DNA of 64,000 nt from Nesterenkonia sedimenti (GTDB lineage: Bacteria; Actinomycetota; Actinomycetes; Actinomycetales; Micrococcaceae). Location: the NCBI RefSeq assembly GCF_012641515.1, contig NZ_JABAHY010000008.1, positions 62,001 to 126,000 of the forward strand, read 5' to 3'. Below are positions 1-64,000 of the stretch, one piece after another. The translations under genes were made by a program, and so were the position numbers. A model generated the notes under the pieces. It made no database searches and was not told the DNA's origin. It saw only the letters and a list, made by a program, of their open reading frames with translations. The stretch's first letter is position 1. Each line of letters opens with the position of its first letter.

Positions 1-32
1 CCGGCAAGGGGAAGAAAGGCGCAACCTCATGA
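1..32 (+). CDS. 3' end of an unidentified upstream gene (partial)
   Basis: An open frame enters from the left edge and ends in a lysine/glycine-rich tail (GKGKKGATS) at a TGA. That TGA overlaps the helicase ATG by one base in the ATGA arrangement. Such overlaps usually mean translational coupling, so the unseen gene is probably the operon partner of the helicase. Too little is visible to name it. Confidence 0.5.
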   Translation, partial: GKGKKGATS

Positions 33-3000
33 GTGCAGTAGATCTGGACGCGGTCTTGGCCGGATTGCGTGACTTCCAAATCGACGCGGTGGAACACGTC
101 AGCGAACAGTTCTACGGTGAGGACGCCCAGCAGCGAAGCGGGCGATTCTTGATCGCGGATGAGACCGGCCTGGGTAAGAGCGTGATCGCCCGGGGTGTAG
201 TGGCCAAAGCCATCCGGGAGCTGGAAGCTGATCCCAACGTAGACCGCATCACTATCGTCTATATCTGCAGTAACCGTGATCTGGCGGGCCAGAACCTGGG
301 CCGCTTGAATGTGACTGGCCAGCGTGAGATTGCCATGGCTACTCGGCTCTCCTTATTAGCTAAGGAGACTGCGCGGCTGAAGGAAACCGCCCAGGAACAG
401 AACCATGCGCCGCAGGAATCGCCGGAAGATAGTGCGGTTGAAAGCCCCGCGCAGAAGCCCATCAACCTGGTGTCTTTCACCCCGGGGACCTCCTTCACCA
501 CAGCATCCTGGAGGCAGGGCAGCGCCGAGGAGCGGGCACTATTGGTATTGCTCCTAGACGAGTTGCTGGAACAGACTCCGCACCAGCAGCACCTGACCCG
601 TGTGATGTTTCGGGGCACGGTTTCCTCCGCCCAGCGGTTCAGTGACCTCTACGTAGGTGGGTTGGCTGAAAAATTCGACGACGACGGGATTGACCCGGCC
701 ATCAGAAACGAGTTCGATCGGCTAGCGCGCCCGGAAGCTGTCCCTGAATTCATCAGGGTGCGCGATTGGATGGCCGATGTTTACCCGGAAGGGCATGAGG
801 AACTAGATATGCCAGCACCGGATGTTCCGTGGGACATCTGGCACCCGTTGCAGAACGCTATATCCAAACTTCGAGCCCTGCTTGCCCGTGCGAGCGTGCA
901 GACCCTGCAACCGAACCTGGTGATCTTGGATGAGTTCCAGCGTTTCAAATCACTGTTGGACCCTGAGCGTGGGGGAGAGTCTGCGGAGTTAGCGGATGCG
1001 CTTTTTAGCTACCCGGATGCGAAGGTCCTGCTGCTCTCGGCTACCCCATATAAGCCGTTTACTCGGGCGGACGAGGATGAAGAGGACCACTACGAAGACT
1101 TCCTCGCCACCATCAGTTTTCTGTCTGGTCACAATCCGGAGAAAGTCGCTAACGTCCGTGCGGCGCTTAGTCATTACCGAGATGCGGTCGGCACCGGTCA
1201 CGGAGCCGAAGCTGCAGCTGAGGAGGTACGTGCCGAACTGTTGCCGGTGATGAGCCGTTCGGAACGTCCCAGTCTGATCGAAGAACGGGATCTCGTCTCC
1301 ATGCGGCATATTGATGTGCCTGTACCTAGCGCAGAGGATCTCTCCGAGTGGGTGGCACTGGCAGATCTTGGAAAGTCCCTCGGCTCGGCGGTGAGCCCGG
1401 AGTACTGGAAGTCGGTTCCGTATTTTGTGAACTTCATGAGTGGCTATCGGATTGGTCAACAGTTGACCGAGCTGCCACCAGGGCCACAGCGGCAAGCAAT
1501 CGCGAAGAACCTACGACAGATGCGTTCCTTAAAGAAAACTGCGGTAGAACGTAGTGCGGAGCTTGATCCAGGCAGCGGACCGCTGCGCGCGTTGATCGCC
1601 GAAACTCTGGACCAAGAGTGGTGGAAGTTATTGTGGATGCCACCCTCCATGCCTTACCTCACGCCTGGGCCGGTCTATTCCTCGGTGGAGCCGGGCAGCG
1701 TCACCAAACAGGTGCTCTTCTCGGCGTGGTCTGCAGCACCCACAGCTATAGCAACGCTCCTGAGCCACGAGGCCGAACGGCGCATGATGGGCTTAGGCAA
1801 GCGCGGGCGCAATGCCGATGCCCCGGAGAACGCCACCCAGCGGTTCACATACCGGCGCGATGAGGACGGACAGGGCACGAGTCTTTCGACCTTGGCTATT
1901 TTCTGGCCGCACCCGAGCCTGCTCTCCCGTACTGATCAGCTCCAAGCTGCACGAGAGAACCATGGACTACTAGACCCTAAGTTGCTGGTAGATACGCTGC
2001 AAACCAGAATGCCCACCGGAGAACCTGCACAGCGGGCCTGGGAAGCTTTCTTCGCGGTCCCGGGCGCCTTCGACCAAGAAGTCGCTGACCTCGCATTCAC
2101 GGTAGAAACTGAACGGCGCTCGGGCGGCTCACTTGGTTTGGAATCAAATATTGCGCAGGCACAGCAATTCACAACAAAGCACGACGGCGGGGAGTTGAGC
2201 CACCCAGACCTCGCACGAATCGCAGCGTTCTCACCAGGAAGTGTGGCCTACCGTGCGGTGTCGACTATTGCTGGTGAGAAGTGCACTCGTCAGGGTAAAT
2301 GGCGCGCTGCTTTCACCATTGCAGAAGGTCTACGTACGCTGTTTAACCGCCCGGAGGTTCAGGGTCTCCTGGATCAATTAGCGGAAGGTGAGAGTCCCTC
2401 GGCTCCCTATTGGCGGCGAGTGCTGGATTACTGCGCTGACGGTAACCTTCGGGCGGTATTGGATGAGTATCTCTTCCAGCTGTGGTGTGAGACCGGGCAG
2501 GCAGAGATGGACGATGAGAAGCTGATTGCCCTTGGCCAAGAAGTAGCTGCAGCGCTTGGCTTGCGCCCTGCGAGGTATGTGGCGCATGAGGCAGATCTTG
2601 AACGCACTCAACTACCTATGCAGGCGCGGTTTGCGGTGCGTTACGGCGGTGGGGAGCAGGCCCGGAGCGAGACGGATTCGGCCGTGGCGCGTCAGTCGGT
2701 GGTGCGTTCGGCGTTCAATAGCCCGTTCGCCCCATTTGTGTTGGCTTCTACCAGCGTGGGGCAGGAGGGTATCGATTTCCACTGGTGGAGTCACAGCGTG
2801 GTGCATTGGAATCTGCCTAGCAACCCGGTGGACTTCGAACAGCGCGAGGGCCGGGTGAATAGGTACGGCGGACACGCGGTGCGTAAGAACGTGGCCAGGG
2901 CACATTGGAATGACGTGCTGGACTCCACGGACGCTTGTGCTTGGCGGGCGGCTTTCTCTGCGGCCGAGAAAGTTGAGACTGAGGAGGGCGAGTTCTCTCC

Positions 3001-3250
3001 CTGGTGGGTGTACCGTGGCGAATCTCAAATCCAGCGTGTACTTGTTCAGTACCCCATGAGCCGGGATATCGAACGCTTCGAACAACTGCGTTCAGCCTTG
3101 ACCCGGTATCGCCTGACTCTCGGCCAACCCCGCCAAGAGGACATGGTGGAAATGCTCCTGCGCCAAAACATCGACGCCACCACCGTCCCCACCATCAACC
3201 TCAGGCCACCAAAAGCGCTCGGGACTGCTGCGCGAGTAGGTGACATCTGA
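29..3250 (+). CDS. Large SF2 helicase/ATPase, probable defence-island protein, 3' end replaced by IS3 sequence
   Basis: This is a superfamily 2 helicase of 1073 aa. The Walker A motif ADETGLGKS is at about residues 43-51, a DEFQ motif II at 301-304, SAT motif III at 337-339, and the C-terminal RecA-like lobe has motif VI QREGRVNR at 938-945. A long middle region (about 350-880) has no motif I recognise. A purine-rich Shine-Dalgarno lies inside the end of the preceding gene, and the ATG overlaps that gene's stop. The last nine residues (GTAARVGDI) and the stop are encoded by the left inverted repeat of the IS3 element starting at 3221, so the native C-terminus has been lost. It is probably only a short tail, because the helicase core is complete. 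Proteins of this general build are common in phage-defence operons, but I cannot assign a named system. Confidence 0.75.
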   Translation: MSAVDLDAVLAGLRDFQIDAVEHVSEQFYGEDAQQRSGRFLIADETGLGKSVIARGVVAKAIRELEADPNVDRITIVYICSNRDLAGQNLGRLNVTGQREIAMATRLSLLAKETARLKETAQEQNHAPQESPEDSAVESPAQKPINLVSFTPGTSFTTASWRQGSAEERALLVLLLDELLEQTPHQQHLTRVMFRGTVSSAQRFSDLYVGGLAEKFDDDGIDPAIRNEFDRLARPEAVPEFIRVRDWMADVYPEGHEELDMPAPDVPWDIWHPLQNAISKLRALLARASVQTLQPNLVILDEFQRFKSLLDPERGGESAELADALFSYPDAKVLLLSATPYKPFTRADEDEEDHYEDFLATISFLSGHNPEKVANVRAALSHYRDAVGTGHGAEAAAEEVRAELLPVMSRSERPSLIEERDLVSMRHIDVPVPSAEDLSEWVALADLGKSLGSAVSPEYWKSVPYFVNFMSGYRIGQQLTELPPGPQRQAIAKNLRQMRSLKKTAVERSAELDPGSGPLRALIAETLDQEWWKLLWMPPSMPYLTPGPVYSSVEPGSVTKQVLFSAWSAAPTAIATLLSHEAERRMMGLGKRGRNADAPENATQRFTYRRDEDGQGTSLSTLAIFWPHPSLLSRTDQLQAARENHGLLDPKLLVDTLQTRMPTGEPAQRAWEAFFAVPGAFDQEVADLAFTVETERRSGGSLGLESNIAQAQQFTTKHDGGELSHPDLARIAAFSPGSVAYRAVSTIAGEKCTRQGKWRAAFTIAEGLRTLFNRPEVQGLLDQLAEGESPSAPYWRRVLDYCADGNLRAVLDEYLFQLWCETGQAEMDDEKLIALGQEVAAALGLRPARYVAHEADLERTQLPMQARFAVRYGGGEQARSETDSAVARQSVVRSAFNSPFAPFVLASTSVGQEGIDFHWWSHSVVHWNLPSNPVDFEQREGRVNRYGGHAVRKNVARAHWNDVLDSTDACAWRAAFSAAEKVETEEGEFSPWWVYRGESQIQRVLVQYPMSRDIERFEQLRSALTRYRLTLGQPRQEDMVEMLLRQNIDATTVPTINLRPPKALGTAARVGDI
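3221..3245 (+). repeat. IS3 left terminal inverted repeat
   Basis: It begins GGGACTGCTGC and continues to GGTGACA. It matches the reverse complement of 5860-5884 at 22 of 25 positions. It lies inside the helicase reading frame and supplies that protein's last residues. Confidence 0.85.
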
Positions 3251-3290
3251 GCTGGCTTGCTCGGGAGGGCGAGCCTGGAAGGATGTTGCT

Positions 3291-3599
3291 GTGCCAAAGC
3301 CCTACCCGAGCGAGTTCCGTGACGACGTCGTGCGCGTCACCCGCAACCGTGAGCCTGGAGTGACGATCGAGCAGATCGCGAAAGACTTCGGTGTCCATCC
3401 GATGACGCTGCAGAAGTGGTTACGTCACGCTGACATCGACGAGGGCGCGAAGCCCGGCCAGTCCCAGTCCGAGTCGGCGGAGATCCGTGAACTGAAGAAA
3501 CGGAACCGGCTGCTGGAGCAGGAGAACGAGGTTCTCCGGCGGGCAGCGGCATATCTGTCGCAGGCGAACCTGCCGTCAAAAGGCTCTACCCGCTCGTGA
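3291..3599 (+). CDS. IS3-family transposase OrfA (HTH subunit)
   Basis: OrfA of an IS3-family element, 102 aa. An N-terminal helix-turn-helix of the transposase_8 type contains GVHPMTLQKWLR. It is followed by a short leucine-zipper-like segment (ELKKRNRLLEQENEVLRRA) typical of OrfA. I chose the GTG at 3291, which gives the family N-terminus PKPYPSEFRDD and has GGAAGGA just upstream, over a longer frame that would start in the helicase. Near the 3' end an AAAA run at 3578-3581 would let a -1 slip continue into the OrfB frame (LPSK-RLYPLV), as expected for IS3 programmed frameshifting. Confidence 0.85.
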   Translation: MPKPYPSEFRDDVVRVTRNREPGVTIEQIAKDFGVHPMTLQKWLRHADIDEGAKPGQSQSESAEIRELKKRNRLLEQENEVLRRAAAYLSQANLPSKGSTRS

Positions 3600-4277
3600 C
3601 AGAGCTCGCCGAATCGGGAATACCTGTGACGGTGACGTGTCGGGTTCTCAAGCTCTCCCGGCAGCCCTACTACCGGTGGCTGGCGAATCCTATTACTCCC
3701 AGCGAGATGGTGGAGGCCTATCGCGCGAACGCGCTCTTCGACGCCCACCAGGACGACCCCTGAGTTCGGGCATCGGTTGCTCGCCGACGAAGCCCGCGAC
3801 AACGGCGAGGCGATGTCAGATCGGACGGCGTGGTGGATCGCGTCTAGCAATGGGTGGTTCAGCACGTTCGGGAAACCCAAGCGCGGCAAGGCCCGCAAGC
3901 CCGGTCCACCCGTCCACGACGACCTCTGCGCGGTCGTTGACGAGCACGGCCGGGTGCGGCATGTGTTCGCCGCCAATGCGCCGAACGAACTCTGGCTGGT
4001 GGACATCACCGAGCACAAGACCGCCGAAGGCAAGCTCTACCTATGCGCCATCAAGGACGCGTTCTCTGGCCGGATCGTGGGCTACTCGATCGACTCGAGA
4101 ATGAAGTCCCGGCTAGCCGTTCAGGCACTGGAGAACGCCGCCGCGATGCGCGGTGATGTCGCCGGCTGCGTGGTTCACAGCGACAGAGGATCTCAGTTTC
4201 GAAGCAGGATATTCCTGCGCGCGCTGAGCCGTCACCGCATGGTCGGCTCAATGGGCAGGGTCGGTGCTGCCGGGGAT

Positions 4278-4547
4278 TGTCAGTCTCTTTTCACCGGGTC
4301 TTGCGAAGATCAGGTAGTCCTGGCCGGAGTGTTCTGACCCTTGCTGGCGATTGGCCCTTGATGGTGCCTTGGCGTTGTACTGTCGAGCCTGCGGTCGGGC
4401 GCGCAGTAACACGCTGCCGCCGACCAGTAGTGACCTAATAGGAGCCTGGAGCAAGCAAGTCAACGAAGCCTCCTCGTGACAGTCCTGTCCTGCTGGCCGA
4501 CGACAGTGTGCCATGTTCACACTACTTCGCCCAGCAGCGCAGGGACT
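4278..4547 (+). ncRNA. Candidate IS110 bridge RNA (target- and donor-guide loops)
   Basis: IS110-group elements are known to make a bridge (seek) RNA from the non-coding end upstream of the recombinase. Four segments fit its guides in the known order. 4341-4351 (TTGCTGGCGAT) resembles the left target 4267-4277: 8 of 11 identical, two more positions G-U compatible. 4371-4377 (GGCGTTG) is the exact complement of the right target 5643-5649. 4438-4445 (ATAGGAGC) is identical to the right end of the element at 5633-5640. 4477-4483 (TGACAGT) complements the left end 4276-4282 with one wobble. GGAG/CTCC and GGC/GCC pairings could form the stems between guides. RNA ends are unknown and the structure is inferred by eye. 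Confidence 0.6.
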
Positions 4548-5627
4548 ATGACCACAGAACCAGAGATCAGGTCGGGATACCTCGTCATTGGCGTCGATAC
4601 CCACAAACACATCCACGTCGCGGCCGTCATGGACTCCGTGGCCGGCATGCTGGCAACCCTCACGATCGCCACCGACACTGGTGGATTCAAACAGCTGCTG
4701 AATTGGGCAGAGTCCTTCGGGAAGGTTCTGGTCTTCGGCATCGAAGGCACCGGCTCTTACGGGGCCACCCTGACCACGTACCTGCCTCGGAAAGGGCACA
4801 AGGTCCTAGAGGCTGGCAGGCCAGATCGGCGAATGCGCCGGATGAATGGTAAGTCCGACACTCTCGATGCCGACAACGCTGCACCAGCGGCACTATCCGG
4901 ATTAGCGACCGCGACTGCGAAGACCGCCGACGGGGCAGTGGAGATGATCCGACAGCTAAAGATCGTCCACGACACCGCGGTCAGGGACCGCACAGGTGCC
5001 ATGGTGAGGCTGAAAGCGATGTTGGTCCACGGTGATGATCAGCTGCGGGCCTCCACCAACCGCATGACTCAGATCAAGCTCGCCCGCCACCTTGCTGGAC
5101 TGCGGCCGCGGAAGCTGACGATCCCCGAAGATGCGCTACGACATAGCCTGCCGACTGTGGCAAGGCGTTGGCTGGCACTCGATGCTGAGGTCAAGGACAT
5201 CGCGGCGATGGTGGAGAACCTGGTCGTGACGACCTGCCCTGAGATATTGGAACGTTTCGGGGTGGGGGTGGACACGGCAGCGGAGATCCTCATCGTTGCT
5301 GGAGACAATCCAGAACGTATCCGCTCTGAAGCTGCGTTCGCGAAGCTCGCCGGGATCAGCCCGGTGCCGACTGGCTCCGGAATGACCAGCGGGAAACATC
5401 GGATCAACCACCGCGGGCACCGGCAGCTCAACGCGGCGATCTACAGGACCGTGATCGTGAGGATGCAGTTCCACGAACCCACCATCGCCTATGTCGCTCG
5501 ACGCACAGCTGAAGGCAAGTCCACACGCGACATCATCCGGTGTCTCAAACGCTATGTCATCCGCGAGGTCTATCACCTGATCAAGGCACGACCTCCTGCC
5601 GCGGAGCCGGCCTCAGCGACTACTTGA
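4548..5627 (+). CDS. IS110-family transposase/recombinase (DEDD + Ser)
   Basis: A 359-aa recombinase. The N-terminal DEDD (RuvC-like) domain shows D17 in GVDTHK, E66 in GIEGTGSYG, and D104/D107 in KSDTLDAD. The C-terminal Tnp_20 domain has GDNPERIRSEAAFAKLAGISP and the conserved TSGKHR around S281, the position of the nucleophilic serine in this family. I chose the ATG at 4548, which gives the usual short lead-in to GYLVIGVDTHK. A longer frame from 4476 would run into the candidate guide RNA. The gene looks intact, so this copy may still be able to move, guided by the RNA encoded just upstream. Confidence 0.9.
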   Translation: MTTEPEIRSGYLVIGVDTHKHIHVAAVMDSVAGMLATLTIATDTGGFKQLLNWAESFGKVLVFGIEGTGSYGATLTTYLPRKGHKVLEAGRPDRRMRRMNGKSDTLDADNAAPAALSGLATATAKTADGAVEMIRQLKIVHDTAVRDRTGAMVRLKAMLVHGDDQLRASTNRMTQIKLARHLAGLRPRKLTIPEDALRHSLPTVARRWLALDAEVKDIAAMVENLVVTTCPEILERFGVGVDTAAEILIVAGDNPERIRSEAAFAKLAGISPVPTGSGMTSGKHRINHRGHRQLNAAIYRTVIVRMQFHEPTIAYVARRTAEGKSTRDIIRCLKRYVIREVYHLIKARPPAAEPASATT

Positions 5628-5859
5628 CAACTATAGGAGCATCAACGCCGCCATGGAGTCCTTCTACTCGCTGCTGCAGAACAACGTCCTCGACGCCCAG
5701 CCCTGGCGCACGCGGGAAGGAGCTGACCACCGCGATCATCTACTGGATTGAGAGGACCTATCACCGACGCCGCAGGCAGCGGCGCCTGGATAAACTGACC
5801 CCGGTCGAATACGAGACCGTTTACACAGAAGCCGTCGCATTGGCGGCGTGACTAGGAAC

Positions 5860-5884
5860 TGTCACCTATCCGTGCAGCAGTCCC
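5860..5884 (-). repeat. IS3 right terminal inverted repeat
   Basis: The reverse complement begins GGGACTGCTGC and reaches GGTGACA, pairing with 3221-3245. It marks the outer right edge of the IS3 element, just after the OrfB stop. Confidence 0.85.
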
Positions 5885-6667
5885 ACCCATCACGTACTGA
5901 ATATGCGGGACGGCCCAACCGGCTTGGAGCCAGCTTCTTTCGACCTGGTCATGGCTTTGGGCCGCTCTCTTCGCTCCAGCGGTCGGGTGGAGATGCTGCC
6001 GACCTTGGTCCGGAGCCTTCAGCAGGATCCGACCATGCAGGGGCCGGCTGGGCTGCTCATGGTTTCGTATATGGAGGGGCTGGAGTACTGGGCTGGACGC
6101 CGACCTCAGGAGGCCATGCGCGCTTTCCATAGCTCTTTGGAACGGCTGAATGCACTGCCATCTATTCGTCCCACGCAGCCGACCGGTGAGGGCGGGGGGC
6201 TACGCCTGGCACGGGCAATGTTTGCGGTGGAGTTCGCTGCTTTGGTTCTATCCTTCCCCGAGGAGCTAGAAGCTTATAGGGCGCAGGCCCTTGAACTGGT
6301 GGGCTGGGGCGCCACTGTTTACCAGGCTTGCGGTGTAGAGAGTCAAGTTGAATATGCGAATTCGTTGACCATGCGACTGCGTGAACAACAGGGAACCCCT
6401 GTCGCAGTACCTTCACCACCGGCGATGGTGCAGGAGTCTGAGCCTGCGCCCTCAGCCACGGATGGCGCCCTGTTGGAGAAGCTGGAGCTTCTCTCCCGGC
6501 GAGAGCAGGAGGTTGCACTGTTGGTCCGAAAGCAGCTGACGAATAAGGAGATCGCGCAGGAGCTGGTACTTTAAGTGCGCACTGTGGAGTATCACGCGGC
6601 CAATATCTTGACCAAGCTTGAGCTGAAATCCCGGCGGCAACTGCGCCAAGCCCTCACCACCACCTGA
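5885..6667 (+). pseudogene. LuxR-family regulator, 5'-truncated by IS3 and with a stop in the HTH
   Basis: The frame is open across the IS3 right edge, so the 5' part of the gene is missing. The remaining 220 or so residues have helical character (SLQQDPTMQGPAGLLMVSYMEGLEYWAGRRPQ and similar), followed by the start of a LuxR/GerE HTH (LLEKLELLSRREQEVALLVRKQLTNKEIAQEL). At 6572-6574 a TAA interrupts the HTH. The same frame then continues with the rest of the domain (VRTVEYHAANILTKLELKSRRQ) to a TGA at 6665-6667. Family members usually have a Ser codon where the TAA lies, so one base change (TCA to TAA) explains the stop. The protein cannot bind DNA as encoded. Confidence 0.75.
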
Positions 6668-6714
6668 TCGCAGTAAGCGTAGGCTACTCACGCACACGGT
6701 CGAACCGGCATAAC

Positions 6715-8088
6715 CTAGGCGGCTTTACGGTGAGTTTCTTTCCCAGTGTCAGACTTGGGTGGGTCTCCGTTGGGTGGGGGTAGGTAGCCGTGGGATTTGA
6801 GCCGGTGATGTCTGCGGCACAGTGCCCAGAGGTTGGTGCCTGTGGTGGGTCCGGCTCTTTCGTAGGGGATCTGATGGTCTAGATCGCTGCGTTCGGCAGG
6901 GATGGTGCATCCGGTGGCCTGGCAGACCCCGTCCCGGAAGATCACAGCGTCCCGTAGCCGTTCGGGGGCGAACCGTCCGTTGTAGATCACCGTGAGGATG
7001 TCCCGGTCAGCCCGTTTCTTGTCCTTCTGCGTGCCTGCGGTGTACCACTCGTGATCCGCCTCGGGATCAGCTGCCATCTTCCTGATGTCTGCCGCTGGGA
7101 TGACGCTGGCCCGATCAGCACTGACCGCGGGTTCCTCAGATTCCCCGGTGAGTGATTCTTCGGGGACCATCACGCAGATCTTTGCGGAGATGGGTGTGCT
7201 GTAGCAGTGGCCATCTCGCAGCCAGGCGCTGAGGAGGTCGGCCTCCCGCTGACGGATGGTCCGGTCATCGACCCCGCCAGTGGTGATTTCGGGGTCGTGG
7301 TACGGGGCGTCGTGATCCACTGGCGTGGTATCGCCCACCCCCACCGCGGCGGGATGGGGTCCCCCGATGGGTGGCTGGTCAGTGTCCCTCGGCTGTGCCC
7401 GGTTCATGCCTCGCGCTGCGGCGTTGACCTTCTTCTCGATGGTCTTGGCCTCAATAGTGGGGATGAAGAGTTCAACCAGGCTCATGCCTTCTCCGAAGTG
7501 GGTAAAGGTCACAGACCGGCGTTCTTTAGCGTCCTCGGCTGCCTCGTTGAAGAGCTCCATATCCAGTTCGGGGATACGCCGGATGATCCAGGAGCGAAGC
7601 TCGGTGGGTGTCTTTCCCGGGGCGATGTCGACCAGTTCCTCGTCAATGATCTCTAAGAGGCCGTCTCGGTGAATGAGTGGGAGGGTCTCCACTGCGGCCT
7701 TGCGCAGATTGGTCAGGGCAATGGCACCACAGCGGAAGGCTTTCCAGAACTTCGGCAGATGTTCACGGACGTATTCGGCGGCATTGAGTACTGCGGTGGC
7801 CTGCTGGTCACTCATCCCCAGCAGGAGTCCGGCATGCCGGTTGGCCTGGCGATTATTTGCAGCTCGTACATGGGGGTTCTCGCCCATGGTTTCTTTCCAC
7901 CGGGTCTCACGGTGGGTGAGGAAGTGTTCGATAGAGGCAGCGGTTTCACGGTTGGCGTCGACGATGGATTCCCAGGCAGCTTCCAGTTCCTCATCACCGA
8001 TGAGGTGAGAGGCACGCTCCGGTATCTCCGGGCGGGGAAACTGCTGTTCATCCTTCATAAAACCCACGCTACCCCTGGGGGTGGACAT
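6715..8088 (-). CDS. DUF222 / HNH endonuclease domain protein (13E12-repeat type)
   Basis: A 457-aa protein of the actinobacterial 13E12-repeat family. The DUF222 region covers roughly residues 30-330, including HRETRWKETMGENPHVRAANNRQANRHAG. A C-terminal HNH nuclease domain is recognisable by RDGVCQATGCTIPAERSDLDHQIPYERAGPT and LCRRHHRLKSHGY, giving the zinc and catalytic Cys/His set. These genes occur in many copies in actinobacterial genomes and some sit inside mobile introns or inteins. Their cellular role is unsettled. The start is uncertain: an ATG 10 codons downstream (8058) is equally plausible. The gene stands alone between the LuxR remnant and a gene-poor stretch. Confidence 0.85.
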   Translation of the reverse strand: MSTPRGSVGFMKDEQQFPRPEIPERASHLIGDEELEAAWESIVDANRETAASIEHFLTHRETRWKETMGENPHVRAANNRQANRHAGLLLGMSDQQATAVLNAAEYVREHLPKFWKAFRCGAIALTNLRKAAVETLPLIHRDGLLEIIDEELVDIAPGKTPTELRSWIIRRIPELDMELFNEAAEDAKERRSVTFTHFGEGMSLVELFIPTIEAKTIEKKVNAAARGMNRAQPRDTDQPPIGGPHPAAVGVGDTTPVDHDAPYHDPEITTGGVDDRTIRQREADLLSAWLRDGHCYSTPISAKICVMVPEESLTGESEEPAVSADRASVIPAADIRKMAADPEADHEWYTAGTQKDKKRADRDILTVIYNGRFAPERLRDAVIFRDGVCQATGCTIPAERSDLDHQIPYERAGPTTGTNLWALCRRHHRLKSHGYLPPPNGDPPKSDTGKETHRKAA

Positions 8089-8409
8089 GCCCAGATACCC
8101 GGCACGTCACCCTTCCTAAACCACTGATCGTCTTCATATTTCCACTGTACGAGGGGGCTGGACACGGCCATGTTCCCCCAGAGAATAGGGCCTCCCAGGG
8201 CATTGGATCGCCAGCTTCGTCTCCATGTACTAACGGTACGCGGGCACCCCGACATGCCCTCATTCCCTGCGCTCCCTTGGGAGAAGGAAGCCCAGCTTCT
8301 CAGGAATTTCAACAAAACTGCGAATATTCTGTCGCACGAAGAGCAACAACGCGCAGATGTGGCTGTCACAATGGCAGCCCGTTCTCAGGTAGTGAAGCGA
8401 CACGCCTAA
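8089..8409. other. Gene-poor stretch with a weak plus-strand open frame
   Basis: No gene is convincing here. A plus-strand frame is open from about 8170 to a TAA at 8407-8409 and contains a protein-like stretch (LLRNFNKTANILSHEEQQRADVAV). It is in the same frame as the membrane ORF that begins just after the TAA. It may be the decayed N-terminal part of that gene, or chance. Confidence 0.3.
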
Positions 8410-8517
8410 CGGCTGATTCCGCGGAGGACAATCTCTGACATCGGAGTAACAGCGGGAGGAGTTGTCATCAGCTTCACAGCACTCCCTTTTCTCATCCTGG
8501 GAGTAGCGTCCATCAAC

Positions 8518-8817
8518 ATGTCCCCGGCGGCGTTCACGGGCCTTGGAGTTCCGTTGAGTATTTCACTGGGTGCTTTCTTCGGTTTTGTTGGCATTGTGCT
8601 GATGTTCATCGGCCCGGTGGCCAACTACGCAACCGGACAGATGCAGACAGCTGTACAACAGGCCCTTAGAGGAGACTCCGTGTCAGATAATCTCAGCAAA
8701 AAAGGATGGAGCCCCGGGGCAGCTCCTAAGTTCGGATGGTGGGAGGAACTCGCCGTCCCCGCAGACGTTCGGGACACCTTTAGCACCTTTATGAAACATG
8801 CTGTTCCGAACACCTGA
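8518..8817 (+). CDS. Small membrane protein, hypothetical; start uncertain
   Basis: I do not recognise this protein. From the ATG at 8518 it has one clear membrane segment (about residues 11-38, SISLGAFFGFVGIVLMFIGPVA) and a polar C-terminal half with FGWWEEL. The frame is open upstream to 8410 and would add a second hydrophobic segment (GGVVISFTALPFLILGVAS), making a two-helix protein. No ATG, GTG or TTG with a ribosome site exists there, and the ATG at 8518 has no well-placed Shine-Dalgarno either. It may be the 3' part of a gene broken by the TAA at 8407. Confidence 0.4.
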   Translation: MSPAAFTGLGVPLSISLGAFFGFVGIVLMFIGPVANYATGQMQTAVQQALRGDSVSDNLSKKGWSPGAAPKFGWWEELAVPADVRDTFSTFMKHAVPNT

Positions 8818-8864
8818 TCTGAGGAGCCGGGGATCCCTGCCCCGCCGGTATCAGCATCTGGATA

Positions 8865-8917
8865 TAAAAAAGCCGGCGGTGATCTCAACCTTCCCCTGAA
8901 GAGACCACCGCCAGGCT
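8865..8917 (-). terminator. Rho-independent terminator after nrdR
   Basis: Read on the minus strand, AGCCTGGCGGTGGTCTC pairs with GAGATCACCGCCGGCT across a 14-nt loop (one bulge and one wobble) and runs straight into six T residues (8866-8871). It closes the long cell-wall/dnaE/nrdR block. Confidence 0.85.
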
Positions 8918-8927
8918 GAACAACAGT

Positions 8928-9428
8928 CTAGCGGAAACCGAACCGCGGCTGCACAATCTTTGCAGTAGAGGTTTCAGGTTGCAGTTCTTCCTCCCGCAAC
9001 TCTTTGATCGCTGACTCAAAGTCATCGAGGTTCTCGAACCCGCGGTAGACCGAGGCAAATCGCATATACGCCACTACATCCAGCCGGCGCAGGGGTCCCA
9101 GAATGGCCAGCCCGACGTCGTTGGCGTCCACCTCAGCATTACCCGAGGCACGGATGGTCTCCTCCACCTCCTGGGCCAGGACCGCGAGATCATCTGCCGT
9201 GACCGGACGTCCCTGGCAGGCTTTACGCACACCATTGATGACCTTGGAGCGGTCAAAAGGCTCAGCGGCACCGGAGCGCTTGATCACACTCAGGCTCGTG
9301 GTCTCCACCGTGGTGAAGCGCTTAGAGCACTGCGGACACTGGCGACGACGGCGAATTCCTGAACCGTCTTCCAGTGACCTGGAATCCACTACTCGCGAGG
9401 AGTCATGGCGGCAATATGGGCAGAACAT
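8928..9428 (-). CDS. nrdR: Transcriptional repressor NrdR
   Basis: NrdR represses ribonucleotide reductase genes in response to ATP/dATP. At 166 aa it has the usual length. The N-terminal zinc ribbon has CPYC (Cys3/Cys6) and CPQC (Cys31/Cys34), and the ATP-cone follows from about residue 46 ([21 protein letters not shown]). It lies 10 bp downstream of dnaE. A TAATAT hexamer 7 nt before the ATG overlaps the dnaE stop codon, so it may also have its own leaderless promoter. GAGGT touches the ATG and is too close to act as a normal ribosome site. Confidence 0.95.
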
Positions 9429-9435
9429 ACCTCTA

Positions 9436-9441
9436 ATATTA
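9436..9441 (-). promoter_or_regulatory. -10-like TAATAT upstream of nrdR, overlapping the dnaE stop
   Basis: TAATAT lies 7 nt before the nrdR ATG on the minus strand, and its first three bases are the dnaE TAA stop. The spacing is that of a leaderless start. No clear -35 was recognised. Confidence 0.4.
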
Positions 9442-12400
9442 GTTCTCCAGGCAGGCTGGCCCCAGCAGAACTTTCAGGTCACCGTAGAGCGAGGGCGAGG
9501 GCGTGACCTGATAGTCGTGCCCCAGTTGCATAACCTCGACCCGTTCACCGGTGACCAGTTTGATCTGTACTGCTGAACGTCCACGGTGGGCCTGAAGGGT
9601 CGAACCCAGCTCAGTAAGCACCTTCTCGGTGGCCTTCTGCACCGGCATAGAGAGCACCACCGGCCCAGTCTCTCCGTCCTCCTGGATATCGGGAACGGTG
9701 ACGTCCATGGCCTTGAGCACCACCCCCCCATCCTCACGGCGGTCAACCTGTCCTTTGACCGCCACGATGAGGTCCTCGGCCAGAACCATGGACACCGCCT
9801 GGTAGGTCTTGCCGAAGAACATGACCTCGATAGTGCCCACCAGATCCTCGATCTCAGCCCGGGCATAGGGGTTACCGGATTTCGCCACCTTCCGCTGCAG
9901 AGAGGTGATCATTCCGCAGATGGTCACCGTGGCGCCATCGGGCGGTCCATCCTCACTCATCACCGAGGCGACAGAGCGGTCAGCGTGCTGGGAGAGCATC
10001 CGCTCCAGACCCTGCAGGGGGTGATCGGAGACGTAGAGTCCCAGCATCTCCCGTTCCCAGCCCAGCTTGTCGGTCTTCTCCCATTCGGGCAGCTCAGGTA
10101 CGACGACGGCGTCGAAACTATCCAGCCCGTCATCACCTGAGGAAAGCGCACCGAAGATATCGGTTTCGTACTGCAGGGCATCCTTCTTCTGCTTGACCGC
10201 CTGGTCGACGGCAGATTCGTGGATAGCCACCAGGGACCGGCGGGTATGACCGAGCTCATCGAAGGCCCCTGATTTGATCAGAGATTCCACGGTGCGCTTA
10301 TTGCACACCTGGGGCGGAACCTTCTTGAAGAAGTCACTGAAGGAGGTGTAAGCCCCCTGCTCCTCGCGGGCGGAGACGATTCCGGCCACCACATTGGATC
10401 CGACATTGCGGACTGCGCCCATACCGAAGCGAATGGTGTCGTCACCGACCGGGGTGAAGGTCAGATCGGAATCATTGACCGAGGGCGGGGTGACGGTGAT
10501 TCCCATCCGGCGGCATTCGGAGAGGTACATCGCCAGCTTGTCCCGGTTTTCACCGACACTGGTCAGCAGGGCCGCCATGTATTCAGCCGGATAGTTGGCC
10601 TTGAGGTAGGCGGTCCAATACGCGATCAGCCCATAGGCGGCCGAATGCGCCTTGTTGAACGCGTAGTCGGAGAAGGGCAGCAGGATGTCCCAGAGCGTCT
10701 GGGCTGCCTCCTCGGAGTAGCCGTTGGACTTCATACCGTCGAAGAAGCCGACCTGCTGTTTATCCAGCTCGGCCTTCTTCTTCTTACCCATGGCGCGGCG
10801 CAGAATATCGGCTTGGCCCAGGGAGTATCCGGCGACCTTCTGCGCAATGGCCATCACCTGCTCCTGATAGATGATCAGGCCATAGGTGGTGTCCAGGATT
10901 TCGGAGAGGGCATCGGCCAGCTCCGGGTGGATGGGGGTGACATCCTGCTGCCCGTTCTTACGCTTGGCGTAATTGGTATGCGAGTTCGCACCCATCGGAC
11001 CCGGACGGTAGAGGGCAATGGTCGCGGAGATATCCTCGAAGTTATCCGGACGCATCTGCCTCAGCAGTGACTGCAGCCCCGAGCCGTCCAGCTGGAACAC
11101 GCCTAGGGTGTGACCGCTGGCCAGGAGGTCATAGGAGGGCCTGTCATTGAGGTCGAGGTTCTCGAGGTCGATCTCCTCACCCTTGTTCTGCCGCACGTTC
11201 TCCATCGCATCGGAGATGATCGTGAGGTTTCGCAGACCCAGGAAGTCCATCTTGATCAGGCCCAGGGTCTCGCAGGTGGGGTAGTCGAACTGGGTGATGA
11301 TCGCCCCGTCCTGCTCGCGGCGCATCAGCGGGATGATGTCCAGCAGGGGGTCGGAGGACATGATGACACCTGCGGCGTGAACACCCCACTGGCGTTTCAG
11401 ACCCTCCAGACCGGAGGCCAGATCGAAGATCTCCTTCAGCCGCGGATCCGATTCCACGGTCTCGCGCATTTCCCCGGCCTCGGCGTAGCGCGGAGCCTGC
11501 TTATCGAAGATCTCGCCGAGGGGCATCGGCTTGCCCTGGGCATCCGGCGGCATAGCCTTGGTCAGACGCTCACCGGTGGCGAAGGGCTCACCCATCACAC
11601 GTGCGGAGTCCTTCAGCGCCTGCTTGGACTTAATGGTGCCGTAGGTGGCGATCATCGCCACCCGCTCGTCACCGTACTTCTTGACCACATAGTCGATGAC
11701 CTCGCTGCGGCGACGATCATCGAAGTCGACGTCGAAGTCGGGCATGGAGACACGGTCGGGGTTGAGGAACCGCTCGAAGATCAGTCCGTGCTGCAGGGGG
11801 TCGAGATCGGTGATTCGCATCGCGTAGGCGACCATGGAACCTGCACCGGAGCCACGGCCGGGGCCCACCCGGATGCCGTTCTCCTTGGCCCAGTTGATGA
11901 AGTCGGCGACCACCAGGAAGTACCCGGGGAAGCCCATCTGGGTAATGACCCCGATCTCGTACTGGGCCTGGTCCTGGACGTCGTCGGGGATTCCGTCCGG
12001 GTAGCGGTAGTGCAGGCCCTTCTGGACCTCTTTGATGAACCAGGATTCCTCGGTCTCCCCTTCGGGGACGGGGAACCGGGGCATATAGCTGGCATCGAGG
12101 TCGAACTCCACCTCGCAGCGCTCGGCGATGTCCAGGGTGTTATCGCAGGCCTCGGGGAACTCTTTGAACAGTTCCCGCATCTGGGCCGGGGACTTCAGAT
12201 AGTAGCCCTCGCCTTCGAATTTGAAGCGCTTGGGGTCATCCAGGGTGGCCGCGGTCTGCAGACAGAGCAGTGCGCTGTGGGTGTGCTCGTCATGCTCATG
12301 GGTGTAGTGGAGGTCATTGGTGGCCACCAGCGGCAGGTTCATATCCTTGGCCAGGCGCAGCAGCTCGGCCTTGGTCCGGCGTTCGATCTCGTTGCCGTGG

Positions 12401-12966
12401 TCCATGATCTCGCAGTAGAAGTTCTCGGCCCCGAAGATATCCCGGAACTCCCCTGCGGCCTTCTTGGCCTCCTCGTACTGGCCCTGGCGCAGTCGGGTCT
12501 GGATCTCTCCGGAGGGGCAGCCGGTGGTGGCGATGAGCCCGCGGCCGTATTCATTGAGCAGCTCACGGTCGGCGCGGGGCTTGTAGAAGTGCCCTTCCAA
12601 GGAGGCGCGGGAACCCAGCCGGAAGAGATTGTGCATACCCTCTGTGGAGGAGGCCCACATGGTCATATGGGTATAGGCACCGGTTCCGGAGACGTCGTCG
12701 ACGCCGTCGCCGAAGCGCACACGGGTCTTATCCGTCCGGTGGGTGCCGGGGGTCAGATAGGCCTCCAGGCCGATGATCGGCTTGATGTCGTAGTCCTGGG
12801 CCTTATTCCAGAACTCATAGGCGCCGAAGAGGAACCCGTGGTCGGTCATCGCGATCGAGTTCATGCCCAGCCGCTTGGTCTCGGCGAAGAGCTCGTCGAT
12901 CTTGGCGGCACCATCGAGCATGGAGTACTCGGTGTGGTTGTGCAGGTGGACGAAATCCTTGCTCAT
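9439..12966 (-). CDS. dnaE: DNA polymerase III alpha subunit
   Basis: The replicative polymerase catalytic subunit, 1175 aa, full length for DnaE1. The N-terminal PHP domain starts [13 protein letters not shown] (residues 7-19). The polymerase core contains [12 protein letters not shown] and the catalytic PDFDVDFDD near residue 410. The fingers region has [12 protein letters not shown], and the C-terminal OB fold includes [22 protein letters not shown]. The ATG overlaps the stop of the upstream pseudouridine synthase gene by 4 bp, so translation is probably coupled. nrdR follows 10 bp downstream. Confidence 0.97.
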
Positions 12967-13919
12967 CTGAGAATCTCCAGAGCCTGATCGAGATCGTTCG
13001 GGTATTCAGAGGTGAAGGTCATCTTTTCGCCGCTGACCGGGTGGGCAATGCCCAGCTGGTGGGCGTGCAGCCATTGCCGGGTCAGTCCCAGCTCAGCGGC
13101 GAGGTGGGGATCTGCCCCATAGGTGAGGTCACCGGCACAGGGGTGGCCCAGGGCCGAGAAGTGCACCCTGATCTGGTGAGTGCGCCCGGTCTCCAGGGTG
13201 ATGTCCATGAGGCTGGCCCGGCCATAGGCCTCCAGCAGCCGGTAGTGGGTTCGGGCCTCACGTCCGCCCTCGAGCACAGCGAAGCGCCAGTCGTGGCCGG
13301 GGTGCCGGCCGATGGGGGCGTCGATAGTGCCCTCATGGGGGTCGGGTAGACCCTGGACCAGTGCGTGGTAGGTCTTGGTTGGGGTGCGGTCGCGGAAGGC
13401 GTTCTTCAGCACGCTGTAGGCCCGCTCGGTTTTGGCCACGACCATAACCCCGGAGGTGCCCACATCAAGCCGGTGGACGATCCCGCGCCGCTCCTGGGCA
13501 CCGGAGGTGGAGACCTCCACTCCGGCGGCCAACAGTCCGCCGATGACTGTGGGACCCTGCCATCCGGGTGAGGGGTGGGCTGCTACGCCTACCGGTTTGT
13601 CCACGGCCACGAGGTCCTCATCCTCGAAGAGCAGTCGCATCTCTGGCACGGCTTCCACCTTGATCTCGCTGGGGTCCACCGGTTCCGGGATATCGACGGT
13701 GATCGCCGCCCCGGTGGGCAGTTTCTCCGATTTCTTCACCAGGGCACCGGCAGCCCGGTTCTGCTGGGCGTGGCTCTGGCTGCGGTCCTCAGCCCAGGCG
13801 ACCCGTCCCTCGGCGATCCAGGCGGCAGCCTCGGTCCGGGATGTGTCGCAGAGACCGGCGACGACGGCGTCGGCCCGTTTTCCGCCCAGCTCCTGGGGCA
13901 CCTGGTAGGGGGTTGTCAT
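12963..13919 (-). CDS. RluA-family 23S rRNA/tRNA pseudouridine synthase (RluD-like)
   Basis: A 318-aa pseudouridine synthase. The N-terminal S4 RNA-binding domain (about residues 10-80, [20 protein letters not shown]) precedes the RluA catalytic domain. The latter carries the signature [19 protein letters not shown] with the catalytic Asp in HRLD, and later [16 protein letters not shown]. It is in the usual actinobacterial place between lspA and dnaE, overlapping both neighbours by 4 bp (ATGA). The exact target uridines cannot be told from the sequence. Confidence 0.92.
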
Positions 13920-14503
13920 TGGGTGACCTCTTCGGAGTCGTCGTCGCTGGATTTGGTCTTCTTCTGGGATTCGCGGGTGCCGTCGATATTGAGCCCGAAG
14001 AGCATCATGGCGCAGAGTCCGATGATGGAGCAGACGATGAAGCTGTCGGCCACATTGAAGACGGCGAAATTAGGAACGGCGATCATATCCACCACATGTC
14101 CCTGACCGAACTGCTCGAAGCTGCCGTCCACCAGGGAGGGGGCACGGAAGAGCCGGTCGGTGAGGTTGCCGGCCACTCCCCCGGCGAGTCCGCCTAAGCC
14201 CAATGCCCAGAGCCAGGAACCGCCCAGCCGCAGTGCGTAGATCACTGCGAAGGTCAGCACGGTGGCCTGGATGATGGTGAACACCCAGGTGTATTCGGTG
14301 CCCATGGAGAAGGCAGCACCGGGGTTGAGGTGGTAGCGCCAGTAGACCAGACCGGGGATGACCTCGAATTCATCGGCCCGGGTCATGGTGGTCTCGACCC
14401 AGATCTTGACGACCTGGTCCAGCAGCAACGCAAAGACCGCGACCCCCGCAGCGAGGAGGATCGCGGTCCTGCGTGTTGGTTTTTTGAGTGGGGCTTCTGA
14501 CAT
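13916..14503 (-). CDS. lspA: Lipoprotein signal peptidase (signal peptidase II)
   Basis: An inner-membrane aspartic protease that removes signal peptides from prolipoproteins (for example the ZnuA-type protein in this window). It is 195 aa with four hydrophobic segments. Family motifs are visible: [18 protein letters not shown] with the first catalytic Asp, and FNVADSFIV with the second. The charged C-terminal tail ([14 protein letters not shown]) is cytoplasmic and common in actinobacterial LspA. Its stop overlaps the next gene's start. Confidence 0.95.
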
Positions 14504-14518
14504 CCCCGCCAGTTTACG

Positions 14519-15427
14519 TCACTCTCCGGCGGCTTCCTTCTCAATGGAGCCTTGGGAGTTGAGCTCGTTGAGCTGGCCCTCGATGTAGTCCTTCAGGCGG
14601 GCGCGGTAGTCACGCTCGAAGCCGGTGAGCTCGCTGACCTTGGCCTCGAGGTCGGTCTTCTTCCGCTCCAGGGCATTGAGTGTGCGGGTGGAGGTCAGTT
14701 CGGCCTCCTCGATCATGTTCTCCGCACGGGTCTCAGCCTCGGTCACCAGTTCGGTGCGCTTCTGCTCACCCTCGGCAATGTAGTTGGCCCGGGTCTCTTC
14801 ACCCTCGGTGATGAGCTCGTCCTTCTTGGTCTCACCCTCGTGGATCAGCTCGGCACGCTTCTGCTCACCCTCGGCGATGTAGGCCGCGCGGGTGTCTTCG
14901 CCTTCCTTGATGTAGGCGGCACGGGTCTGCTCGCCCTCGGCGACGTACTGGTCGTGCAGCTTCTGGGCCATTGCCAGCACACCGGCTGCCTCTGCAGCGG
15001 GCTGACCGCTCTCGCCGGTGGATGCCGGGCGTTCCTGGGCCGGCCGGGTGCCCAGGGCGTATTCGGGGTATGCGGTGACATTGGGATCGGCCTTGGGCTC
15101 GCTCTCGGCGGGCTCGGCTGCCTCGGGTGCAGGCTCCGGCTCGGCGGGCGCCTCGGGCTCCTCCTCGACGCTCTCCATAGTGCCGGTGACCTCGGCTGCG
15201 CTGCCTGCGTAGCCGGAGAGGCCGGCATCGTTGAGGTCATCGGGCTCGACCAGCTGTTCCTGCAGGGAGGTGACTTCAGCCTGAAGCTGCTCATTCTCCT
15301 GAATCAGCCGCCGCCATTCGACCACAACCTCATCGAGGAAGTCGTCGACCTCGTCCTTGTCATAGCCCGGGCGGAACTTGGTCTCCGGGAACTCCTTATT
15401 CAGGAGGTCTTCAGGCGTCAGAGCCAT
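14519..15427 (-). CDS. wag31: DivIVA/Wag31 polar growth scaffold with hendecad repeats
   Basis: Wag31 binds negatively curved membrane at cell poles and septa and organises cell-wall synthesis. The N-terminal lipid-binding domain is clear (ALTPEDLLNKEFPETKFRPGYDKDEVDDFLDEV), followed by a coiled coil and an acidic Pro/Ala/Glu linker (about residues 85-150). A second coiled coil contains seven tandem 11-residue repeats. I chose the ATG at 15427, which gives the family start MALTPED with GAGG upstream, rather than an in-frame GTG four codons earlier. It is 302 aa. A -35/-10 promoter precedes it at 15495-15523, so it can be transcribed apart from the upstream division genes. Confidence 0.95.
   Translation of the reverse strand: MALTPEDLLNKEFPETKFRPGYDKDEVDDFLDEVVVEWRRLIQENEQLQAEVTSLQEQLVEPDDLNDAGLSGYAGSAAEVTGTMESVEEEPEAPAEPEPAPEAAEPAESEPKADPNVTAYPEYALGTRPAQERPASTGESGQPAAEAAGVLAMAQKLHDQYVAEGEQTRAAYIKEGEDTRAAYIAEGEQKRAELIHEGETKKDELITEGEETRANYIAEGEQKRTELVTEAETRAENMIEEAELTSTRTLNALERKKTDLEAKVSELTGFERDYRARLKDYIEGQLNELNSQGSIEKEAAGE
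14699..14929 (-). repeat. Seven tandem 33-bp (11-residue) repeats within wag31
   Basis: The encoded units are QTRAAYIKEGE, DTRAAYIAEGE, QKRAELIHEGE, TKKDELITEGE, ETRANYIAEGE, QKRTELVTEAE and TRAENMIEEAE. The 11-residue period is a hendecad, giving a nearly straight right-handed coiled coil. Confidence 0.9.
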
Positions 15428-15494
15428 GGGAAGCGTCACCTCATCGTCAGTGGCCGTTAGCTGGTAACCGTATCCCGGTCAGAATACCCAGGCG

Positions 15495-15523
15495 ACAGTA
15501 TGCGCTTCGACCCAAACCTTCAA
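15495..15523 (-). promoter_or_regulatory. Predicted promoter of wag31
   Basis: On the minus strand TTGAAG (15523-15518) and TACTGT (15500-15495) are separated by 17 bp, about 70 bp before the wag31 start. The match to sigma-70 consensus is moderate. Confidence 0.5.
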
Positions 15524-15536
15524 GTCAGGGTTACAG

Positions 15537-15842
15537 TCACTGCCTGATGACGACGTCAGCGTTTCCGAGAATCAGAGACTTGGCGATCATAACCACCATA
15601 AAGACGATGATGAACCCCATATCCAATGCGACACCGCCGAGGTTCAGCGGGGGGATCTTCCGGTTCAGCCAGCGCAGTGGCGGATCAGTGATGCCGTAGA
15701 TGGCTACTGCCAGGACCAACACTGCTCCCTTGGGCCGCCACATCCGCGCATAGGATTCGGTCACGTTGAACACGATCCTTGCGATCAGTGCGAATTGAAA
15801 GACGGTCAGCAGGATGTACAGGGGTGCAGTGATCATGTCCAC
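15537..15842 (-). CDS. YggT-family membrane protein
   Basis: A 101-aa protein with two hydrophobic regions (residues 3-27 and 70-93) and the family signature ITDPPLRWLNRKIPPLNLGGVALDMGFIIVF. YggT proteins sit between sepF and divIVA in most actinobacteria and firmicutes. Their role is not settled, though a part in division or osmotic behaviour is suspected from context. Confidence 0.9.
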   Translation of the reverse strand: MDMITAPLYILLTVFQFALIARIVFNVTESYARMWRPKGAVLVLAVAIYGITDPPLRWLNRKIPPLNLGGVALDMGFIIVFMVVMIAKSLILGNADVVIRQ

Positions 15843-15881
15843 AGCAGACTAGCCTACCGTTTCAGTTCCGAGGGGACATCC

Positions 15882-16562
15882 TCAGCTCTGGTTGAAGAAC
15901 TTAGCGCCGGCCTCTGCCGGCTCTGCTTCCGCGGCCTGCTCCTCGGCGAGGACCTCGACGTTCTTCGGGGTCAGCAGGAAGACCTTATTGGTGACCCGCT
16001 CGATGGAGCCGCCGAGACCGAAGACCAGTCCGGCTGCGAAGTCCACCAGACGCTTGGCCTCTGCCTCGCCCATCTCGGTGACGTTCATGATCACGGGGAT
16101 GTCCTCGCGGAAGGACTCACCGATGATCTTTGCGTCGTTGTAGGAGCGGGGGTGAACAGTGGTGATCTTTCGCATGGGTGAGCTTTCGTCCCGGGAGGAG
16201 GGTGCACGCTTGATGGGTGTCACCGGGGCCCGGTAATCGGGGTCCACGGCGAGGTTGGTCTGGTTGTAGGAGCCCGCGGCGTCCTGCTGGGGCGCCTCAG
16301 CCTGGGCTGCGGCGTGGTCAGCCAGGGAGACCACAGCGCCAGTGGGCTGCGGCTGGCTGGCAGCGGCGGAGGGGGCGGGCTGGGTCTGAACGCTCGCAGC
16401 GGGAGCGGCGGCACGTGCTGGGGCTGCAGCGGCTGCTGCAGGAGCGGAGGATGTCTGGCGGGAGGACTTCGGACGCTCCTCGTTGCTGAAGCTGTCCTCC
16501 TGGTAGTCGTCACCGTCGGCCAAGCCGAGGTAGATCATGGTCTTCTTGAATGCACCGGCCAT
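15882..16562 (-). CDS. sepF: Cell division protein SepF
   Basis: SepF is a membrane anchor and bundling factor for FtsZ. It is 226 aa. The N-terminal amphipathic membrane helix region [16 protein letters not shown] is followed by a long low-complexity Ala/Pro/Gln linker (about residues 30-120). The conserved C-terminal SepF domain begins at about residue 130 ([29 protein letters not shown]) and includes the glycine-rich [13 protein letters not shown]. Actinobacteria lack FtsA and ZipA, so SepF is the main FtsZ anchor here. It lies two genes after ftsZ. Confidence 0.95.
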
Positions 16563-16611
16563 GGTTCAAGCTCCTGGGGAAGGTTTTGGTTGTGTCGCGA
16601 TTCCGACATTA

Positions 16612-17373
16612 CTAGCGGTAGGGCCTTTCGCCCAGGACATCGCGACCGATGCGCAGGTGTGTCGCACCATGGGCCACAGCGGCTTCGAGGTCTTGACTCA
16701 TTCCCGCCGAGAGCATGCTCGCACCGGGATGGTCGGCCCGTAGGTCCTCGGCGATAGTGGCCAGCCGGGCGAATGCCGGTTCAGGCTCCTCCCCCAGTGG
16801 AGCCACTGCCATGAGTCCACTGAGTCGCAGATGGGGGCTGGATGCTGCGGCCTCAGCCAGCGCTTTGAGATTCTTGGGGGAACAGCCGCCACGGCCGTCC
16901 TCGGAGACGGGATCGCGGAGGTCCACCTGCAGCAGGAGGTTCAGCGGCTGCTCCCGGTGGCCTTCGCCGATCTCCTTCTCCATTGCCTTATGCAGGCCGT
17001 TGACGATTTTGACTCGATCTGCCGAGTGCACCCAATCGGCGTAGCGGACCACCGATTTGGCTTTATTGGACTGCAGCTGGCCGATGAAATGCCAGGTGAG
17101 CTCTTCCAGGGGGCCCACTTCCTGGGCTTTGGCACCGGCCTCCTGGTCTTTGTTCTCCCCGATATGACGCACTCCCAGTTCGTGGAGTCTGCGCACATCG
17201 CTGGCCGGGAAGTATTTGGTGACCACGATCAGCTGTGGGCGGTCCTCTCGCCCGGCAGCCACAGAGGCCTCATCAATCCGCTCATGGACGGCGGCGAGGT
17301 TCAGGGCCAGTTCGCGGGTGCGCTCATCAGTGGTGTTCTCCGCAGCAGAGTGGAAGGCAGTCGCAAAATCCAT
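16612..17373 (-). CDS. YggS/PROSC-family PLP-binding protein
   Basis: A PLP homeostasis protein with an alanine-racemase-like barrel, 253 aa. The PLP lysine lies in LIVVTKYFPA, and HIGENKDQEA and WHFIGQLQSNKAK are family motifs. MSAGMSQDLEAAVAHGATHLRIGRDVLG near the end binds the phosphate. A longer open frame runs to 17544, but it would overlap the preceding gene. The ATG at 17373 gives the family N-terminus and has AGGGTGG upstream, so I used that. Confidence 0.92.
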   Translation of the reverse strand: MDFATAFHSAAENTTDERTRELALNLAAVHERIDEASVAAGREDRPQLIVVTKYFPASDVRRLHELGVRHIGENKDQEAGAKAQEVGPLEELTWHFIGQLQSNKAKSVVRYADWVHSADRVKIVNGLHKAMEKEIGEGHREQPLNLLLQVDLRDPVSEDGRGGCSPKNLKALAEAAASSPHLRLSGLMAVAPLGEEPEPAFARLATIAEDLRADHPGASMLSAGMSQDLEAAVAHGATHLRIGRDVLGERPYR

Positions 17374-17383
17374 CAGTACCACC

Positions 17384-18094
17384 CTACTGGGCTGCCGGGG
17401 CGATGACCCCGGCCAGGCGCCCCTCGGGCCGCCCCTGCTGCTGGCTGGCACGGTGGGAGAACAGGGTGGGGTCCTCGATAGTGCAGCCGGAGATATCGAC
17501 CACGTCGGCCCCAGCAGTTTCCAGCACAGCACGTGCCTCAGCACGCAGGTTCAGAGCAGGAGTCCCCCAGCTGGTGGTCGAGGCCAGAGCGGGGCGATCT
17601 GCGGTGAGCTCAGCGTGCATATCTTCGGGGACCTCATAACAGTCACCGCAGGCGGCAGGCCCAATCCAGGCGGTGATGGATTCTCCCCCGTATTCGCGCA
17701 GCTGTTCCACCGTGTTCTCCAGGACCCCGGCCAAGAGTCCGGGACGTCCGGCATGGGCAGCTGCGGTCAGTGGGCTGTGCTGAGCAGTTTCAGCGTAGAA
17801 GAGCACCGGCAGGCAGTCGGCGACCATAATCGCCAGCGGATGGCTGCCATCCGGTGAGATCCAGGCATCCGCCGTGGGGCTCTCGGTGACCGGCACACCG
17901 GAGGCGTCAAGCACATCGGCGGAGTGCACCTGGCTGAGGAACTTCAGTTCGGTGTGACCGAGATACTCGGCCAGGCGGTTCCGATGATCCTGTGCTGAGC
18001 CGGCCTCCCCCAGGTTCAGGGAGAGGTTGCCGGTCTCAGCGGAGGTGAAGCCCAGCCGGAATCCCCGGTGTTCGGTCTCCCAGTAGAGACTCAT
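17384..18094 (-). CDS. pgeF: PgeF-type polyphenol oxidase / peptidoglycan editing factor (laccase domain)
   Basis: A 236-aa DUF152 (YfiH/YlmD) protein. Metal-binding and active-site motifs are visible: QVHSADV, MVADCLPV, AAAHAGRPGLL and GPAACGDCYEV. Relatives have been described as purine nucleoside enzymes and, in E. coli, as an editor that prevents wrong amino acids in peptidoglycan precursors. A cell-wall quality-control role fits its place directly after ftsZ (14-bp gap). Confidence 0.88.
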   Translation of the reverse strand: MSLYWETEHRGFRLGFTSAETGNLSLNLGEAGSAQDHRNRLAEYLGHTELKFLSQVHSADVLDASGVPVTESPTADAWISPDGSHPLAIMVADCLPVLFYAETAQHSPLTAAAHAGRPGLLAGVLENTVEQLREYGGESITAWIGPAACGDCYEVPEDMHAELTADRPALASTTSWGTPALNLRAEARAVLETAGADVVDISGCTIEDPTLFSHRASQQQGRPEGRLAGVIAPAAQ

Positions 18095-18108
18095 AGGCTC
18101 CGGCGCCC

Positions 18109-19320
18109 TTATTTCAGGAAGTCGGGGACGTCCAGGTCGTCGTCGGATTTACCGCTGTAGTCGGATTCGATGATCTCCGGCAGCTCTTCCTCTGCGGGCT
18201 GCTCCGGGGCCTGCTGCTCTGTGGCGCGCGGGGTCGGGGCAGTGTCCTGGGAGGATGCCGAGCCTGCGGTGGCAGCAGCACCGGTGCCGGCAGTGGTCGC
18301 ACCTGCCACCGGAGCCACCGGCCGCTGCGGCGAGCTGGCTGCCGGTGCCGGAGTTGCCGGCTTGGAGGTCATATCGGCCTCGTCGAAGCCGGCGGCGATC
18401 ACAGTCACCCGGGCTTCATCACCGAGGGCGTCGTCGATAACCGCACCGAAGATGATGTTGGCCTCGGGGTGGGCGACTTCCTGGACCAGGCGTGCGGCCT
18501 CGTTGATCTCGAAGAGGCCGAGGTCGGAACCACCCTGGATGGACAGCAGCACACCGTGGGCGCCGTCGATGCTGGCTTCCAGCAGCGGGGAGGCGATGGC
18601 CAGTTCGGCGGCCTTGACCGCACGGTCCTCGCCATTGGCCGAGCCGATGCCCATCAGTGCCGAGCCGGCACCCTGCATCACGGACTTCACATCGGCGAAG
18701 TCGAGGTTGATGAGACCGGGTGTGGTGATGAGGTCGGTAATGCCTTGGACACCGGAGAGCAGCACCTGGTCGGCGGAGCGGAAGGCGTCCAGCACGGAGA
18801 CGTTCTTGTCACTGATGGACAGCAGCCGGTCGTTGGGGATGACGATGAGGGTGTCGACCTCATCGCGCAGCGCCTCGATACCGGATTCTGCGGAGGTGGC
18901 ACGACGGCGACCTTCGAAAGTGAAGGGCCGGGTGACCACACCGATGGTTAGTGCACCCAGGGAACGGGCGATGCGGGCGACCACAGGGGCACCACCGGTG
19001 CCGGTTCCACCGCCTTCACCGGCGGTGACGAACACCATGTCGGCTCCGCGCAGGACCTCCTCGATCTCCTCGGAGTGGTCCTCGGCGGCCTGGCGGCCGA
19101 CCTCAGGATTGGCTCCGGCGCCGAGGCCACGGGTCAGTTCCCGGCCCACATCGAGCTTGACGTCGGCATCCGACATCAGCAGGGCCTGAGCATCGGTGTT
19201 GATGGCGATGAACTCCACGCCGCGCAGTCCGACCTCGATCATGCGGTTGACGGCGTTGACGCCGCCGCCGCCGATGCCGACGACCTTGATCACGGCCAGG
19301 TAGTTGTTCGGTGTTGCCAC
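18109..19320 (-). CDS. ftsZ: Cell division protein FtsZ
   Basis: The tubulin-like GTPase forming the Z ring, 403 aa, starting at GTG with AAGGGA 12 bp upstream. The GTP-binding segment [15 protein letters not shown] is at the N-terminus, the tubulin signature [13 protein letters not shown] at about residues 102-114, and the T7-loop region [11 protein letters not shown] near 206. A variable Pro/Ala/Gln-rich linker follows from about 315. The C-terminal peptide LDVPDFLK is the SepF-binding tail typical of actinobacteria. The 317-bp upstream gap holds a 10-bp inverted repeat and probably the ftsZ promoter(s). Confidence 0.98.
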
Positions 19321-19637
19321 GTGAGTTAGTCCCTTAGTCTCGAGAAGTCCAGGTGCACGAAGACCCCCGCCGGGAAGCGGATGAACGACTCCTCACTGTC
19401 TTCCCCGTCTCCAGTGTGTCCGATACCCACCGAGGCAGTTCGCGGATGCCTCGGGGAGTTCAAGCACTGTCGACATCGTCCTGGCTGTTCCGGACGGGAG
19501 CCTTCGTGACAGGTGTCATTCTTCTGTTCCGCGGGGCCTACCAGCAAGGTTCAAGTTGAGCTTGAACCTTAGCGGATCGCCCCGGCAGAGGGCTTCATCT
19601 TCAGTTGTTTCGACCACCTTACCCGCAGGGCCTCCGG
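19321..19637 (-). promoter_or_regulatory. ftsQ-ftsZ intergenic region
   Basis: This is the only sizeable gap inside the dcw block. It contains the perfect inverted repeat at 19546-19570 and the ftsZ ribosome site next to 19320. I could not fix a -35/-10 pair with confidence. Its length suggests separate transcription of ftsZ, as in other actinobacteria. Confidence 0.5.
19546..19570. promoter_or_regulatory. Perfect 10-bp inverted repeat upstream of ftsZ
   Basis: AAGGTTCAAG and CTTGAACCTT are separated by five bases (TTGAG). Neither strand has a T tract after it, so it is more likely an operator or mRNA hairpin than a terminator. Confidence 0.6.
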
Positions 19638-20390
19638 CTAGCTGGTAACCGGGGTGGACGGCGTGGATATATCAATCACCTCAGCCTCAGTGAAGGCCTC
19701 ATCCTCGGAGGCGAGGATCGCCTCGAGCACAGCGGCCTTCTCCTGGCCTCGGTCATCAGAACCCCAGACCACCACACGTCCATCGGTCAGTTCCAATTGA
19801 ACGGAGTCGATGGAGTCTGCAGTGGCCGAATCCATCTGGGCTCGGGCCTCCGGGGGAAGCTGCCCCAAGACGGAGACGATAGTGCCGAAGACGGCCTCAT
19901 CCTCCAGTGCGGCCTCAGAGGAGACCTGTGGGGTCGCGTAGTCCTCGGCGTCGAGCTGTTCGGCCCCGGCGAAGGTACGGATGATCTCGCCGTGCTCGTT
20001 GTAGAGATGCACATCAGAATCCTGGTGCACCTCTGCCACCGGGGGATGCTCCACGACCTCGACGACGAGCGTATCCGGCAGTTCAAGCCTGGAATCGACC
20101 TCGGCGAGCACATTCTGCTCCTCGAGCCGCTGGCGGACGTCCCCGGGGCCGACCTGGGCCACCGGCTCTCCGTAGAGATCGGAGAGTAGTTCCTCGGCCT
20201 GCCCATCGGTGAGCAGCTCATTGCCGCTGATCTCGATATTGCGCAGCGGCAGCAGTGGTGAGTAGTAGATCGTGGCGATGAGCCCCAGCAGGGCGGCCAG
20301 TCCGGCGATCAGCACGATGATCCCACGGCGACGGCGGCGACGTGCCCCGACTGCCTCCGGCTCCGGGAAGGAAGCCAGTGCTTCGGTCAT
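19638..20390 (-). CDS. ftsQ: Cell division protein FtsQ
   Basis: A bitopic divisome protein, 250 aa. It has a short cytoplasmic Arg-rich N-terminus (GARRRRRRG), one membrane helix (about residues 24-46), then the POTRA domain (LLPLRNIEISGNELLTDGQAEELL) and the FtsQ domain with VDSRLELPDTLVVEVVEHPPVAEV. Its start overlaps murC by 4 bp. ftsZ lies 317 bp further on. Confidence 0.93.
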   Translation of the reverse strand: MTEALASFPEPEAVGARRRRRRGIIVLIAGLAALLGLIATIYYSPLLPLRNIEISGNELLTDGQAEELLSDLYGEPVAQVGPGDVRQRLEEQNVLAEVDSRLELPDTLVVEVVEHPPVAEVHQDSDVHLYNEHGEIIRTFAGAEQLDAEDYATPQVSSEAALEDEAVFGTIVSVLGQLPPEARAQMDSATADSIDSVQLELTDGRVVVWGSDDRGQEKAAVLEAILASEDEAFTEAEVIDISTPSTPVTS

Positions 20391-21793
20391 GCAGGCCGCT
20401 CCTGGGCGAGGTCGCTCTGCAGTGCGGTGACGATTTCGGGCCCGAGACTTGTGATGTCTCCGGCGCCGATGGTCAGCACGAGGTCGCCGGGCTCCGCGGA
20501 GCCCACCACGGCGGCTGTGGCCTCTTCGCGGCTGCGCACCGGGTGTCCCAGCAGTTCACTGGTGACTCCTGCGATGGGCTCCTCCCGTGCGGGGTAGATC
20601 TCCAGAACGCTGACCGTGTCTGCGGCCTTCAGCGCATTGCCGAACTCGGCGGCGAAGGACTGGGTCCGGCTGAACAGATGGGGCTGGAAGACAGCGTGGA
20701 CGGATCCGGTGCAGGCACTGCGGGCTGCCGCGAGAACGGCTTCAACCTCAGTGGGGTGGTGGGCGTAGTCGTCGATGACTCGGACTCCCCCGGCCTCGCC
20801 TTTGAGCTCGAAGCGGCGGGAACTTCCGCGGAAATCCGCCACGGCCTGGGCGCATTCGCTGAGCTGGAAGCCTGCGGCCAGTCCGGCGGCGACTGCGGCG
20901 GTGGCGTTGAGCGCATTGTGTTCCCCGGGCACCACCAGATGCAGTTCGGCACTCTGGTCCTGCCAGTGCAGCTGCCCGCGCTGGTCGAGGCCATCGGCGG
21001 TGAGCCCGCTCAGCCGCAGCTGTGCCTCAGGCGTGGTGCCGTAGGAGATGCTGCGGATCCCTCGGGCGGCCAGGGCCTCTGCGGTCCGCTCCCCCAATGC
21101 GGCTGCTCCGGGGTCATCAGCGCAGTAGATCAGGGCTCCACCCTCGGTGATCCGTTCGGTGAAGTCCACAAAGACCTGTTCGACTGCCTCGGCAGTGCCG
21201 TAGTGGTCGAGGTGGTCGGGCTCCACGTTGGTGACCACGGCGATTTCGGGCCGGTAGTTCAGCAGGGAGGCATCCGATTCATCGGCCTCGGCCACGAACC
21301 ACTCCCCCGCTCCGGTCCGGGCATTGGTGTTGAATCCAGCTACATTGGCCCCGATGGCGAAGCTGGGGGCATATCCGGCAGCCTCCAGCATGACCGCGGT
21401 CATGGAGCTGGTGGTGGTCTTACCGTGGGTTCCGGCGATGGCGATGGCGCGCTTTTCGGCCATCACTGCTGCCAGTCCCTCCGAGCGGTGCAGCAGGCGC
21501 GCTCCTGCCTCGGCTGCGGCGTCGTACTCGGGGTTTCCCGCCCGGGCCACTGAGGAGGCCACCACCGTGTTGATGGGCCGGCCGGTCTCTGCCTCGATAT
21601 CGGAGGGGTTCTCCGCCCGGTAGCCGACACGGACGGGGACTCCGGCGGCCCGGAACTCCTCGAGGACCGGGAGGTCTTTGGCATCTGTTCCGGAGATGGG
21701 CACACCGGCCTCCAGCATCAGCCGGGCCACCGCGGAGACACCGACTCCGGCCATGCCGAGGAAGTGGACGGTGCCGAGTTCGTCGAGCTTCAT
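20387..21793 (-). CDS. murC: UDP-N-acetylmuramate--L-alanine ligase
   Basis: MurC adds L-Ala to UDP-MurNAc in the cytoplasm. It is 468 aa. The N-terminal Rossmann domain has VHFLGMAGVGVSAVARLM, the ATP-binding loop is AIAGTHGKTTTSSM (about residues 112-125), and VEPDHLDHYGT and DDYAHHPTEVEAVL are the Mur-ligase central and C-terminal motifs. It overlaps murG and ftsQ by 4 bp each, so translation is likely coupled through the group. Confidence 0.97.
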   Translation of the reverse strand: MKLDELGTVHFLGMAGVGVSAVARLMLEAGVPISGTDAKDLPVLEEFRAAGVPVRVGYRAENPSDIEAETGRPINTVVASSVARAGNPEYDAAAEAGARLLHRSEGLAAVMAEKRAIAIAGTHGKTTTSSMTAVMLEAAGYAPSFAIGANVAGFNTNARTGAGEWFVAEADESDASLLNYRPEIAVVTNVEPDHLDHYGTAEAVEQVFVDFTERITEGGALIYCADDPGAAALGERTAEALAARGIRSISYGTTPEAQLRLSGLTADGLDQRGQLHWQDQSAELHLVVPGEHNALNATAAVAAGLAAGFQLSECAQAVADFRGSSRRFELKGEAGGVRVIDDYAHHPTEVEAVLAAARSACTGSVHAVFQPHLFSRTQSFAAEFGNALKAADTVSVLEIYPAREEPIAGVTSELLGHPVRSREEATAAVVGSAEPGDLVLTIGAGDITSLGPEIVTALQSDLAQERPA

Positions 21794-22896
21794 TCGGCCA
21801 CCTCGATACCTGCAGCCTGCAGGGCCGCACGGGCCATCCGCTCGTCGGCGTCGGTGATTCCGCGTTCGGCAGAGTGCTGCTGCATGGTCTGCAGCAGACG
21901 GGGGTCTTCCAGCAGCGGGAGGATATTGCGCTGGATCCAGGGGCGGGTGAAGTGTTCGTCTTTGACCATCAGTGCCCCGCCGGCGTCGACGAGGCCACGG
22001 GCGTTGAGCTCCTGTTCGCCATTGCCGATGGGCAGTGGCACGAAGACTGCCGGAAGTCCCACCGCAGCCACCTCGGAGACAGTGGCAGCACCGGCCCGGG
22101 CGACGATGAGGTCGGCGGCGGCATAGGCCAGGTGCATACCGTTGAGGTATTCGCGCTGGTGGTAGTCGCTGGCCTGCAGGGGCTGGCCGTCCTCGTCGGT
22201 GACGGTCTTGCCCTCACCGGTCAGATGAAGCAGCTGAGCGCCGGTCTCCAGGATATCCGGCAGTGCGGAGGCGATGGCCTTATTGAGGTTCAGCGCCCCG
22301 GAGGATCCACCTGTGACCACCACAGTGGGTTTCTCGGGGTCGATGCCCAGTTCGCGGCGGGCCTCCTCGCGGGTGGCGTCTCGGTCGAGTTGGGAGATCT
22401 GTCGAGACATCGGCATTCCCACCCATTGGGATTTCTTCAGGGGGGTGTTTTCGAAGGCGGTGCCGATGAAGGCAGCGCTGCGTGCTCCGAGCCGGTTGGC
22501 GATTCCGGGGCGGGCATTGGCCTCATGGATCACCACCGGGATGCCCAGTTTCTTCGCGGCCCGGTAGACCGGTGGGCAGACATAGCCGCCGACTCCGACG
22601 ACGACGTCGGCTCCGCGGTTCTTCAGGATTGTTTCGGCATCAGCGGTGGCCTGTTTGAACCGTGCCGGGAACCGGAAAATATCCCGGGTGGGGCGCCGCG
22701 GCAGGGGAACCTTGTCGATGTAGTCCAGCTCGTAGCCGGCTTCGGGGACCAGTCGGGTCTCCAGGCCGGAGGTGGTGCCGATCATCGACTCTTGGGTCTG
22801 CGGTGCCAGCCGCTTGAGGGCTTCGGCGATGGCGAGCATCGGGCTGATGTGTCCGGCTGTTCCTCCGCCTGCCAGGACTACGGTGGCAGCGCTCAT
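21790..22896 (-). CDS. murG: Undecaprenyl-PP-MurNAc-pentapeptide GlcNAc transferase
   Basis: MurG, a peripheral membrane GT28 enzyme that makes lipid II from lipid I. It is 368 aa. The N-terminal glycine-rich loop is VVLAGGGTAGHISPMLAI and a second is VVGVGGYVCPPVYRAAK. The UDP-GlcNAc site motifs VVTGGSSGALNLN and ARAGAATVSEVAAVGLPAVFVPLP are in the C-terminal domain. It lies between ftsW and murC. Confidence 0.97.
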   Translation of the reverse strand: MSAATVVLAGGGTAGHISPMLAIAEALKRLAPQTQESMIGTTSGLETRLVPEAGYELDYIDKVPLPRRPTRDIFRFPARFKQATADAETILKNRGADVVVGVGGYVCPPVYRAAKKLGIPVVIHEANARPGIANRLGARSAAFIGTAFENTPLKKSQWVGMPMSRQISQLDRDATREEARRELGIDPEKPTVVVTGGSSGALNLNKAIASALPDILETGAQLLHLTGEGKTVTDEDGQPLQASDYHQREYLNGMHLAYAAADLIVARAGAATVSEVAAVGLPAVFVPLPIGNGEQELNARGLVDAGGALMVKDEHFTRPWIQRNILPLLEDPRLLQTMQQHSAERGITDADERMARAALQAAGIEVAE

Positions 22897-22922
22897 GTAC
22901 GGGTTTCCTCCCCTGGGTGGTC

Positions 22923-24257
22923 TTAGGCGTTCAGCGGTGCCAGTCTATTCCGCTTCGGCCGGCGGCTGGGACGCTTGGTCGGTTTCTGGGATTCGAGCCG
23001 CTGACGCCGGGCGAAGTTCAGCACCACGCCGATGGCCAATAGGGCACAGGTCAGCGCTGATCCGCCGTAGGAGATGAACGGCAGGGGCACCCCGACCACG
23101 GGCAGCAGACCAGTGACCATGGCGATATTGATGAAGGCCTGACCGACCAGCCAGGCGATGATGCCCATGCAGACCAGTTTCACGAACCGGGCTTCGGTGC
23201 CGGTGCCGGTGACTCCATTGGCCACCCGGAAGATGCCGACCACCAGGGTCGCGAAGAGTCCCAGGACCAGGAAGGTGCCCAGCAGGCCGAGTTCCTCACC
23301 GATGATGGTGAAGATGAAGTCATTGTGGACCTCGGGGATGTAGTCCCATTTCTGCCGGGACTGGCCGAGGCCGACGCCCCAGAAGCCGCCGGAGGCCAGG
23401 GCGTAGATTCCCTGCTGGGTCTGGTAGCAGGGGTCCCCGGGGCCGTCACAGTTGGTGCCCAGCCAGGCGTAGACCCGTTCCATGCGGTAGGGCGTGATCC
23501 ACATCAGCAGGGCCACTGCTGCGATTGCCCCGGCGGCGGCCACGGCGAAGTACCGCATGGCAACGCCGGCGGCGAAGATCATGGCCCCGACCAGAACGAT
23601 GATCACGATGGAGGTTCCGAGGTCACCGCCGGCGAGCACCAGAACCAGCACGGCTAGGGTGCCGGGGGCGATGAAGGGCATCATCCAGTGGGTGAACTGG
23701 CTGACCAATTTGCCTTTGCGCGCCAGCACCGCTGAGCCCCAGAGCACCAGGGCCAGTTTGGCCAGCTCAGAGGGCTGGCCCTGGACGGAGCCGATGCGCA
23801 GCCAGTTGGTGGAACCACCACCGGTGTAGCCCCAGGGTGAGAAGGCCACCAGGGCCAGCAGGACCGCGGAGAAGAGCATCATGGCCCAGCCGATCCAGCC
23901 CATCCAGCGGGTGGGGATCAGGGTCATGGCGAACATGCCGACGACTCCGATCACCGCCCAGACTGCCTGCCGGGTGGCGGTGGTGAAGGGTTGTCCATCG
24001 GCGTCGATGGAGGTCGAGGACAGCACCATGGTCAGGCCGATGGCGGCGAGGGCGATTGTCGCCCCCAGCACCAGCCAGTAGTTGGTGTAGGGGTTGCCGC
24101 CTTCGAAGATGTTCCAGAACTTTTTGACCCGCTCCTGGCGCCGGGCCGCGCGTTCGGCGCGCCAGGCCCGGCCGGCAGAGCCGTCGGAGGGCTTCTCCGT
24201 GGTCTCGTTCTCGTCAGAGGTCTCAGGAAGGTCGTCGACGGGCCGCAGCGTCGTCAT
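22923..24257 (-). CDS. ftsW: Lipid II polymerase FtsW (SEDS family)
   Basis: The SEDS glycosyltransferase of the divisome, 444 aa, with about ten membrane helices. The family motifs are GGSTNWLRIGSVQGQPSELAKLALVLWGS, HNDFIFTIIGEELGLLG and GVPLPFISYGGSALTCALLAIG. The N-terminal extension of about 55 residues is acidic then basic and cytoplasmic. Its partner transpeptidase is encoded by ftsI in the same operon. Confidence 0.96.
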   Translation of the reverse strand: MTTLRPVDDLPETSDENETTEKPSDGSAGRAWRAERAARRQERVKKFWNIFEGGNPYTNYWLVLGATIALAAIGLTMVLSSTSIDADGQPFTTATRQAVWAVIGVVGMFAMTLIPTRWMGWIGWAMMLFSAVLLALVAFSPWGYTGGGSTNWLRIGSVQGQPSELAKLALVLWGSAVLARKGKLVSQFTHWMMPFIAPGTLAVLVLVLAGGDLGTSIVIIVLVGAMIFAAGVAMRYFAVAAAGAIAAVALLMWITPYRMERVYAWLGTNCDGPGDPCYQTQQGIYALASGGFWGVGLGQSRQKWDYIPEVHNDFIFTIIGEELGLLGTFLVLGLFATLVVGIFRVANGVTGTGTEARFVKLVCMGIIAWLVGQAFINIAMVTGLLPVVGVPLPFISYGGSALTCALLAIGVVLNFARRQRLESQKPTKRPSRRPKRNRLAPLNA

Positions 24258-24269
24258 CCCAGCCTCCCT

Positions 24270-25766
24270 TTAGGTCGTAAATCCTTTGCGCTGCATCAGT
24301 TCCGCCACGGCCTCGATGAAGGCCTCTCCGCGCTCCTGGTAGGAGGCGAATTGGTCCATCGAGGCAGCTGCTGGGGCCAGCAGGACTGTCTGCCCCGGTT
24401 GGGCGACATCCTCGGCCGCGGCGACTGCTTCACGCATTGCTCGCTGTCCATCATCACCTGTGCTCACCTCGGTGATGGGCACCTGCGGGGCGTGTCGCTC
24501 AAGGCTGGAACGCAGCTGAAAAGAGTCTGTACCGATGAGGATCACATGGCGCAGCCGATGCCCGGCCTGCTGGACTAAGTCGGTGTAGTCCACGCCTTTG
24601 GGCAGGCCCCCGGCGATCCAGACCACATCGGTGAATGCGGCCAGGGAGGCTGCGGCGGCATGGGGGTTGGTGGCCTTGGTGTCGTTGATCCAGAGCACAT
24701 CATCGGCCTTGGCCACCGGTTGGATGCGGTGCTCGGCAGCCTGGTAGTCGACGACCGCCTGTTTGACTGCTTCCGGGGGGACCTCGGCGGCCCTCGCCAG
24801 TGCTGCTGCGGCCAGGGCATTGGCCACCAGATGGGCCGGGGCCAGCGGACCGAAGTCGGAGCGTGCGGCCAGTTCTAGGGCCTGGTTGCGGCGGTTGTCC
24901 AGATAGGCCCGGTCGATCAGCAGGGCGTCGCCCTCCTCGGTGTCGACCACACCGAGCATCGAGACATCCGGGACCCCGGTGGTGAACCCGATGGCCCGGC
25001 AGCCTTCGGTCACATCGGCCTCGGCGACCATCTTCTCCGTGGTGGGGTCCTCGACGTTGTAGACGCAGGCGATCCGGGTGCCCTCGTAGATCTTTGCCTT
25101 GGCGGCGGCGTATTCCTCCTGGCTACCGTGCCAGTCCACGTGGTCCTCGGCGAGGTTGAGCACTGCCGCAGCCAGGGGCTGCAGAGGTTCGGTGTAGTGC
25201 AGCTGGAAACTGGAGAGTTCTACGGCCAGAGCATCGAAGCCTTCAGGGTCGCGGATGGCGTCCAGGATGGGCATACCGATATTGCCGCAGGCCACGGCTC
25301 GCCGGCCGGCGGCGATGAGCATCTGCTCCAGCAGGGTCACTGTGGTGGTCTTCCCGTTGGTGCCGGTCAGCACGAGCCATTCGGGGCTGCGTGCACCGGG
25401 ACGGGGTCCCAGGCGCCTAGCCAACTGGATATCCGACCAGACGGGGATGCCGGCCGCGGTTGCCGCTGAGATCAGCGGAGAGTCCGGCCGCCACCCCGGT
25501 GAGGTGACGATGAGGTCGAGCCCCTCGGGCAGATTCTCTGTGTGCTCTTTGCCGAAACGGATATCGGCTACCCCCACAATCTGGAGGGTCGCTGCATCCA
25601 TGCGTTTCTTCTCGGTCTCAACACCGTCGACGACGACGACCTCGGCGCCGAGTTCGGCCAGGGTATCGGCTGCTGAGAAGCCGGTGACCCCGAGTCCGGT
25701 GACCAGGACCTTCAGTCCCTTCCAGGGGCCGTCCCAGCCGTGCAGCTCAGGGAGGGTGGCAGACAC
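24270..25766 (-). CDS. murD: UDP-N-acetylmuramoyl-L-alanine--D-glutamate ligase
   Basis: MurD adds D-Glu to UDP-MurNAc-L-Ala. It is 498 aa. The Rossmann start is VLVTGLGVTGFSAADTLAELGAEV, the ATP loop is VLTGTNGKTTTVTLLEQML, and the central motifs are LNLAEDHVDWHGS and VLWINDTKATNPHAAAASL. It starts 1 bp from the mraY stop and ends 12 bp before ftsW. Confidence 0.97.
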   Translation of the reverse strand: MSATLPELHGWDGPWKGLKVLVTGLGVTGFSAADTLAELGAEVVVVDGVETEKKRMDAATLQIVGVADIRFGKEHTENLPEGLDLIVTSPGWRPDSPLISAATAAGIPVWSDIQLARRLGPRPGARSPEWLVLTGTNGKTTTVTLLEQMLIAAGRRAVACGNIGMPILDAIRDPEGFDALAVELSSFQLHYTEPLQPLAAAVLNLAEDHVDWHGSQEEYAAAKAKIYEGTRIACVYNVEDPTTEKMVAEADVTEGCRAIGFTTGVPDVSMLGVVDTEEGDALLIDRAYLDNRRNQALELAARSDFGPLAPAHLVANALAAAALARAAEVPPEAVKQAVVDYQAAEHRIQPVAKADDVLWINDTKATNPHAAAASLAAFTDVVWIAGGLPKGVDYTDLVQQAGHRLRHVILIGTDSFQLRSSLERHAPQVPITEVSTGDDGQRAMREAVAAAEDVAQPGQTVLLAPAAASMDQFASYQERGEAFIEAVAELMQRKGFTT

Positions 25767-25767
25767 G

Positions 25768-26877
25768 CTACTGCGTCACCACCCACTCGCCGTAGAACAC
25801 GGCGAGGCCGAGGCCGACGGAGAGTGCGCCGATGATCCAGAACCGGACCACGACGGTGACCTCTGCCCAGCCCTTGAGCTCGAAGTGGTGCTGCAGTGGG
25901 GCCATCAGGAAGACGCGTTTGCCCTTGCTCAGCTTGAAGTAGCCGACCTGGATGATCACCGAGCAGGTGATGATCACAAACAGCCCGCCCAGGATGGCCA
26001 GCAGCAGCTGGGTGTGGGTTAGGATCGCGAAACCGGCCAAGGCACCGCCGAGGGCCAGGGAGCCGGTATCGCCCATGAAGATCTTCGCCGGTGAGGTGTT
26101 CCACCACAGGAAGCCGATCAGCGCGCCGGTGATGATGGCTGCCAGCATGGCCATATCCATGGGGTCACGGACGGTATAGCAGACTTCCTCGACCGCGCGC
26201 CGTCCCCCATTGCAGGCCTGGTTGTACTGCCAGATCGAGATGATCGTATAGGCAGCGGTGACCATTGCGGTCGCCGCTGCCGCCAGCCCATCGAGCCCGT
26301 CGGTGAGGTTGACCGCATTGGTGGTCGCGGTATTGATCAGATTCGCCCAGATGACGAAGAGGATGCCGCCGATGATGGTGCCGAAGACCGCGAAGTCGAA
26401 GGCGGTCTCCCGGACGAAGGAGACTGCGGTTGAGGCTGGGGTCAGTCCCTGGCTGTCCTCGAACTGCAGTGCCAGAACGGCGAAGAGCACGCCGACGGCA
26501 CCCTGACCGAAGATCTTGGCCCAGGGGGTCAGTCCCAGGGACTGCTTCTTGGTGATCTTGGCGGCGTCGTCGAAGAATCCGACCACACCCATACCCGCCA
26601 GCAGCAGCAGGAGCAGCATACCGGAGGCAGTGGGGCCGGTGGCAACATCCGAGGTGAGCATCATGATGCCGTGGGTGGCGGCATAGGCCACCAAGACGGC
26701 AAGGATGATCACCGCACCACCCATCGTGGGGGTGCCCCGTTTGACGTGGTGGCTGGTGGGGCCGTCGTCGCGGATGAACTGGCCGTATCCACGTTTCACC
26801 AGGAAACGGATGAACAGCGGAGTGCCGGCGAGGGTTAACAGCAGCCCGAGGGCGGCACCGATGACAACTGCGATCAC
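25768..26877 (-). CDS. mraY: Phospho-N-acetylmuramoyl-pentapeptide transferase
   Basis: MraY moves phospho-MurNAc-pentapeptide onto undecaprenyl phosphate, forming lipid I. It is 369 aa with about ten membrane helices. Catalytic motifs are visible: [16 protein letters not shown] with the DD pair, [15 protein letters not shown] with NxxxxD, and [23 protein letters not shown] near the end is the HHH-type signature. The GTG start directly abuts the murF stop. Confidence 0.97.
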
Positions 26878-28299
26878 TCAGTTCCTTTCCTCAGCTGCGA
26901 TTATGTCTCCCAGAAGTCTAAGACCGGCTCCGTTGGAGGATTTAAACAAAACGATATCCCCAGGTCGAAGGGCGGCCCGAAGCCAGGCCTCGGCCTGCTC
27001 GGCGTCAGCGGTCCAATGTACTTCATCTGCCCATGAACCTTCGGCAATGGCACCGCGGTAGAGCGGATATGCCCCTTCGCCGACCACCAGGGTCTGGTCG
27101 ATGTTCAGGCGTACAACGGTCTCACCAATCTGGTGGTGCCGCCAGGGAGACTCCTCCCCCAGCTCGAGCATCTCACCCAGTACGGCGACACTGCGCCGGC
27201 CGGCCTCCCGGCTGAGGATGGCCAGGGTGCGCAGGGCCTCCCGCATGGATTCGGGGTTGGCGTTATAGGCATCATTGATGATGGTCACCCCATCGGAGCG
27301 GTCGGTGCGCTCCATCCGCCAGCGTGAGCTGGGTCCCAGTCCCTGCAGGCGGGAGGCGATCTCCTCTAGCTCGGCCCCGGCCCGGTGGGCGGCTGTGGCG
27401 GCGGCGAGGATATTGGTGATGTGGTGGGCCCCGATCAGCCCCGAGGTGACGGTGCTGCGACCAGTCTCAGAGACCAGATCGAAGACGAGGTGCCCCTGTT
27501 CGTCGAGGGTGAGGTTCTCGGCCCGGAGATCGGCCGCGCTGGATTCTCCGAACCAGGTGATGGGCGCTTGGGCGCGCTCAGCCATGGCGGAGACCTGGGC
27601 GTCGTCGGCGTTGAGAATCACATGTCCCTGCGCCGGTATGGCCTCGGCGAGTTCTCCCTTAGTTGCCGCGATCTTGTCAGTGCCGCCGAATTTCCCGGCG
27701 TGGGCGGTTCCCACCATGAGGACCACACCGATTTCGGGGTGGACCATCTCGCAGAGTTCCCGGATATTGCCCGGAGCATCGGCTCCCATCTCGATGATCA
27801 GGAATCGGGTGTCCAGCTCGGCGGTGAATACGGTCAGCGGAACACCCACCTCACCGTTATAGGAGCCCTGGGGGGCCACTGTGGGGCCTTCGGGGCTCAG
27901 CAGTGCGGCCAGGAGATCCTTGGTGGTGGTCTTTCCGGCTGAGCCGGTGATCCCGATGACGGTGGTCGGGGAATGGTCCCCGATGCGGCGGACTACCTCA
28001 GCGGCCAGGGCGCCCATGGCTGCCACGGCGTCGTCGACGATCACGGCCGGATGCGGGTTGCCGCTGGCATCCTGGGTTTCGCGTTCGGCGAGGACCAGCT
28101 GCGCCCCGACCTCCAGGGCCTGGTCGATGAAGTTATGCCCGTCGGTGGTCTCTCCGGGTTTGGCGATGAAGAGGCTGCCTGTACGCATCTGCCGGGAGTC
28201 GGTTTCGGCGTGGGTGAGGGTCAGGGCCTCGGGGTCCTCCACGCCGTGCAGTCTCCCGGAGACGGCCTGGGCGATCTCTGCGGCGGTCAACGGGATCAT
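26878..28299 (-). CDS. murF: UDP-MurNAc-tripeptide--D-Ala-D-Ala ligase
   Basis: MurF adds the D-Ala-D-Ala dipeptide. It is 473 aa. The ATP loop is VIGITGSAGKTTTKDLLAALL, the central motif is GTAHAGKFGGTDKIAATKGE, and the C-terminal part has INDAYNANPESMREAL. It overlaps murE by 4 bp (ATGA). Confidence 0.97.
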   Translation of the reverse strand: MIPLTAAEIAQAVSGRLHGVEDPEALTLTHAETDSRQMRTGSLFIAKPGETTDGHNFIDQALEVGAQLVLAERETQDASGNPHPAVIVDDAVAAMGALAAEVVRRIGDHSPTTVIGITGSAGKTTTKDLLAALLSPEGPTVAPQGSYNGEVGVPLTVFTAELDTRFLIIEMGADAPGNIRELCEMVHPEIGVVLMVGTAHAGKFGGTDKIAATKGELAEAIPAQGHVILNADDAQVSAMAERAQAPITWFGESSAADLRAENLTLDEQGHLVFDLVSETGRSTVTSGLIGAHHITNILAAATAAHRAGAELEEIASRLQGLGPSSRWRMERTDRSDGVTIINDAYNANPESMREALRTLAILSREAGRRSVAVLGEMLELGEESPWRHHQIGETVVRLNIDQTLVVGEGAYPLYRGAIAEGSWADEVHWTADAEQAEAWLRAALRPGDIVLFKSSNGAGLRLLGDIIAAEERN

Positions 28300-29930
28300 G
28301 CGGCACCACTACCAGTCAGTGTTGTGAATCCTCGGGCCTTCAGCTGGGCGGCCAGCTCGGCCCGGTCGTCAATGGCCACCCGGACTCCGGCGACATCCTG
28401 GTGGTCCTCGTGTCCTCGTCCGGCCAGCAGGATGGTGTCCTCTTCGCCTGCGGCTGCCACAGCGGCGGCGATGGCATCCCCGCGGGGGGTGATCTCTTCG
28501 AGAACAGTCTCCAGCCCGCCGGTGGTGATCGCATCGTGGGCGCCTTCGAGCAGCCCGGCGCGGATCTCTGCGGGGTCCTCGCCGTGGGGGTCGTCATCGC
28601 TGATGATCACGTGATCGGCCATCCGCACGGCAATGGCTCCCATAGTGGGGCGTTTGCTGGCATCGCGTTCACCGGCAGCGCCGATGACCAGGATGAGTTT
28701 GCCGCGGTTCTGCTCCTGCATGGGTTTCCGCACGGCCTCGAGGGTGCGGATCATGGCATCGGGGTTATGGGCGAAGTCCACGATGGCGGCAGGGGTTTCG
28801 GCGATGACCTGCATCCGGCCGGGCACCTGGACGTGGAAGGGCTGTTTGCTCTCCAGCGCCTCCACCACGTCCTCGCGGCTGAACTCCTGGGGCCGTTCCG
28901 GGTCGCTGGCAGCTTCGAGCACCATGACCGCCGCCAATGCCGCATTGGAGACATTGAAGTCCCCGGGCAGGGCGGTGGAGGTCCGGATGCGTTCGCCGGT
29001 GTGTCGATTGGTCAGGGTGAATGCGGTGCCCAGCCCCTCGGCTGCGGTGTCCTCGACCTCCCAGTGCGCCTGGGCGGCCTGGCCGCTTGTGGAGAGGGTG
29101 ACCACATGTCCGGTGGCCTCCGCAGCCATCCGGTGGCCCGCGGCGTCGTCGACGGTGATGACTGAGGTCCGGGTGCGGGAGCGGCGGAAGAGTCCTGCCT
29201 TGGCGGCGAAGTACTCCTCCATGGTCCCGTGCAGGTCCAGATGGTCCTGGGTGAGGTTGGTGAAGCCGGCGACGTCGTAATACAGCCCGGAGATCCGCTG
29301 GTAGCTGATCGCATGGGAGGAGACCTCCATGGCGGCTGCGGCCACGTTCTTGGACCGGAATTCATGCATGAGCTTATGCAGGGCCACTGCCTCGGGGGTG
29401 GTCATATCCGAGGCGATACGCTCCGAAGTCTCGGGGCTGGGCCCGGCGGCGATCTCGATGGTGCCGATCAGCCCGGTGCTCTTCTGCTTCGGTTCCAGAA
29501 GAGTCGATAGCAGGGACCGCAGGAAGTAGGTGGTGGTGGTCTTGCCGTTGGTGCCGGTGACCCCGAACAGGGCCGGATCGGAGCTTGCCGTTGTGCCGTA
29601 GATGACAGCTGCGGCGGGGCCGGCGGCGTCCCGGACTGCGGCAACTTCGATCACTGGGATCCGGTAGCCGATGGCCTCCCGGATTTTGGTGACACCGGCG
29701 GCGTCGGTGAGTACGGCGGCTGCCCCGCGGGAGATGACCTTATCGATGAAATCTGCCCCATGTGCCCGGGCTCCGCTGATCGCGACGAAGAGATCTCCTG
29801 GTTCGACCCGGTCTGGTGCCATGGCGGCGCCAGTGATCTCTGTGCGGTCGGCAAAATCCGCCACGGGGGTAAGAATCGGATCATATCCCGTGGCGCTGAG
29901 GTGTTCTGTGAGACTGCCCACGGTTACCAC
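28296..29930 (-). CDS. murE: UDP-MurNAc-L-Ala-D-Glu--diamino acid ligase MurE
   Basis: MurE adds the third peptide residue. It is 544 aa. The ATP loop is LFGVTGTNGKTTTTYFLRSLL. VSSHAISYQRISGLYYDVAGFTNLTQDHLDLHGTMEEY (in two adjoining motifs) contains the carbamylated-Lys and nucleotide regions further on. The C-terminal substrate motif reads DDPHGEDP. meso-DAP enzymes have DNPR there, with the Arg contacting DAP. His in place of Arg argues for L-Lys, which is inference. The gene overlaps ftsI by 7 bp and murF by 4 bp. Confidence 0.96.
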   Translation of the reverse strand: MVTVGSLTEHLSATGYDPILTPVADFADRTEITGAAMAPDRVEPGDLFVAISGARAHGADFIDKVISRGAAAVLTDAAGVTKIREAIGYRIPVIEVAAVRDAAGPAAAVIYGTTASSDPALFGVTGTNGKTTTTYFLRSLLSTLLEPKQKSTGLIGTIEIAAGPSPETSERIASDMTTPEAVALHKLMHEFRSKNVAAAAMEVSSHAISYQRISGLYYDVAGFTNLTQDHLDLHGTMEEYFAAKAGLFRRSRTRTSVITVDDAAGHRMAAEATGHVVTLSTSGQAAQAHWEVEDTAAEGLGTAFTLTNRHTGERIRTSTALPGDFNVSNAALAAVMVLEAASDPERPQEFSREDVVEALESKQPFHVQVPGRMQVIAETPAAIVDFAHNPDAMIRTLEAVRKPMQEQNRGKLILVIGAAGERDASKRPTMGAIAVRMADHVIISDDDPHGEDPAEIRAGLLEGAHDAITTGGLETVLEEITPRGDAIAAAVAAAGEEDTILLAGRGHEDHQDVAGVRVAIDDRAELAAQLKARGFTTLTGSGAA

Positions 29931-31690
29931 GGATAGTCCTGCCTCTCGCCCACGAATCCATCATATGCCTCCGAGTCGGCCCCTGTGGGCGCGACGTCGT
30001 AGGAGGCCAGAGTGTGGGACATGATCTCGGTGAATGTGTCGGTGATCTCCCATTCGCCCCACTGGCCCTGGGGCCGGTGGAGGGTCACGGAGACCAGGTA
30101 CTGGGGGTCCTCCAGCGGTGCCACACCGATGAAGGACTGGGTGTAGCCGTCGAAGCCGCCGTGTTCACCGGCAGTTTCGGCAGAGCCGGTCTTTCCGCCG
30201 ACCCGGTAGCCCTCGATTTCGGCGTCCATGGCCGAGCCATAGTCGACGACACCTTCCATGAGTTTGAGCATCTCCTGGCTGGTCTCCGAGGAGAAGACCC
30301 GTTCGGATTCAGTCTCCACGGGGTGCTCATCGCCGTCGGGGTCGATATAGGAGTCCACAATGCGCAGGGGCTGTTTCACCCCGTCATTGGCCAGCATCTG
30401 GTAGAGCTGCACATTGTGCAGCACGCTGGTGGTGTAGCCCTGGCCGAACTGGGTGGTCAGCGGCTGGCGGGGGTCCCATTCCTCGGGTGGGCGCAGGATA
30501 GATTCGGCCTCGATGCCCAGGCCCACATCCAGGGTCTCGCCGAGGCCGACCTTGCGCATGTAGTCGTAGCGGGTGGCCTCGGGGACCTCGTTGCCAATCA
30601 TCACGGTGCCGGTGTTATAGGACCTCGCGAAGATACCGGCGGCAGTCATCTCGTAGGTGTCATGGGGCCGGGCGTCCTGGATGGTCTCGCCGTCGACGGT
30701 CAGCTGGTCCGGGACAGTGAAGGCGTCATCGGGCTGCATCTGACCCTCTTCCAGGGCCATGGCGAAGGTGAGGGCTTTACCCACCGAGCCGGGTTCGAAG
30801 TCCTGGGTCAGGGCAAGGGGGCGGCGGAAGAGCTCATCGGAGTCCCCGGGGTTGGCGGGGTCCACTGATTCGGAGTCGGCCATGGCCATGATCTCGCCGG
30901 TTTTGAGGTCGAGAACCGTGGCATTGGCCCATTGGGCGTTGTACTGGCTGGCCTTCTCGGCGATGGCCTCCTGGGCGAACCACTGCAGGTCCTGGTCGAT
31001 GGTCAGCCGGATGTCCTGACCGTCCTCGGCGGCGATCTCCTCATAGGTGGCATTGGGGATGCGTACTCCGTCGGCGCCGATTTCGTAGACCCGCTCCCCC
31101 GGCTCACCGGTGAGTGCTTCATCCTCAGCGGATTCGATGCCCTCCAGGGGGCCGTCGGAGCCGACGAAGCCGATGATCGAGCCGCCCACCGGGCCCGAGG
31201 GGTAGGTGCGCTCGGAGACCGGTTCGGCGTAGACCCCGGGAACCTCCAGTTCCATGATCTGGCGCTGCTGCTCGGGAGTGACCGAGCGGGTGATCACCGA
31301 GTAGTGGGTGTCCTCCTCGGTCATCGCCTCCAGCACATCCTCGGTTTCGAGGTCGAGGATGGTGGCGATCTCCACCGCGGCCTCATCGGCGGTGACCGGT
31401 CGCTGCATCTGAAGCTGCTCGTCGTAGACGGTGTATTCGCCGACCAGGCGGGGGTCGGCGACGATGTCGAAGCGGTCTGCGGAGCTGGCCATCAGCCGCC
31501 CCTGAGCATCGAGGATGTCACCGCGGGCTGGCGGCAGCTCAATGCTGTGCAGCCGGTTGGACAGCGCTTCGTGGGCGTGACCTGCGGGGTCGAGTCCCTG
31601 GACGTGGAAGAGCCGGCCGCCGAGCACTACGAGCATGGCAAGCATCACGGCCAGGCCGATCCGCATGCGCAGCGAGAGGGTCCGTGTCAT
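29924..31690 (-). CDS. ftsI: Septal peptidoglycan transpeptidase (class B PBP, PBP3)
   Basis: A class B penicillin-binding protein of 588 aa, partner of FtsW. The N-terminal membrane anchor is at about residues 8-27, followed by the PBP dimer domain (ARGDILDAQGRLMASS). The transpeptidase domain shows PGSVGK (SxxK), YNTGT preceded by S (SxN), and GGKTGSAE (KTG). No PASTA domains follow. It sits between ftsL and murE as in other dcw clusters. Confidence 0.95.
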   Translation of the reverse strand: MTRTLSLRMRIGLAVMLAMLVVLGGRLFHVQGLDPAGHAHEALSNRLHSIELPPARGDILDAQGRLMASSADRFDIVADPRLVGEYTVYDEQLQMQRPVTADEAAVEIATILDLETEDVLEAMTEEDTHYSVITRSVTPEQQRQIMELEVPGVYAEPVSERTYPSGPVGGSIIGFVGSDGPLEGIESAEDEALTGEPGERVYEIGADGVRIPNATYEEIAAEDGQDIRLTIDQDLQWFAQEAIAEKASQYNAQWANATVLDLKTGEIMAMADSESVDPANPGDSDELFRRPLALTQDFEPGSVGKALTFAMALEEGQMQPDDAFTVPDQLTVDGETIQDARPHDTYEMTAAGIFARSYNTGTVMIGNEVPEATRYDYMRKVGLGETLDVGLGIEAESILRPPEEWDPRQPLTTQFGQGYTTSVLHNVQLYQMLANDGVKQPLRIVDSYIDPDGDEHPVETESERVFSSETSQEMLKLMEGVVDYGSAMDAEIEGYRVGGKTGSAETAGEHGGFDGYTQSFIGVAPLEDPQYLVSVTLHRPQGQWGEWEITDTFTEIMSHTLASYDVAPTGADSEAYDGFVGERQDYPW

Positions 31691-31707
31691 GGGTTCTCGC
31701 CGTCCTC

Positions 31708-32355
31708 CTAGTCTTCGTCCAGCCGGGGCGCGGGGATCGTTCCGCCGTTGAGGCCGACCCCGCGGTCGGCGGAGGTGCTCTGGTCCTCTCCGCCGGCTCC
31801 ATTCTGTCCTGCGGAACCCTCGGTGAGGGTGTGCAACGCGCCGGATCCAGTGAGGCCACCGGGTGCGTCCAGGATGTGTTCAGAGACGTCTACAGCCGCC
31901 GGCGCCTCGGCCCCTGGCTCCTGGGGTGCCCCGACGAAGGTGCTGGGTGCTCCGGTGGAGGGGGCCTCTTCGGCGCTGTTGACCACGCTCGAGGTTTCGA
32001 GGTCGAAGGTTCCAGCTGTCGCGGGCATGACCATGCCGATGGTGACCGCGGAGTTCGACAGCGCCTGGGGTGACTGCAGGTACTGGACCTGTTCGGCCAG
32101 GGCCTCGTTCTCGTGGACCAGGGACTGGTGCTCATTGGTCATCTGCACCAGCTGGTACTGGGTGTTGGCCACGTGGATGTTGACGGTGAGCACTGCGGCC
32201 AGGGCTGCCACGAGCAGGATGATCACACCGGCGGCGAGTCCACGCTGCCGGCGGCGGATCTTCGGCAGCACCTGCAGCGCGGGTTTGGGCTTCTGCCCGG
32301 ATTCGCCTGACTGGCGTTGTTCTTCGCGCAGATCGGAGACCGTAGCCAAGCTCAT
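31708..32355 (-). CDS. ftsL: FtsL-like septum protein
   Basis: A bitopic protein of 215 aa. A cytoplasmic, basic N-terminus precedes one membrane helix (about residues 42-62, [20 protein letters not shown]) and a leucine-zipper-like coiled coil ([24 protein letters not shown]). The assignment as FtsL rests mostly on this layout and on its place between rsmH and ftsI, because FtsL sequences diverge widely. The extracellular tail of about 110 residues is low-complexity and longer than in enterobacterial FtsL. Its start overlaps rsmH by 4 bp. Confidence 0.8.
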
Positions 32356-33350
32356 GAGGTGCTCCTTGCCATGGGGGTGATCTTCTCAACCGCTCGCAGC
32401 TTTGCGGAGGCGGCTCGCGGGTTTTCAGCGATTTCCCGGGGTTCTGGTGGGTGAGCGCCGCGGATCAGCTGCCGGAAGGTGGGCCGATGCTCCTCCAGTT
32501 CCACCGGCAGCCCGGCCGGAGCGGAGGATTTCGTCCGGGCAGTGAAGGTCCGTTTGACGATCCGATCCTCCAGGGAGTGATAGGAGAGCACGACGACGGC
32601 GCCCGCCTCGGCGACGGCGTCCATAGCGGCGGGGATCGCCCGCTCGAGGACTTCGAGTTCCTGGTTGACCGCGATCCGGATGGCCTGGAAGCTGCGCTTG
32701 GCCGGATGCCCGCCAGTTCGTTTGGCTGCTGCGGGCACGGCGGCGTCGATGATTTCGGCCAGCTGGGCGGTGGTGGTCAGGGGTGTGTTCGCCCGGGCCC
32801 GGACGATGGCTGATGCGATCCGCCCGGAGAAGCGCTCCTCACCGTATTGGGAGAGGATGCGTTTGAGTTCGGGCTCACTGATCACAGCCAGCAGTTCGGC
32901 GGCGGTGGGATCCTCGGAGTCGACTGAGGAGTCCATGCGCATATCCAGCGGGGCGTCATAGGAGTAGGCGAAGCCACGTTCTGCCTCGTCCAGCTGCAGG
33001 GAGGAGACTCCGAGGTCGAAGAGGACTCCGGCTAGTGCCTCACCGGGCTTCAGGGTCTGGGCCACCTCGTCGATTTCGTCGTAGACCGCCCGTACGCTGC
33101 GGAAGCGGTCACCGTAGCCGGCCAGTCGCTGTCCGGCCAGCTGGAGCGCCTGGGGGTCGCGGTCGATACCGATGACGGTCACCGCCGGATCTGCCTCCAG
33201 CAAGGCTTCGGTGTGCCCGCCCATGCCGAGGGTGGCGTCGATGACCACCGGGGTGGCCTCCTGCATCCGCTGGGCTGCCTGGCTCAGGAGGCTGATGCAG
33301 GCATCACGCATAACCGGCACATGCCGGTCAGCGGGTGCACGGTCAGCCAT
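32352..33350 (-). CDS. rsmH: 16S rRNA (cytosine(1402)-N(4))-methyltransferase
   Basis: RsmH (MraW) methylates C1402 in the 30S P site. It is 332 aa. The SAM-binding motifs [18 protein letters not shown] and [11 protein letters not shown] lie near the N-terminus. [32 protein letters not shown] (as two adjoining signatures) and [16 protein letters not shown] are diagnostic. TAGGAGACC upstream is a good ribosome site. 172 bp without a gene separate it from mraZ. Confidence 0.96.
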
Positions 33351-33522
33351 GTCGGTCTCCTAGCGGCATTGGCGTCTACGGATGAATGAGGCCCTTCAGC
33401 CGGCTCCCCCACCGTTGGGTCCAGCCTGACATCGGGGAAGAGAAGTCAGGTTGGTCCGCAACGGTAAGGAGGCTTACCAAAGGGCCCCTATGTAATTGCC
33501 TGGCGAAGATTCCGTCTCCGGC

Positions 33523-33954
33523 TCAGAAGAGTCCGGGAATGGCTTCCTCGTCGGTGGAGGAGAACTCGGACTCCTTCTCCTCCAGGTAGCTATTCCAGGC
33601 CGCGGTGTCCCAGATCTCGGCGCGGTCGCCGGCGCCGATGACTGTGACCTCACGGTCCAGTCCCGCGTATTCCCGCAGGTTCGGGGGGATGGTGACCCGT
33701 CCCTGCTTATCCGGAGTCTCGTCCGAAGCCCCGGAGAGGAACACGCGGATGTAGTCACGTGCCTGACGGGAAGTCAGGGGCGCCTGCCGCATCTGTGCAT
33801 GCACTGCCGCGAACTGGTCAGTGCTGAACACGTAGATGCAGCGCTCCTGCCCCCGGGTCAGAACGAGGCCTTCGGCCAGTTCGTCACGGTATTTAGCAGG
33901 CAGGATGAGGCGCCCTTTGTCATCCAGGCGAGGGGTATAGGTGCCGAGAAACAT
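33523..33954 (-). CDS. mraZ: Transcriptional regulator MraZ
   Basis: MraZ is an AbrB-like ring-forming repressor of the dcw operon. From the ATG at 33954 it is 143 aa and starts [26 protein letters not shown], the family N-terminus. An ATG three codons earlier would touch the AAGGAG ribosome site. The second half repeats the fold ([18 protein letters not shown]). An array of four TGG-containing decamers just upstream is its probable binding site, implying autoregulation. Confidence 0.95.
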
Positions 33955-33985
33955 GGCGCCCATCTCCTTCGCTTGGAGTCACTTT

Positions 33986-34020
33986 CCCATCGCGCTCCAC
34001 TTTACTCCACTTCCCCCCAC
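33986..34020 (-). promoter_or_regulatory. MraZ operator: four decamer repeats
   Basis: On the minus strand the motifs TGGGG, TGGAG, TGGAG and TGGGA recur at exactly 10-bp steps (TGG cores at 34019, 34009, 33999 and 33989). MraZ is known to bind tandem TGGGN motifs at 10-bp spacing. A TATATT -10-like hexamer at 34047-34042 would place the transcription start just upstream, so binding would block early elongation or initiation. Confidence 0.75.
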
Positions 34021-34135
34021 TTTCCAACAATAACCACCCTGAATATACCCCTTAGGCGTGTTTCCGGGGATCGAGACTCACGATGACGCCTCTAGATACC
34101 CTCTTCTGACCTGCGGTTTTACATGGCGGGGACTC

Positions 34136-34187
34136 AGTGGGGGAAAGTGGGGAGCCCACTGGAGGACGGTGGGGAGGAAAGTGGAGG
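34136..34187 (+). promoter_or_regulatory. Second TGG-motif array, opposite orientation
   Basis: On the plus strand TGGGG/TGGAG motifs occur at 34138, 34148, 34160, 34170 and 34182, with spacings 10, 12, 10 and 12. They resemble MraZ boxes but face away from mraZ, about 150 bp upstream of its start. No gene starts downstream of them on this strand. Confidence 0.4.
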
Positions 34188-34220
34188 AAGATCCCACAGA
34201 GAGGGCACAAACAGCCCCCT

Positions 34221-34259
34221 GGACAGAAGAAAACCCCTGCGAGAACTCTCGCAGGGGTT
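34221..34259 (-). terminator. Rho-independent terminator of the DUF3040 gene
   Basis: On the minus strand AACCCCTGCGAGA pairs perfectly with TCTCGCAGGGGTT around a very short loop and is followed by TTTTCTTCT. It lies about 20 bp after the gene's stop and insulates it from mraZ. Confidence 0.85.
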
Positions 34260-34280
34260 AGGTGGTGGGAAGTGGAGGAG

Positions 34281-34688
34281 CTACTGCTGGCGCCGCTGCT
34301 CCCACTTCTGCTCCAGGTTGGACATGAAGCCGCCTGAGGGGCTTGGGGTGGAGCTCTTGGGGCCGGATCCACCGGATCCTCCCCCATTGCCGTTTCCACC
34401 GTTGCTGTTCTTGGGACCGGCAGAGGATACTCCGCCCGTGGTGGCGAAGTAGACGCCGATGCCCATGATGACGAACCCGGCGATCCCCACGGGGATCAGC
34501 TGCTGGTAGATGCCCAGCACCAGGACACCGATGCCTGCAACGGCCACCAGCAGTCCGAGCACGAGGTTTCGTACATTCAGCTTGCCGACAGGAGCTTCCT
34601 GCAGGGAGCTCGCAAAACTTGGATCCTCAGTCTGAAGCTGTTCCTCCAGCTCCCTGAGCATCCGCTGTTCTCGCTCCGACAGTGGCAT
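34281..34688 (-). CDS. DUF3040 small membrane protein
   Basis: A 135-aa actinobacterial protein of unknown function. The start PLSEREQRMLRELEEQL is the DUF3040 signature. Two membrane helices follow (about residues 41-60 and 63-82), then a Gly/Asn/Ser-rich tail and a basic end (EQKWEQRRQQ). I chose the ATG at 34688 because GAGGAG lies 7 bp upstream and the protein then begins with the family motif. A longer frame starts nine codons earlier. Confidence 0.88.
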   Translation of the reverse strand: MPLSEREQRMLRELEEQLQTEDPSFASSLQEAPVGKLNVRNLVLGLLVAVAGIGVLVLGIYQQLIPVGIAGFVIMGIGVYFATTGGVSSAGPKNSNGGNGNGGGSGGSGPKSSTPSPSGGFMSNLEQKWEQRRQQ

Positions 34689-34806
34689 TGTCTCGCTCCT
34701 CGGATTTCCGGTCATGGCCTTAGGGATTAAAGTCTATCTTCTCCGGGGCCTCTGCACATAGCCGGGGACCAAACCTGTGATCAAGTTGTCATGTAATCCT
34801 CAGTTA

Positions 34807-36006
34807 TTACCCAGAATCGGGGTTTTCCTGGGGTTTCTCCGCATCCAGCAGGGATGCCGGCTGAACAGCGGCCCCCGGGAACTTCCCCGAGACGGCATCT
34901 GAGGCTCGTTGGGCGGCAAGCCAGTCGTCGTCGTGGGCGTCGAAACTCAACTGAAGGCTGCCGTCACTGCGGCTGAGCTTCTCAGCTCGGACTCCGATCA
35001 GCCGCACCGGCTGCGGCCGGTCTCCCAGTTTCTCCAGCAGCCGCACAGCCGCCGCATGCAGTTCCGGACCCGATTGGCTGGGATGGCGCAGCACTGCTGA
35101 GCGGGTCAGAGTGGTGAAATCGCGCCATCGGATCTTCATACTCAGCCCTGATGCCTGCAGTCCGCTGCTGCGCAGCCGGCCGGCCACCTTATGGGAGAGC
35201 CGCAGCAGTTCCCGGCGTAGCGCCTCAGTACTGCGGATATCCTCGGCGAAGGTCTCCTCGGCCCCGATGCTCTTCTCCTCCCGTACCGGTTCGACCCCGC
35301 GGGGGTCATGTCCCCAGGCCAGATCATGTAGATGCTCGCCGACGGCTCCGAGTTTCTTGGCCAGGATCTCCCGCGGCATCTCTGCGATCTGCTGGACGGT
35401 GCGCAGACCCATCCCGGCTAGGACTTCATTGGTCTTAGCACCCACACCCCACAGGGCTGAGGCGGGCAGGCTGTGCAGGAATTTGATGCGGGCAGCTGGT
35501 GGCACCACCAGCAGACCATCGGGTTTGGCCCGTGTGGAGGCGATTTTGGCGATGAACTTCCGGTCGGCGATTCCCACTGTGGCCGGCAGTCCCACTTCGG
35601 CACGGATGCCTTCGCGGATCAGCTGCCCCATCTGTTCGGGGTCTCCCAGCCGGCGCCTGGCCCCGGTGAGGTCGAGGAAGGCTTCATCCACGCTGAGCTG
35701 TTCCTTCAGATGGGTCAGCGTGTCGAAATAGGCCATGATCCTGGCCGAGAGTTCCCGGTAGCGGTGCATCTGGGGTGGGATGACGATGGCTGTGGGGCTC
35801 AGCTGGCGGGCTCGGCTGAGTGGGATGGCCGAGCGCACGCCGTCGCGGCGCGCTTCATAGGAGGCCGAGAGCACCACTGAACGTCCCTCCCCTGCAACGA
35901 TGATCTTCTCACCGCGCAGTTCGGGTTTGTCCAGCAGTTCGGCCTCCACATAGAAGGCATCCATATCCACATGCGCAATGATCGGTGCCCGGCTTCGGGA
36001 GGTCAT
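34807..36006 (-). CDS. dinB: DNA polymerase IV (Y family)
   Basis: A translesion polymerase of 399 aa. The palm signature IAHVDMDAFYVEAEL contains the first metal-binding Asp, and SVDEAFLDLT the second acidic pair. The fingers/thumb HhH segment is WGVGAKTNEVLAGMGLRTVQQIAEM, followed by the little-finger domain. The C-terminus lacks an obvious beta-clamp motif of the QL(S/D)LF type, although LQLSFDA near residue 358 could serve. The ATG is only 11 bp from the start of the divergent prenyltransferase gene, and a TACGCT hexamer 6 nt upstream suggests leaderless transcription. I see no LexA box in the short intergenic. Confidence 0.93.
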   Translation of the reverse strand: MTSRSRAPIIAHVDMDAFYVEAELLDKPELRGEKIIVAGEGRSVVLSASYEARRDGVRSAIPLSRARQLSPTAIVIPPQMHRYRELSARIMAYFDTLTHLKEQLSVDEAFLDLTGARRRLGDPEQMGQLIREGIRAEVGLPATVGIADRKFIAKIASTRAKPDGLLVVPPAARIKFLHSLPASALWGVGAKTNEVLAGMGLRTVQQIAEMPREILAKKLGAVGEHLHDLAWGHDPRGVEPVREEKSIGAEETFAEDIRSTEALRRELLRLSHKVAGRLRSSGLQASGLSMKIRWRDFTTLTRSAVLRHPSQSGPELHAAAVRLLEKLGDRPQPVRLIGVRAEKLSRSDGSLQLSFDAHDDDWLAAQRASDAVSGKFPGAAVQPASLLDAEKPQENPDSG

Positions 36007-36018
36007 AGGCTTAGCGTA
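36006..36018. promoter_or_regulatory. Two divergent leaderless -10 elements in an 11-bp spacer
   Basis: For the plus gene, TAGGCT (36006-36011) lies 6 nt before the ATG at 36018. For the minus gene, TACGCT (36018-36013) lies 6 nt before the ATG ending at 36006. Each -10 box begins within the other gene's start codon. Neither gene has a Shine-Dalgarno. Confidence 0.6.
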
Positions 36019-37109
36019 TGCCCACCTACGGACACGTCGAGAACGTCAATCAGCGCTGCCGGGAGTTTCTGGAGGATAAGCGCCGCCATGTCGAGCAGAT
36101 CGACCCCAATTCTGCTGCAGTGGTGGACTCCCTGCTGGCGCTGACTGCAGGTGGGAAGAAGCTGCGTCCCCTGCTTGCCTGGTTGGGCTACCGGGCTGCA
36201 GCAGGTGATCAGGAGACCAGCACCGGACAGCAGCAGGCCATTATTGAACTCGGCACCGCACTGGAGCTCTTTCAGGCGGCGGCCCTGGTCCACGACGACG
36301 TCATCGACCGCTCCGATACCCGCCGTGGTCAACCCAGCACCCACCGGTGGTTCACCCAGCGCCACCGCGATGCCAGTTTCGCCGGAAGCGCCGAACATTT
36401 CGGCATCTCCGGGGCGATTCTGGCCGGGGATCTCGCTCTGGCCTGGGCCAATGAGGCCTTCACCCGTGCTGAGACCCTCGCTGAAACCTCCGGCACTGCC
36501 CGGGGGATCTTTGAGCGGATGCATACCGAGGTGATCACCGGGCAGTATCTGGATGTTCTGGCGGAGGTGGATATCGCCACCGACCCGCAGACTATGCGCA
36601 GCCGGGCTCGTAATGTCCTGATCTATAAGGCGGCGAAGTACAGCGTGGAGTACCCCCTCATCCTGGGGGCTGCGCTGGGCGGCGGCAGCGAGGATCTGTT
36701 GGCGGCTCTCTCCGAGATCGGCCTTCCCCTGGGTGAGGCCTTCCAGCTGCAGGATGATCTCTTAGGGGTCTTCGGAGATCCTGAGCTGACGGGCAAACCA
36801 GTCGGTGACGACCTCAGGGAAGGTAAGCGCACCGAACTGGTCGCCTATGGGCTTGCTCACGCCCCGGCTGCGGAGGCCGATGAGCTGGAGCAGATGCTGG
36901 GTACTGCTGAACTGACCCAGCAGGAGGTCTTCCGCGCCCAGGAGATCCTGCGTTCCTGCGGTGCCGCACAGCAGGTGGAGGCCGAGATTTCCGCCCTGGC
37001 CGAGACCAGCCGGGATGCGCGGGGGCGGCTGCCTGAGCTGGGGGTCTCTGCGGCCGTGCTTGATGACCTCGATGACCTCGCTCAGCGTTTGGTCTCCCGC
37101 ACGTCCTGA
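36018..37109 (+). CDS. Polyprenyl diphosphate synthase
   Basis: A trans-isoprenyl diphosphate synthase of 363 aa. The first Asp-rich motif DDVIDRSDTRRG is at residues 93-104 and the second is QDDLLGVFGD near residue 240. GGKKLRPLLAWLGYRA precedes the first and binds pyrophosphate. It makes geranylgeranyl or longer diphosphates for menaquinone or carotenoid side chains. The chain length cannot be read with confidence. It starts 11 bp from dinB in the opposite direction and probably runs without a 5' leader. The kinase gene follows 35 bp downstream with its own -10 box. Confidence 0.92.
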   Translation: MPTYGHVENVNQRCREFLEDKRRHVEQIDPNSAAVVDSLLALTAGGKKLRPLLAWLGYRAAAGDQETSTGQQQAIIELGTALELFQAAALVHDDVIDRSDTRRGQPSTHRWFTQRHRDASFAGSAEHFGISGAILAGDLALAWANEAFTRAETLAETSGTARGIFERMHTEVITGQYLDVLAEVDIATDPQTMRSRARNVLIYKAAKYSVEYPLILGAALGGGSEDLLAALSEIGLPLGEAFQLQDDLLGVFGDPELTGKPVGDDLREGKRTELVAYGLAHAPAAEADELEQMLGTAELTQQEVFRAQEILRSCGAAQQVEAEISALAETSRDARGRLPELGVSAAVLDDLDDLAQRLVSRTS

Positions 37110-37132
37110 ACGCCGAGCGAAGCCGACTTCGA

Positions 37133-37138
37133 TACCCT
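37133..37138 (+). promoter_or_regulatory. Leaderless -10 element of the kinase gene
   Basis: TACCCT lies 6 nt before the ATG at 37145 and no Shine-Dalgarno is present, so transcription probably starts at the A of the ATG. Confidence 0.5.
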
Positions 37139-37144
37139 GAAACA

Positions 37145-38671
37145 ATGAGCAGCGAGGAGAGCTGGATCGGCTCAGTCATCGGAGAGCGGTACGCCATCGA
37201 ACGGCGTGTGGCTCGCGGCGGCATGTCCACGGTCTACCTGGCCAAGGACCAGCGCCTGCACCGTGAAGTGGCGATCAAGGTGCTCTTCCCGCATATGGCC
37301 GAGGACCGCAAGGTCGTGCAGCGGTTCGAGCAGGAGGCCCGCAACTCGGCGCTGATCAGCCACCCCAATGTGGTGCAGGTCCTCGATCAGGGCCAGACCC
37401 GTGAGACCGCCTATATGGTCATGGAGTATGTGCCGGGTGCGACCCTGCGCACGCTGCTGAAGCGAGGCCCGATGACGCCCCGGCTGACCTTGGCCTACGC
37501 TCAGGCGATCCTCTCGGGGCTCTCCGCGGCGCACCGCGCCGGCCTGGTGCACCGGGATATCAAACCGGAGAATGTGCTGGTCTCCCCCGAGGGCCGGATC
37601 AAGCTCGCTGACTTCGGGCTGGCCCGGGCCGCCACTCACCATTCGGGAACCTCCACCCTGATGGGCACGGTCGCCTATATCTCCCCCGAGCTGCTCTCCG
37701 GCGAGGGTGCCGATGAGCGGGCCGATATCTACGCCGTCGGGATCCTGCTCTATGAGATGCTCACCGGAGTCCAGCCCTATACCGGCGACTCCCCGGTCCG
37801 GGTGGCCTTCCAACACGTCAATTCCACCGTTCCCGCCCCCTCCTCCTATGTGCCGGGACTGGCCGAGACCCTGGATTCACTGGTCCGGGAGGCGACCCGC
37901 GCCGATCCAGCGGACCGGCCCAAGAATGCCGATGAGCTGCTGGAGCAGCTTGAGGCTGTGCGCGATGAGCTCACTGAGGAGCAGTTGGACTTCGACGGCG
38001 CCCTGGTCAAACATCGCCGCCACAATCCGCCGCCGCCGGAGGACTTCTCCGAGCCGGAGACCGAGACCGATGACGACGACGCCCCAGCCGCCGGGACCTC
38101 AGAGGCGACCCAGGTGATGCCGGCCGGCTCCGCCGAGGAACCCCTCGAGGATGATGAGGACGAGGTCTTCGAGGAGGATCTGCCCGGGGCTGAGGACTTC
38201 GAAGAGGAGTCAGCCGAGCCGGCCACTGCTGCCCTTCCGGGTGCGGCCGAAGACTTCCCCACCGCCGAGGACGGCGATCAGGACTGGGATGAGGATGTCA
38301 CCACTGCCCTGGGCCAGGCCCAAGCCGCTCCTCCCCCACGGCCGCAGGCCCCTGCCCCGGCGCCACAGGCTGATCCTTGGGCGACCCTGGCCGTTGAGGA
38401 TCGACAGACAGTGGCGGAGGTTCCCCTGCCGACCCGGCTCAGTGTCGCTGATGCCGAGACCGGTCCGCAGCCGGCACGACAGCCTCAGCGGACGCACACA
38501 CCCATCGGTAAGGATAAGAAGCAGCGCCAGCGGCCGGTGGCTGAGCTCAATGGCCCAACCCCGGCCCGCCAGGGTATTGCTGCGGCTGTGGTGATGATTG
38601 TGCTGGCCGTGGTGATGCTGCTGGGCTTCCAGCTGGGCATCAGCGAGAGCCTCATCCCCTCGCTGCCCTAG
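37145..38671 (+). CDS. Membrane Ser/Thr protein kinase (PknB-like, no PASTA)
   Basis: A 508-aa Hanks-type kinase. The glycine loop is ARGGMSTVYLA, the ATP Lys is K45 in VAIKVL, the catalytic loop HRDIKPEN has D138, DFG is at 156-158, and the activation segment ends GTVAYISPE. A juxtamembrane region of about 190 residues is acidic and Pro/Ala-rich. One C-terminal membrane helix (about 477-500) leaves only a few residues outside, so there are no PASTA sensor domains. Its neighbours (polyprenyl synthase, DAHP synthase) do not identify a substrate. It converges with aroG, with 5 bp between stops. Confidence 0.93.
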   Translation: MSSEESWIGSVIGERYAIERRVARGGMSTVYLAKDQRLHREVAIKVLFPHMAEDRKVVQRFEQEARNSALISHPNVVQVLDQGQTRETAYMVMEYVPGATLRTLLKRGPMTPRLTLAYAQAILSGLSAAHRAGLVHRDIKPENVLVSPEGRIKLADFGLARAATHHSGTSTLMGTVAYISPELLSGEGADERADIYAVGILLYEMLTGVQPYTGDSPVRVAFQHVNSTVPAPSSYVPGLAETLDSLVREATRADPADRPKNADELLEQLEAVRDELTEEQLDFDGALVKHRRHNPPPPEDFSEPETETDDDDAPAAGTSEATQVMPAGSAEEPLEDDEDEVFEEDLPGAEDFEEESAEPATAALPGAAEDFPTAEDGDQDWDEDVTTALGQAQAAPPPRPQAPAPAPQADPWATLAVEDRQTVAEVPLPTRLSVADAETGPQPARQPQRTHTPIGKDKKQRQRPVAELNGPTPARQGIAAAVVMIVLAVVMLLGFQLGISESLIPSLP

Positions 38672-38676
38672 TCCCC

Positions 38677-40089
38677 TTAGGAGACTTTGGTGAGGGACTC
38701 TGCGACGAGGAAGGCCATCTCCAGGGACTGTTTATGGTTCAGCCGGGGGTCGACCAGGGACTCGTAGCGACCGTCGAAGGCTGACTCGTCGATCACATCG
38801 GAGCCGCCGAGGCATTCGGCCACATCATCGCCGGTCATCTCCACATGCAGACCACCGGGGTAGGTACCGGCTGCCTGGTGCACCTCGAAGAAGCCGCGGA
38901 CCTCGTCCATGACGTCGTCGAACCGGCGGGTTTTATAACCGTTCTTCGCGGTGATGGTGTTGCCGTGCATGGGATCGGTGACCCAGACGACTTTGGCGCC
39001 GGAATCCCGGACTGCTTCCACCAGCGGGGGCAGCTTCTCACGGATATTGGCCGCACCCATCCGGGAGATGAAGGTCAGCCGGCCGGGCTCACGCTCGGGA
39101 TCCAGCTTCTCGATCAGCTCCAGGGCAGTCTCCGGCTTGGTGGTGGGGCCCAGTTTCACACCCAGGGGGTTGCGTACCCGGGAGAGGTAGTCCACATGGG
39201 CGCCGTCGAGGTCACGGGTTCGCTCACCGATCCAGACGAAGTGACCGGAGGTCACATAGGGCTGGCCGGTGCGGGAGTCGATCCGGGTCAGAGCACGCTC
39301 GTAGTCCAGCAGCAGCGCCTCGTGTGCGGCGTAGAACTCGGTGCGCTTCAGGGACTCGAAGTCAGCACCACAGGCCTGCATGAACTGCACTGCCCGGTCG
39401 ATCTCGCCGGCGATCTGCTCGTATTTGGCGTGGGCGGGGTTCTCCATGAAGCCCTTATTCCACTGCTGAACAGCGCGGAGGTCAGCGAACCCGCCCTCAG
39501 TGAAGGCACGGATCAGATTCAGGGTCGCCGCCGAGTTGTGGTAGGCGCGCACCATCCGTTTGGGGTCAGGAATGCGGGCTTCCTCGGTGAAGTCGAAACC
39601 GTTGACGATCTCGCCCCGGAAGCTGGGCAGGGTGATATCCCCGCGGGTTTCCATATCCGAGCTGCGCGGCTTGGCGTACTGACCGGCCATCCGGCCCATC
39701 TTCACCACCGGCAGGGCCGCACCATAGGTCAGCACCACTGCCATCTGCAGGATGGTCTTGACCTTGGCGCTGATCTTATCGGCGGTGACATCGTCGAAAG
39801 TCTCCGCGCAGTCCCCGCCCTGGAGCAGGAATGCTTTGCCCTCGGCCACCTGGGCCAGACGGTTCTTGAGCTTATCGACCTCACCGGCGAAGACCAGTGG
39901 CGGATTCGTGGACAGTTCGCCGTAGGCGGACTGAAAATCGGGGTGGCCGCGCCAGTCCGGCTGCTGCTTGAGAGGGAGCTCGCGCCAGCGGTCCAGGCCC
40001 GGATACTCGGCTGCTCCGGTATGGATGATCTCGCCGGGGGCGGTCAGCGGTTTCTCAGTGCGTGGGGTGGTCTCTTCTGCAGCAGTCAC
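38677..40089 (-). CDS. aroG: 3-deoxy-7-phosphoheptulonate synthase, class II
   Basis: The first enzyme of the shikimate pathway (phosphoenolpyruvate + erythrose 4-phosphate to DAHP). It is 470 aa, plant/actinobacterial class II. Motifs include LLQGGDCAETFDD, KMGRMAGQYAKPRS, and SRMGAANIREKLPPLVEAVRDSGAKVVWVTDPMHGNT (as separate blocks with metal ligands Cys, His, Glu and Asp). I used the GTG start at 40089, because TACCCT lies 6 nt upstream and no ribosome site is present. Confidence 0.95.
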   Translation of the reverse strand: MTAAEETTPRTEKPLTAPGEIIHTGAAEYPGLDRWRELPLKQQPDWRGHPDFQSAYGELSTNPPLVFAGEVDKLKNRLAQVAEGKAFLLQGGDCAETFDDVTADKISAKVKTILQMAVVLTYGAALPVVKMGRMAGQYAKPRSSDMETRGDITLPSFRGEIVNGFDFTEEARIPDPKRMVRAYHNSAATLNLIRAFTEGGFADLRAVQQWNKGFMENPAHAKYEQIAGEIDRAVQFMQACGADFESLKRTEFYAAHEALLLDYERALTRIDSRTGQPYVTSGHFVWIGERTRDLDGAHVDYLSRVRNPLGVKLGPTTKPETALELIEKLDPEREPGRLTFISRMGAANIREKLPPLVEAVRDSGAKVVWVTDPMHGNTITAKNGYKTRRFDDVMDEVRGFFEVHQAAGTYPGGLHVEMTGDDVAECLGGSDVIDESAFDGRYESLVDPRLNHKQSLEMAFLVAESLTKVS

Positions 40090-40095
40090 CCCAGT

Positions 40096-40101
40096 AGGGT
40101 A
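40096..40101 (-). promoter_or_regulatory. Leaderless -10 element of aroG
   Basis: TACCCT on the minus strand, 6 nt before the GTG start, with no Shine-Dalgarno. The hexamer is the same as before the kinase gene. Confidence 0.5.
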
Positions 40102-40106
40102 CTCCG

Positions 40107-41942
40107 TTACTGGCCCGCCTGCGATTCACGTTGCGCCGCTGCGTCTTCGTAGAGCTTGTCCACCTCGTCCGCGTAGTCCTTCATGACGTCTGCACGGCGG
40201 ATTTTCATCGAGGGCGTGAGGTGTCCGGACTCGATGGTGAAGTCCTTGTCCAGCAGCTTGAAGCTACGGATCGATTCGGCCCGGGAGACGGTGGTGTTCG
40301 CCTTATCGACCACAGACTGAATGTGCTCCCGGATCATGGGGTTCTCAATCAGTTCGCTCACCGGAGTGTTGGGGTCGATACCGCGGGGTTCCAACCAGGA
40401 GGGCAGGGTCTCGGAGTCCAGAGTGATCAGTGCGGCGACGAAGGGGCGTCCGTCACCGACAACCACGGCCTGGGAGACGATCGCATCGGCGCGCATCTGG
40501 TCCTCAAGCTGGGCCGGGGAGACGTTCTTACCGGCGGCGGTGACCAAAATCTCCTTCTTCCGGCCGGTGATGGTGAGGAATCCGTTCTCATCCAGGAAGC
40601 CGACATCGCCGGTGCGGTACCAGCCGTCATCGGTGAAGTCCTCGGCATTGGCATCGGGACGGTTGAGGTAGCCTCGGAAGACTGCGACACCCTTGGCCAG
40701 AATTTCGCCGTCCTCATCGATTTTGACTGCGTTGCCCGGCACGGGCGGGCCGACCGTGCCGATCTTGGACTGGGTGGGAGTATTGACTGTCAGCGGGGCG
40801 GTGGTCTCGGTCAGACCGTAGCCCTCCATGACCAGCACGCCGATGCCGTTGAAGAAATGCCCCAGACGGGCGCCCAGCGGAGAGCCGCCGGAGACTGCGT
40901 GGGTGACCTGTCCGCCCATCCGGGCACGCAGCTTGGAGTAGACGAGCTTGTCGAACAGCCCGTGCTTGAGTTTGAGGCCGAATCCGACTTTGCCGTCCTG
41001 TTTGGCTGCGGAGTAGTCGATGGCGGTCTGGGCTGCTTTGGCGAAGATCTTGCCTTTGCCATCGCCTTCGGCCTTCATCATTGCGGCGTTGTAGATCTTC
41101 TCGAAAACCCTGGGCACGGCCAGCAGGAATGTCGGCTTGAAGGTACCGAGGTCGTCGACGAGCTGTTTGATATCGGCGGTGTGACCCACTCGAGCACCGG
41201 CGGCCACGGAGATGACCGAGATGAACCGGGCGAAGACATGGGCCAACGGGATGAACAGGACAGTGGAGGACTGCTTATTGATGGCCTCCCCCAAGGAAGC
41301 GATGCCGTTGAGCGAAAGTTCCACGAAGTTGCCGTGGGTCAGCTGGCAGCCCTTGGGCCGGCCGGTGGTCCCGGATGTGTAGATGATGGTGGCCAGATCC
41401 TCCAGGTTGGCTGCGGACCGGCGGGATTCGATGTCGTCATCGGAGACCCCGGCGCCTTCGCTGCGCAGCTTCTCGAGGTCGTCACCTTCGATGGTCAGCA
41501 GGTGTTCCAGGGTTTGGAGCTTCTCCTGGGTGGCCGCACGGTCGACTGCCTTGGCGTGGGAGTCAGACTCCGCGAAGACCAGTTTGACCCCGGAGTCCTC
41601 CACGATCCAGGCGATCTGGGAGGGCGAGGATGTTTCGTAGATCGGCACGGTGACTGCACCGGCGTACCAGATGGCGAAGTCCAGCAGGGTCCACTCGTAG
41701 CGCGTGGCGGCCATAATGGCCACGCGATCGCCGGGCTGGATGCCTCGAGCGATCAATCCCTTGGCGAGGCCTGTGACATCTTCTCGGAACTGGGCGGCGG
41801 ATACATCTGTCCACTCCCCCGGAGTCAGTTGGCGACCGAAGAGTGCGTTCTTGGGGTCCTCGGCGACCTGGCGCTCCAGAAGATCCGTGATGTTGAGTGT
41901 TGCGTCAACCTCGACGGCGGCGGGTACTACGTGCTCTTTCAT
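40107..41942 (-). CDS. Long-chain fatty-acid--CoA ligase (FadD15-like AMP-forming)
   Basis: An acyl-adenylate-forming enzyme of 611 aa that activates long-chain fatty acids to acyl-CoA. The ATP-binding signature TIIYTSGTTGRPKG, EGYGLTETTAPLTVNTP, and the C-terminal WYRTGDVGFLDENGFLTITGRKKEILVTAAGKNVSP are clear. GGGAGGAGATGG upstream of the ATG is a strong ribosome site, so this gene has a leader, unlike several neighbours. A CATATACT -10-like box lies about 50 bp upstream. Downstream, 17 bp separate its stop from the aroG start region. Confidence 0.93.
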   Translation of the reverse strand: MKEHVVPAAVEVDATLNITDLLERQVAEDPKNALFGRQLTPGEWTDVSAAQFREDVTGLAKGLIARGIQPGDRVAIMAATRYEWTLLDFAIWYAGAVTVPIYETSSPSQIAWIVEDSGVKLVFAESDSHAKAVDRAATQEKLQTLEHLLTIEGDDLEKLRSEGAGVSDDDIESRRSAANLEDLATIIYTSGTTGRPKGCQLTHGNFVELSLNGIASLGEAINKQSSTVLFIPLAHVFARFISVISVAAGARVGHTADIKQLVDDLGTFKPTFLLAVPRVFEKIYNAAMMKAEGDGKGKIFAKAAQTAIDYSAAKQDGKVGFGLKLKHGLFDKLVYSKLRARMGGQVTHAVSGGSPLGARLGHFFNGIGVLVMEGYGLTETTAPLTVNTPTQSKIGTVGPPVPGNAVKIDEDGEILAKGVAVFRGYLNRPDANAEDFTDDGWYRTGDVGFLDENGFLTITGRKKEILVTAAGKNVSPAQLEDQMRADAIVSQAVVVGDGRPFVAALITLDSETLPSWLEPRGIDPNTPVSELIENPMIREHIQSVVDKANTTVSRAESIRSFKLLDKDFTIESGHLTPSMKIRRADVMKDYADEVDKLYEDAAAQRESQAGQ

Positions 41943-42081
41943 TGGTCCATCTCCTCCCAGGGGATGTACGGGCTACATCTACTTACCGGCCAGTATATGT
42001 GTTCCGCTTCACACTACCAGTGCTTTTTGCCATGGCGAGGTAACCCCACCACCCACAGTTCCGCAGGATGGAAGAGCGGTC

Positions 42082-42447
42082 TCAGACTTGCGCGCCGTCG
42101 TCGGTTCCGGCTCGTTTGGAGGGCATCTGCATGAAGAGCACGACGATGCCCAGGATGATCACACCAATCAGTGCGGCTGTGGTCCAGCCCGGCAGATCCA
42201 GGGGCAGGAAGGGATGGACAACAAGCGCCACGATGCCCAGTACGGCCAGCAGTGCGCCGATGACCACACCGGGTTTGGCGCCTGCCACCGGGTTACCGGG
42301 GTTCGGCGGGCGGAAGTCGTCCTCCAGCTCTGGGGGGCTGTAGTCGCGCGGGCCGCGCTGTCCGAGGTTCTTCGGCACCGGCCGACCCGAGGGCGGCTGA
42401 GCGTTGCGGCGCCGGTAGTAGTTATTTCCGTCACGTGGTGGAGCCAT
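42082..42447 (-). CDS. Small two-helix membrane protein, unidentified
   Basis: I do not recognise a family. From the ATG at 42447 (MAPPRDGNNYYRRRN) it is 121 aa. A polar, Pro/Arg-rich N-terminal half is followed by two membrane helices (about 60-80 and 84-105) and a short charged tail. TACTGT lies 7 nt before the ATG, again with no Shine-Dalgarno, so I preferred this start over one seven codons upstream. It diverges from the acyltransferase gene, with 43 bp between starts. Confidence 0.7.
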   Translation of the reverse strand: MAPPRDGNNYYRRRNAQPPSGRPVPKNLGQRGPRDYSPPELEDDFRPPNPGNPVAGAKPGVVIGALLAVLGIVALVVHPFLPLDLPGWTTAALIGVIILGIVVLFMQMPSKRAGTDDGAQV

Positions 42448-42490
42448 AGGGTTAACAGTACCGGTCACTTTGGCCGTTTACAGTAGGCAT

Positions 42491-43210
42491 GTGTCGTTCT
42501 ACAGCATTGCCAAGAGATTTGCCGTCGGGCCAGCAGTCAATACCATATTCCGGCCCTGGGTGAAGGGCTTGGACCATATCCCCAGTGAAGGGGCCGCGAT
42601 TCTGGCCTCGAACCACATGTCCTTCTCGGACTCTGTCTTCATCCCCGTGGCTGTTCCCCGGCAGGTTCGATTTCTGGCAAAGAACGACTACTGGAAGGGC
42701 CGCGGTGTGGCCGGTGTGTGGAACCGGTGGTTCTTCAATATCACCGGCCAGATTCCGATGGACCGCTCCGGCGGTCAGGCCAGCCAGATTTCCTTGGCCG
42801 GCGGCCTGGAGGCACTGAGCAATGGGGACCTCTTGGGTATCTACCCCGAGGGCACCCGCAGCCCAGACGGGCGACTGTACCGAGGCAAGCTCGGGGTCGC
42901 GCAGCTGGCCCTGAGGGCTCAGGTTCCGGTGATCCCGATGGCGCTGATCGGCACCGATAAGGTCCAGCCCATCGATAAGAACATCCCCCGGGTCCGCCGG
43001 GTGGGGCTGATCATCGGAGAGCCGATGACCTTCGAGTCCTATTACGACAACGCCGGTGATCGGTTCGCCCAGCGGGCGGTCACCGATGAGGTGATGTCAC
43101 AGATCATGCGACTCTCCGGTCAGGAGTATGTCGATGTCTATGCCGCCACAGTCAAGAAACAGCTGGAAGAGGCTCGCAGCGCGCAGGGTAAGGGCAAGCG
43201 GGGCAAATAG
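42491..43210 (+). CDS. 1-acyl-sn-glycerol-3-phosphate acyltransferase family protein
   Basis: A PlsC-type acyltransferase of 239 aa. The catalytic HX4D motif is NHMSFSDS and the substrate-binding motif EGTRSPDGRLYRGKLGVAQLAL. It transfers an acyl chain to lysophosphatidate or a related acceptor at the membrane. I chose the GTG at 42491: TACAGT lies exactly 6 nt upstream with no ribosome site, the leaderless pattern. A TTG start seven codons upstream would put that hexamer inside the gene. The nearby acyl-CoA ligase could supply its acyl donor. Confidence 0.9.
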   Translation: MSFYSIAKRFAVGPAVNTIFRPWVKGLDHIPSEGAAILASNHMSFSDSVFIPVAVPRQVRFLAKNDYWKGRGVAGVWNRWFFNITGQIPMDRSGGQASQISLAGGLEALSNGDLLGIYPEGTRSPDGRLYRGKLGVAQLALRAQVPVIPMALIGTDKVQPIDKNIPRVRRVGLIIGEPMTFESYYDNAGDRFAQRAVTDEVMSQIMRLSGQEYVDVYAATVKKQLEEARSAQGKGKRGK

Positions 43211-43228
43211 CCCCGCCCGCCCGCGAGG

Positions 43229-44192
43229 TCACTCCACCTCAGCCAGGATGTCCTGGCAGACGGTGAGGTCCTCGTCCCCATCAAAGGCACCTTCACCCTC
43301 TGCTGCATCCACGAGGCTTCGCTGGATGGCGCAGTAGGTGGGCTTGCGCTCGAACTCGCCGTCCTCCCCGCGCTTGTGCAGGCCGAGATCGGCGAAACGC
43401 TCGAGGTTCTCCTGGTAGCTGTCATCGAATCCGTACTCCATGGAGAGGTGCGTCTGAGCGCCGAAGCCATGGACCGGGATATCCCGCTCCAGCTGATCCT
43501 CGATCAGCTCGTAGTAGGCATCGGCCTTAGCGTTGAGCCCGTCGACGTTGTAGTCGTTGTAGAACAGCAGGGCTTCGGGGTCCTCCTCGTGGGCCCAGAG
43601 GAAGATATCGTCCAGGACCTCCTCGCCCAGTTCGCGGATCCAGATATTGCCGTCCTCGCCGTCTCGGATCGAGGCGTCCTCGTCGTCGTCGAAGATCTCG
43701 TTGGCCACATCCCACTGCTGGATGCAGCCGGAGTAGCGGGAGACCACAGTGCGGACGTGGTCCTCGAGAATCTCGCGCAGCTCCTCCTCGGAGAAGTCGC
43801 CTTCCTCTAGCCATTCGGGGTTCTGGGAGTGCCAGAACAGGGCGTGGCCGCGCATATCCATGCCGTGTTCCTGAGCGAAGGTGACCACTGCATCGGCGGC
43901 CTCGAAGTCGTATTCGCCCTGCTCAGGCTGGATGAACTCCCATTTGAGGTAGTTCTCGTGGGTCAGTGAGTTGTATTCGGCGGCAAGGTGGTCGCGGTAT
44001 TCGGCATCATCGGGCATCTGCCTCCTCGGTGTCTGCCCCCTCTTCGGCATCCCCTTCAGCCGCCTCGTTCTCGGCAGCCTCCTGGTCTTCACCGTTGGTG
44101 TCCTCGGTGTCGCCGTCATCCTCGGCGCAGGCGGTCAGGGCAAGTGCACCGATGCCCAGGGTTGCGATCCGAGTTCTCAGGTGCGGTGACAT
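43229..44192 (-). pseudogene. GH10 endo-1,4-beta-xylanase lipoprotein, frameshifted and missing its nucleophile region
   Basis: The gene starts at 44192 with a lipoprotein signal peptide (lipobox LTAC, Cys22) and a Glu/Asp/Ala-rich linker, but that frame stops at 44007. The GH10 domain is in another frame, readable from about 44017 to 43229 (DDAEYRDHLAAEYNSLT onward). One extra C in the CCC near 44013 would explain the shift. GH10 motifs include ENYLKW, HALFWHSQNPEW and the acid/base Glu in WDVANE (near 43698). After LERFADLGL the sequence jumps to a C-terminal-like KPTYCAIQ at about 43378. The segment that should hold the nucleophile Glu (TEVDV-like) and the conserved WG-F is missing, as is the first beta strand. 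It is inactive even if the frame were restored. Confidence 0.8.
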
Positions 44193-44296
44193 AGTTCTCC
44201 CTCACGGTGATGTACAACACACCTTTTGTCTTCCCGGAAGACTAATTTACCCTCAAGCATATATCAAGGGTCACACCTGGTGATTAATTGAGCTGA

Positions 44297-47200
44297 TTAA
44301 TTGCTCTGCGCCTGCTTCAGTGCCCGCCGAATTCGCTTGGCGCTGACGGTCTGGGCTGTGCCCAGCTGCTGGGCGAAGAGGTTGACCCGCAGCTCCTCGA
44401 TCATCCATTTCACCGCAGACAGCTGCGCCGGCACCGGAAGCTGTTCGGGGACGGCCTCGACTGCGGCGTCGTAGTCGTCCTCGAGTTCCTGAACCTGCTG
44501 CATATCCGTGGTGTCCTTGGCAACCCCCTGCCCGGATTCCAGTCTGTCCAGCCGCAGCCGCATCCCCTGCAGATAGCGGGGAAGGTGCTGCAGCTGGGCG
44601 TAGCCGGTGGCGGTGACGAAGCCGGCGTAGACCAGTTGGTCGATCTGGGCCTGCATATCGGAGACCGCCGGACTCAACGCCTTGGACTTCACCGAGGCCA
44701 ACCGCGAGCGCAGCTCGGTGTTGAGGGTCAGCACCTGGGCCAGGGTGTCGGTGAGTTTCAGGGTCGTCTCGATCTGCTCGGCACGGGCTGCCCGGGCGAT
44801 GGCCTCGAAAGCTGCCTCGGTGAAGGGCAGTTCTTCGGGGATGAGGTGAGCCAGAACCGCCGTGGTGGAATCGGCCACCAGCTGCTCGACCGTGGTGGAG
44901 GTGTCCTGGGCGAACTGGCCCAGGGCCATCCGCTCCCGGTTGCTCAGATGCTCGACCACATAACGCTGCGGTGAGGGCAGCACGGCCCTGAGAAGCACGA
45001 CGACGCCGGATGCGTGGGTCCGTGTCTGTTCGGCAGCTGAGCCGGTGATGGTCAGCCGCACCCCCTGGGTTCTGCCCTCGGTGGTGGCATCCGGGGTCAG
45101 TGCGGGATAGCCGGTGACCTCGCGGCCGGCGGCCTGGCTGGTGACTTCCCGGGGGATCTCCCCGAAGCTCCAGCTGGTCTGGTGGCGCACATGTGTCGGC
45201 AATTGGGAGGAGGCATCTGCAAGGGCGCCCCCTCCCCCACGCTTTGCCCCTGGCGAGGCGCTTTTCTGCGCGTTTTTCGGACCGGAGGAACCGGGCTTTG
45301 CTGTTGCCCCTCCGGACTCTCCGCTGACGGAGCGCTGGATAGCCTGCCGGTTCTCCTGACTGAATCTGACTTGGAGTTCGGCAAGGTCAAAGCTGGAGTC
45401 CAGGATCCGGCCGCGGTCGGAGACCACGGCGAAGGTGAACCGCAGGTGGTCTGGCAGTGCTTCGAGATCGAGGTCGGCGGGGTCGACGACGACGCCTTTG
45501 AGCTGCCGCAGGGCTGCTGCCAGAGCGGGGCGGAAGGCATCAACCTCGGGCTCATTGTCCTGCTCCATCTGCTCCCTGGCTTGGGCTGCGACATCTGGGG
45601 CAGGCACGAAGTTTTTGCGCAGGGTTTTGGGCATGGAGCGGATCAGTCCGGTGATCATCTCGGTGCGTCTGCCCGGGATGAACCATTCGAAGCGGTGGGG
45701 CTGCAACTGGTTGAGGAACAGCACCGGCACTCGGACGGTGACTCCGGCCTCATAGGCGTAGGTGAGCTCCAGCTGCAGGCCGTCGTGGTCGAAGTGTTCG
45801 GGGAAGGCCTCCAGGTCCACCTGTTCGGCCTCGGGGGCCATCAGTGTGGATTCGGGGAGGTCGAGCAGCTCTGGAGTTTCGTGGCGCTGTTTCTTCCACC
45901 AGGCGTCGAAGGCCCGCTGGGAGGTGATGGCCCGTGGCAGCCGCTGGTCGAAGAAGTCCATCAGGTGGTGATCGGCTGCTCGCAGTCCCCGCCTGCCGGT
46001 GCGGTCCTCGAGCTGGTCGATCTCTTTGAACCGGCTGCGGTTGCGTTTGTCGAAGTGGTGCCGAGTGTTCCAGTCCCCTTCGATCAGTGCGTGCCGGATG
46101 AACTCGGTGCGGGCGAACTGGGGGTCGATTTTGCCGTAGAGCACGGTTCGGTCGGCCACAATCGGCACACCGAAGAGGGTGACGCGTTCGGTGGCCACCA
46201 CCGCTCCTCGTTTGGAGGACCATACGGGGTCGGTGTGGCTGCGTTTGAGCAGGTGGCTGCCGATTTCTTCGGCCCAGGCCGGTTCCACGGCTGCCACAGT
46301 CCGCGCCCAGAGCCGGGAGGTTTCGACCAGTTCTGCTGCCATGACCAGATCGGGGTTCTTCTTAAACAGTCCGGACCCGGGGAAGATGGCGAATTTTGCG
46401 CCGCGTGCCCCCTGGTATTCGCGGGTTCTTGGGGTATAGATCCCGAGGTGGCTGAGCAGTCCGGAGAGCAGGGATTTGTGGATCTGGTCGTGTTTGGACA
46501 CATGTTCCACCCGGGTGCGGGAGCGGATGCGCTGTTTGGCCAGTTTGGACTGTTGGGCCAGTTCCCCCAGCTGGGCCACGAGATCCTGCCATTCGCGGAT
46601 GCGCAGCCAGTTGAGGTATTCGCGGCGGCAGAGTTTGCGGAACTGGGAGGAGGAGAGCTCGGTCTGCTGTTCGGTGATGTATCGCCAGAGGTTCAGCAGC
46701 GCGGAGAAGTCTGATTTGTCGTCGGTGAAGCGCTTATGCAGGGCATCGGCGGCGTCGCGGTGTTCGGTGGGGCGCTCACGCACGTCCTGGATGGACAGTG
46801 CGGCCACCAACACGGTGACCTCGGTGAGGCAGTCCTGTCTGGCGGCTTCGACCATCATGCGCGCCAGCCGGGGGTCCACTGGCAGTTGGGCCAGGCGTCG
46901 GCCGGTTCCGGTGACCTCTCCGGTGGGCTTCAGTGCTCCGAGTTCATTCAGCAGCCGGACGGCGTCGTTGACGGCTTTGGCGTCGGGTTTCTGCACGAAG
47001 GGGAAGTCCAGCAGTTCCTTGGGGCTTTTGGTGATACCCATCGAGGACATCTGCAGCAGCACGCTGGCCAGGGAGGTGCGCAGGATCTCGGGGTCGGTGA
47101 ACTCGGGGCGGGAGGTGAAGTCCTCCTCGGAGTAGAGCCGGATGCAGATACCGTCGCTGGTTCGTCCGCAGCGTCCGGCCCTCTGGTTGGCGCTGGCCTG

Positions 47201-48256
47201 GCTGATCGGTTCGATGGGCAGGCGTTGGACTTTGGTGCGGGTGGAGTACCGGGAGATGCGTGCAGTGCCGGTGTCGATGACGTATTTGATCCCGGGGACG
47301 GTCAGTGAGGTTTCTGCCACGTTGGTGGCCAGGACGATGCGTCGCCTTCCGCCGGGGTTGAAGACTCGTTTCTGCTCCTGGAGGGAGAGCCGGCCGAAAA
47401 GTGGGAGGATTTCGGCCTGCTGGAGCCTGCGGTGGCGTTTGGCGGTTTCAGCCAGTGCATCGGCGGCGTCGCGGATCTCGCGCTCTCCGGGGAAAAAGAT
47501 GAGGATATCGCCGTCGGGCTCTTCGGCCAGTTCCACCACGGCGTCGTTGACGGCGTCGAGCAGGTCGCGCTCTTCGGGTTGGCCGCCTGCTGTTTCAGCA
47601 GTTTCGTCCTCCTCTGTGGTCTCGAGGTCGAGGACTGGCCGGTAGCGGATCTCTACAGGGTAGGTGCGGCCGGAGACTTCGATGATGGGGGCTTCACCGA
47701 AGTGCTGACTGAACCGTTCGGGGTCGATGGTCGCGGAGGTGACCACGACTTTGAGGTCGGGGCGTTTGGGGAGGATGCGTTTGAGGTAGCCGAGGATCAC
47801 ATCGATGTTCAGGGACCGTTCGTGGGCCTCATCGATGACGATCGCGGAGTATTTCCGCAGGAGGGGGTCGCGTTGGATCTCGGCCAGGAGGATGCCGTCG
47901 GTCATCAGTTTCACCGAGGTGTCCTCACCGACTTCTGCGGTGAACCGGACCTGGTAGCCGACGGTGTGGCCGATCTCGGTGTGCAGTTCTTCGGCCAGGC
48001 GTTCGGCTACCGTTCGGGCGGCGAGCCGGCGGGGCTGGGTGTGGCCGATGAGTCCGTGCTGGTGAGTGCCCAGTTCAAGGAGCATTTTGGGCAACTGGGT
48101 TGTCTTGCCTGAGCCTGTTTCCCCGGCGACGACGACGACCTGGTTCTCGCGCAGGGCCGCGAGGATCGTTTCGCGTTCACCGGTGACCGGAAGGTGCTGC
48201 GGGTAGTGGAGGTCGGCGGTGGTGTAGACCGGTGCGGTGTGAGTCTCGGTAGGCAT
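44297..48256 (-). CDS. hrpA: ATP-dependent RNA helicase HrpA
   Basis: A 1319-aa DEAH-box helicase. The P-loop is VAGETGSGKTTQLPK, motif II is IDEAHERS, motif III is SATIDPERFSQHF, and motif VI is QRAGRCGRTSDG. The HA2/OB region and the long C-terminal DUF3418 domain of HrpA follow. HrpA has been linked to rescue of stalled or collided ribosomes in E. coli. The gene ends in the AT-rich stretch upstream of the xylanase remnant. Upstream, 159 bp separate it from the divergent tRNA. Confidence 0.94.
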   Translation of the reverse strand: MPTETHTAPVYTTADLHYPQHLPVTGERETILAALRENQVVVVAGETGSGKTTQLPKMLLELGTHQHGLIGHTQPRRLAARTVAERLAEELHTEIGHTVGYQVRFTAEVGEDTSVKLMTDGILLAEIQRDPLLRKYSAIVIDEAHERSLNIDVILGYLKRILPKRPDLKVVVTSATIDPERFSQHFGEAPIIEVSGRTYPVEIRYRPVLDLETTEEDETAETAGGQPEERDLLDAVNDAVVELAEEPDGDILIFFPGEREIRDAADALAETAKRHRRLQQAEILPLFGRLSLQEQKRVFNPGGRRRIVLATNVAETSLTVPGIKYVIDTGTARISRYSTRTKVQRLPIEPISQASANQRAGRCGRTSDGICIRLYSEEDFTSRPEFTDPEILRTSLASVLLQMSSMGITKSPKELLDFPFVQKPDAKAVNDAVRLLNELGALKPTGEVTGTGRRLAQLPVDPRLARMMVEAARQDCLTEVTVLVAALSIQDVRERPTEHRDAADALHKRFTDDKSDFSALLNLWRYITEQQTELSSSQFRKLCRREYLNWLRIREWQDLVAQLGELAQQSKLAKQRIRSRTRVEHVSKHDQIHKSLLSGLLSHLGIYTPRTREYQGARGAKFAIFPGSGLFKKNPDLVMAAELVETSRLWARTVAAVEPAWAEEIGSHLLKRSHTDPVWSSKRGAVVATERVTLFGVPIVADRTVLYGKIDPQFARTEFIRHALIEGDWNTRHHFDKRNRSRFKEIDQLEDRTGRRGLRAADHHLMDFFDQRLPRAITSQRAFDAWWKKQRHETPELLDLPESTLMAPEAEQVDLEAFPEHFDHDGLQLELTYAYEAGVTVRVPVLFLNQLQPHRFEWFIPGRRTEMITGLIRSMPKTLRKNFVPAPDVAAQAREQMEQDNEPEVDAFRPALAAALRQLKGVVVDPADLDLEALPDHLRFTFAVVSDRGRILDSSFDLAELQVRFSQENRQAIQRSVSGESGGATAKPGSSGPKNAQKSASPGAKRGGGGALADASSQLPTHVRHQTSWSFGEIPREVTSQAAGREVTGYPALTPDATTEGRTQGVRLTITGSAAEQTRTHASGVVVLLRAVLPSPQRYVVEHLSNRERMALGQFAQDTSTTVEQLVADSTTAVLAHLIPEELPFTEAAFEAIARAARAEQIETTLKLTDTLAQVLTLNTELRSRLASVKSKALSPAVSDMQAQIDQLVYAGFVTATGYAQLQHLPRYLQGMRLRLDRLESGQGVAKDTTDMQQVQELEDDYDAAVEAVPEQLPVPAQLSAVKWMIEELRVNLFAQQLGTAQTVSAKRIRRALKQAQSN

Positions 48257-48415
48257 GACCTATCGAGTCTATCGGGGCGTGATCCCGGGGCTCAGCAGGG
48301 GCCATTGAGGCCGATTAGGCATCTGGGTGAAATTCGGGGTACGATAGCTCTCGCTGTTTTCAGCACTTCGGAGGTCCCCAGGGCCCTGGTGAAAACCGGG
48401 ATAACGGGGGCCGAT

Positions 48416-48499
<84 letters not shown>

Positions 48500-48511
48500 C
48501 AGAGGATGAAA

Positions 48512-48560
48512 GGGCCCCGGCCCGAGAGTTGTGAAGCTCTCGGACCGGGGCCCTTCGCTT
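48512..48560 (+). terminator. Terminator after tRNA-Leu
   Basis: A 17-bp stem (GGGCCCCGGCCCGAGAG with CTCTCGGACCGGGGCCC, one mismatch) and an 8-nt loop are followed by TTCGCTTT. The T tract is weak but the stem is very strong. Confidence 0.75.
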
Positions 48561-48674
48561 TGCCCAAAACACGCTAGGCGTTGTCTCAGATGCACATCGG
48601 CGGGGAGAGCATTAGCTCCTCACTTGGAGTTCACGAGGGGATACACCCACACACAGTGGTACTGCCCATGAATG

Positions 48675-48689
48675 CGTACGGTGTACGAT
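48675..48689 (+). promoter_or_regulatory. Palindrome overlapping the uvrA2 leaderless -10 box
   Basis: CGTAC-GGT-GTACG (48675-48687) is a perfect 5-bp-arm palindrome. Its right arm overlaps TACGAT (48684-48689), a -10-type hexamer 6 nt before the GTG at 48696. A repressor bound here would block the promoter. Confidence 0.5.
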
Positions 48690-48695
48690 TGTGAG

Positions 48696-51071
48696 GTGAG
48701 TGAGCGCAGCCTGTCTTTTGAGTCCATCCGAGTTCGTGGTGCCCAGGAGAACAATCTCCGCGGCGTCGATGTCGATATTCCCAAACGGAAACTGACCGTT
48801 TTCACCGGAGTCTCCGGCTCCGGCAAATCCTCCCTGGTCTTCGGTACGATCGCCGCTGAATCCCGGCGTCTGATCAACGAAACCTATGATGCCTTCATCC
48901 AGGGCTTCATGCCCACCATGTCCCGCCCCGAGGTCGATCTCCTCGAGGGGCTGACCGCATCGATCATCATCGACCAGGAGCGCATGGCACCCAATCCGCG
49001 CTCCACAGTCGGCACCGCCACCGATGTGAACTCCATGCTGCGTATCCTCTTCAGCCGCTTCGCCCAGCCCAACCTGGGCAACCCCATGGCCTATTCCTTC
49101 AACGTAGCCTCCTCCTCAGGAACCGGCACCCTCACCAAGGCTGATGGCACTGAGGAAACTGCGGGATTCAGCGTCACCGGCGGCATGTGCATCCGCTGTG
49201 AGGGCCGCGGCCAGGTCAACCAGATCGACCTCAGTCAACTGGTGGACGAGTCAAAGTCCATCAACGAAGGTGCCATCACCATCCCCGGCTATAAGCCCGG
49301 GGGCTGGTCCGTGCGGTTCTACGCGGAATCCGGATTCTTCGACCCCGATAGGCCCATCCGCGACTTCACCGAACAGGAACGCGAAGACCTCTTCCACCGC
49401 GAGGCCACCAAGGTCAATATCTCCGGTACGAATATGACCTTCCAGGGGCTGGTTCCCAGTGTGAAGAAGTCCTTCCTGTCCAAGGACAGGGATGCCATGC
49501 AGCCGCATATTCGTAATTTCGTGGACCGCGCAGTGACCTTCGCCGACTGCCCCGACTGCGGCGGCACCCGCCTCTCCGAACAGACCCGAGCCTCCAAGGT
49601 CGCCGGCAAGAGCATCGCCGATCTGTGTGTCATGCAGATCAGCGATCTGGCCATCTGGTTCGATGAACTCGACCTCAGCGCAGAAGGCCTCACCGGGGCT
49701 TCGCCTCTGCTGGACGCGATCGGTGAGACGCTGCAGAACTTCGTAACCATCGGCCTGGGGTATCTGTCCCTGGAACGAGCCGCCGGCACACTCTCCGGCG
49801 GTGAGGCCCAACGAGTGAAGATGATCCGCCATCTGGGCTCCTCGCTGACCGATGTCACCTATGTCTTCGACGAGCCCACAGTGGGACTGCATCCGCATGA
49901 TGTCGCCCGGATGAACCAACTGCTGCTGAAACTGCGCGATAAGGGCAATACCATTCTGGTCGTCGAGCACAACCCCGAGGTCATGGCCGTGGCCGATCAC
50001 ATCATCGATATGGGCCCAGCTGCCGGAACCCACGGCGGCGAAGTGGTCTACACCGGGGACTTCGCCGGCCTGCGCAGCTCCGAGACCCTGACTGGTAAGC
50101 ACCTCGAGGCCCGCCAGCAGCTCAAAGACCAGTCCCGCAACCCCACTGGCGCCATCGAAATCCGTGGTGCGGACACTCATAACCTTCGCGGGGTCGACGT
50201 CGATGTCCCCACCGGGGTTCTGGTTGCTGTCACCGGTGTGGCCGGATCCGGAAAGAGCTCACTGATCCACGGTTCTGTCGCAGGCCGGGAAGGTGTGATC
50301 GCCGTCGACCAGTCGGCCATCCGCGGTTCGCGGCGTTCGAATCCGGCAACCTATACCGGTCTGCTGGAACCGATCCGTAAGGCCTTCGCCAAGGCCAATG
50401 GCGTGAAACCCGCCCTGTTCAGCGCAAACTCGGAGGGCGCCTGCCGCACCTGCGGCGGTGCGGGCGTCATCTACCAGGACCTCGGCATCGTCTCCGGGAT
50501 CTCCACGGTCTGTGAGGGCTGTGAGGGCCGCCGCTATCAGGACGCCGTATTGGAGTACCGGCTGGGCGGGAAGAATATCGCCGAAGTGTTAGCCCTTCCG
50601 GTGGAGGAGGCACTGAACTTCTTCAGCGGCAAAGCCCCGGAGGCCACCGAGGCCAAGATCCCGGCAGCAGCGAAAATCCTGACCCGCCTGGCCGATGTGG
50701 GCCTGGGCTACCTCACCCTGGGCCAGCCGCTGAGCACACTCTCCGGCGGCGAGCGCCAGCGGATCAAACTGGCCATCGAGATCGGCTCCGATGCCGCCAC
50801 CATCATCCTGGATGAGCCCAGTGCTGGACTGCATATGGCCGATACCGACCGGCTGATCGGCATGTTGGAGAAGATCGTGGACTCCGGGCGGACAGTGATC
50901 GTCATCGAGCATAATCTCGATGTCATCTCCTGCGCCGACTGGATCATTGATATCGGACCCGGGGCAGGGCACGACGGCGGCCAGGTGGTCTTCTCCGGGC
51001 ACCCCAGGGATCTGCTGGGCGTGGAGAACTCCCTGACCGGACAGCACCTAGGGGCCCATCATGGCCGCTGA
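48696..51071 (+). CDS. UvrA-like ABC ATPase (UvrA2 / drug-resistance type)
   Basis: A 791-aa twin-ABC protein related to UvrA. Walker A motifs are TGVSGSGKSSLVFG and TGVAGSGKSSLIHG, ABC signatures are TLSGGEAQRVKM and TLSGGERQRIKL, and Zn ribbons are CIRCEGRGQ, CPDCGGTRL, CRTCGGAG and CEGCEGRR. It is shorter than repair UvrA (about 950 aa), as in UvrA2/DrrC proteins that lack the UvrB-binding domain and are linked to DNA-intercalating drug tolerance. I chose the GTG at 48696 because TACGAT lies 6 nt upstream. An ATG eight codons earlier would put the -10 box inside the gene. Confidence 0.9.
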   Translation: MSERSLSFESIRVRGAQENNLRGVDVDIPKRKLTVFTGVSGSGKSSLVFGTIAAESRRLINETYDAFIQGFMPTMSRPEVDLLEGLTASIIIDQERMAPNPRSTVGTATDVNSMLRILFSRFAQPNLGNPMAYSFNVASSSGTGTLTKADGTEETAGFSVTGGMCIRCEGRGQVNQIDLSQLVDESKSINEGAITIPGYKPGGWSVRFYAESGFFDPDRPIRDFTEQEREDLFHREATKVNISGTNMTFQGLVPSVKKSFLSKDRDAMQPHIRNFVDRAVTFADCPDCGGTRLSEQTRASKVAGKSIADLCVMQISDLAIWFDELDLSAEGLTGASPLLDAIGETLQNFVTIGLGYLSLERAAGTLSGGEAQRVKMIRHLGSSLTDVTYVFDEPTVGLHPHDVARMNQLLLKLRDKGNTILVVEHNPEVMAVADHIIDMGPAAGTHGGEVVYTGDFAGLRSSETLTGKHLEARQQLKDQSRNPTGAIEIRGADTHNLRGVDVDVPTGVLVAVTGVAGSGKSSLIHGSVAGREGVIAVDQSAIRGSRRSNPATYTGLLEPIRKAFAKANGVKPALFSANSEGACRTCGGAGVIYQDLGIVSGISTVCEGCEGRRYQDAVLEYRLGGKNIAEVLALPVEEALNFFSGKAPEATEAKIPAAAKILTRLADVGLGYLTLGQPLSTLSGGERQRIKLAIEIGSDAATIILDEPSAGLHMADTDRLIGMLEKIVDSGRTVIVIEHNLDVISCADWIIDIGPGAGHDGGQVVFSGHPRDLLGVENSLTGQHLGAHHGR

Positions 51072-51195
51072 GATTCCGGAGGAGAAGATCCTCACCGTCC
51101 CCGACGCCGCCGCCTGGCGCCTCTGGCTGGAGACTCATGAGGACACCCACGACCTGCTCAAGGTCAAGCGCGCTGAGGTCCTCGGTACCGGGTGA
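51061..51195 (+). pseudogene. Remnant of a YdeI/OmpD-associated family gene
   Basis: A 44-aa frame whose ATG overlaps the end of the preceding gene. PDAAAWRLWLETHEDTHD resembles the N-terminus of YdeI-family proteins (usually PDAAAWRAWLxxHH followed by GVW). After that it runs into unrelated residues and stops. It also overlaps the 3' end of the convergent transporter gene by 32 bp. It is probably the stub of a gene whose remainder was deleted. Confidence 0.5.
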
Positions 51196-52117
51196 TCTGG
51201 GCCAGGGCTGCCAGCACCGGCAGCTCCACCAGGGGTCCCAAAACCAGGGCCACTGCGATCAACGGACGATCTGGAAAGGCCGCCACAGCGATCCCTAGGG
51301 CAATCGGTGAGTTCCTGGCGGTGGTGACCATCGTCAGCGTGACCCGTTGGTCTCCGCTGAGCCCCACTGTCCTTGCGGCTGCGGTGGCCAGCAGGGGCAG
51401 CAGGATGAAGAAGATTCCCAGTGCCGGCAGCAGCATCAGCAGTTCGGTTCCACTTTCAGCGATGACCGGGGCCTGCCAGGCGAACATCGCAGCCACAGCC
51501 AGACACAGCAGAGGTACGACGACGCCGGAGGCCCAGTTCTGAGCGCGGGCCTGTACCGCATCCCGCCGGCGCCGGAGCAGCCAGCGCGCAGCGATGGCCA
51601 GTAGCACCGGGGTCAGCAGCATCAGCCCCACGGCCTCGGCGAGAGTGCCAGCATCCACCATGGCGGCCTCACCACCGAGCAGCAGCACATAGACCGGAAG
51701 CAGCAGCAGCTGCAGGATGAGGTTCACCGGTAGCAGGGCCGCAGCGATACCGGTGTGGCCACGGGCCAGGGCGGTGAAGACCAGGTACCAGTCAGTACAG
51801 GGGGTCACCAGCAGCAGTAGCAGACCGATACGTAGATCCGGCTGACCTCCCAGTAACCCCGCCCCGAGAGCCCAGGCCAGGGCCGGGGTGAAGAGGTAGT
51901 TCAGAACCAGACTGAGCCCCACCAGGGCCTTTGCCCGGCGGATCTCACCGATCTGGGCTGATTCAATCTGGAAGAAGATCGCGGTGAGCATCACCAGCAG
52001 GGCCGGGATGATCACGTATTCGCCATAGGCACCAACCGGTGAGAGCAGCCCCAGGGCGAGGCCGATCAGGGCAGCCGCGGCGACCAGGAGGCTCTGCAGC
52101 CGTTCCAGCCAGCTCAT
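51164..52117 (-). CDS. ACR3/arsenite-permease-like transporter (BASS superfamily)
   Basis: A 317-aa membrane protein with about ten helices. TPCTDWYLVFTALARG matches the ACR3 motif with the conserved Cys, and TTARNSPIALGIAVAAFPDRPL is the second family signature. ACR3 pumps arsenite out of the cell, but no arsR or arsC is seen nearby, so the substrate is uncertain. The gene lies 8 bp after the HIT gene in the same direction, so the two are probably co-transcribed. Confidence 0.8.
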   Translation of the reverse strand: MSWLERLQSLLVAAAALIGLALGLLSPVGAYGEYVIIPALLVMLTAIFFQIESAQIGEIRRAKALVGLSLVLNYLFTPALAWALGAGLLGGQPDLRIGLLLLLVTPCTDWYLVFTALARGHTGIAAALLPVNLILQLLLLPVYVLLLGGEAAMVDAGTLAEAVGLMLLTPVLLAIAARWLLRRRRDAVQARAQNWASGVVVPLLCLAVAAMFAWQAPVIAESGTELLMLLPALGIFFILLPLLATAAARTVGLSGDQRVTLTMVTTARNSPIALGIAVAAFPDRPLIAVALVLGPLVELPVLAALAQITRYRGPQRA

Positions 52118-52125
52118 ACCGCCGG

Positions 52126-52569
52126 TCAGCTGTTCTGATCCTCCTCAGCGGGCACATTCTCTGTTTCGCCCATCAGGCGCAGAGCCACCCGCAGCTTCTC
52201 TGCCGACTCATCCATCTTCTGCTGGTCGGGGTCATCCATGGCCTTGGTGAAGTCATGGTCGGCCATGGAGTTGGAGGGCCAGACGTGGAAGTGCAGATGG
52301 GGAACCTCGTAGCCGGCGATGGCCAGACCGGCCCGTTCGGAGCCGAAGGCTTCCACCTGGGCCTTACCGATCCGGTGGGCCACCGTGCTCAGATGGGCCA
52401 CGAGATCGGTATCGGCATCGGTCCATTTGTCGATCTCCGCCCGGGGCACCACCAGGGTGTGCCCATAGGCCAGGGGCGCGATGGAGAGAAAGCCGACGCA
52501 GACCTCGTCCTGCCAGACGAATCGGCCGGGAAATTCACCGCTGATCACCTTTGAAAACACAGTCGCCAT
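52126..52569 (-). CDS. HIT-family hydrolase
   Basis: A 147-aa histidine-triad nucleotide-binding protein. The triad motif HLHFHVWP is at about residues 94-101, preceded by GLAIAGYEVP. YGHTLVVPRAEIDKW is the usual phosphate-side motif. The substrate is likely an AMP- or nucleotide-linked compound but cannot be specified. TAGTCT lies 6 nt before the ATG, suggesting leaderless transcription divergent from zur. Confidence 0.9.
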   Translation of the reverse strand: MATVFSKVISGEFPGRFVWQDEVCVGFLSIAPLAYGHTLVVPRAEIDKWTDADTDLVAHLSTVAHRIGKAQVEAFGSERAGLAIAGYEVPHLHFHVWPSNSMADHDFTKAMDDPDQQKMDESAEKLRVALRLMGETENVPAEEDQNS

Positions 52570-52631
52570 ACGGCAAGACTAAGCCAAAACCCAGCACCTG
52601 CACAGCCCACCACTGCTAGGCTGTGAACACG

Positions 52632-53048
52632 ATGACTACCTCTGCCAATCCCCCGGTCAAAGGCCGCTCAACCCGCCAAAAGCGCGCGGTGTGGTCGGCC
52701 CTCAGTGAGTTGGAGGATTTCGTCTCCGCCCAGGATCTGCACCGCATCCTCAGCGACCGCGGTGAGAAGGTTTCCCTGGCTACGGTCTACCGGGTGCTGC
52801 AGTCCCACCAGGAGGAGGGGCTGCTGGATGTTCTGCGGCCCGATGACGGGGAGGCGATCTACCGCCTCTGTGCCGCTGAGGAGCACCATCACCACCTGGT
52901 CTGCCGCAAATGTGGACTGGCAGTGGAGTTCGAAGCCCCGGAGATGGAGTCCTGGGCCCAGAAGCTTGCTGCGGATAACGGCTTCACCGAGATCCGCCAT
53001 ACCCTCGAGCTCTTCGGTCTGTGCAAGAACTGCAGCGAAATCCCCTGA
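52632..53048 (+). CDS. zur: Zinc uptake regulator Zur (Fur family)
   Basis: A 138-aa Fur-family repressor. The winged HTH includes SAQDLHRILSDRGEKVSLATVYRVLQS. The metal-binding region has EEHHHHLVCRKCG, and CKNC near the C-terminus completes the structural zinc site. GLAVEFEAPEMESWAQKLAADNGF resembles actinobacterial Zur rather than Fur, and znuABC lies 0.8 kb away with a matching palindrome in its promoter. TAGGCT at 52617-52622 places transcription a few bases before the ATG at 52632, so I used that ATG instead of an in-frame GTG at 52623. Confidence 0.9.
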   Translation: MTTSANPPVKGRSTRQKRAVWSALSELEDFVSAQDLHRILSDRGEKVSLATVYRVLQSHQEEGLLDVLRPDDGEAIYRLCAAEEHHHHLVCRKCGLAVEFEAPEMESWAQKLAADNGFTEIRHTLELFGLCKNCSEIP

Positions 53049-53052
53049 TCAC

Positions 53053-53910
53053 ATGAGGAAAGAGCGCAGCGAATTTCCGACTTCAGGTGTGAAGTTCCGC
53101 GTGAGCGGAACGAGAGGCGATGCGACGGAAGCCGTGACGTCAGGGACCCGTGCAGATGTGGAGCATCTGTGCGGGCCACGTCACGGCGTGCGCGCCGCCG
53201 GGACTAACACAGGTGCCCTGGTACTGCACGGTTTCACCTCGACTACTGATTCGGTGCAGCCGGTGGCCGATGCCCTGGAAGAAGCCGGTATCCCCACTGA
53301 GGTTCCCCTGCTGCCGGGACACGGCACCACCTGGGAGGACCTCTCGGCCACCCGGGCCGAGGAGATCCTGCAGGCAGTAACCGCCGCCTATGACCGTCTG
53401 CAGACCCGCTGCACCGAGGTGGTCCCGGTGGGACTGTCTATGGGTGGGGCCCTGGCTCTCTGGGTGGCCGCGCAGAAGGACTCCCCCGGCGTCGTCGCCA
53501 TCAATCCTGGTCTGCGGCTGACTCCGGGGACCGGGCTGCTGGCCCGTCTGCTGGCCCCGGTGAAACCCACCCTGGGGGCCATTGCCGGTGATATCGCCCG
53601 GCCGGGGGTCCGTGAGATCGCCTACCCGGTCACCCCAGTGCGGGCGGTGACCGAATTGAGCCGGATCTTCGCCGAATCCCGCCGGTCTCTGCCGAAGCTG
53701 GCGGACCGGAAGACCCCGGTGCTGCTGCTGCGTTCTGCGATCGACCAGGTGGTCGGCCAGGCATCAGTCCGGCTGCTCAAAGCGGCAGTGCCCCAGACCC
53801 GGGAAGTGATTCTGCGGCGCAGCCGACATGTGGCACCTCTGGATTTCGATGCTGAGCTGCTGAACCGCCGGAGCGTTCAGTTTGTGACTGAGGTTTCCGG
53901 CTCGGCCTGA
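53053..53910 (+). CDS. Alpha/beta hydrolase (carboxylesterase / monoacylglycerol lipase-like)
   Basis: A 285-aa serine hydrolase. The oxyanion motif is LVLHGFTSTTDS, the nucleophile elbow GLSMGGA, the acid lies in LLRSAIDQVVG and the His in SRHVAPL. It resembles Est30-type carboxylesterases. The start is uncertain: the first 45 or so residues (RKERSEFPTSGVKFRVSG) look unlike the family and a later GTG could be used. The ATG at 53053 lies 4 bp after zur. The 3' end overlaps the convergent znuB gene by 34 bp. Confidence 0.85.
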   Translation: MRKERSEFPTSGVKFRVSGTRGDATEAVTSGTRADVEHLCGPRHGVRAAGTNTGALVLHGFTSTTDSVQPVADALEEAGIPTEVPLLPGHGTTWEDLSATRAEEILQAVTAAYDRLQTRCTEVVPVGLSMGGALALWVAAQKDSPGVVAINPGLRLTPGTGLLARLLAPVKPTLGAIAGDIARPGVREIAYPVTPVRAVTELSRIFAESRRSLPKLADRKTPVLLLRSAIDQVVGQASVRLLKAAVPQTREVILRRSRHVAPLDFDAELLNRRSVQFVTEVSGSA

Positions 53911-54749
53911 GAGCCCCTGCGCTGCCGCCAGCCCAGCAGCAGGCAAACCACGTAGATCAGGAAGCTGATGGTAGTGATGTACGGGCTGATCGGCACCGTG
54001 CCCATAATAGCGATCATGATCCCACCCACCGCTGAGACCACCGCGAAGATACAGGAAAGGGTGACCACTGCGGCCGGATGCCTGGCGACTTTCAGTGCTG
54101 CTGCTGAGGGGACCACCAGCAGCGCCAGCACCAGCAGGGCGCCGACGACCTGGACACTCATCGCCACCGCCCCGCCGAGCAGGATCATAAAGACGATGGT
54201 CAGCAAGTTGGTCTTCACGCCACGGGCTGCCGCCAGTTGGGGGTCCACTGAGGCGAACATCAGCGGTCGCCAGATGACAATCAGCACTGCGGAGATGATC
54301 ACTGCACCGGTGACCAGGGTGCGGGTCTGGACATCGTCGACGCCGACGATCTGACCGGTCAGCAGGCCAAAGCGGTTTGCAGTGCGCCCTTGGTAGAGAT
54401 GCAGGAAGAGAATGCCGAGGCCCAGGCCGAAAGGCATCAGCACTGCGGTGACCCCTGAGGTGTCCTTATCCCGCATGGCCAGGACCCCGATCAGCAGGGC
54501 TGCCACCACCGCGCCGACGGCGGAGCCGAGGACAACATCCAGTCCGGCCAGCAGGAACAGGGCTGCCCCGGCGAAGCTGATCTCGGCGATGCCGTGGACT
54601 ACCAGGCCGGTGCGCCGCAGCATAATGAAGATGCCGATGATCCCGCCCATCAGCCCCAGGACTCCGGCGGTGATCACGGAGTTGCGGACCAGCCAGAAGA
54701 GATCCCAATAGTTATCGGTGGTGAAGCTGGAGGTGATCTGTTCAATCAT
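53877..54749 (-). CDS. znuB: Zinc/manganese ABC transporter permease
   Basis: A 290-aa ABC-3 family permease with about eight membrane helices. GGIIGIFIMLRRTGLVVHGIAEISFAGAALFLLAG (two adjacent helices) and ALLVLALLVVPSAAALKVA are family landmarks. It works with the ATPase and binding protein encoded directly upstream, overlapping the ATPase gene by 8 bp. Zinc is the likely metal because of the Zur-type box before the operon. Confidence 0.9.
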   Translation of the reverse strand: MIEQITSSFTTDNYWDLFWLVRNSVITAGVLGLMGGIIGIFIMLRRTGLVVHGIAEISFAGAALFLLAGLDVVLGSAVGAVVAALLIGVLAMRDKDTSGVTAVLMPFGLGLGILFLHLYQGRTANRFGLLTGQIVGVDDVQTRTLVTGAVIISAVLIVIWRPLMFASVDPQLAAARGVKTNLLTIVFMILLGGAVAMSVQVVGALLVLALLVVPSAAALKVARHPAAVVTLSCIFAVVSAVGGIMIAIMGTVPISPYITTISFLIYVVCLLLGWRQRRGSQAEPETSVTN

Positions 54750-55527
54750 TGTGGTGCTCGCCTTCTGCGTGCTCTCCCATGACCACCAGCCGGCCCTTAT
54801 GCTCGATGACCTCCACTGGGGACTGATAGAGCTCGGAGAGCACCTCGGAGCGCATCACCTCGGAGACTGATCCGATCCGGTGGTCCCCGCGGGCGAAGTA
54901 GAGGACCCGGTCGACATGTTCGATCACCGGATTGATCTCATGGGTGACGAAAACTACCGCAGAGCCGCGGTCCACGGCCTGGCTGCGGATCAGCTCGGTG
55001 ATCGCCCGCTGGTGGTTGAGGTCCAGGGAGTGCAACGGCTCATCGCAGAGCAGCAGGGCGGGGTTTCCGGCCAGGGCCTGAGCGGCACGCAGTCGCTGCT
55101 GCTCCCCTCCGGAGAGCAGACCCACTGGGCGGTCTGCGTACTCCTGTGCCCCGACCTGGGTGAGCAGGTCCTCGATCCGGGCCTTGGATATCCGGGAGGT
55201 CCAGGGGATGCCGTATTTATGCCCTTCCAGACCCAGAGCTACGAGGTCGCGGGCACGCAGCGGGGTCTCTGCCTCCAGGTTATGGTGCTGGGGAATATAG
55301 CCGACCTGGTTGGAGCCGCGGCGGACCGGTTTTCCCAGCACCTCTGCACTGCCGGAGGAGAGCTGCTGCAGTCCCAGAAGGACTTTGAGGAAGGTGGACT
55401 TCCCTGCACCATTGGGCCCGAGAACTGCCAGGAATTCACCGCGGTCCAGGGCGAAGCTGACATCGGACCATAGGGTCCGGGAGCCGAAAGTGACGGCTGC
55501 CTCGTTCAGGCTCAGGGCGGGGGTCAA
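54742..55527 (-). CDS. znuC: Zinc/manganese ABC transporter ATPase
   Basis: A 261-aa ABC ATPase. Walker A is LGPNGAGKSTFLKVL, the Q-loop IPQHHNLEAETPL, the signature GLLSGGEQQRLRAAQAL, Walker B LLLCDEPLHSLD, and the switch His is in FVTHEINPVI. It overlaps the binding-protein gene by 4 bp. The last 15 residues (GEHAEGEHHND) are His/Glu-rich, as in some metal-transport ATPases. Confidence 0.93.
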   Translation of the reverse strand: MTPALSLNEAAVTFGSRTLWSDVSFALDRGEFLAVLGPNGAGKSTFLKVLLGLQQLSSGSAEVLGKPVRRGSNQVGYIPQHHNLEAETPLRARDLVALGLEGHKYGIPWTSRISKARIEDLLTQVGAQEYADRPVGLLSGGEQQRLRAAQALAGNPALLLCDEPLHSLDLNHQRAITELIRSQAVDRGSAVVFVTHEINPVIEHVDRVLYFARGDHRIGSVSEVMRSEVLSELYQSPVEVIEHKGRLVVMGEHAEGEHHND

Positions 55528-56453
55528 TCCATCTCCTGCAGGGCTTCTTCGACGATGTCGATATTAGTATCCATCCAATCGATGAATCCCTCTGCATCCT
55601 CGTCGATCGTTTCGGTGAACTCCACCACTACTGCCCCGGAGTCGCTGGCGGCATCGCGGATACGTGCTGACTGCTGGGTCTCGGTCTGCGGGTTATAGGA
55701 GAGCAGGTCGATCTCCTCGGCAAGGTCCAGCGCATCGGAGTACAGCCGCGGGGAGACGTCATCGCCGTGTTCGACGGCGTTGAGGAACTCTTCGGGTGTG
55801 GTGTTCTCGAAGCCGGCGTCGTCGAGGAGATATCCGCTGAGTGCCTCGGTGGCAAAGTAGGTGTGGCCTTCGGCATCAAGGGCCGCATTGCGTTCGGCGA
55901 GCTCGTCGATCTCGGCGGCCAGGGCCTCTGCATTCTCTGTGTAGTAGTCGGCGTTCTCTGGGGCGATCTCCCCGAGGTGCTCGCCGAAGTCGAGGACGAA
56001 TTCGCTCATCCGCTCGAGGTCGTACCAGATGTGCTCGTTCTCCCAGGTGCCGCCGTACTCGTGGGAGTGCTCATTCTCACCGGGGATGAGCTGGTAGACG
56101 TCCTCATCCTTGTCTGCGGCGGAGGCCAACAGGGTGATGAAGGAGTCATAGCCGCCACCATTGGCGATGATGACATCTGCGTTCTCCACTGTGATCCGGT
56201 CCTGAGGAGTGGCCTCATAGGAGTGCGGGTCCACTGCGGTGGAATCCACCAGGGGGACCACTTCCACGGTGTCGCCGGCGATGCCCTGGACGAGATCGGT
56301 ATAGACATCGATGGAGGCCACCACGGTCAGACCGGTGTCCTCGGCATCGGCGTTCCCGTCACCCAAGGGCTGGCTGCCGTTCTCGGCTTCACCGCAGGCG
56401 GAGATCATCAGCACACCGGCACAGGCCATGACGACTAGGGGGAATTTACGCAT
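55524..56453 (-). CDS. znuA: Zinc-binding lipoprotein of ABC transporter
   Basis: A 309-aa cluster A-I (ZnuA/TroA) metal-binding protein. The signal peptide ends in a lipobox with Cys20 (LMISAC). PHSYEATPQD carries the first His ligand, and NEHSHEYGGTWENEHIWYD contains a His-rich loop and a further ligand. ATEALSGYLLDDAGFENTTPEEF provides the next segment. It is the first gene of the operon. Its promoter has -35 TTGAGA, a 17-bp spacer and TACGGT 7 nt before the ATG, with a Zur-like palindrome over it. Confidence 0.92.
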   Translation of the reverse strand: MRKFPLVVMACAGVLMISACGEAENGSQPLGDGNADAEDTGLTVVASIDVYTDLVQGIAGDTVEVVPLVDSTAVDPHSYEATPQDRITVENADVIIANGGGYDSFITLLASAADKDEDVYQLIPGENEHSHEYGGTWENEHIWYDLERMSEFVLDFGEHLGEIAPENADYYTENAEALAAEIDELAERNAALDAEGHTYFATEALSGYLLDDAGFENTTPEEFLNAVEHGDDVSPRLYSDALDLAEEIDLLSYNPQTETQQSARIRDAASDSGAVVVEFTETIDEDAEGFIDWMDTNIDIVEEALQEMD

Positions 56454-56460
56454 GAGCTAT

Positions 56461-56489
56461 ACCGTACACTTATTGAAAACTGTTCTCAA
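56461..56489 (-). promoter_or_regulatory. znuA promoter with Zur-box-like palindrome
   Basis: On the minus strand TTGAGA (56489-56484), 17 bp and TACGGT (56466-56461) form a promoter, 7 nt from the ATG. TTGAAAACTGTTCTCAA (56473-56489) is an imperfect palindrome (14 of 17 positions symmetric) that covers the -35 box and spacer. It resembles Zur boxes (TGAAAATnATTTTCA-type). Confidence 0.7.
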
Positions 56490-56522
56490 AATCAGGAGTG
56501 TTGTTGAGAGCAGGTGATGCGC

Positions 56523-57596
56523 TCACCCCGGGTCTACAGAATGCTGCCGCCGGGAGTCTCTGGCCTGGGTGATGTCATGAATCTCACCGACCAGGACCTC
56601 GAGCACATCCTCGAGGAAGAGAATGCCGAGGGTCGCACCCTCCTCATCGATGACTCGGGCCAGATGTGAGCCGGAGGACTGCATGGCCGCCAGACAGGTG
56701 TCGAGATCATCACCCGTGCCCATATTGCCCAGGGAACGCACCACGGTCACCGGAATCGGTGAGTCCGCGGCAGTCTCGGGCAGAGCCATAACGTCCTTCA
56801 GATGCAGGTACCCTGCATAACCTCCGGCCTCGGAATCCACCACAAAGCGGGAGAACCCGGTGCGACCGACTGCCTTCTCCACCTGTTTGGGGGTCACATC
56901 CCGGGGAACGGTGACCAGTTCATCCACCGGGACCATGATCTCGGCGGCGGTGTGTTCGGTGAACTCCAGGGCCCCGGCGATAATCCCGGCCTCATCGGTG
57001 ACCGTGCCGCCGCGTTTGGACTCGGCCACGATGGACTCCAGCTCATCGAGGGTGAAGGTGGAGATCACCTCATCGCGTGGAGTGACCCGGAACATCCGCA
57101 GCACCAGATTCGCGAATGTGTTCAGCAGCCAGATGATCGGCATGAACACCTTGTACAACAGCACCAGCGGCGGGGCCAGCAGTAGGACAGCCTTATCCGC
57201 CACTGAGACCGCGAAGTTCTTCGGCACCATCTCCCCGAAGGTCACATGCAGGAAGCTGACCAGGATCAGGGCGATGACCAAGCTGACCACATAGCTGGCG
57301 GCATCGGGAACGCCCAGGGCCTCGAAGGGTACCGCAAGCATATGGTGGATTGCCGGTTCGGCCATCAGCAGCAACAGCAGCGAGCAGACGGTGATGCCCA
57401 GCTGGGCGATGGCCAGCATCTGGCTGACATGCTCCATGGCATACAGGGCAGTCCGGGCCCGTTTGGAACCAGCCTCGGCCCGCGGTTCGATCTGGCTGCG
57501 ACGGGCTGAGAGCACCGCAAATTCACCGGCGACGAAGAAAGCATTGCCGGCCAGCAGGACCACCAGCCACACCAGGCCGAAGAGATCGGAGGTCAT
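56523..57596 (-). CDS. CNNM/CorB-type CBS-domain membrane protein (first copy)
   Basis: A 357-aa protein. The DUF21 (CNNM) membrane domain covers about residues 1-190, with AEFAVLSARRSQIEP and FGEMVPKNFAVS as signatures. A CBS pair follows (IMVPVDELVTVPRDVTPKQ and later RVIDEEGATLGILFLEDVLEVL). Relatives include Mg2+ exporters (CorB) and haemolysin-like TlyC. It ends soon after the CBS pair without a CorC_HlyC domain. It overlaps the next homologue by 4 bp, so the two probably form a heteromer or sequentially duplicated pair. Confidence 0.9.
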   Translation of the reverse strand: MTSDLFGLVWLVVLLAGNAFFVAGEFAVLSARRSQIEPRAEAGSKRARTALYAMEHVSQMLAIAQLGITVCSLLLLLMAEPAIHHMLAVPFEALGVPDAASYVVSLVIALILVSFLHVTFGEMVPKNFAVSVADKAVLLLAPPLVLLYKVFMPIIWLLNTFANLVLRMFRVTPRDEVISTFTLDELESIVAESKRGGTVTDEAGIIAGALEFTEHTAAEIMVPVDELVTVPRDVTPKQVEKAVGRTGFSRFVVDSEAGGYAGYLHLKDVMALPETAADSPIPVTVVRSLGNMGTGDDLDTCLAAMQSSGSHLARVIDEEGATLGILFLEDVLEVLVGEIHDITQARDSRRQHSVDPG

Positions 57597-58984
57597 CGCC
57601 CACCTGCCTTCTGGTGCTCCGCGCGCTCCACGGCCAGACGCTGGACCCGCTCGGCATGGGCCTCCAGAGCTGCCCGACGGGCCTCGGGGTCGGGGATGTA
57701 CTTCAACCGGTCGATGCGGCGACCGTCAATACCAGCGACCACCAGACGGCCACCGGGGACCTCCACCTCATCCCCCAGGGCGGCGATTCGGCCCAGTTCA
57801 AAGAGGACGAAACCGGCCACAGTCTCATAAGCGGAGTCCTCGGGGATCTCCAGCTCCAGGATCTGGGCGTTGATCTCATCGGGCCGCAGCAGCCCCGGGA
57901 AGTACCAGTTGCCTGAGGCTGACTGCAGAACCCCAGGGGTCAGGGCGTCATGTTCATCGGCGACCTCCCCGACGATCTCCTCGACGAGGTCCTCGAGGGT
58001 GACCACCCCGGCGGTGCCGCCGTATTCATCCTCGACCAGCGCGATCTGCAGGGGTGCTTGGCGCAGTTCGGCCAGCAGTGCATCGAGGTTGATGGTCTCT
58101 GGGACCCGGGCGAACTCAGCGCTCATCAGGGTGGCTGCCACCAGGGGTTCGCGTTTCTGCCTCGGCACGGCCACGGCCTTCTTCACATGGACCATGCCGC
58201 GGACCTCATCAGCCCCGGAATCGCCCAGGACTGGGAACCGGGAGTAGCCGGTGCGGCGGGCGGCGTCGATGATCTCATCCAGGGGTGAATCAGCGGAGAT
58301 GGTCACCATTCGTGGCCGTGGGGTCATCACATCAGCGGCGGTCTGCTCCGAGAAGCGCAGGGTGCGATCCAGGAAGGTCGCGGCCTGCTCATCAAGGGTG
58401 CCGAGGCTGGCGGAGCGGCGCACCATAGCGGAGAGCTCCTCGGGGGTGCGTGCCCCGGAGAGCTCCTCTTTGACCTCGAGGCCGAAGCGGTGCAGCACCT
58501 TATTGGAGAATCCGTTGAGCACCACGATCAGAGGTTTGAACACTGCGGTGAAGACCAGCTGGGGGCGGGCCAGGGCCCGGCCGATCCGGAAGGATTCCGC
58601 CACGGCGAGGTTCTTCGGGACCAGTTCCCCGATAAGCATGGTCACCAAGGTCGCGATCAGCATCGCGATGAACAGGGAGACACCACCGGCTGCGGCATCG
58701 GGGACTCCGGATGCCTCCAGAACCGGCTCCAGGAGGCTGCCCAGGGCCGGTTCGGTGACATAGCCGATCAGCAGGGTGTTCAGGGTGATGCCCAGCTGAC
58801 AGCTGGAGAGCTGGGTGGAGAGCGACTTCAGGCATTTCATCAGCGGAACAGCCCGTTTATCGCCCTGATCGATGGCGTGCTGGACGGTGGGCTGATCCAA
58901 TGCCACCAGTGCGAACTCAACGGCAACGAAAAAACCGTTGCCCAGGATCAGCAGTAGGCCGATGCCGAGGAGAATCCACTCCAC
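57593..58984 (-). CDS. CNNM/CorB-type CBS-domain membrane protein with CorC domain (second copy)
   Basis: A 463-aa protein, first of the pair in transcription order, starting at GTG. DUF21 membrane domain (FFVAVEFALVALDQPTVQ, LIGELVPKNLAVAES), then a CBS pair (DVMTPRPRMVTISADSPLDEI; IALVEDEYGGTAGVVTLEDLVEEIVGEV), then a C-terminal CorC_HlyC domain (residues about 365-440). This full layout matches MpfA/CorB proteins linked to Mg2+ export. It has no recognisable leaderless box or strong ribosome site at the GTG, so the start is less sure. Confidence 0.9.
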   Translation of the reverse strand: MEWILLGIGLLLILGNGFFVAVEFALVALDQPTVQHAIDQGDKRAVPLMKCLKSLSTQLSSCQLGITLNTLLIGYVTEPALGSLLEPVLEASGVPDAAAGGVSLFIAMLIATLVTMLIGELVPKNLAVAESFRIGRALARPQLVFTAVFKPLIVVLNGFSNKVLHRFGLEVKEELSGARTPEELSAMVRRSASLGTLDEQAATFLDRTLRFSEQTAADVMTPRPRMVTISADSPLDEIIDAARRTGYSRFPVLGDSGADEVRGMVHVKKAVAVPRQKREPLVAATLMSAEFARVPETINLDALLAELRQAPLQIALVEDEYGGTAGVVTLEDLVEEIVGEVADEHDALTPGVLQSASGNWYFPGLLRPDEINAQILELEIPEDSAYETVAGFVLFELGRIAALGDEVEVPGGRLVVAGIDGRRIDRLKYIPDPEARRAALEAHAERVQRLAVERAEHQKAGGR

Positions 58985-59029
58985 TTAGCGGACCCGCCCG
59001 GGTTGTCGATACTCCATAAGGCTTTCATC

Positions 59030-60613
<1,584 letters not shown>

Positions 60614-60643
60614 TCAGAACTCAATGGAAGAGGCGTATCCACA

Positions 60644-63600
60644 GTGCCAGAGCTAACGTCCAGCCGTCTTGCGGAAGAGTTTCCCGGAAATGAATGGCTG
60701 GTCGCCGACATATATGACAAATACCGGGACAACCCTGATGCCGTAGACCGGAAATGGGCGGATATCTTCCGCCGCCTCGAGGGTGAAGGCAGCAGCAACA
60801 ACAGCGCAGGCACCGCGAAGAAGTCCCAGGTGGACTCCGAGCCCAATGCGTCCAATCAGAAGGCCGCCAAGGACGAGACCACCCCGGATACTGCCAAGCC
60901 CGCAGAGCCGAAGAGCTCCCAGAAGCCTCGGAATGAGAAGCCCAGCGGCAAACCGCAGGCCCCCAGCCAGCCGGTGACCCGCAAGGCTGAGCCCTCCAAT
61001 CCGATCCCCTCCGAGCCGGTCAAGCCTGAGACCCCGGAGCCCCCGGAGGAGAAGAAGGAGGACAAGCACACTGTCCTCAAGGGCATCTCCAAGGCCATTG
61101 CTGCCAATATGGATGCCTCCCTGGAGGTCCCCACCGCGACCACCGTTCGCGCTGTGCCGGCCAAGCTGCTGATCGACAACCGCACGGTGATCAACAACCA
61201 CCTCAAGCGCACCCGCGGCGGCAAGGTCTCCTTCACGCACCTCATCGGCTTCGCGATGCTCAAGGCGCTGCGCGAGCACCCCTCGATGAACGTCACCTAC
61301 GACGTCGTCGACGGTAAGCCCACCGCCATCCAGCCGGCCCATGTCAATTTCGGCCTGGCTATCGATATGCCGCGTCCCGACGGCACCCGCGCGCTGATCG
61401 TGCCGAACGTCAAGGGTGCTGAGGAGCTGAGCTTCACCGACTGGTGGGCTGCCTATGACGATCTGGTCAAGCGCGCCCGCGACAATAAGCTCACCCCCGG
61501 CGACTACGCCGGCACCACCGTGAGTCTGACCAACCCCGGCGGTATCGGCACCGTGCACTCCGTGCCGCGTCTGTCCAAGGGCCAGGCCTGCATCGTCGGT
61601 GTGGGTGCCCTGGAGTACCCCGCTGAGTTCCAGGGTGCCTCCGAGAAGACCCTGAACAACCTCGCGGTCTCCAAGGTCATCACCCTGACCTCCACCTATG
61701 ACCACCGGGTCATCCAGGGTGCCGGCTCCGGTGAGTTCCTCAAGACCATCCACGAGCTGCTGCTGGGCAAGGACAACTTCTACGAGGAGATCTTCGAAGC
61801 TCTTCGGATCCCCTACCAGCCGATCCACTGGTCTGCCGATATTCAGGTCAACCCTGAGGAGCAGATCAATAAGGTCGCCCGCATCCAGCAGCTGATCCAC
61901 TCCTACCGGGTCCGCGGCCACCTCATGGCCAGTGTCGACCCCCTGGAGTACAAGATGCGCTCCCACCCGGACCTGGACATCGAGTCCCATGGTCTGACCC
62001 TGTGGGATCTGGACCGCGACTGGCCCACCGGCGGTTTCGGCGGCAAGCAGTCGCTGCCGCTGCGCTCCATCCTGGGCGTGCTGCGCGATACCTACTGCCG
62101 CAACACCGGTATCGAGTACATGCATATCCAGTCCCCCGAGGAGCGGGAGTGGTTCCAGAACGAGATTGAGCACCCCTACTCCAAGCCCACCCGGGATGAG
62201 CAGTTCCGCATCCTGGGCCGGCTGAACTCTGCGGAGGCCTTCGAGACCTTCCTGCAGACCAAGTTCGTCGGCCAGAAGCGGTTCTCCCTCGAGGGCGGCG
62301 AATCCCTGATCCCGCTGCTGGACACTGTCCTCTCCGAGGCCGCAGACGAGGGCCTGGACGAGGTCGCCATCGGTATGGCCCACCGCGGCCGGCTCAATGT
62401 GCTGACCAATATCGCCGGCAAGACCTACTCTCAGGTCTTCCGCGAGTTCGAGGGCCGCGATGCCGGCACCGGTTCCGGTGACGTGAAGTACCACCTGGGT
62501 ACTCGCGGTTCCTTCACCTCCGATAAGGGCAACTCCACCCGGGTCTACCTCGCGGCCAACCCCTCCCACCTGGAGGCGGTCAACCCCGTGCTCGAGGGTG
62601 TTGTCCGGGCCATGCAGGACCGGCTCGACCAGGGTTCGGATAATGTCAACAGCTTCTCGGTGATGCCGCTGCTGATCCACGGCGATGCTGCATTCGCCGG
62701 TCAGGGCGTTGTTGCCGAGACCCTGAATATGTCCCAGCTGCGCGGCTACCGCACCGGCGGCACCGTGCATGTGGTGGTCAACAACCAGGTCGGCTTCACC
62801 ACCGCGCCCTCGGCAGCCCGGTCGATGACCTACTGCACCGATATGGCCAAGGCCATCCAGGCCCCGGTCTTCCACGTCAACGCCGATGACCCGGAGTCGG
62901 TTGCTCGCGTTGCCCAGCTGGCCTTCCGTTACCGTCAGCGTTTCAATAAGGACGTCGTCATCGACCTCGTCTGCTACCGCCGTCGCGGTCACAACGAGGG
63001 CGACGATCCCTCGATGACCCAGCCGAAGATGTACAACCTCGTGGAGGCTAAGCGGACCACCCGCCGGCTCTACACCGAGGCTCTGGTCGGCCGTGGTGAT
63101 ATCACCCAGGAAGAGGCTGATCAGGCACTGCAGGACTACCGTCAGCGTCTGGAGCGGGTCTTCACCGAGACCCACGCTGCGCAGACTCAGCCGGTCTCCA
63201 CTGTGGAATCCGGCGGTGGCGCCTCCAGTGAGGATGTCGCCCCGACCGCCTCCCAGGAGGAGGACGAGACTCCGGAGCGCGCTGCAGATGACACTGCCAT
63301 CAGCGAGGACACTCTGGCCCATATCGGCGAGGTGCACACCAATATCCCGGAGGGCTTCACCGCTCATCCGAAGCTGAAGTCTCTGCTGGAGAAGCGCGCC
63401 AAGATGGCCCGCGAAGGCAGCATCGACTGGGGCTTCGCCGAGATCGCCGCCTTCGGCTCCCTGCTCATGGAGGGCACCGAGGTGCGCCTGGCCGGTCAGG
63501 ACTCCCGCCGCGGCACCTTCGTGCAGCGTCACGCGGTCTTCCACGACCGCTCCAATGGTGACGAGTGGTACCCGCTGAAGAACCTCACCGATGACCAGGG

Positions 63601-64000
63601 CCGGTTCTTCATCTACGACTCGCTGCTCTCCGAGTACGCAGCGCTGGGCTTCGAATACGGCTACTCCGTGGAGAACCCCAACGCTCTGGTGCTCTGGGAG
63701 GCTCAGTTCGGTGACTTCGTCAATGGTGCCCAGATCATCATCGACGAGTTCATCTCCACTGCCGAGCAGAAGTGGGGCCAGCGCTCCAGTGTTGTGATGC
63801 TGCTGCCGCACGGTTACGAGGGTCAGGGCCCGGACCACTCCTCCGGTCGCCCCGAGCGCTTCCTGCAGCTCTGCGCTGAGGACAATATGAGCGTGGTCAT
63901 GCCTTCCACCGGTGCGAACTACTTCCACCTGCTGCGCCGCCAGGCTGTGGCCCGGCCTCGCCGTCCGCTGATCGTCTTCTCCCCCAAGCAGCTGCTGCGT
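60644..64000 (+). CDS. kgd: Multifunctional 2-oxoglutarate dehydrogenase E1/decarboxylase KGD (partial, runs off the right edge)
   Basis: The actinobacterial fusion of an E2-like acyltransferase and the thiamine-dependent E1 of 2-oxoglutarate dehydrogenase. 1119 codons are visible. An N-terminal helix segment ([21 protein letters not shown]) precedes a long Lys/Pro/Glu linker (about 45-140). The acyltransferase domain has [14 protein letters not shown]. The E1 domain has [45 protein letters not shown] and [15 protein letters not shown]. There is no lipoyl domain, as known for KGD. A GTG start with GGAAGAGG 10 bp upstream was chosen. The C-terminal part lies beyond position 64000. Confidence 0.95.

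Follow-up and report, generated by a model that had tools for sequence, protein, structure and literature searches.

The window, a 64,000-nt stretch of the Nesterenkonia sedimenti genome, contains an IS110-group element that splits an IS3-family transposase gene and that carries, in the noncoding DNA of its left end, four short segments matching its own flanks and its own ends. The features of the locus are:

3258..3596, + strand: orfA of the struck IS3-family element, a helix-turn-helix protein (Pfam HTH_Tnp_1, 4.9e-10)
3777..4277, + strand: 5′ part of the split IS3 orfB transposase (Pfam rve, 2.5e-22), ending ..GSMGRVGAAGD
4278..5643, + strand: IS110-group element, 1366 bp, sitting between target GAT and AAC
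4294..4314, + strand: 5′ stem-loop of the predicted bridge RNA (helix 1; two-sided change in 4/7 pairs)
4319..4399, + strand: predicted target-binding stem carrying an internal loop (consensus-fold helices 2-4)
4341..4351, + strand: left target guide (LTG), TTGCTGGCGAT, identified by the match to its own flank and the permutation test, and unpaired in the evaluated structure
4371..4377, + strand: right target guide (RTG), GGCGTT plus a core-pairing G; pairs with top strand AACGCC at 5644-5649
4412..4508, + strand: predicted donor-binding stem carrying an internal loop (consensus-fold helices 5-7)
4438..4445, + strand: left donor guide (LDG), ATAGGAGC, equal to the right end at 5633-5640
4477..4484, + strand: right donor guide (RDG), TGACA, then GTC; TGACA pairs with left end TGTCA at 4278-4282
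4548..5627, + strand: IS110 DEDD recombinase, 359 aa (PF01548, DEDD_Tnp_IS110, 2e-18; PF02371, Transposase_20, 1.1e-15)
5624..5643, + strand: right end, TTGACAACTATAGGAGCATC, with TTGACA and the left donor
5644..5848, + strand: 3′ part of the split IS3 transposase, starting NAAMESF, with the right target as its opening 6 bases

The boundaries of the element were set by homology to other left and right ends and by analogy with the empty sites of a relative, L009. The 270-nt noncoding left end (4278-4547) lies upstream of the gene and the right end comprises only 16 nt, which fits the IS110-group arrangement of a long noncoding end 5′ of the gene and a short right end. Both Pfam domains of the recombinase score over their gathering thresholds, indicating that the IS110 family domains are present. 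In comparisons with PDB entries, the recombinase matches IS621 (8wt6, 2.3e-8) and ISCro4 (9t56, 9.7e-7), and the catalytic residues D, E, D, D and Ser align with those of 8wt6, the N-terminal stretch of the alignment being weak taken alone (3.6 bits). The TGACA of the right end and the TGTCA of the left end form a 5-bp inverted repeat, and the TTGACA of the right end is a possible −35 element of a putative circle-junction promoter. A search of window positions 3000-7000 with 4,227 Rfam families gave four matches, every one under its gathering score.

Elsewhere in the genome, the element is matched by a partial copy that has diverged (L002, 78%) and by a pair of right-end fragments; no second full-length copy was found. 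The fragments (L003, 1501-1681, and L004, 1501-1649; 99% and 98% identical) lack the rest of the element; L004 continues into NAAMESF, like a YDNA-type site, and L003 adjoins unrelated DNA starting TGTCACC. The initial annotation had asked whether identical copies lie at unrelated sites: no full copy does so, the L003 fragment being what adjoins unrelated DNA.

The interrupted orfB extends from approximately 3625 to 5848 (read by eye), and the final 11 bases of its 5′ part constitute the left target. A match to rve_2 at 5720-5848 is weak (E 0.0064) and under the Pfam gathering score. The reading frame of the IS3 transposase also breaks beyond the insertion, at about 3760 and about 5715 (by eye), and the transposase thus was or became broken independently of it. 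Downstream, window positions 5903-6600 resemble the C-terminus of a LuxR-type regulator, with a stop near 6574 (by eye).

All four guide matches that had been proposed for the left end are present in the sequence at the positions given for them. Specifically, the LTG matches the flank CTGCCGGGGAT (4267-4277) at 8 positions, with wobbles at 2 more and a mismatch at 1; GGCGTTG at 4371-4377 is the exact reverse complement of CAACGCC at 5643-5649; and TGACAGT at 4477-4483 complements ATTGTCA at 4276-4282 with one wobble, the match reaching one base further, to 4484. Once strands have been exchanged, the GTC that trails the RDG (core plus handshake) is able to pair with target GAT (4275-4277). When the 270-nt sequence was shuffled 20,000 times with its dinucleotides preserved, and with the right target set to the 6 true target bases and the right donor to the first 5 element bases, equally good matches arose in 5.0% of cases for the LTG, 6.7% for the RTG, 0.13% for the LDG, and 29% for the RDG; all four jointly, in any order, arose in 0/20,000 (the four frequencies multiply to 1.3e-6). 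The 7-nt RTG stands as an exact complement, but its first base, the G at 4371, does not covary with the flanks of relatives: covariation at this base was sought in the relatives' guide/flank listing and not found, and a T there opposes C in several copies. The evidence for the RTG therefore rests on GCGTTG, and, since GCGTTG is invariant in close copies, covariation says nothing on the RTG.

Relatives were collected by one scan of genome contigs (78 loci), by a same-genus search (9/30 genomes, the window's included), and by a plasmid search (matches in 57 records, 8 of which were fetched). Left ends could be located for 40 copies, one of which is the window's, and right ends for 61. The Asp codon GAY ends the left flank in 38/38 distinct left flanks, with terminal residues Y-D in 25, F-D in 7, W-D in 3, G-D in 2, and H-D in 1. 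TGTCA follows GAY in all 40 copies, a count that reflects the use of that motif to find them; TGTGA takes its place in more distant relatives. Right flanks were counted over 85 loci, of which 7 have no right end found, 5 reach a contig end, and the rest give 69 distinct flanks; outside this count are L001 (the window copy), L002, L069, L075, L076, L079-L082, L085, L088-L091, L099, and L100-L111. N-A-x-x-E is present in frame in 58 of the 69 (including L074, NAYAE), near variants of it are present in four (L027, L035, L037, L051), and the other seven are L003 (a right-end fragment), L025, L033, L068, L057, L058, and L060. L025 and L033 deviate in their right flanks and have left flanks within the motif. 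At the right junction of L025, TGTCAACGCC replaces AACGCC and an additional TGTC is present, as if a piece of a left end had remained.

We take the target to be the conserved G-D-x-Y-D-N-A-x-x-E region of IS3-family transposases (the YDNA..E motif). Pfam evidence for IS3 membership of the target pertains to the window. Among the eight fetched plasmid records, the gene on the left is annotated "IS3 family transposase" in four; a fifth has IS3 pieces farther up- and downstream; and three name none, one of these being unannotated. Judged from the flanks, the target is a protein motif of IS3-family transposases.

The insertion point is defined by Brevibacterium sp. CS2, which contains copy L009 together with three empty copies of its target (L105, L107, L108). 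Relative to the empty sites, the 300-bp left flank of L009 (99.3-99.7% identical) and its right flank of 255-261 bp (99.2-100% identical) abut exactly at GAT|AAC. Target bases were neither lost nor duplicated, the left flank ending in GAT and the right flank starting with AAC; consequently, the last base ahead of the left end is target sequence and the C ahead of AAC is element sequence. The AT shared by both junctions, which the initial annotation had put forward as the core, is ruled out by these sites, where insertion occurred between GAY and AAY without duplication. By the L009 rule, C5643 of the window would belong to the element, AT at 4276-4277 to the target, and AT at 5641-5642 to the element. 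A one-base ambiguity stays at the window junction, because its uninterrupted, more distant counterpart in the same genome (L091, GCC GGA GAC AAT GCC), both sides of which align to the window flanks and join at one point, shares just 72-73% identity with them and has GAC AAT at the site. Directly upstream of this uninterrupted target, L091 6-1130 carries a reading frame of the group II intron reverse transcriptase type (by eye).

A consensus fold was computed with RNAalifold from an alignment of 23 sequences chosen from the 40 copies. It comprises a 5′ stem-loop followed by a pair of stems, each with an internal loop, and the four guides are distributed over these two loops. Three RNAalifold pairs between the LTG end and the RTG were omitted when loops and pair changes were evaluated. 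Consensus pairing holds in 97.1% of 1,104 cells, and two-sided changes are present in 14/48 pairs, as compared to 7.0 in shuffles and 0 to 4 in slid controls, over which the structure is favoured because it comes from this very alignment. Folded by itself, the window sequence lacks the two loops (z −0.71); the consensus shape on 216 nt has −61.5 versus −80.6 for the minimum free energy fold, a cost of ~19 kcal/mol, and folding the window as two separate parts yields the outer stems. The two-loop fold that had been predicted is thus recovered in the 23-sequence comparative fold but not in the single-sequence fold.

On the left side, guides and targets vary together. The 40 copies provide 36 distinct guide/flank pairs, and in these the LTGs fit their own flanks better than shuffled ones. 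Over 11 positions, the summed pairing is 260.5, versus a shuffled mean of 237.0 (sd 5.3; 0/20,000 as high), and for the codon at −6 to −4 alone it is 88.0 versus 74.1 (0/20,000); because the copies are related, the permutation test overstates independence, and the figure is not a true probability. Sorting the 40 copies by guide class and site class gives 34 Y-type guides on Y, F, or H sites; 3 W-type guides on W sites, two of them (L031 and L032) sharing one site; 2 G-type guides on G sites; and 1 misfit, L030, with a Y-type guide on a W-type site. A FastTree tree, in which support values were not considered and the position of L031 was ignored (long branch; translation crosses a frame break), places the window beside L028 and L083, and L033, the second copy with a G guide, beside L005 and L007; all four of these neighbours carry Y guides. 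An identical three-base guide difference with a matching site is therefore found on two branches, and may reflect two changes or transfer. The window guide fits the L033 site, GCTGCCGGCGAT, better than its own, GCTGCCGGGGAT. If the guide reading is true, the window guide would favour GCTGCCGG-GAT|AAC over GGCGACAGCTACGAC|AAC, and the L083 guide would do the opposite.

On the donor side, the guides change in step with the element ends. Left end TGTCA occurs with RDG TGACA in 23/23 loci having both read, and left end TGTGA with RDG TCACA in 12/12; right end ATAGGGGC occurs with LDG ATAGGGGC in 6/6, and right end AGAGGAGC with LDG AGAGGAGC in 2/2. In L026 and L063 the LDG departs from the right end at one position, and the LDG of L030 is off by one base. 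A Geodermatophilaceae subclade (L056-L061) keeps the RNA layout and has different guides: right end and LDG are AGAGGAGC, the RDG is CTCAGTG against left end CACTGA, and the readable right flanks (L057, L058, L060) are non-IS3. By its guides and flanks, this subclade looks like a retargeted branch.

Core and handshake bases were compared in the 36/40 copies having all parts, which are related and not independent, with numbering per IS621 and the cut after position 9. Target positions 7-9 read GAY in 36/36, and donor positions 7-9 read RTC in 34/36 (CTC in L025, TTC in L096), such that position 8, the first core base, is A in the target versus T in the donor in 36/36. Before exchange, position 8 pairs in 3/36 copies between RTG and target and in 0/36 between RDG and donor; after exchange, it pairs in 33/36 between RTG and donor and in 36/36 between RDG and target. 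The three post-exchange RTG exceptions are the window, L028, and L083, in which the RTG reads GTA, not GAT. GTA, at 4377-4379 in the window, marks a lineage of L001, L002, L028, L054, and L083, and GAT is present in the other 35/40 copies. IS621, as described in PMC11208158, has handshake pairing beside its core, and RTG pairing to the target in place of the donor is of the kind that blocked exchange there. The position-8 pairing in our alignment resembles, by analogy, the IS621 handshake, here apparently extending into the core itself; by the same rule, the GTA form should hinder exchange.

Bridge RNAs of IS110 elements (PMC11208160 and PMC11208158) and seekRNAs (PMC11187229) are established. 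According to PMC11208160 and PMC11208158, IS621 shares with the window element a DEDD RuvC domain plus a serine Tnp domain and an RNA in the left end, with a 5′ stem-loop, a target loop, and a donor loop in turn, handshake bases beside the core, and LTG and LDG reading the bottom strand while RTG and RDG read the top. By those accounts, IS621 has CT at both junctions and targets REP elements, whereas the window clade has a first core base of A versus T and a second of C or T versus C, and targets IS3 transposase codons. Besides IS621, the recombinase has another relative with a solved structure, ISCro4 (PDB 9t56; E 9.7e-7), compared at the level of protein sequence. The IS1111 group has its guide RNA downstream and sub-terminal inverted repeats of 7-17 bp; in contrast, the window element has its RNA upstream and a repeat of 5 bp.

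A close parallel is ISEc21, an IS110 element that has IS3 transposase codons as its target and a relative of which was redirected by three guide bases, as reported in PMC11187229. As described there, the ISEc21/ISMch6 seekRNA system and the window clade both have an upstream RNA, a target in a conserved stretch of IS3-family transposases, and no target duplication. The ISEc21 target consists of codons around the second D of DDE, as compared, by description, to D-N-A-x-x-E in the window clade, and covariation in the window clade spans 36 distinct pairs with one switch on two branches. Within open-licence text, ISEc21 is the sole parallel to this clade and motif among the matches listed; members of the clade may be present in the Supplementary Data of PMC11208160. 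Because ISEc21 is already published, targeting of IS3 transposase codons by IS110 elements is not new; added here are another target motif, covariation over a broad set of copies, a guide switch seen on two branches, and a split core.

We consider it very probable that the IS110-group element was inserted by bridge-RNA-guided recombination into the IS3-family transposase gene. A bridge RNA with guides in the order LTG, RTG, LDG, RDG, as first annotated, is borne out by the permutation test, the donor covariation, the two-loop structure, and the homology of the recombinase to IS621 and ISCro4. In the proposed mechanism, the element would be excised as a circle; the left-end RNA, if expressed, would fold as covariation indicates into a 5′ stem-loop and two loops, the second of which would pair with the joined ends GGAGCATC/TGTCAG; and the DEDD/serine recombinase, presumably active given its homology, would swap top strands right after the GAY codon. 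The circle would enter between D and N of [Y/F/W/G]-D-N-A-x-x-E, and the rival transposase would thereby be severed ahead of its catalytic Glu. The catalytic role of the Glu in this motif is known for IS3-family transposases.

That the four matches arose by chance, the noncoding end being something else, is scarcely credible: single matches, the 8-mer aside, are not rare (5%, 6.7%, 29%) and the single-sequence fold is unremarkable, but no shuffle contained the four together, the layout is the same in relatives, and the guide/flank permutation, the donor covariation, and the two-sided pair changes contradict it. Selection of the target by protein-DNA contacts, with guide matches as relics of conserved sequence, is very unlikely. 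Within the clade, the motif target and the guides alike show high conservation, so that shared ancestry could account for much of each match; against this, LTG and flank differ jointly on two branches (window versus L083/L028; L033 versus L005/L007) and at W-type sites too, and in other subfamilies a change of ends is accompanied by a change of donor guides.

A more substantial alternative, somewhat unlikely in our judgment, is that the architecture is right and the window copy is degenerate and immobile, inactive in an already broken IS3 element. The frame breaks of the host IS3 element outside the insertion point in this direction, as do a Pro in the recombinase, near the last acidic residue, where L083 has Arg; the absence of a second full-length copy from its own genome; and an RTG that pairs with the target, not the donor, at core position 8, a type of pairing that, in the IS621 experiments described in PMC11208158, blocked exchange. 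However, the 359-aa frame is open with its catalytic residues in place, and the same RTG bases are present in L002, L028, L054, and L083, making them a lineage trait.

Guided insertion into the transposase gene remains the preferred reading, and we give about even chances to a further generalization, in which a widespread IS110 clade writes its guides to DNAxxE codons, swaps the left guide as the codons differ, has a core of effectively one base, and has loops that pair with recombined strands there. If this is true, pairing with recombined strands rather than substrates would favour insertion over reversal, and the split core, a departure from the IS621 CT rule, could help in making one-way bridge recombinases. 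The clade would represent a naturally repeated retargeting experiment, in which guides and sites vary together around one recombinase family. With catalytic-motif codons as its target, one guide RNA would have numerous sites across many genomes, and every insertion would sever a rival transposase ahead of its last catalytic residue.
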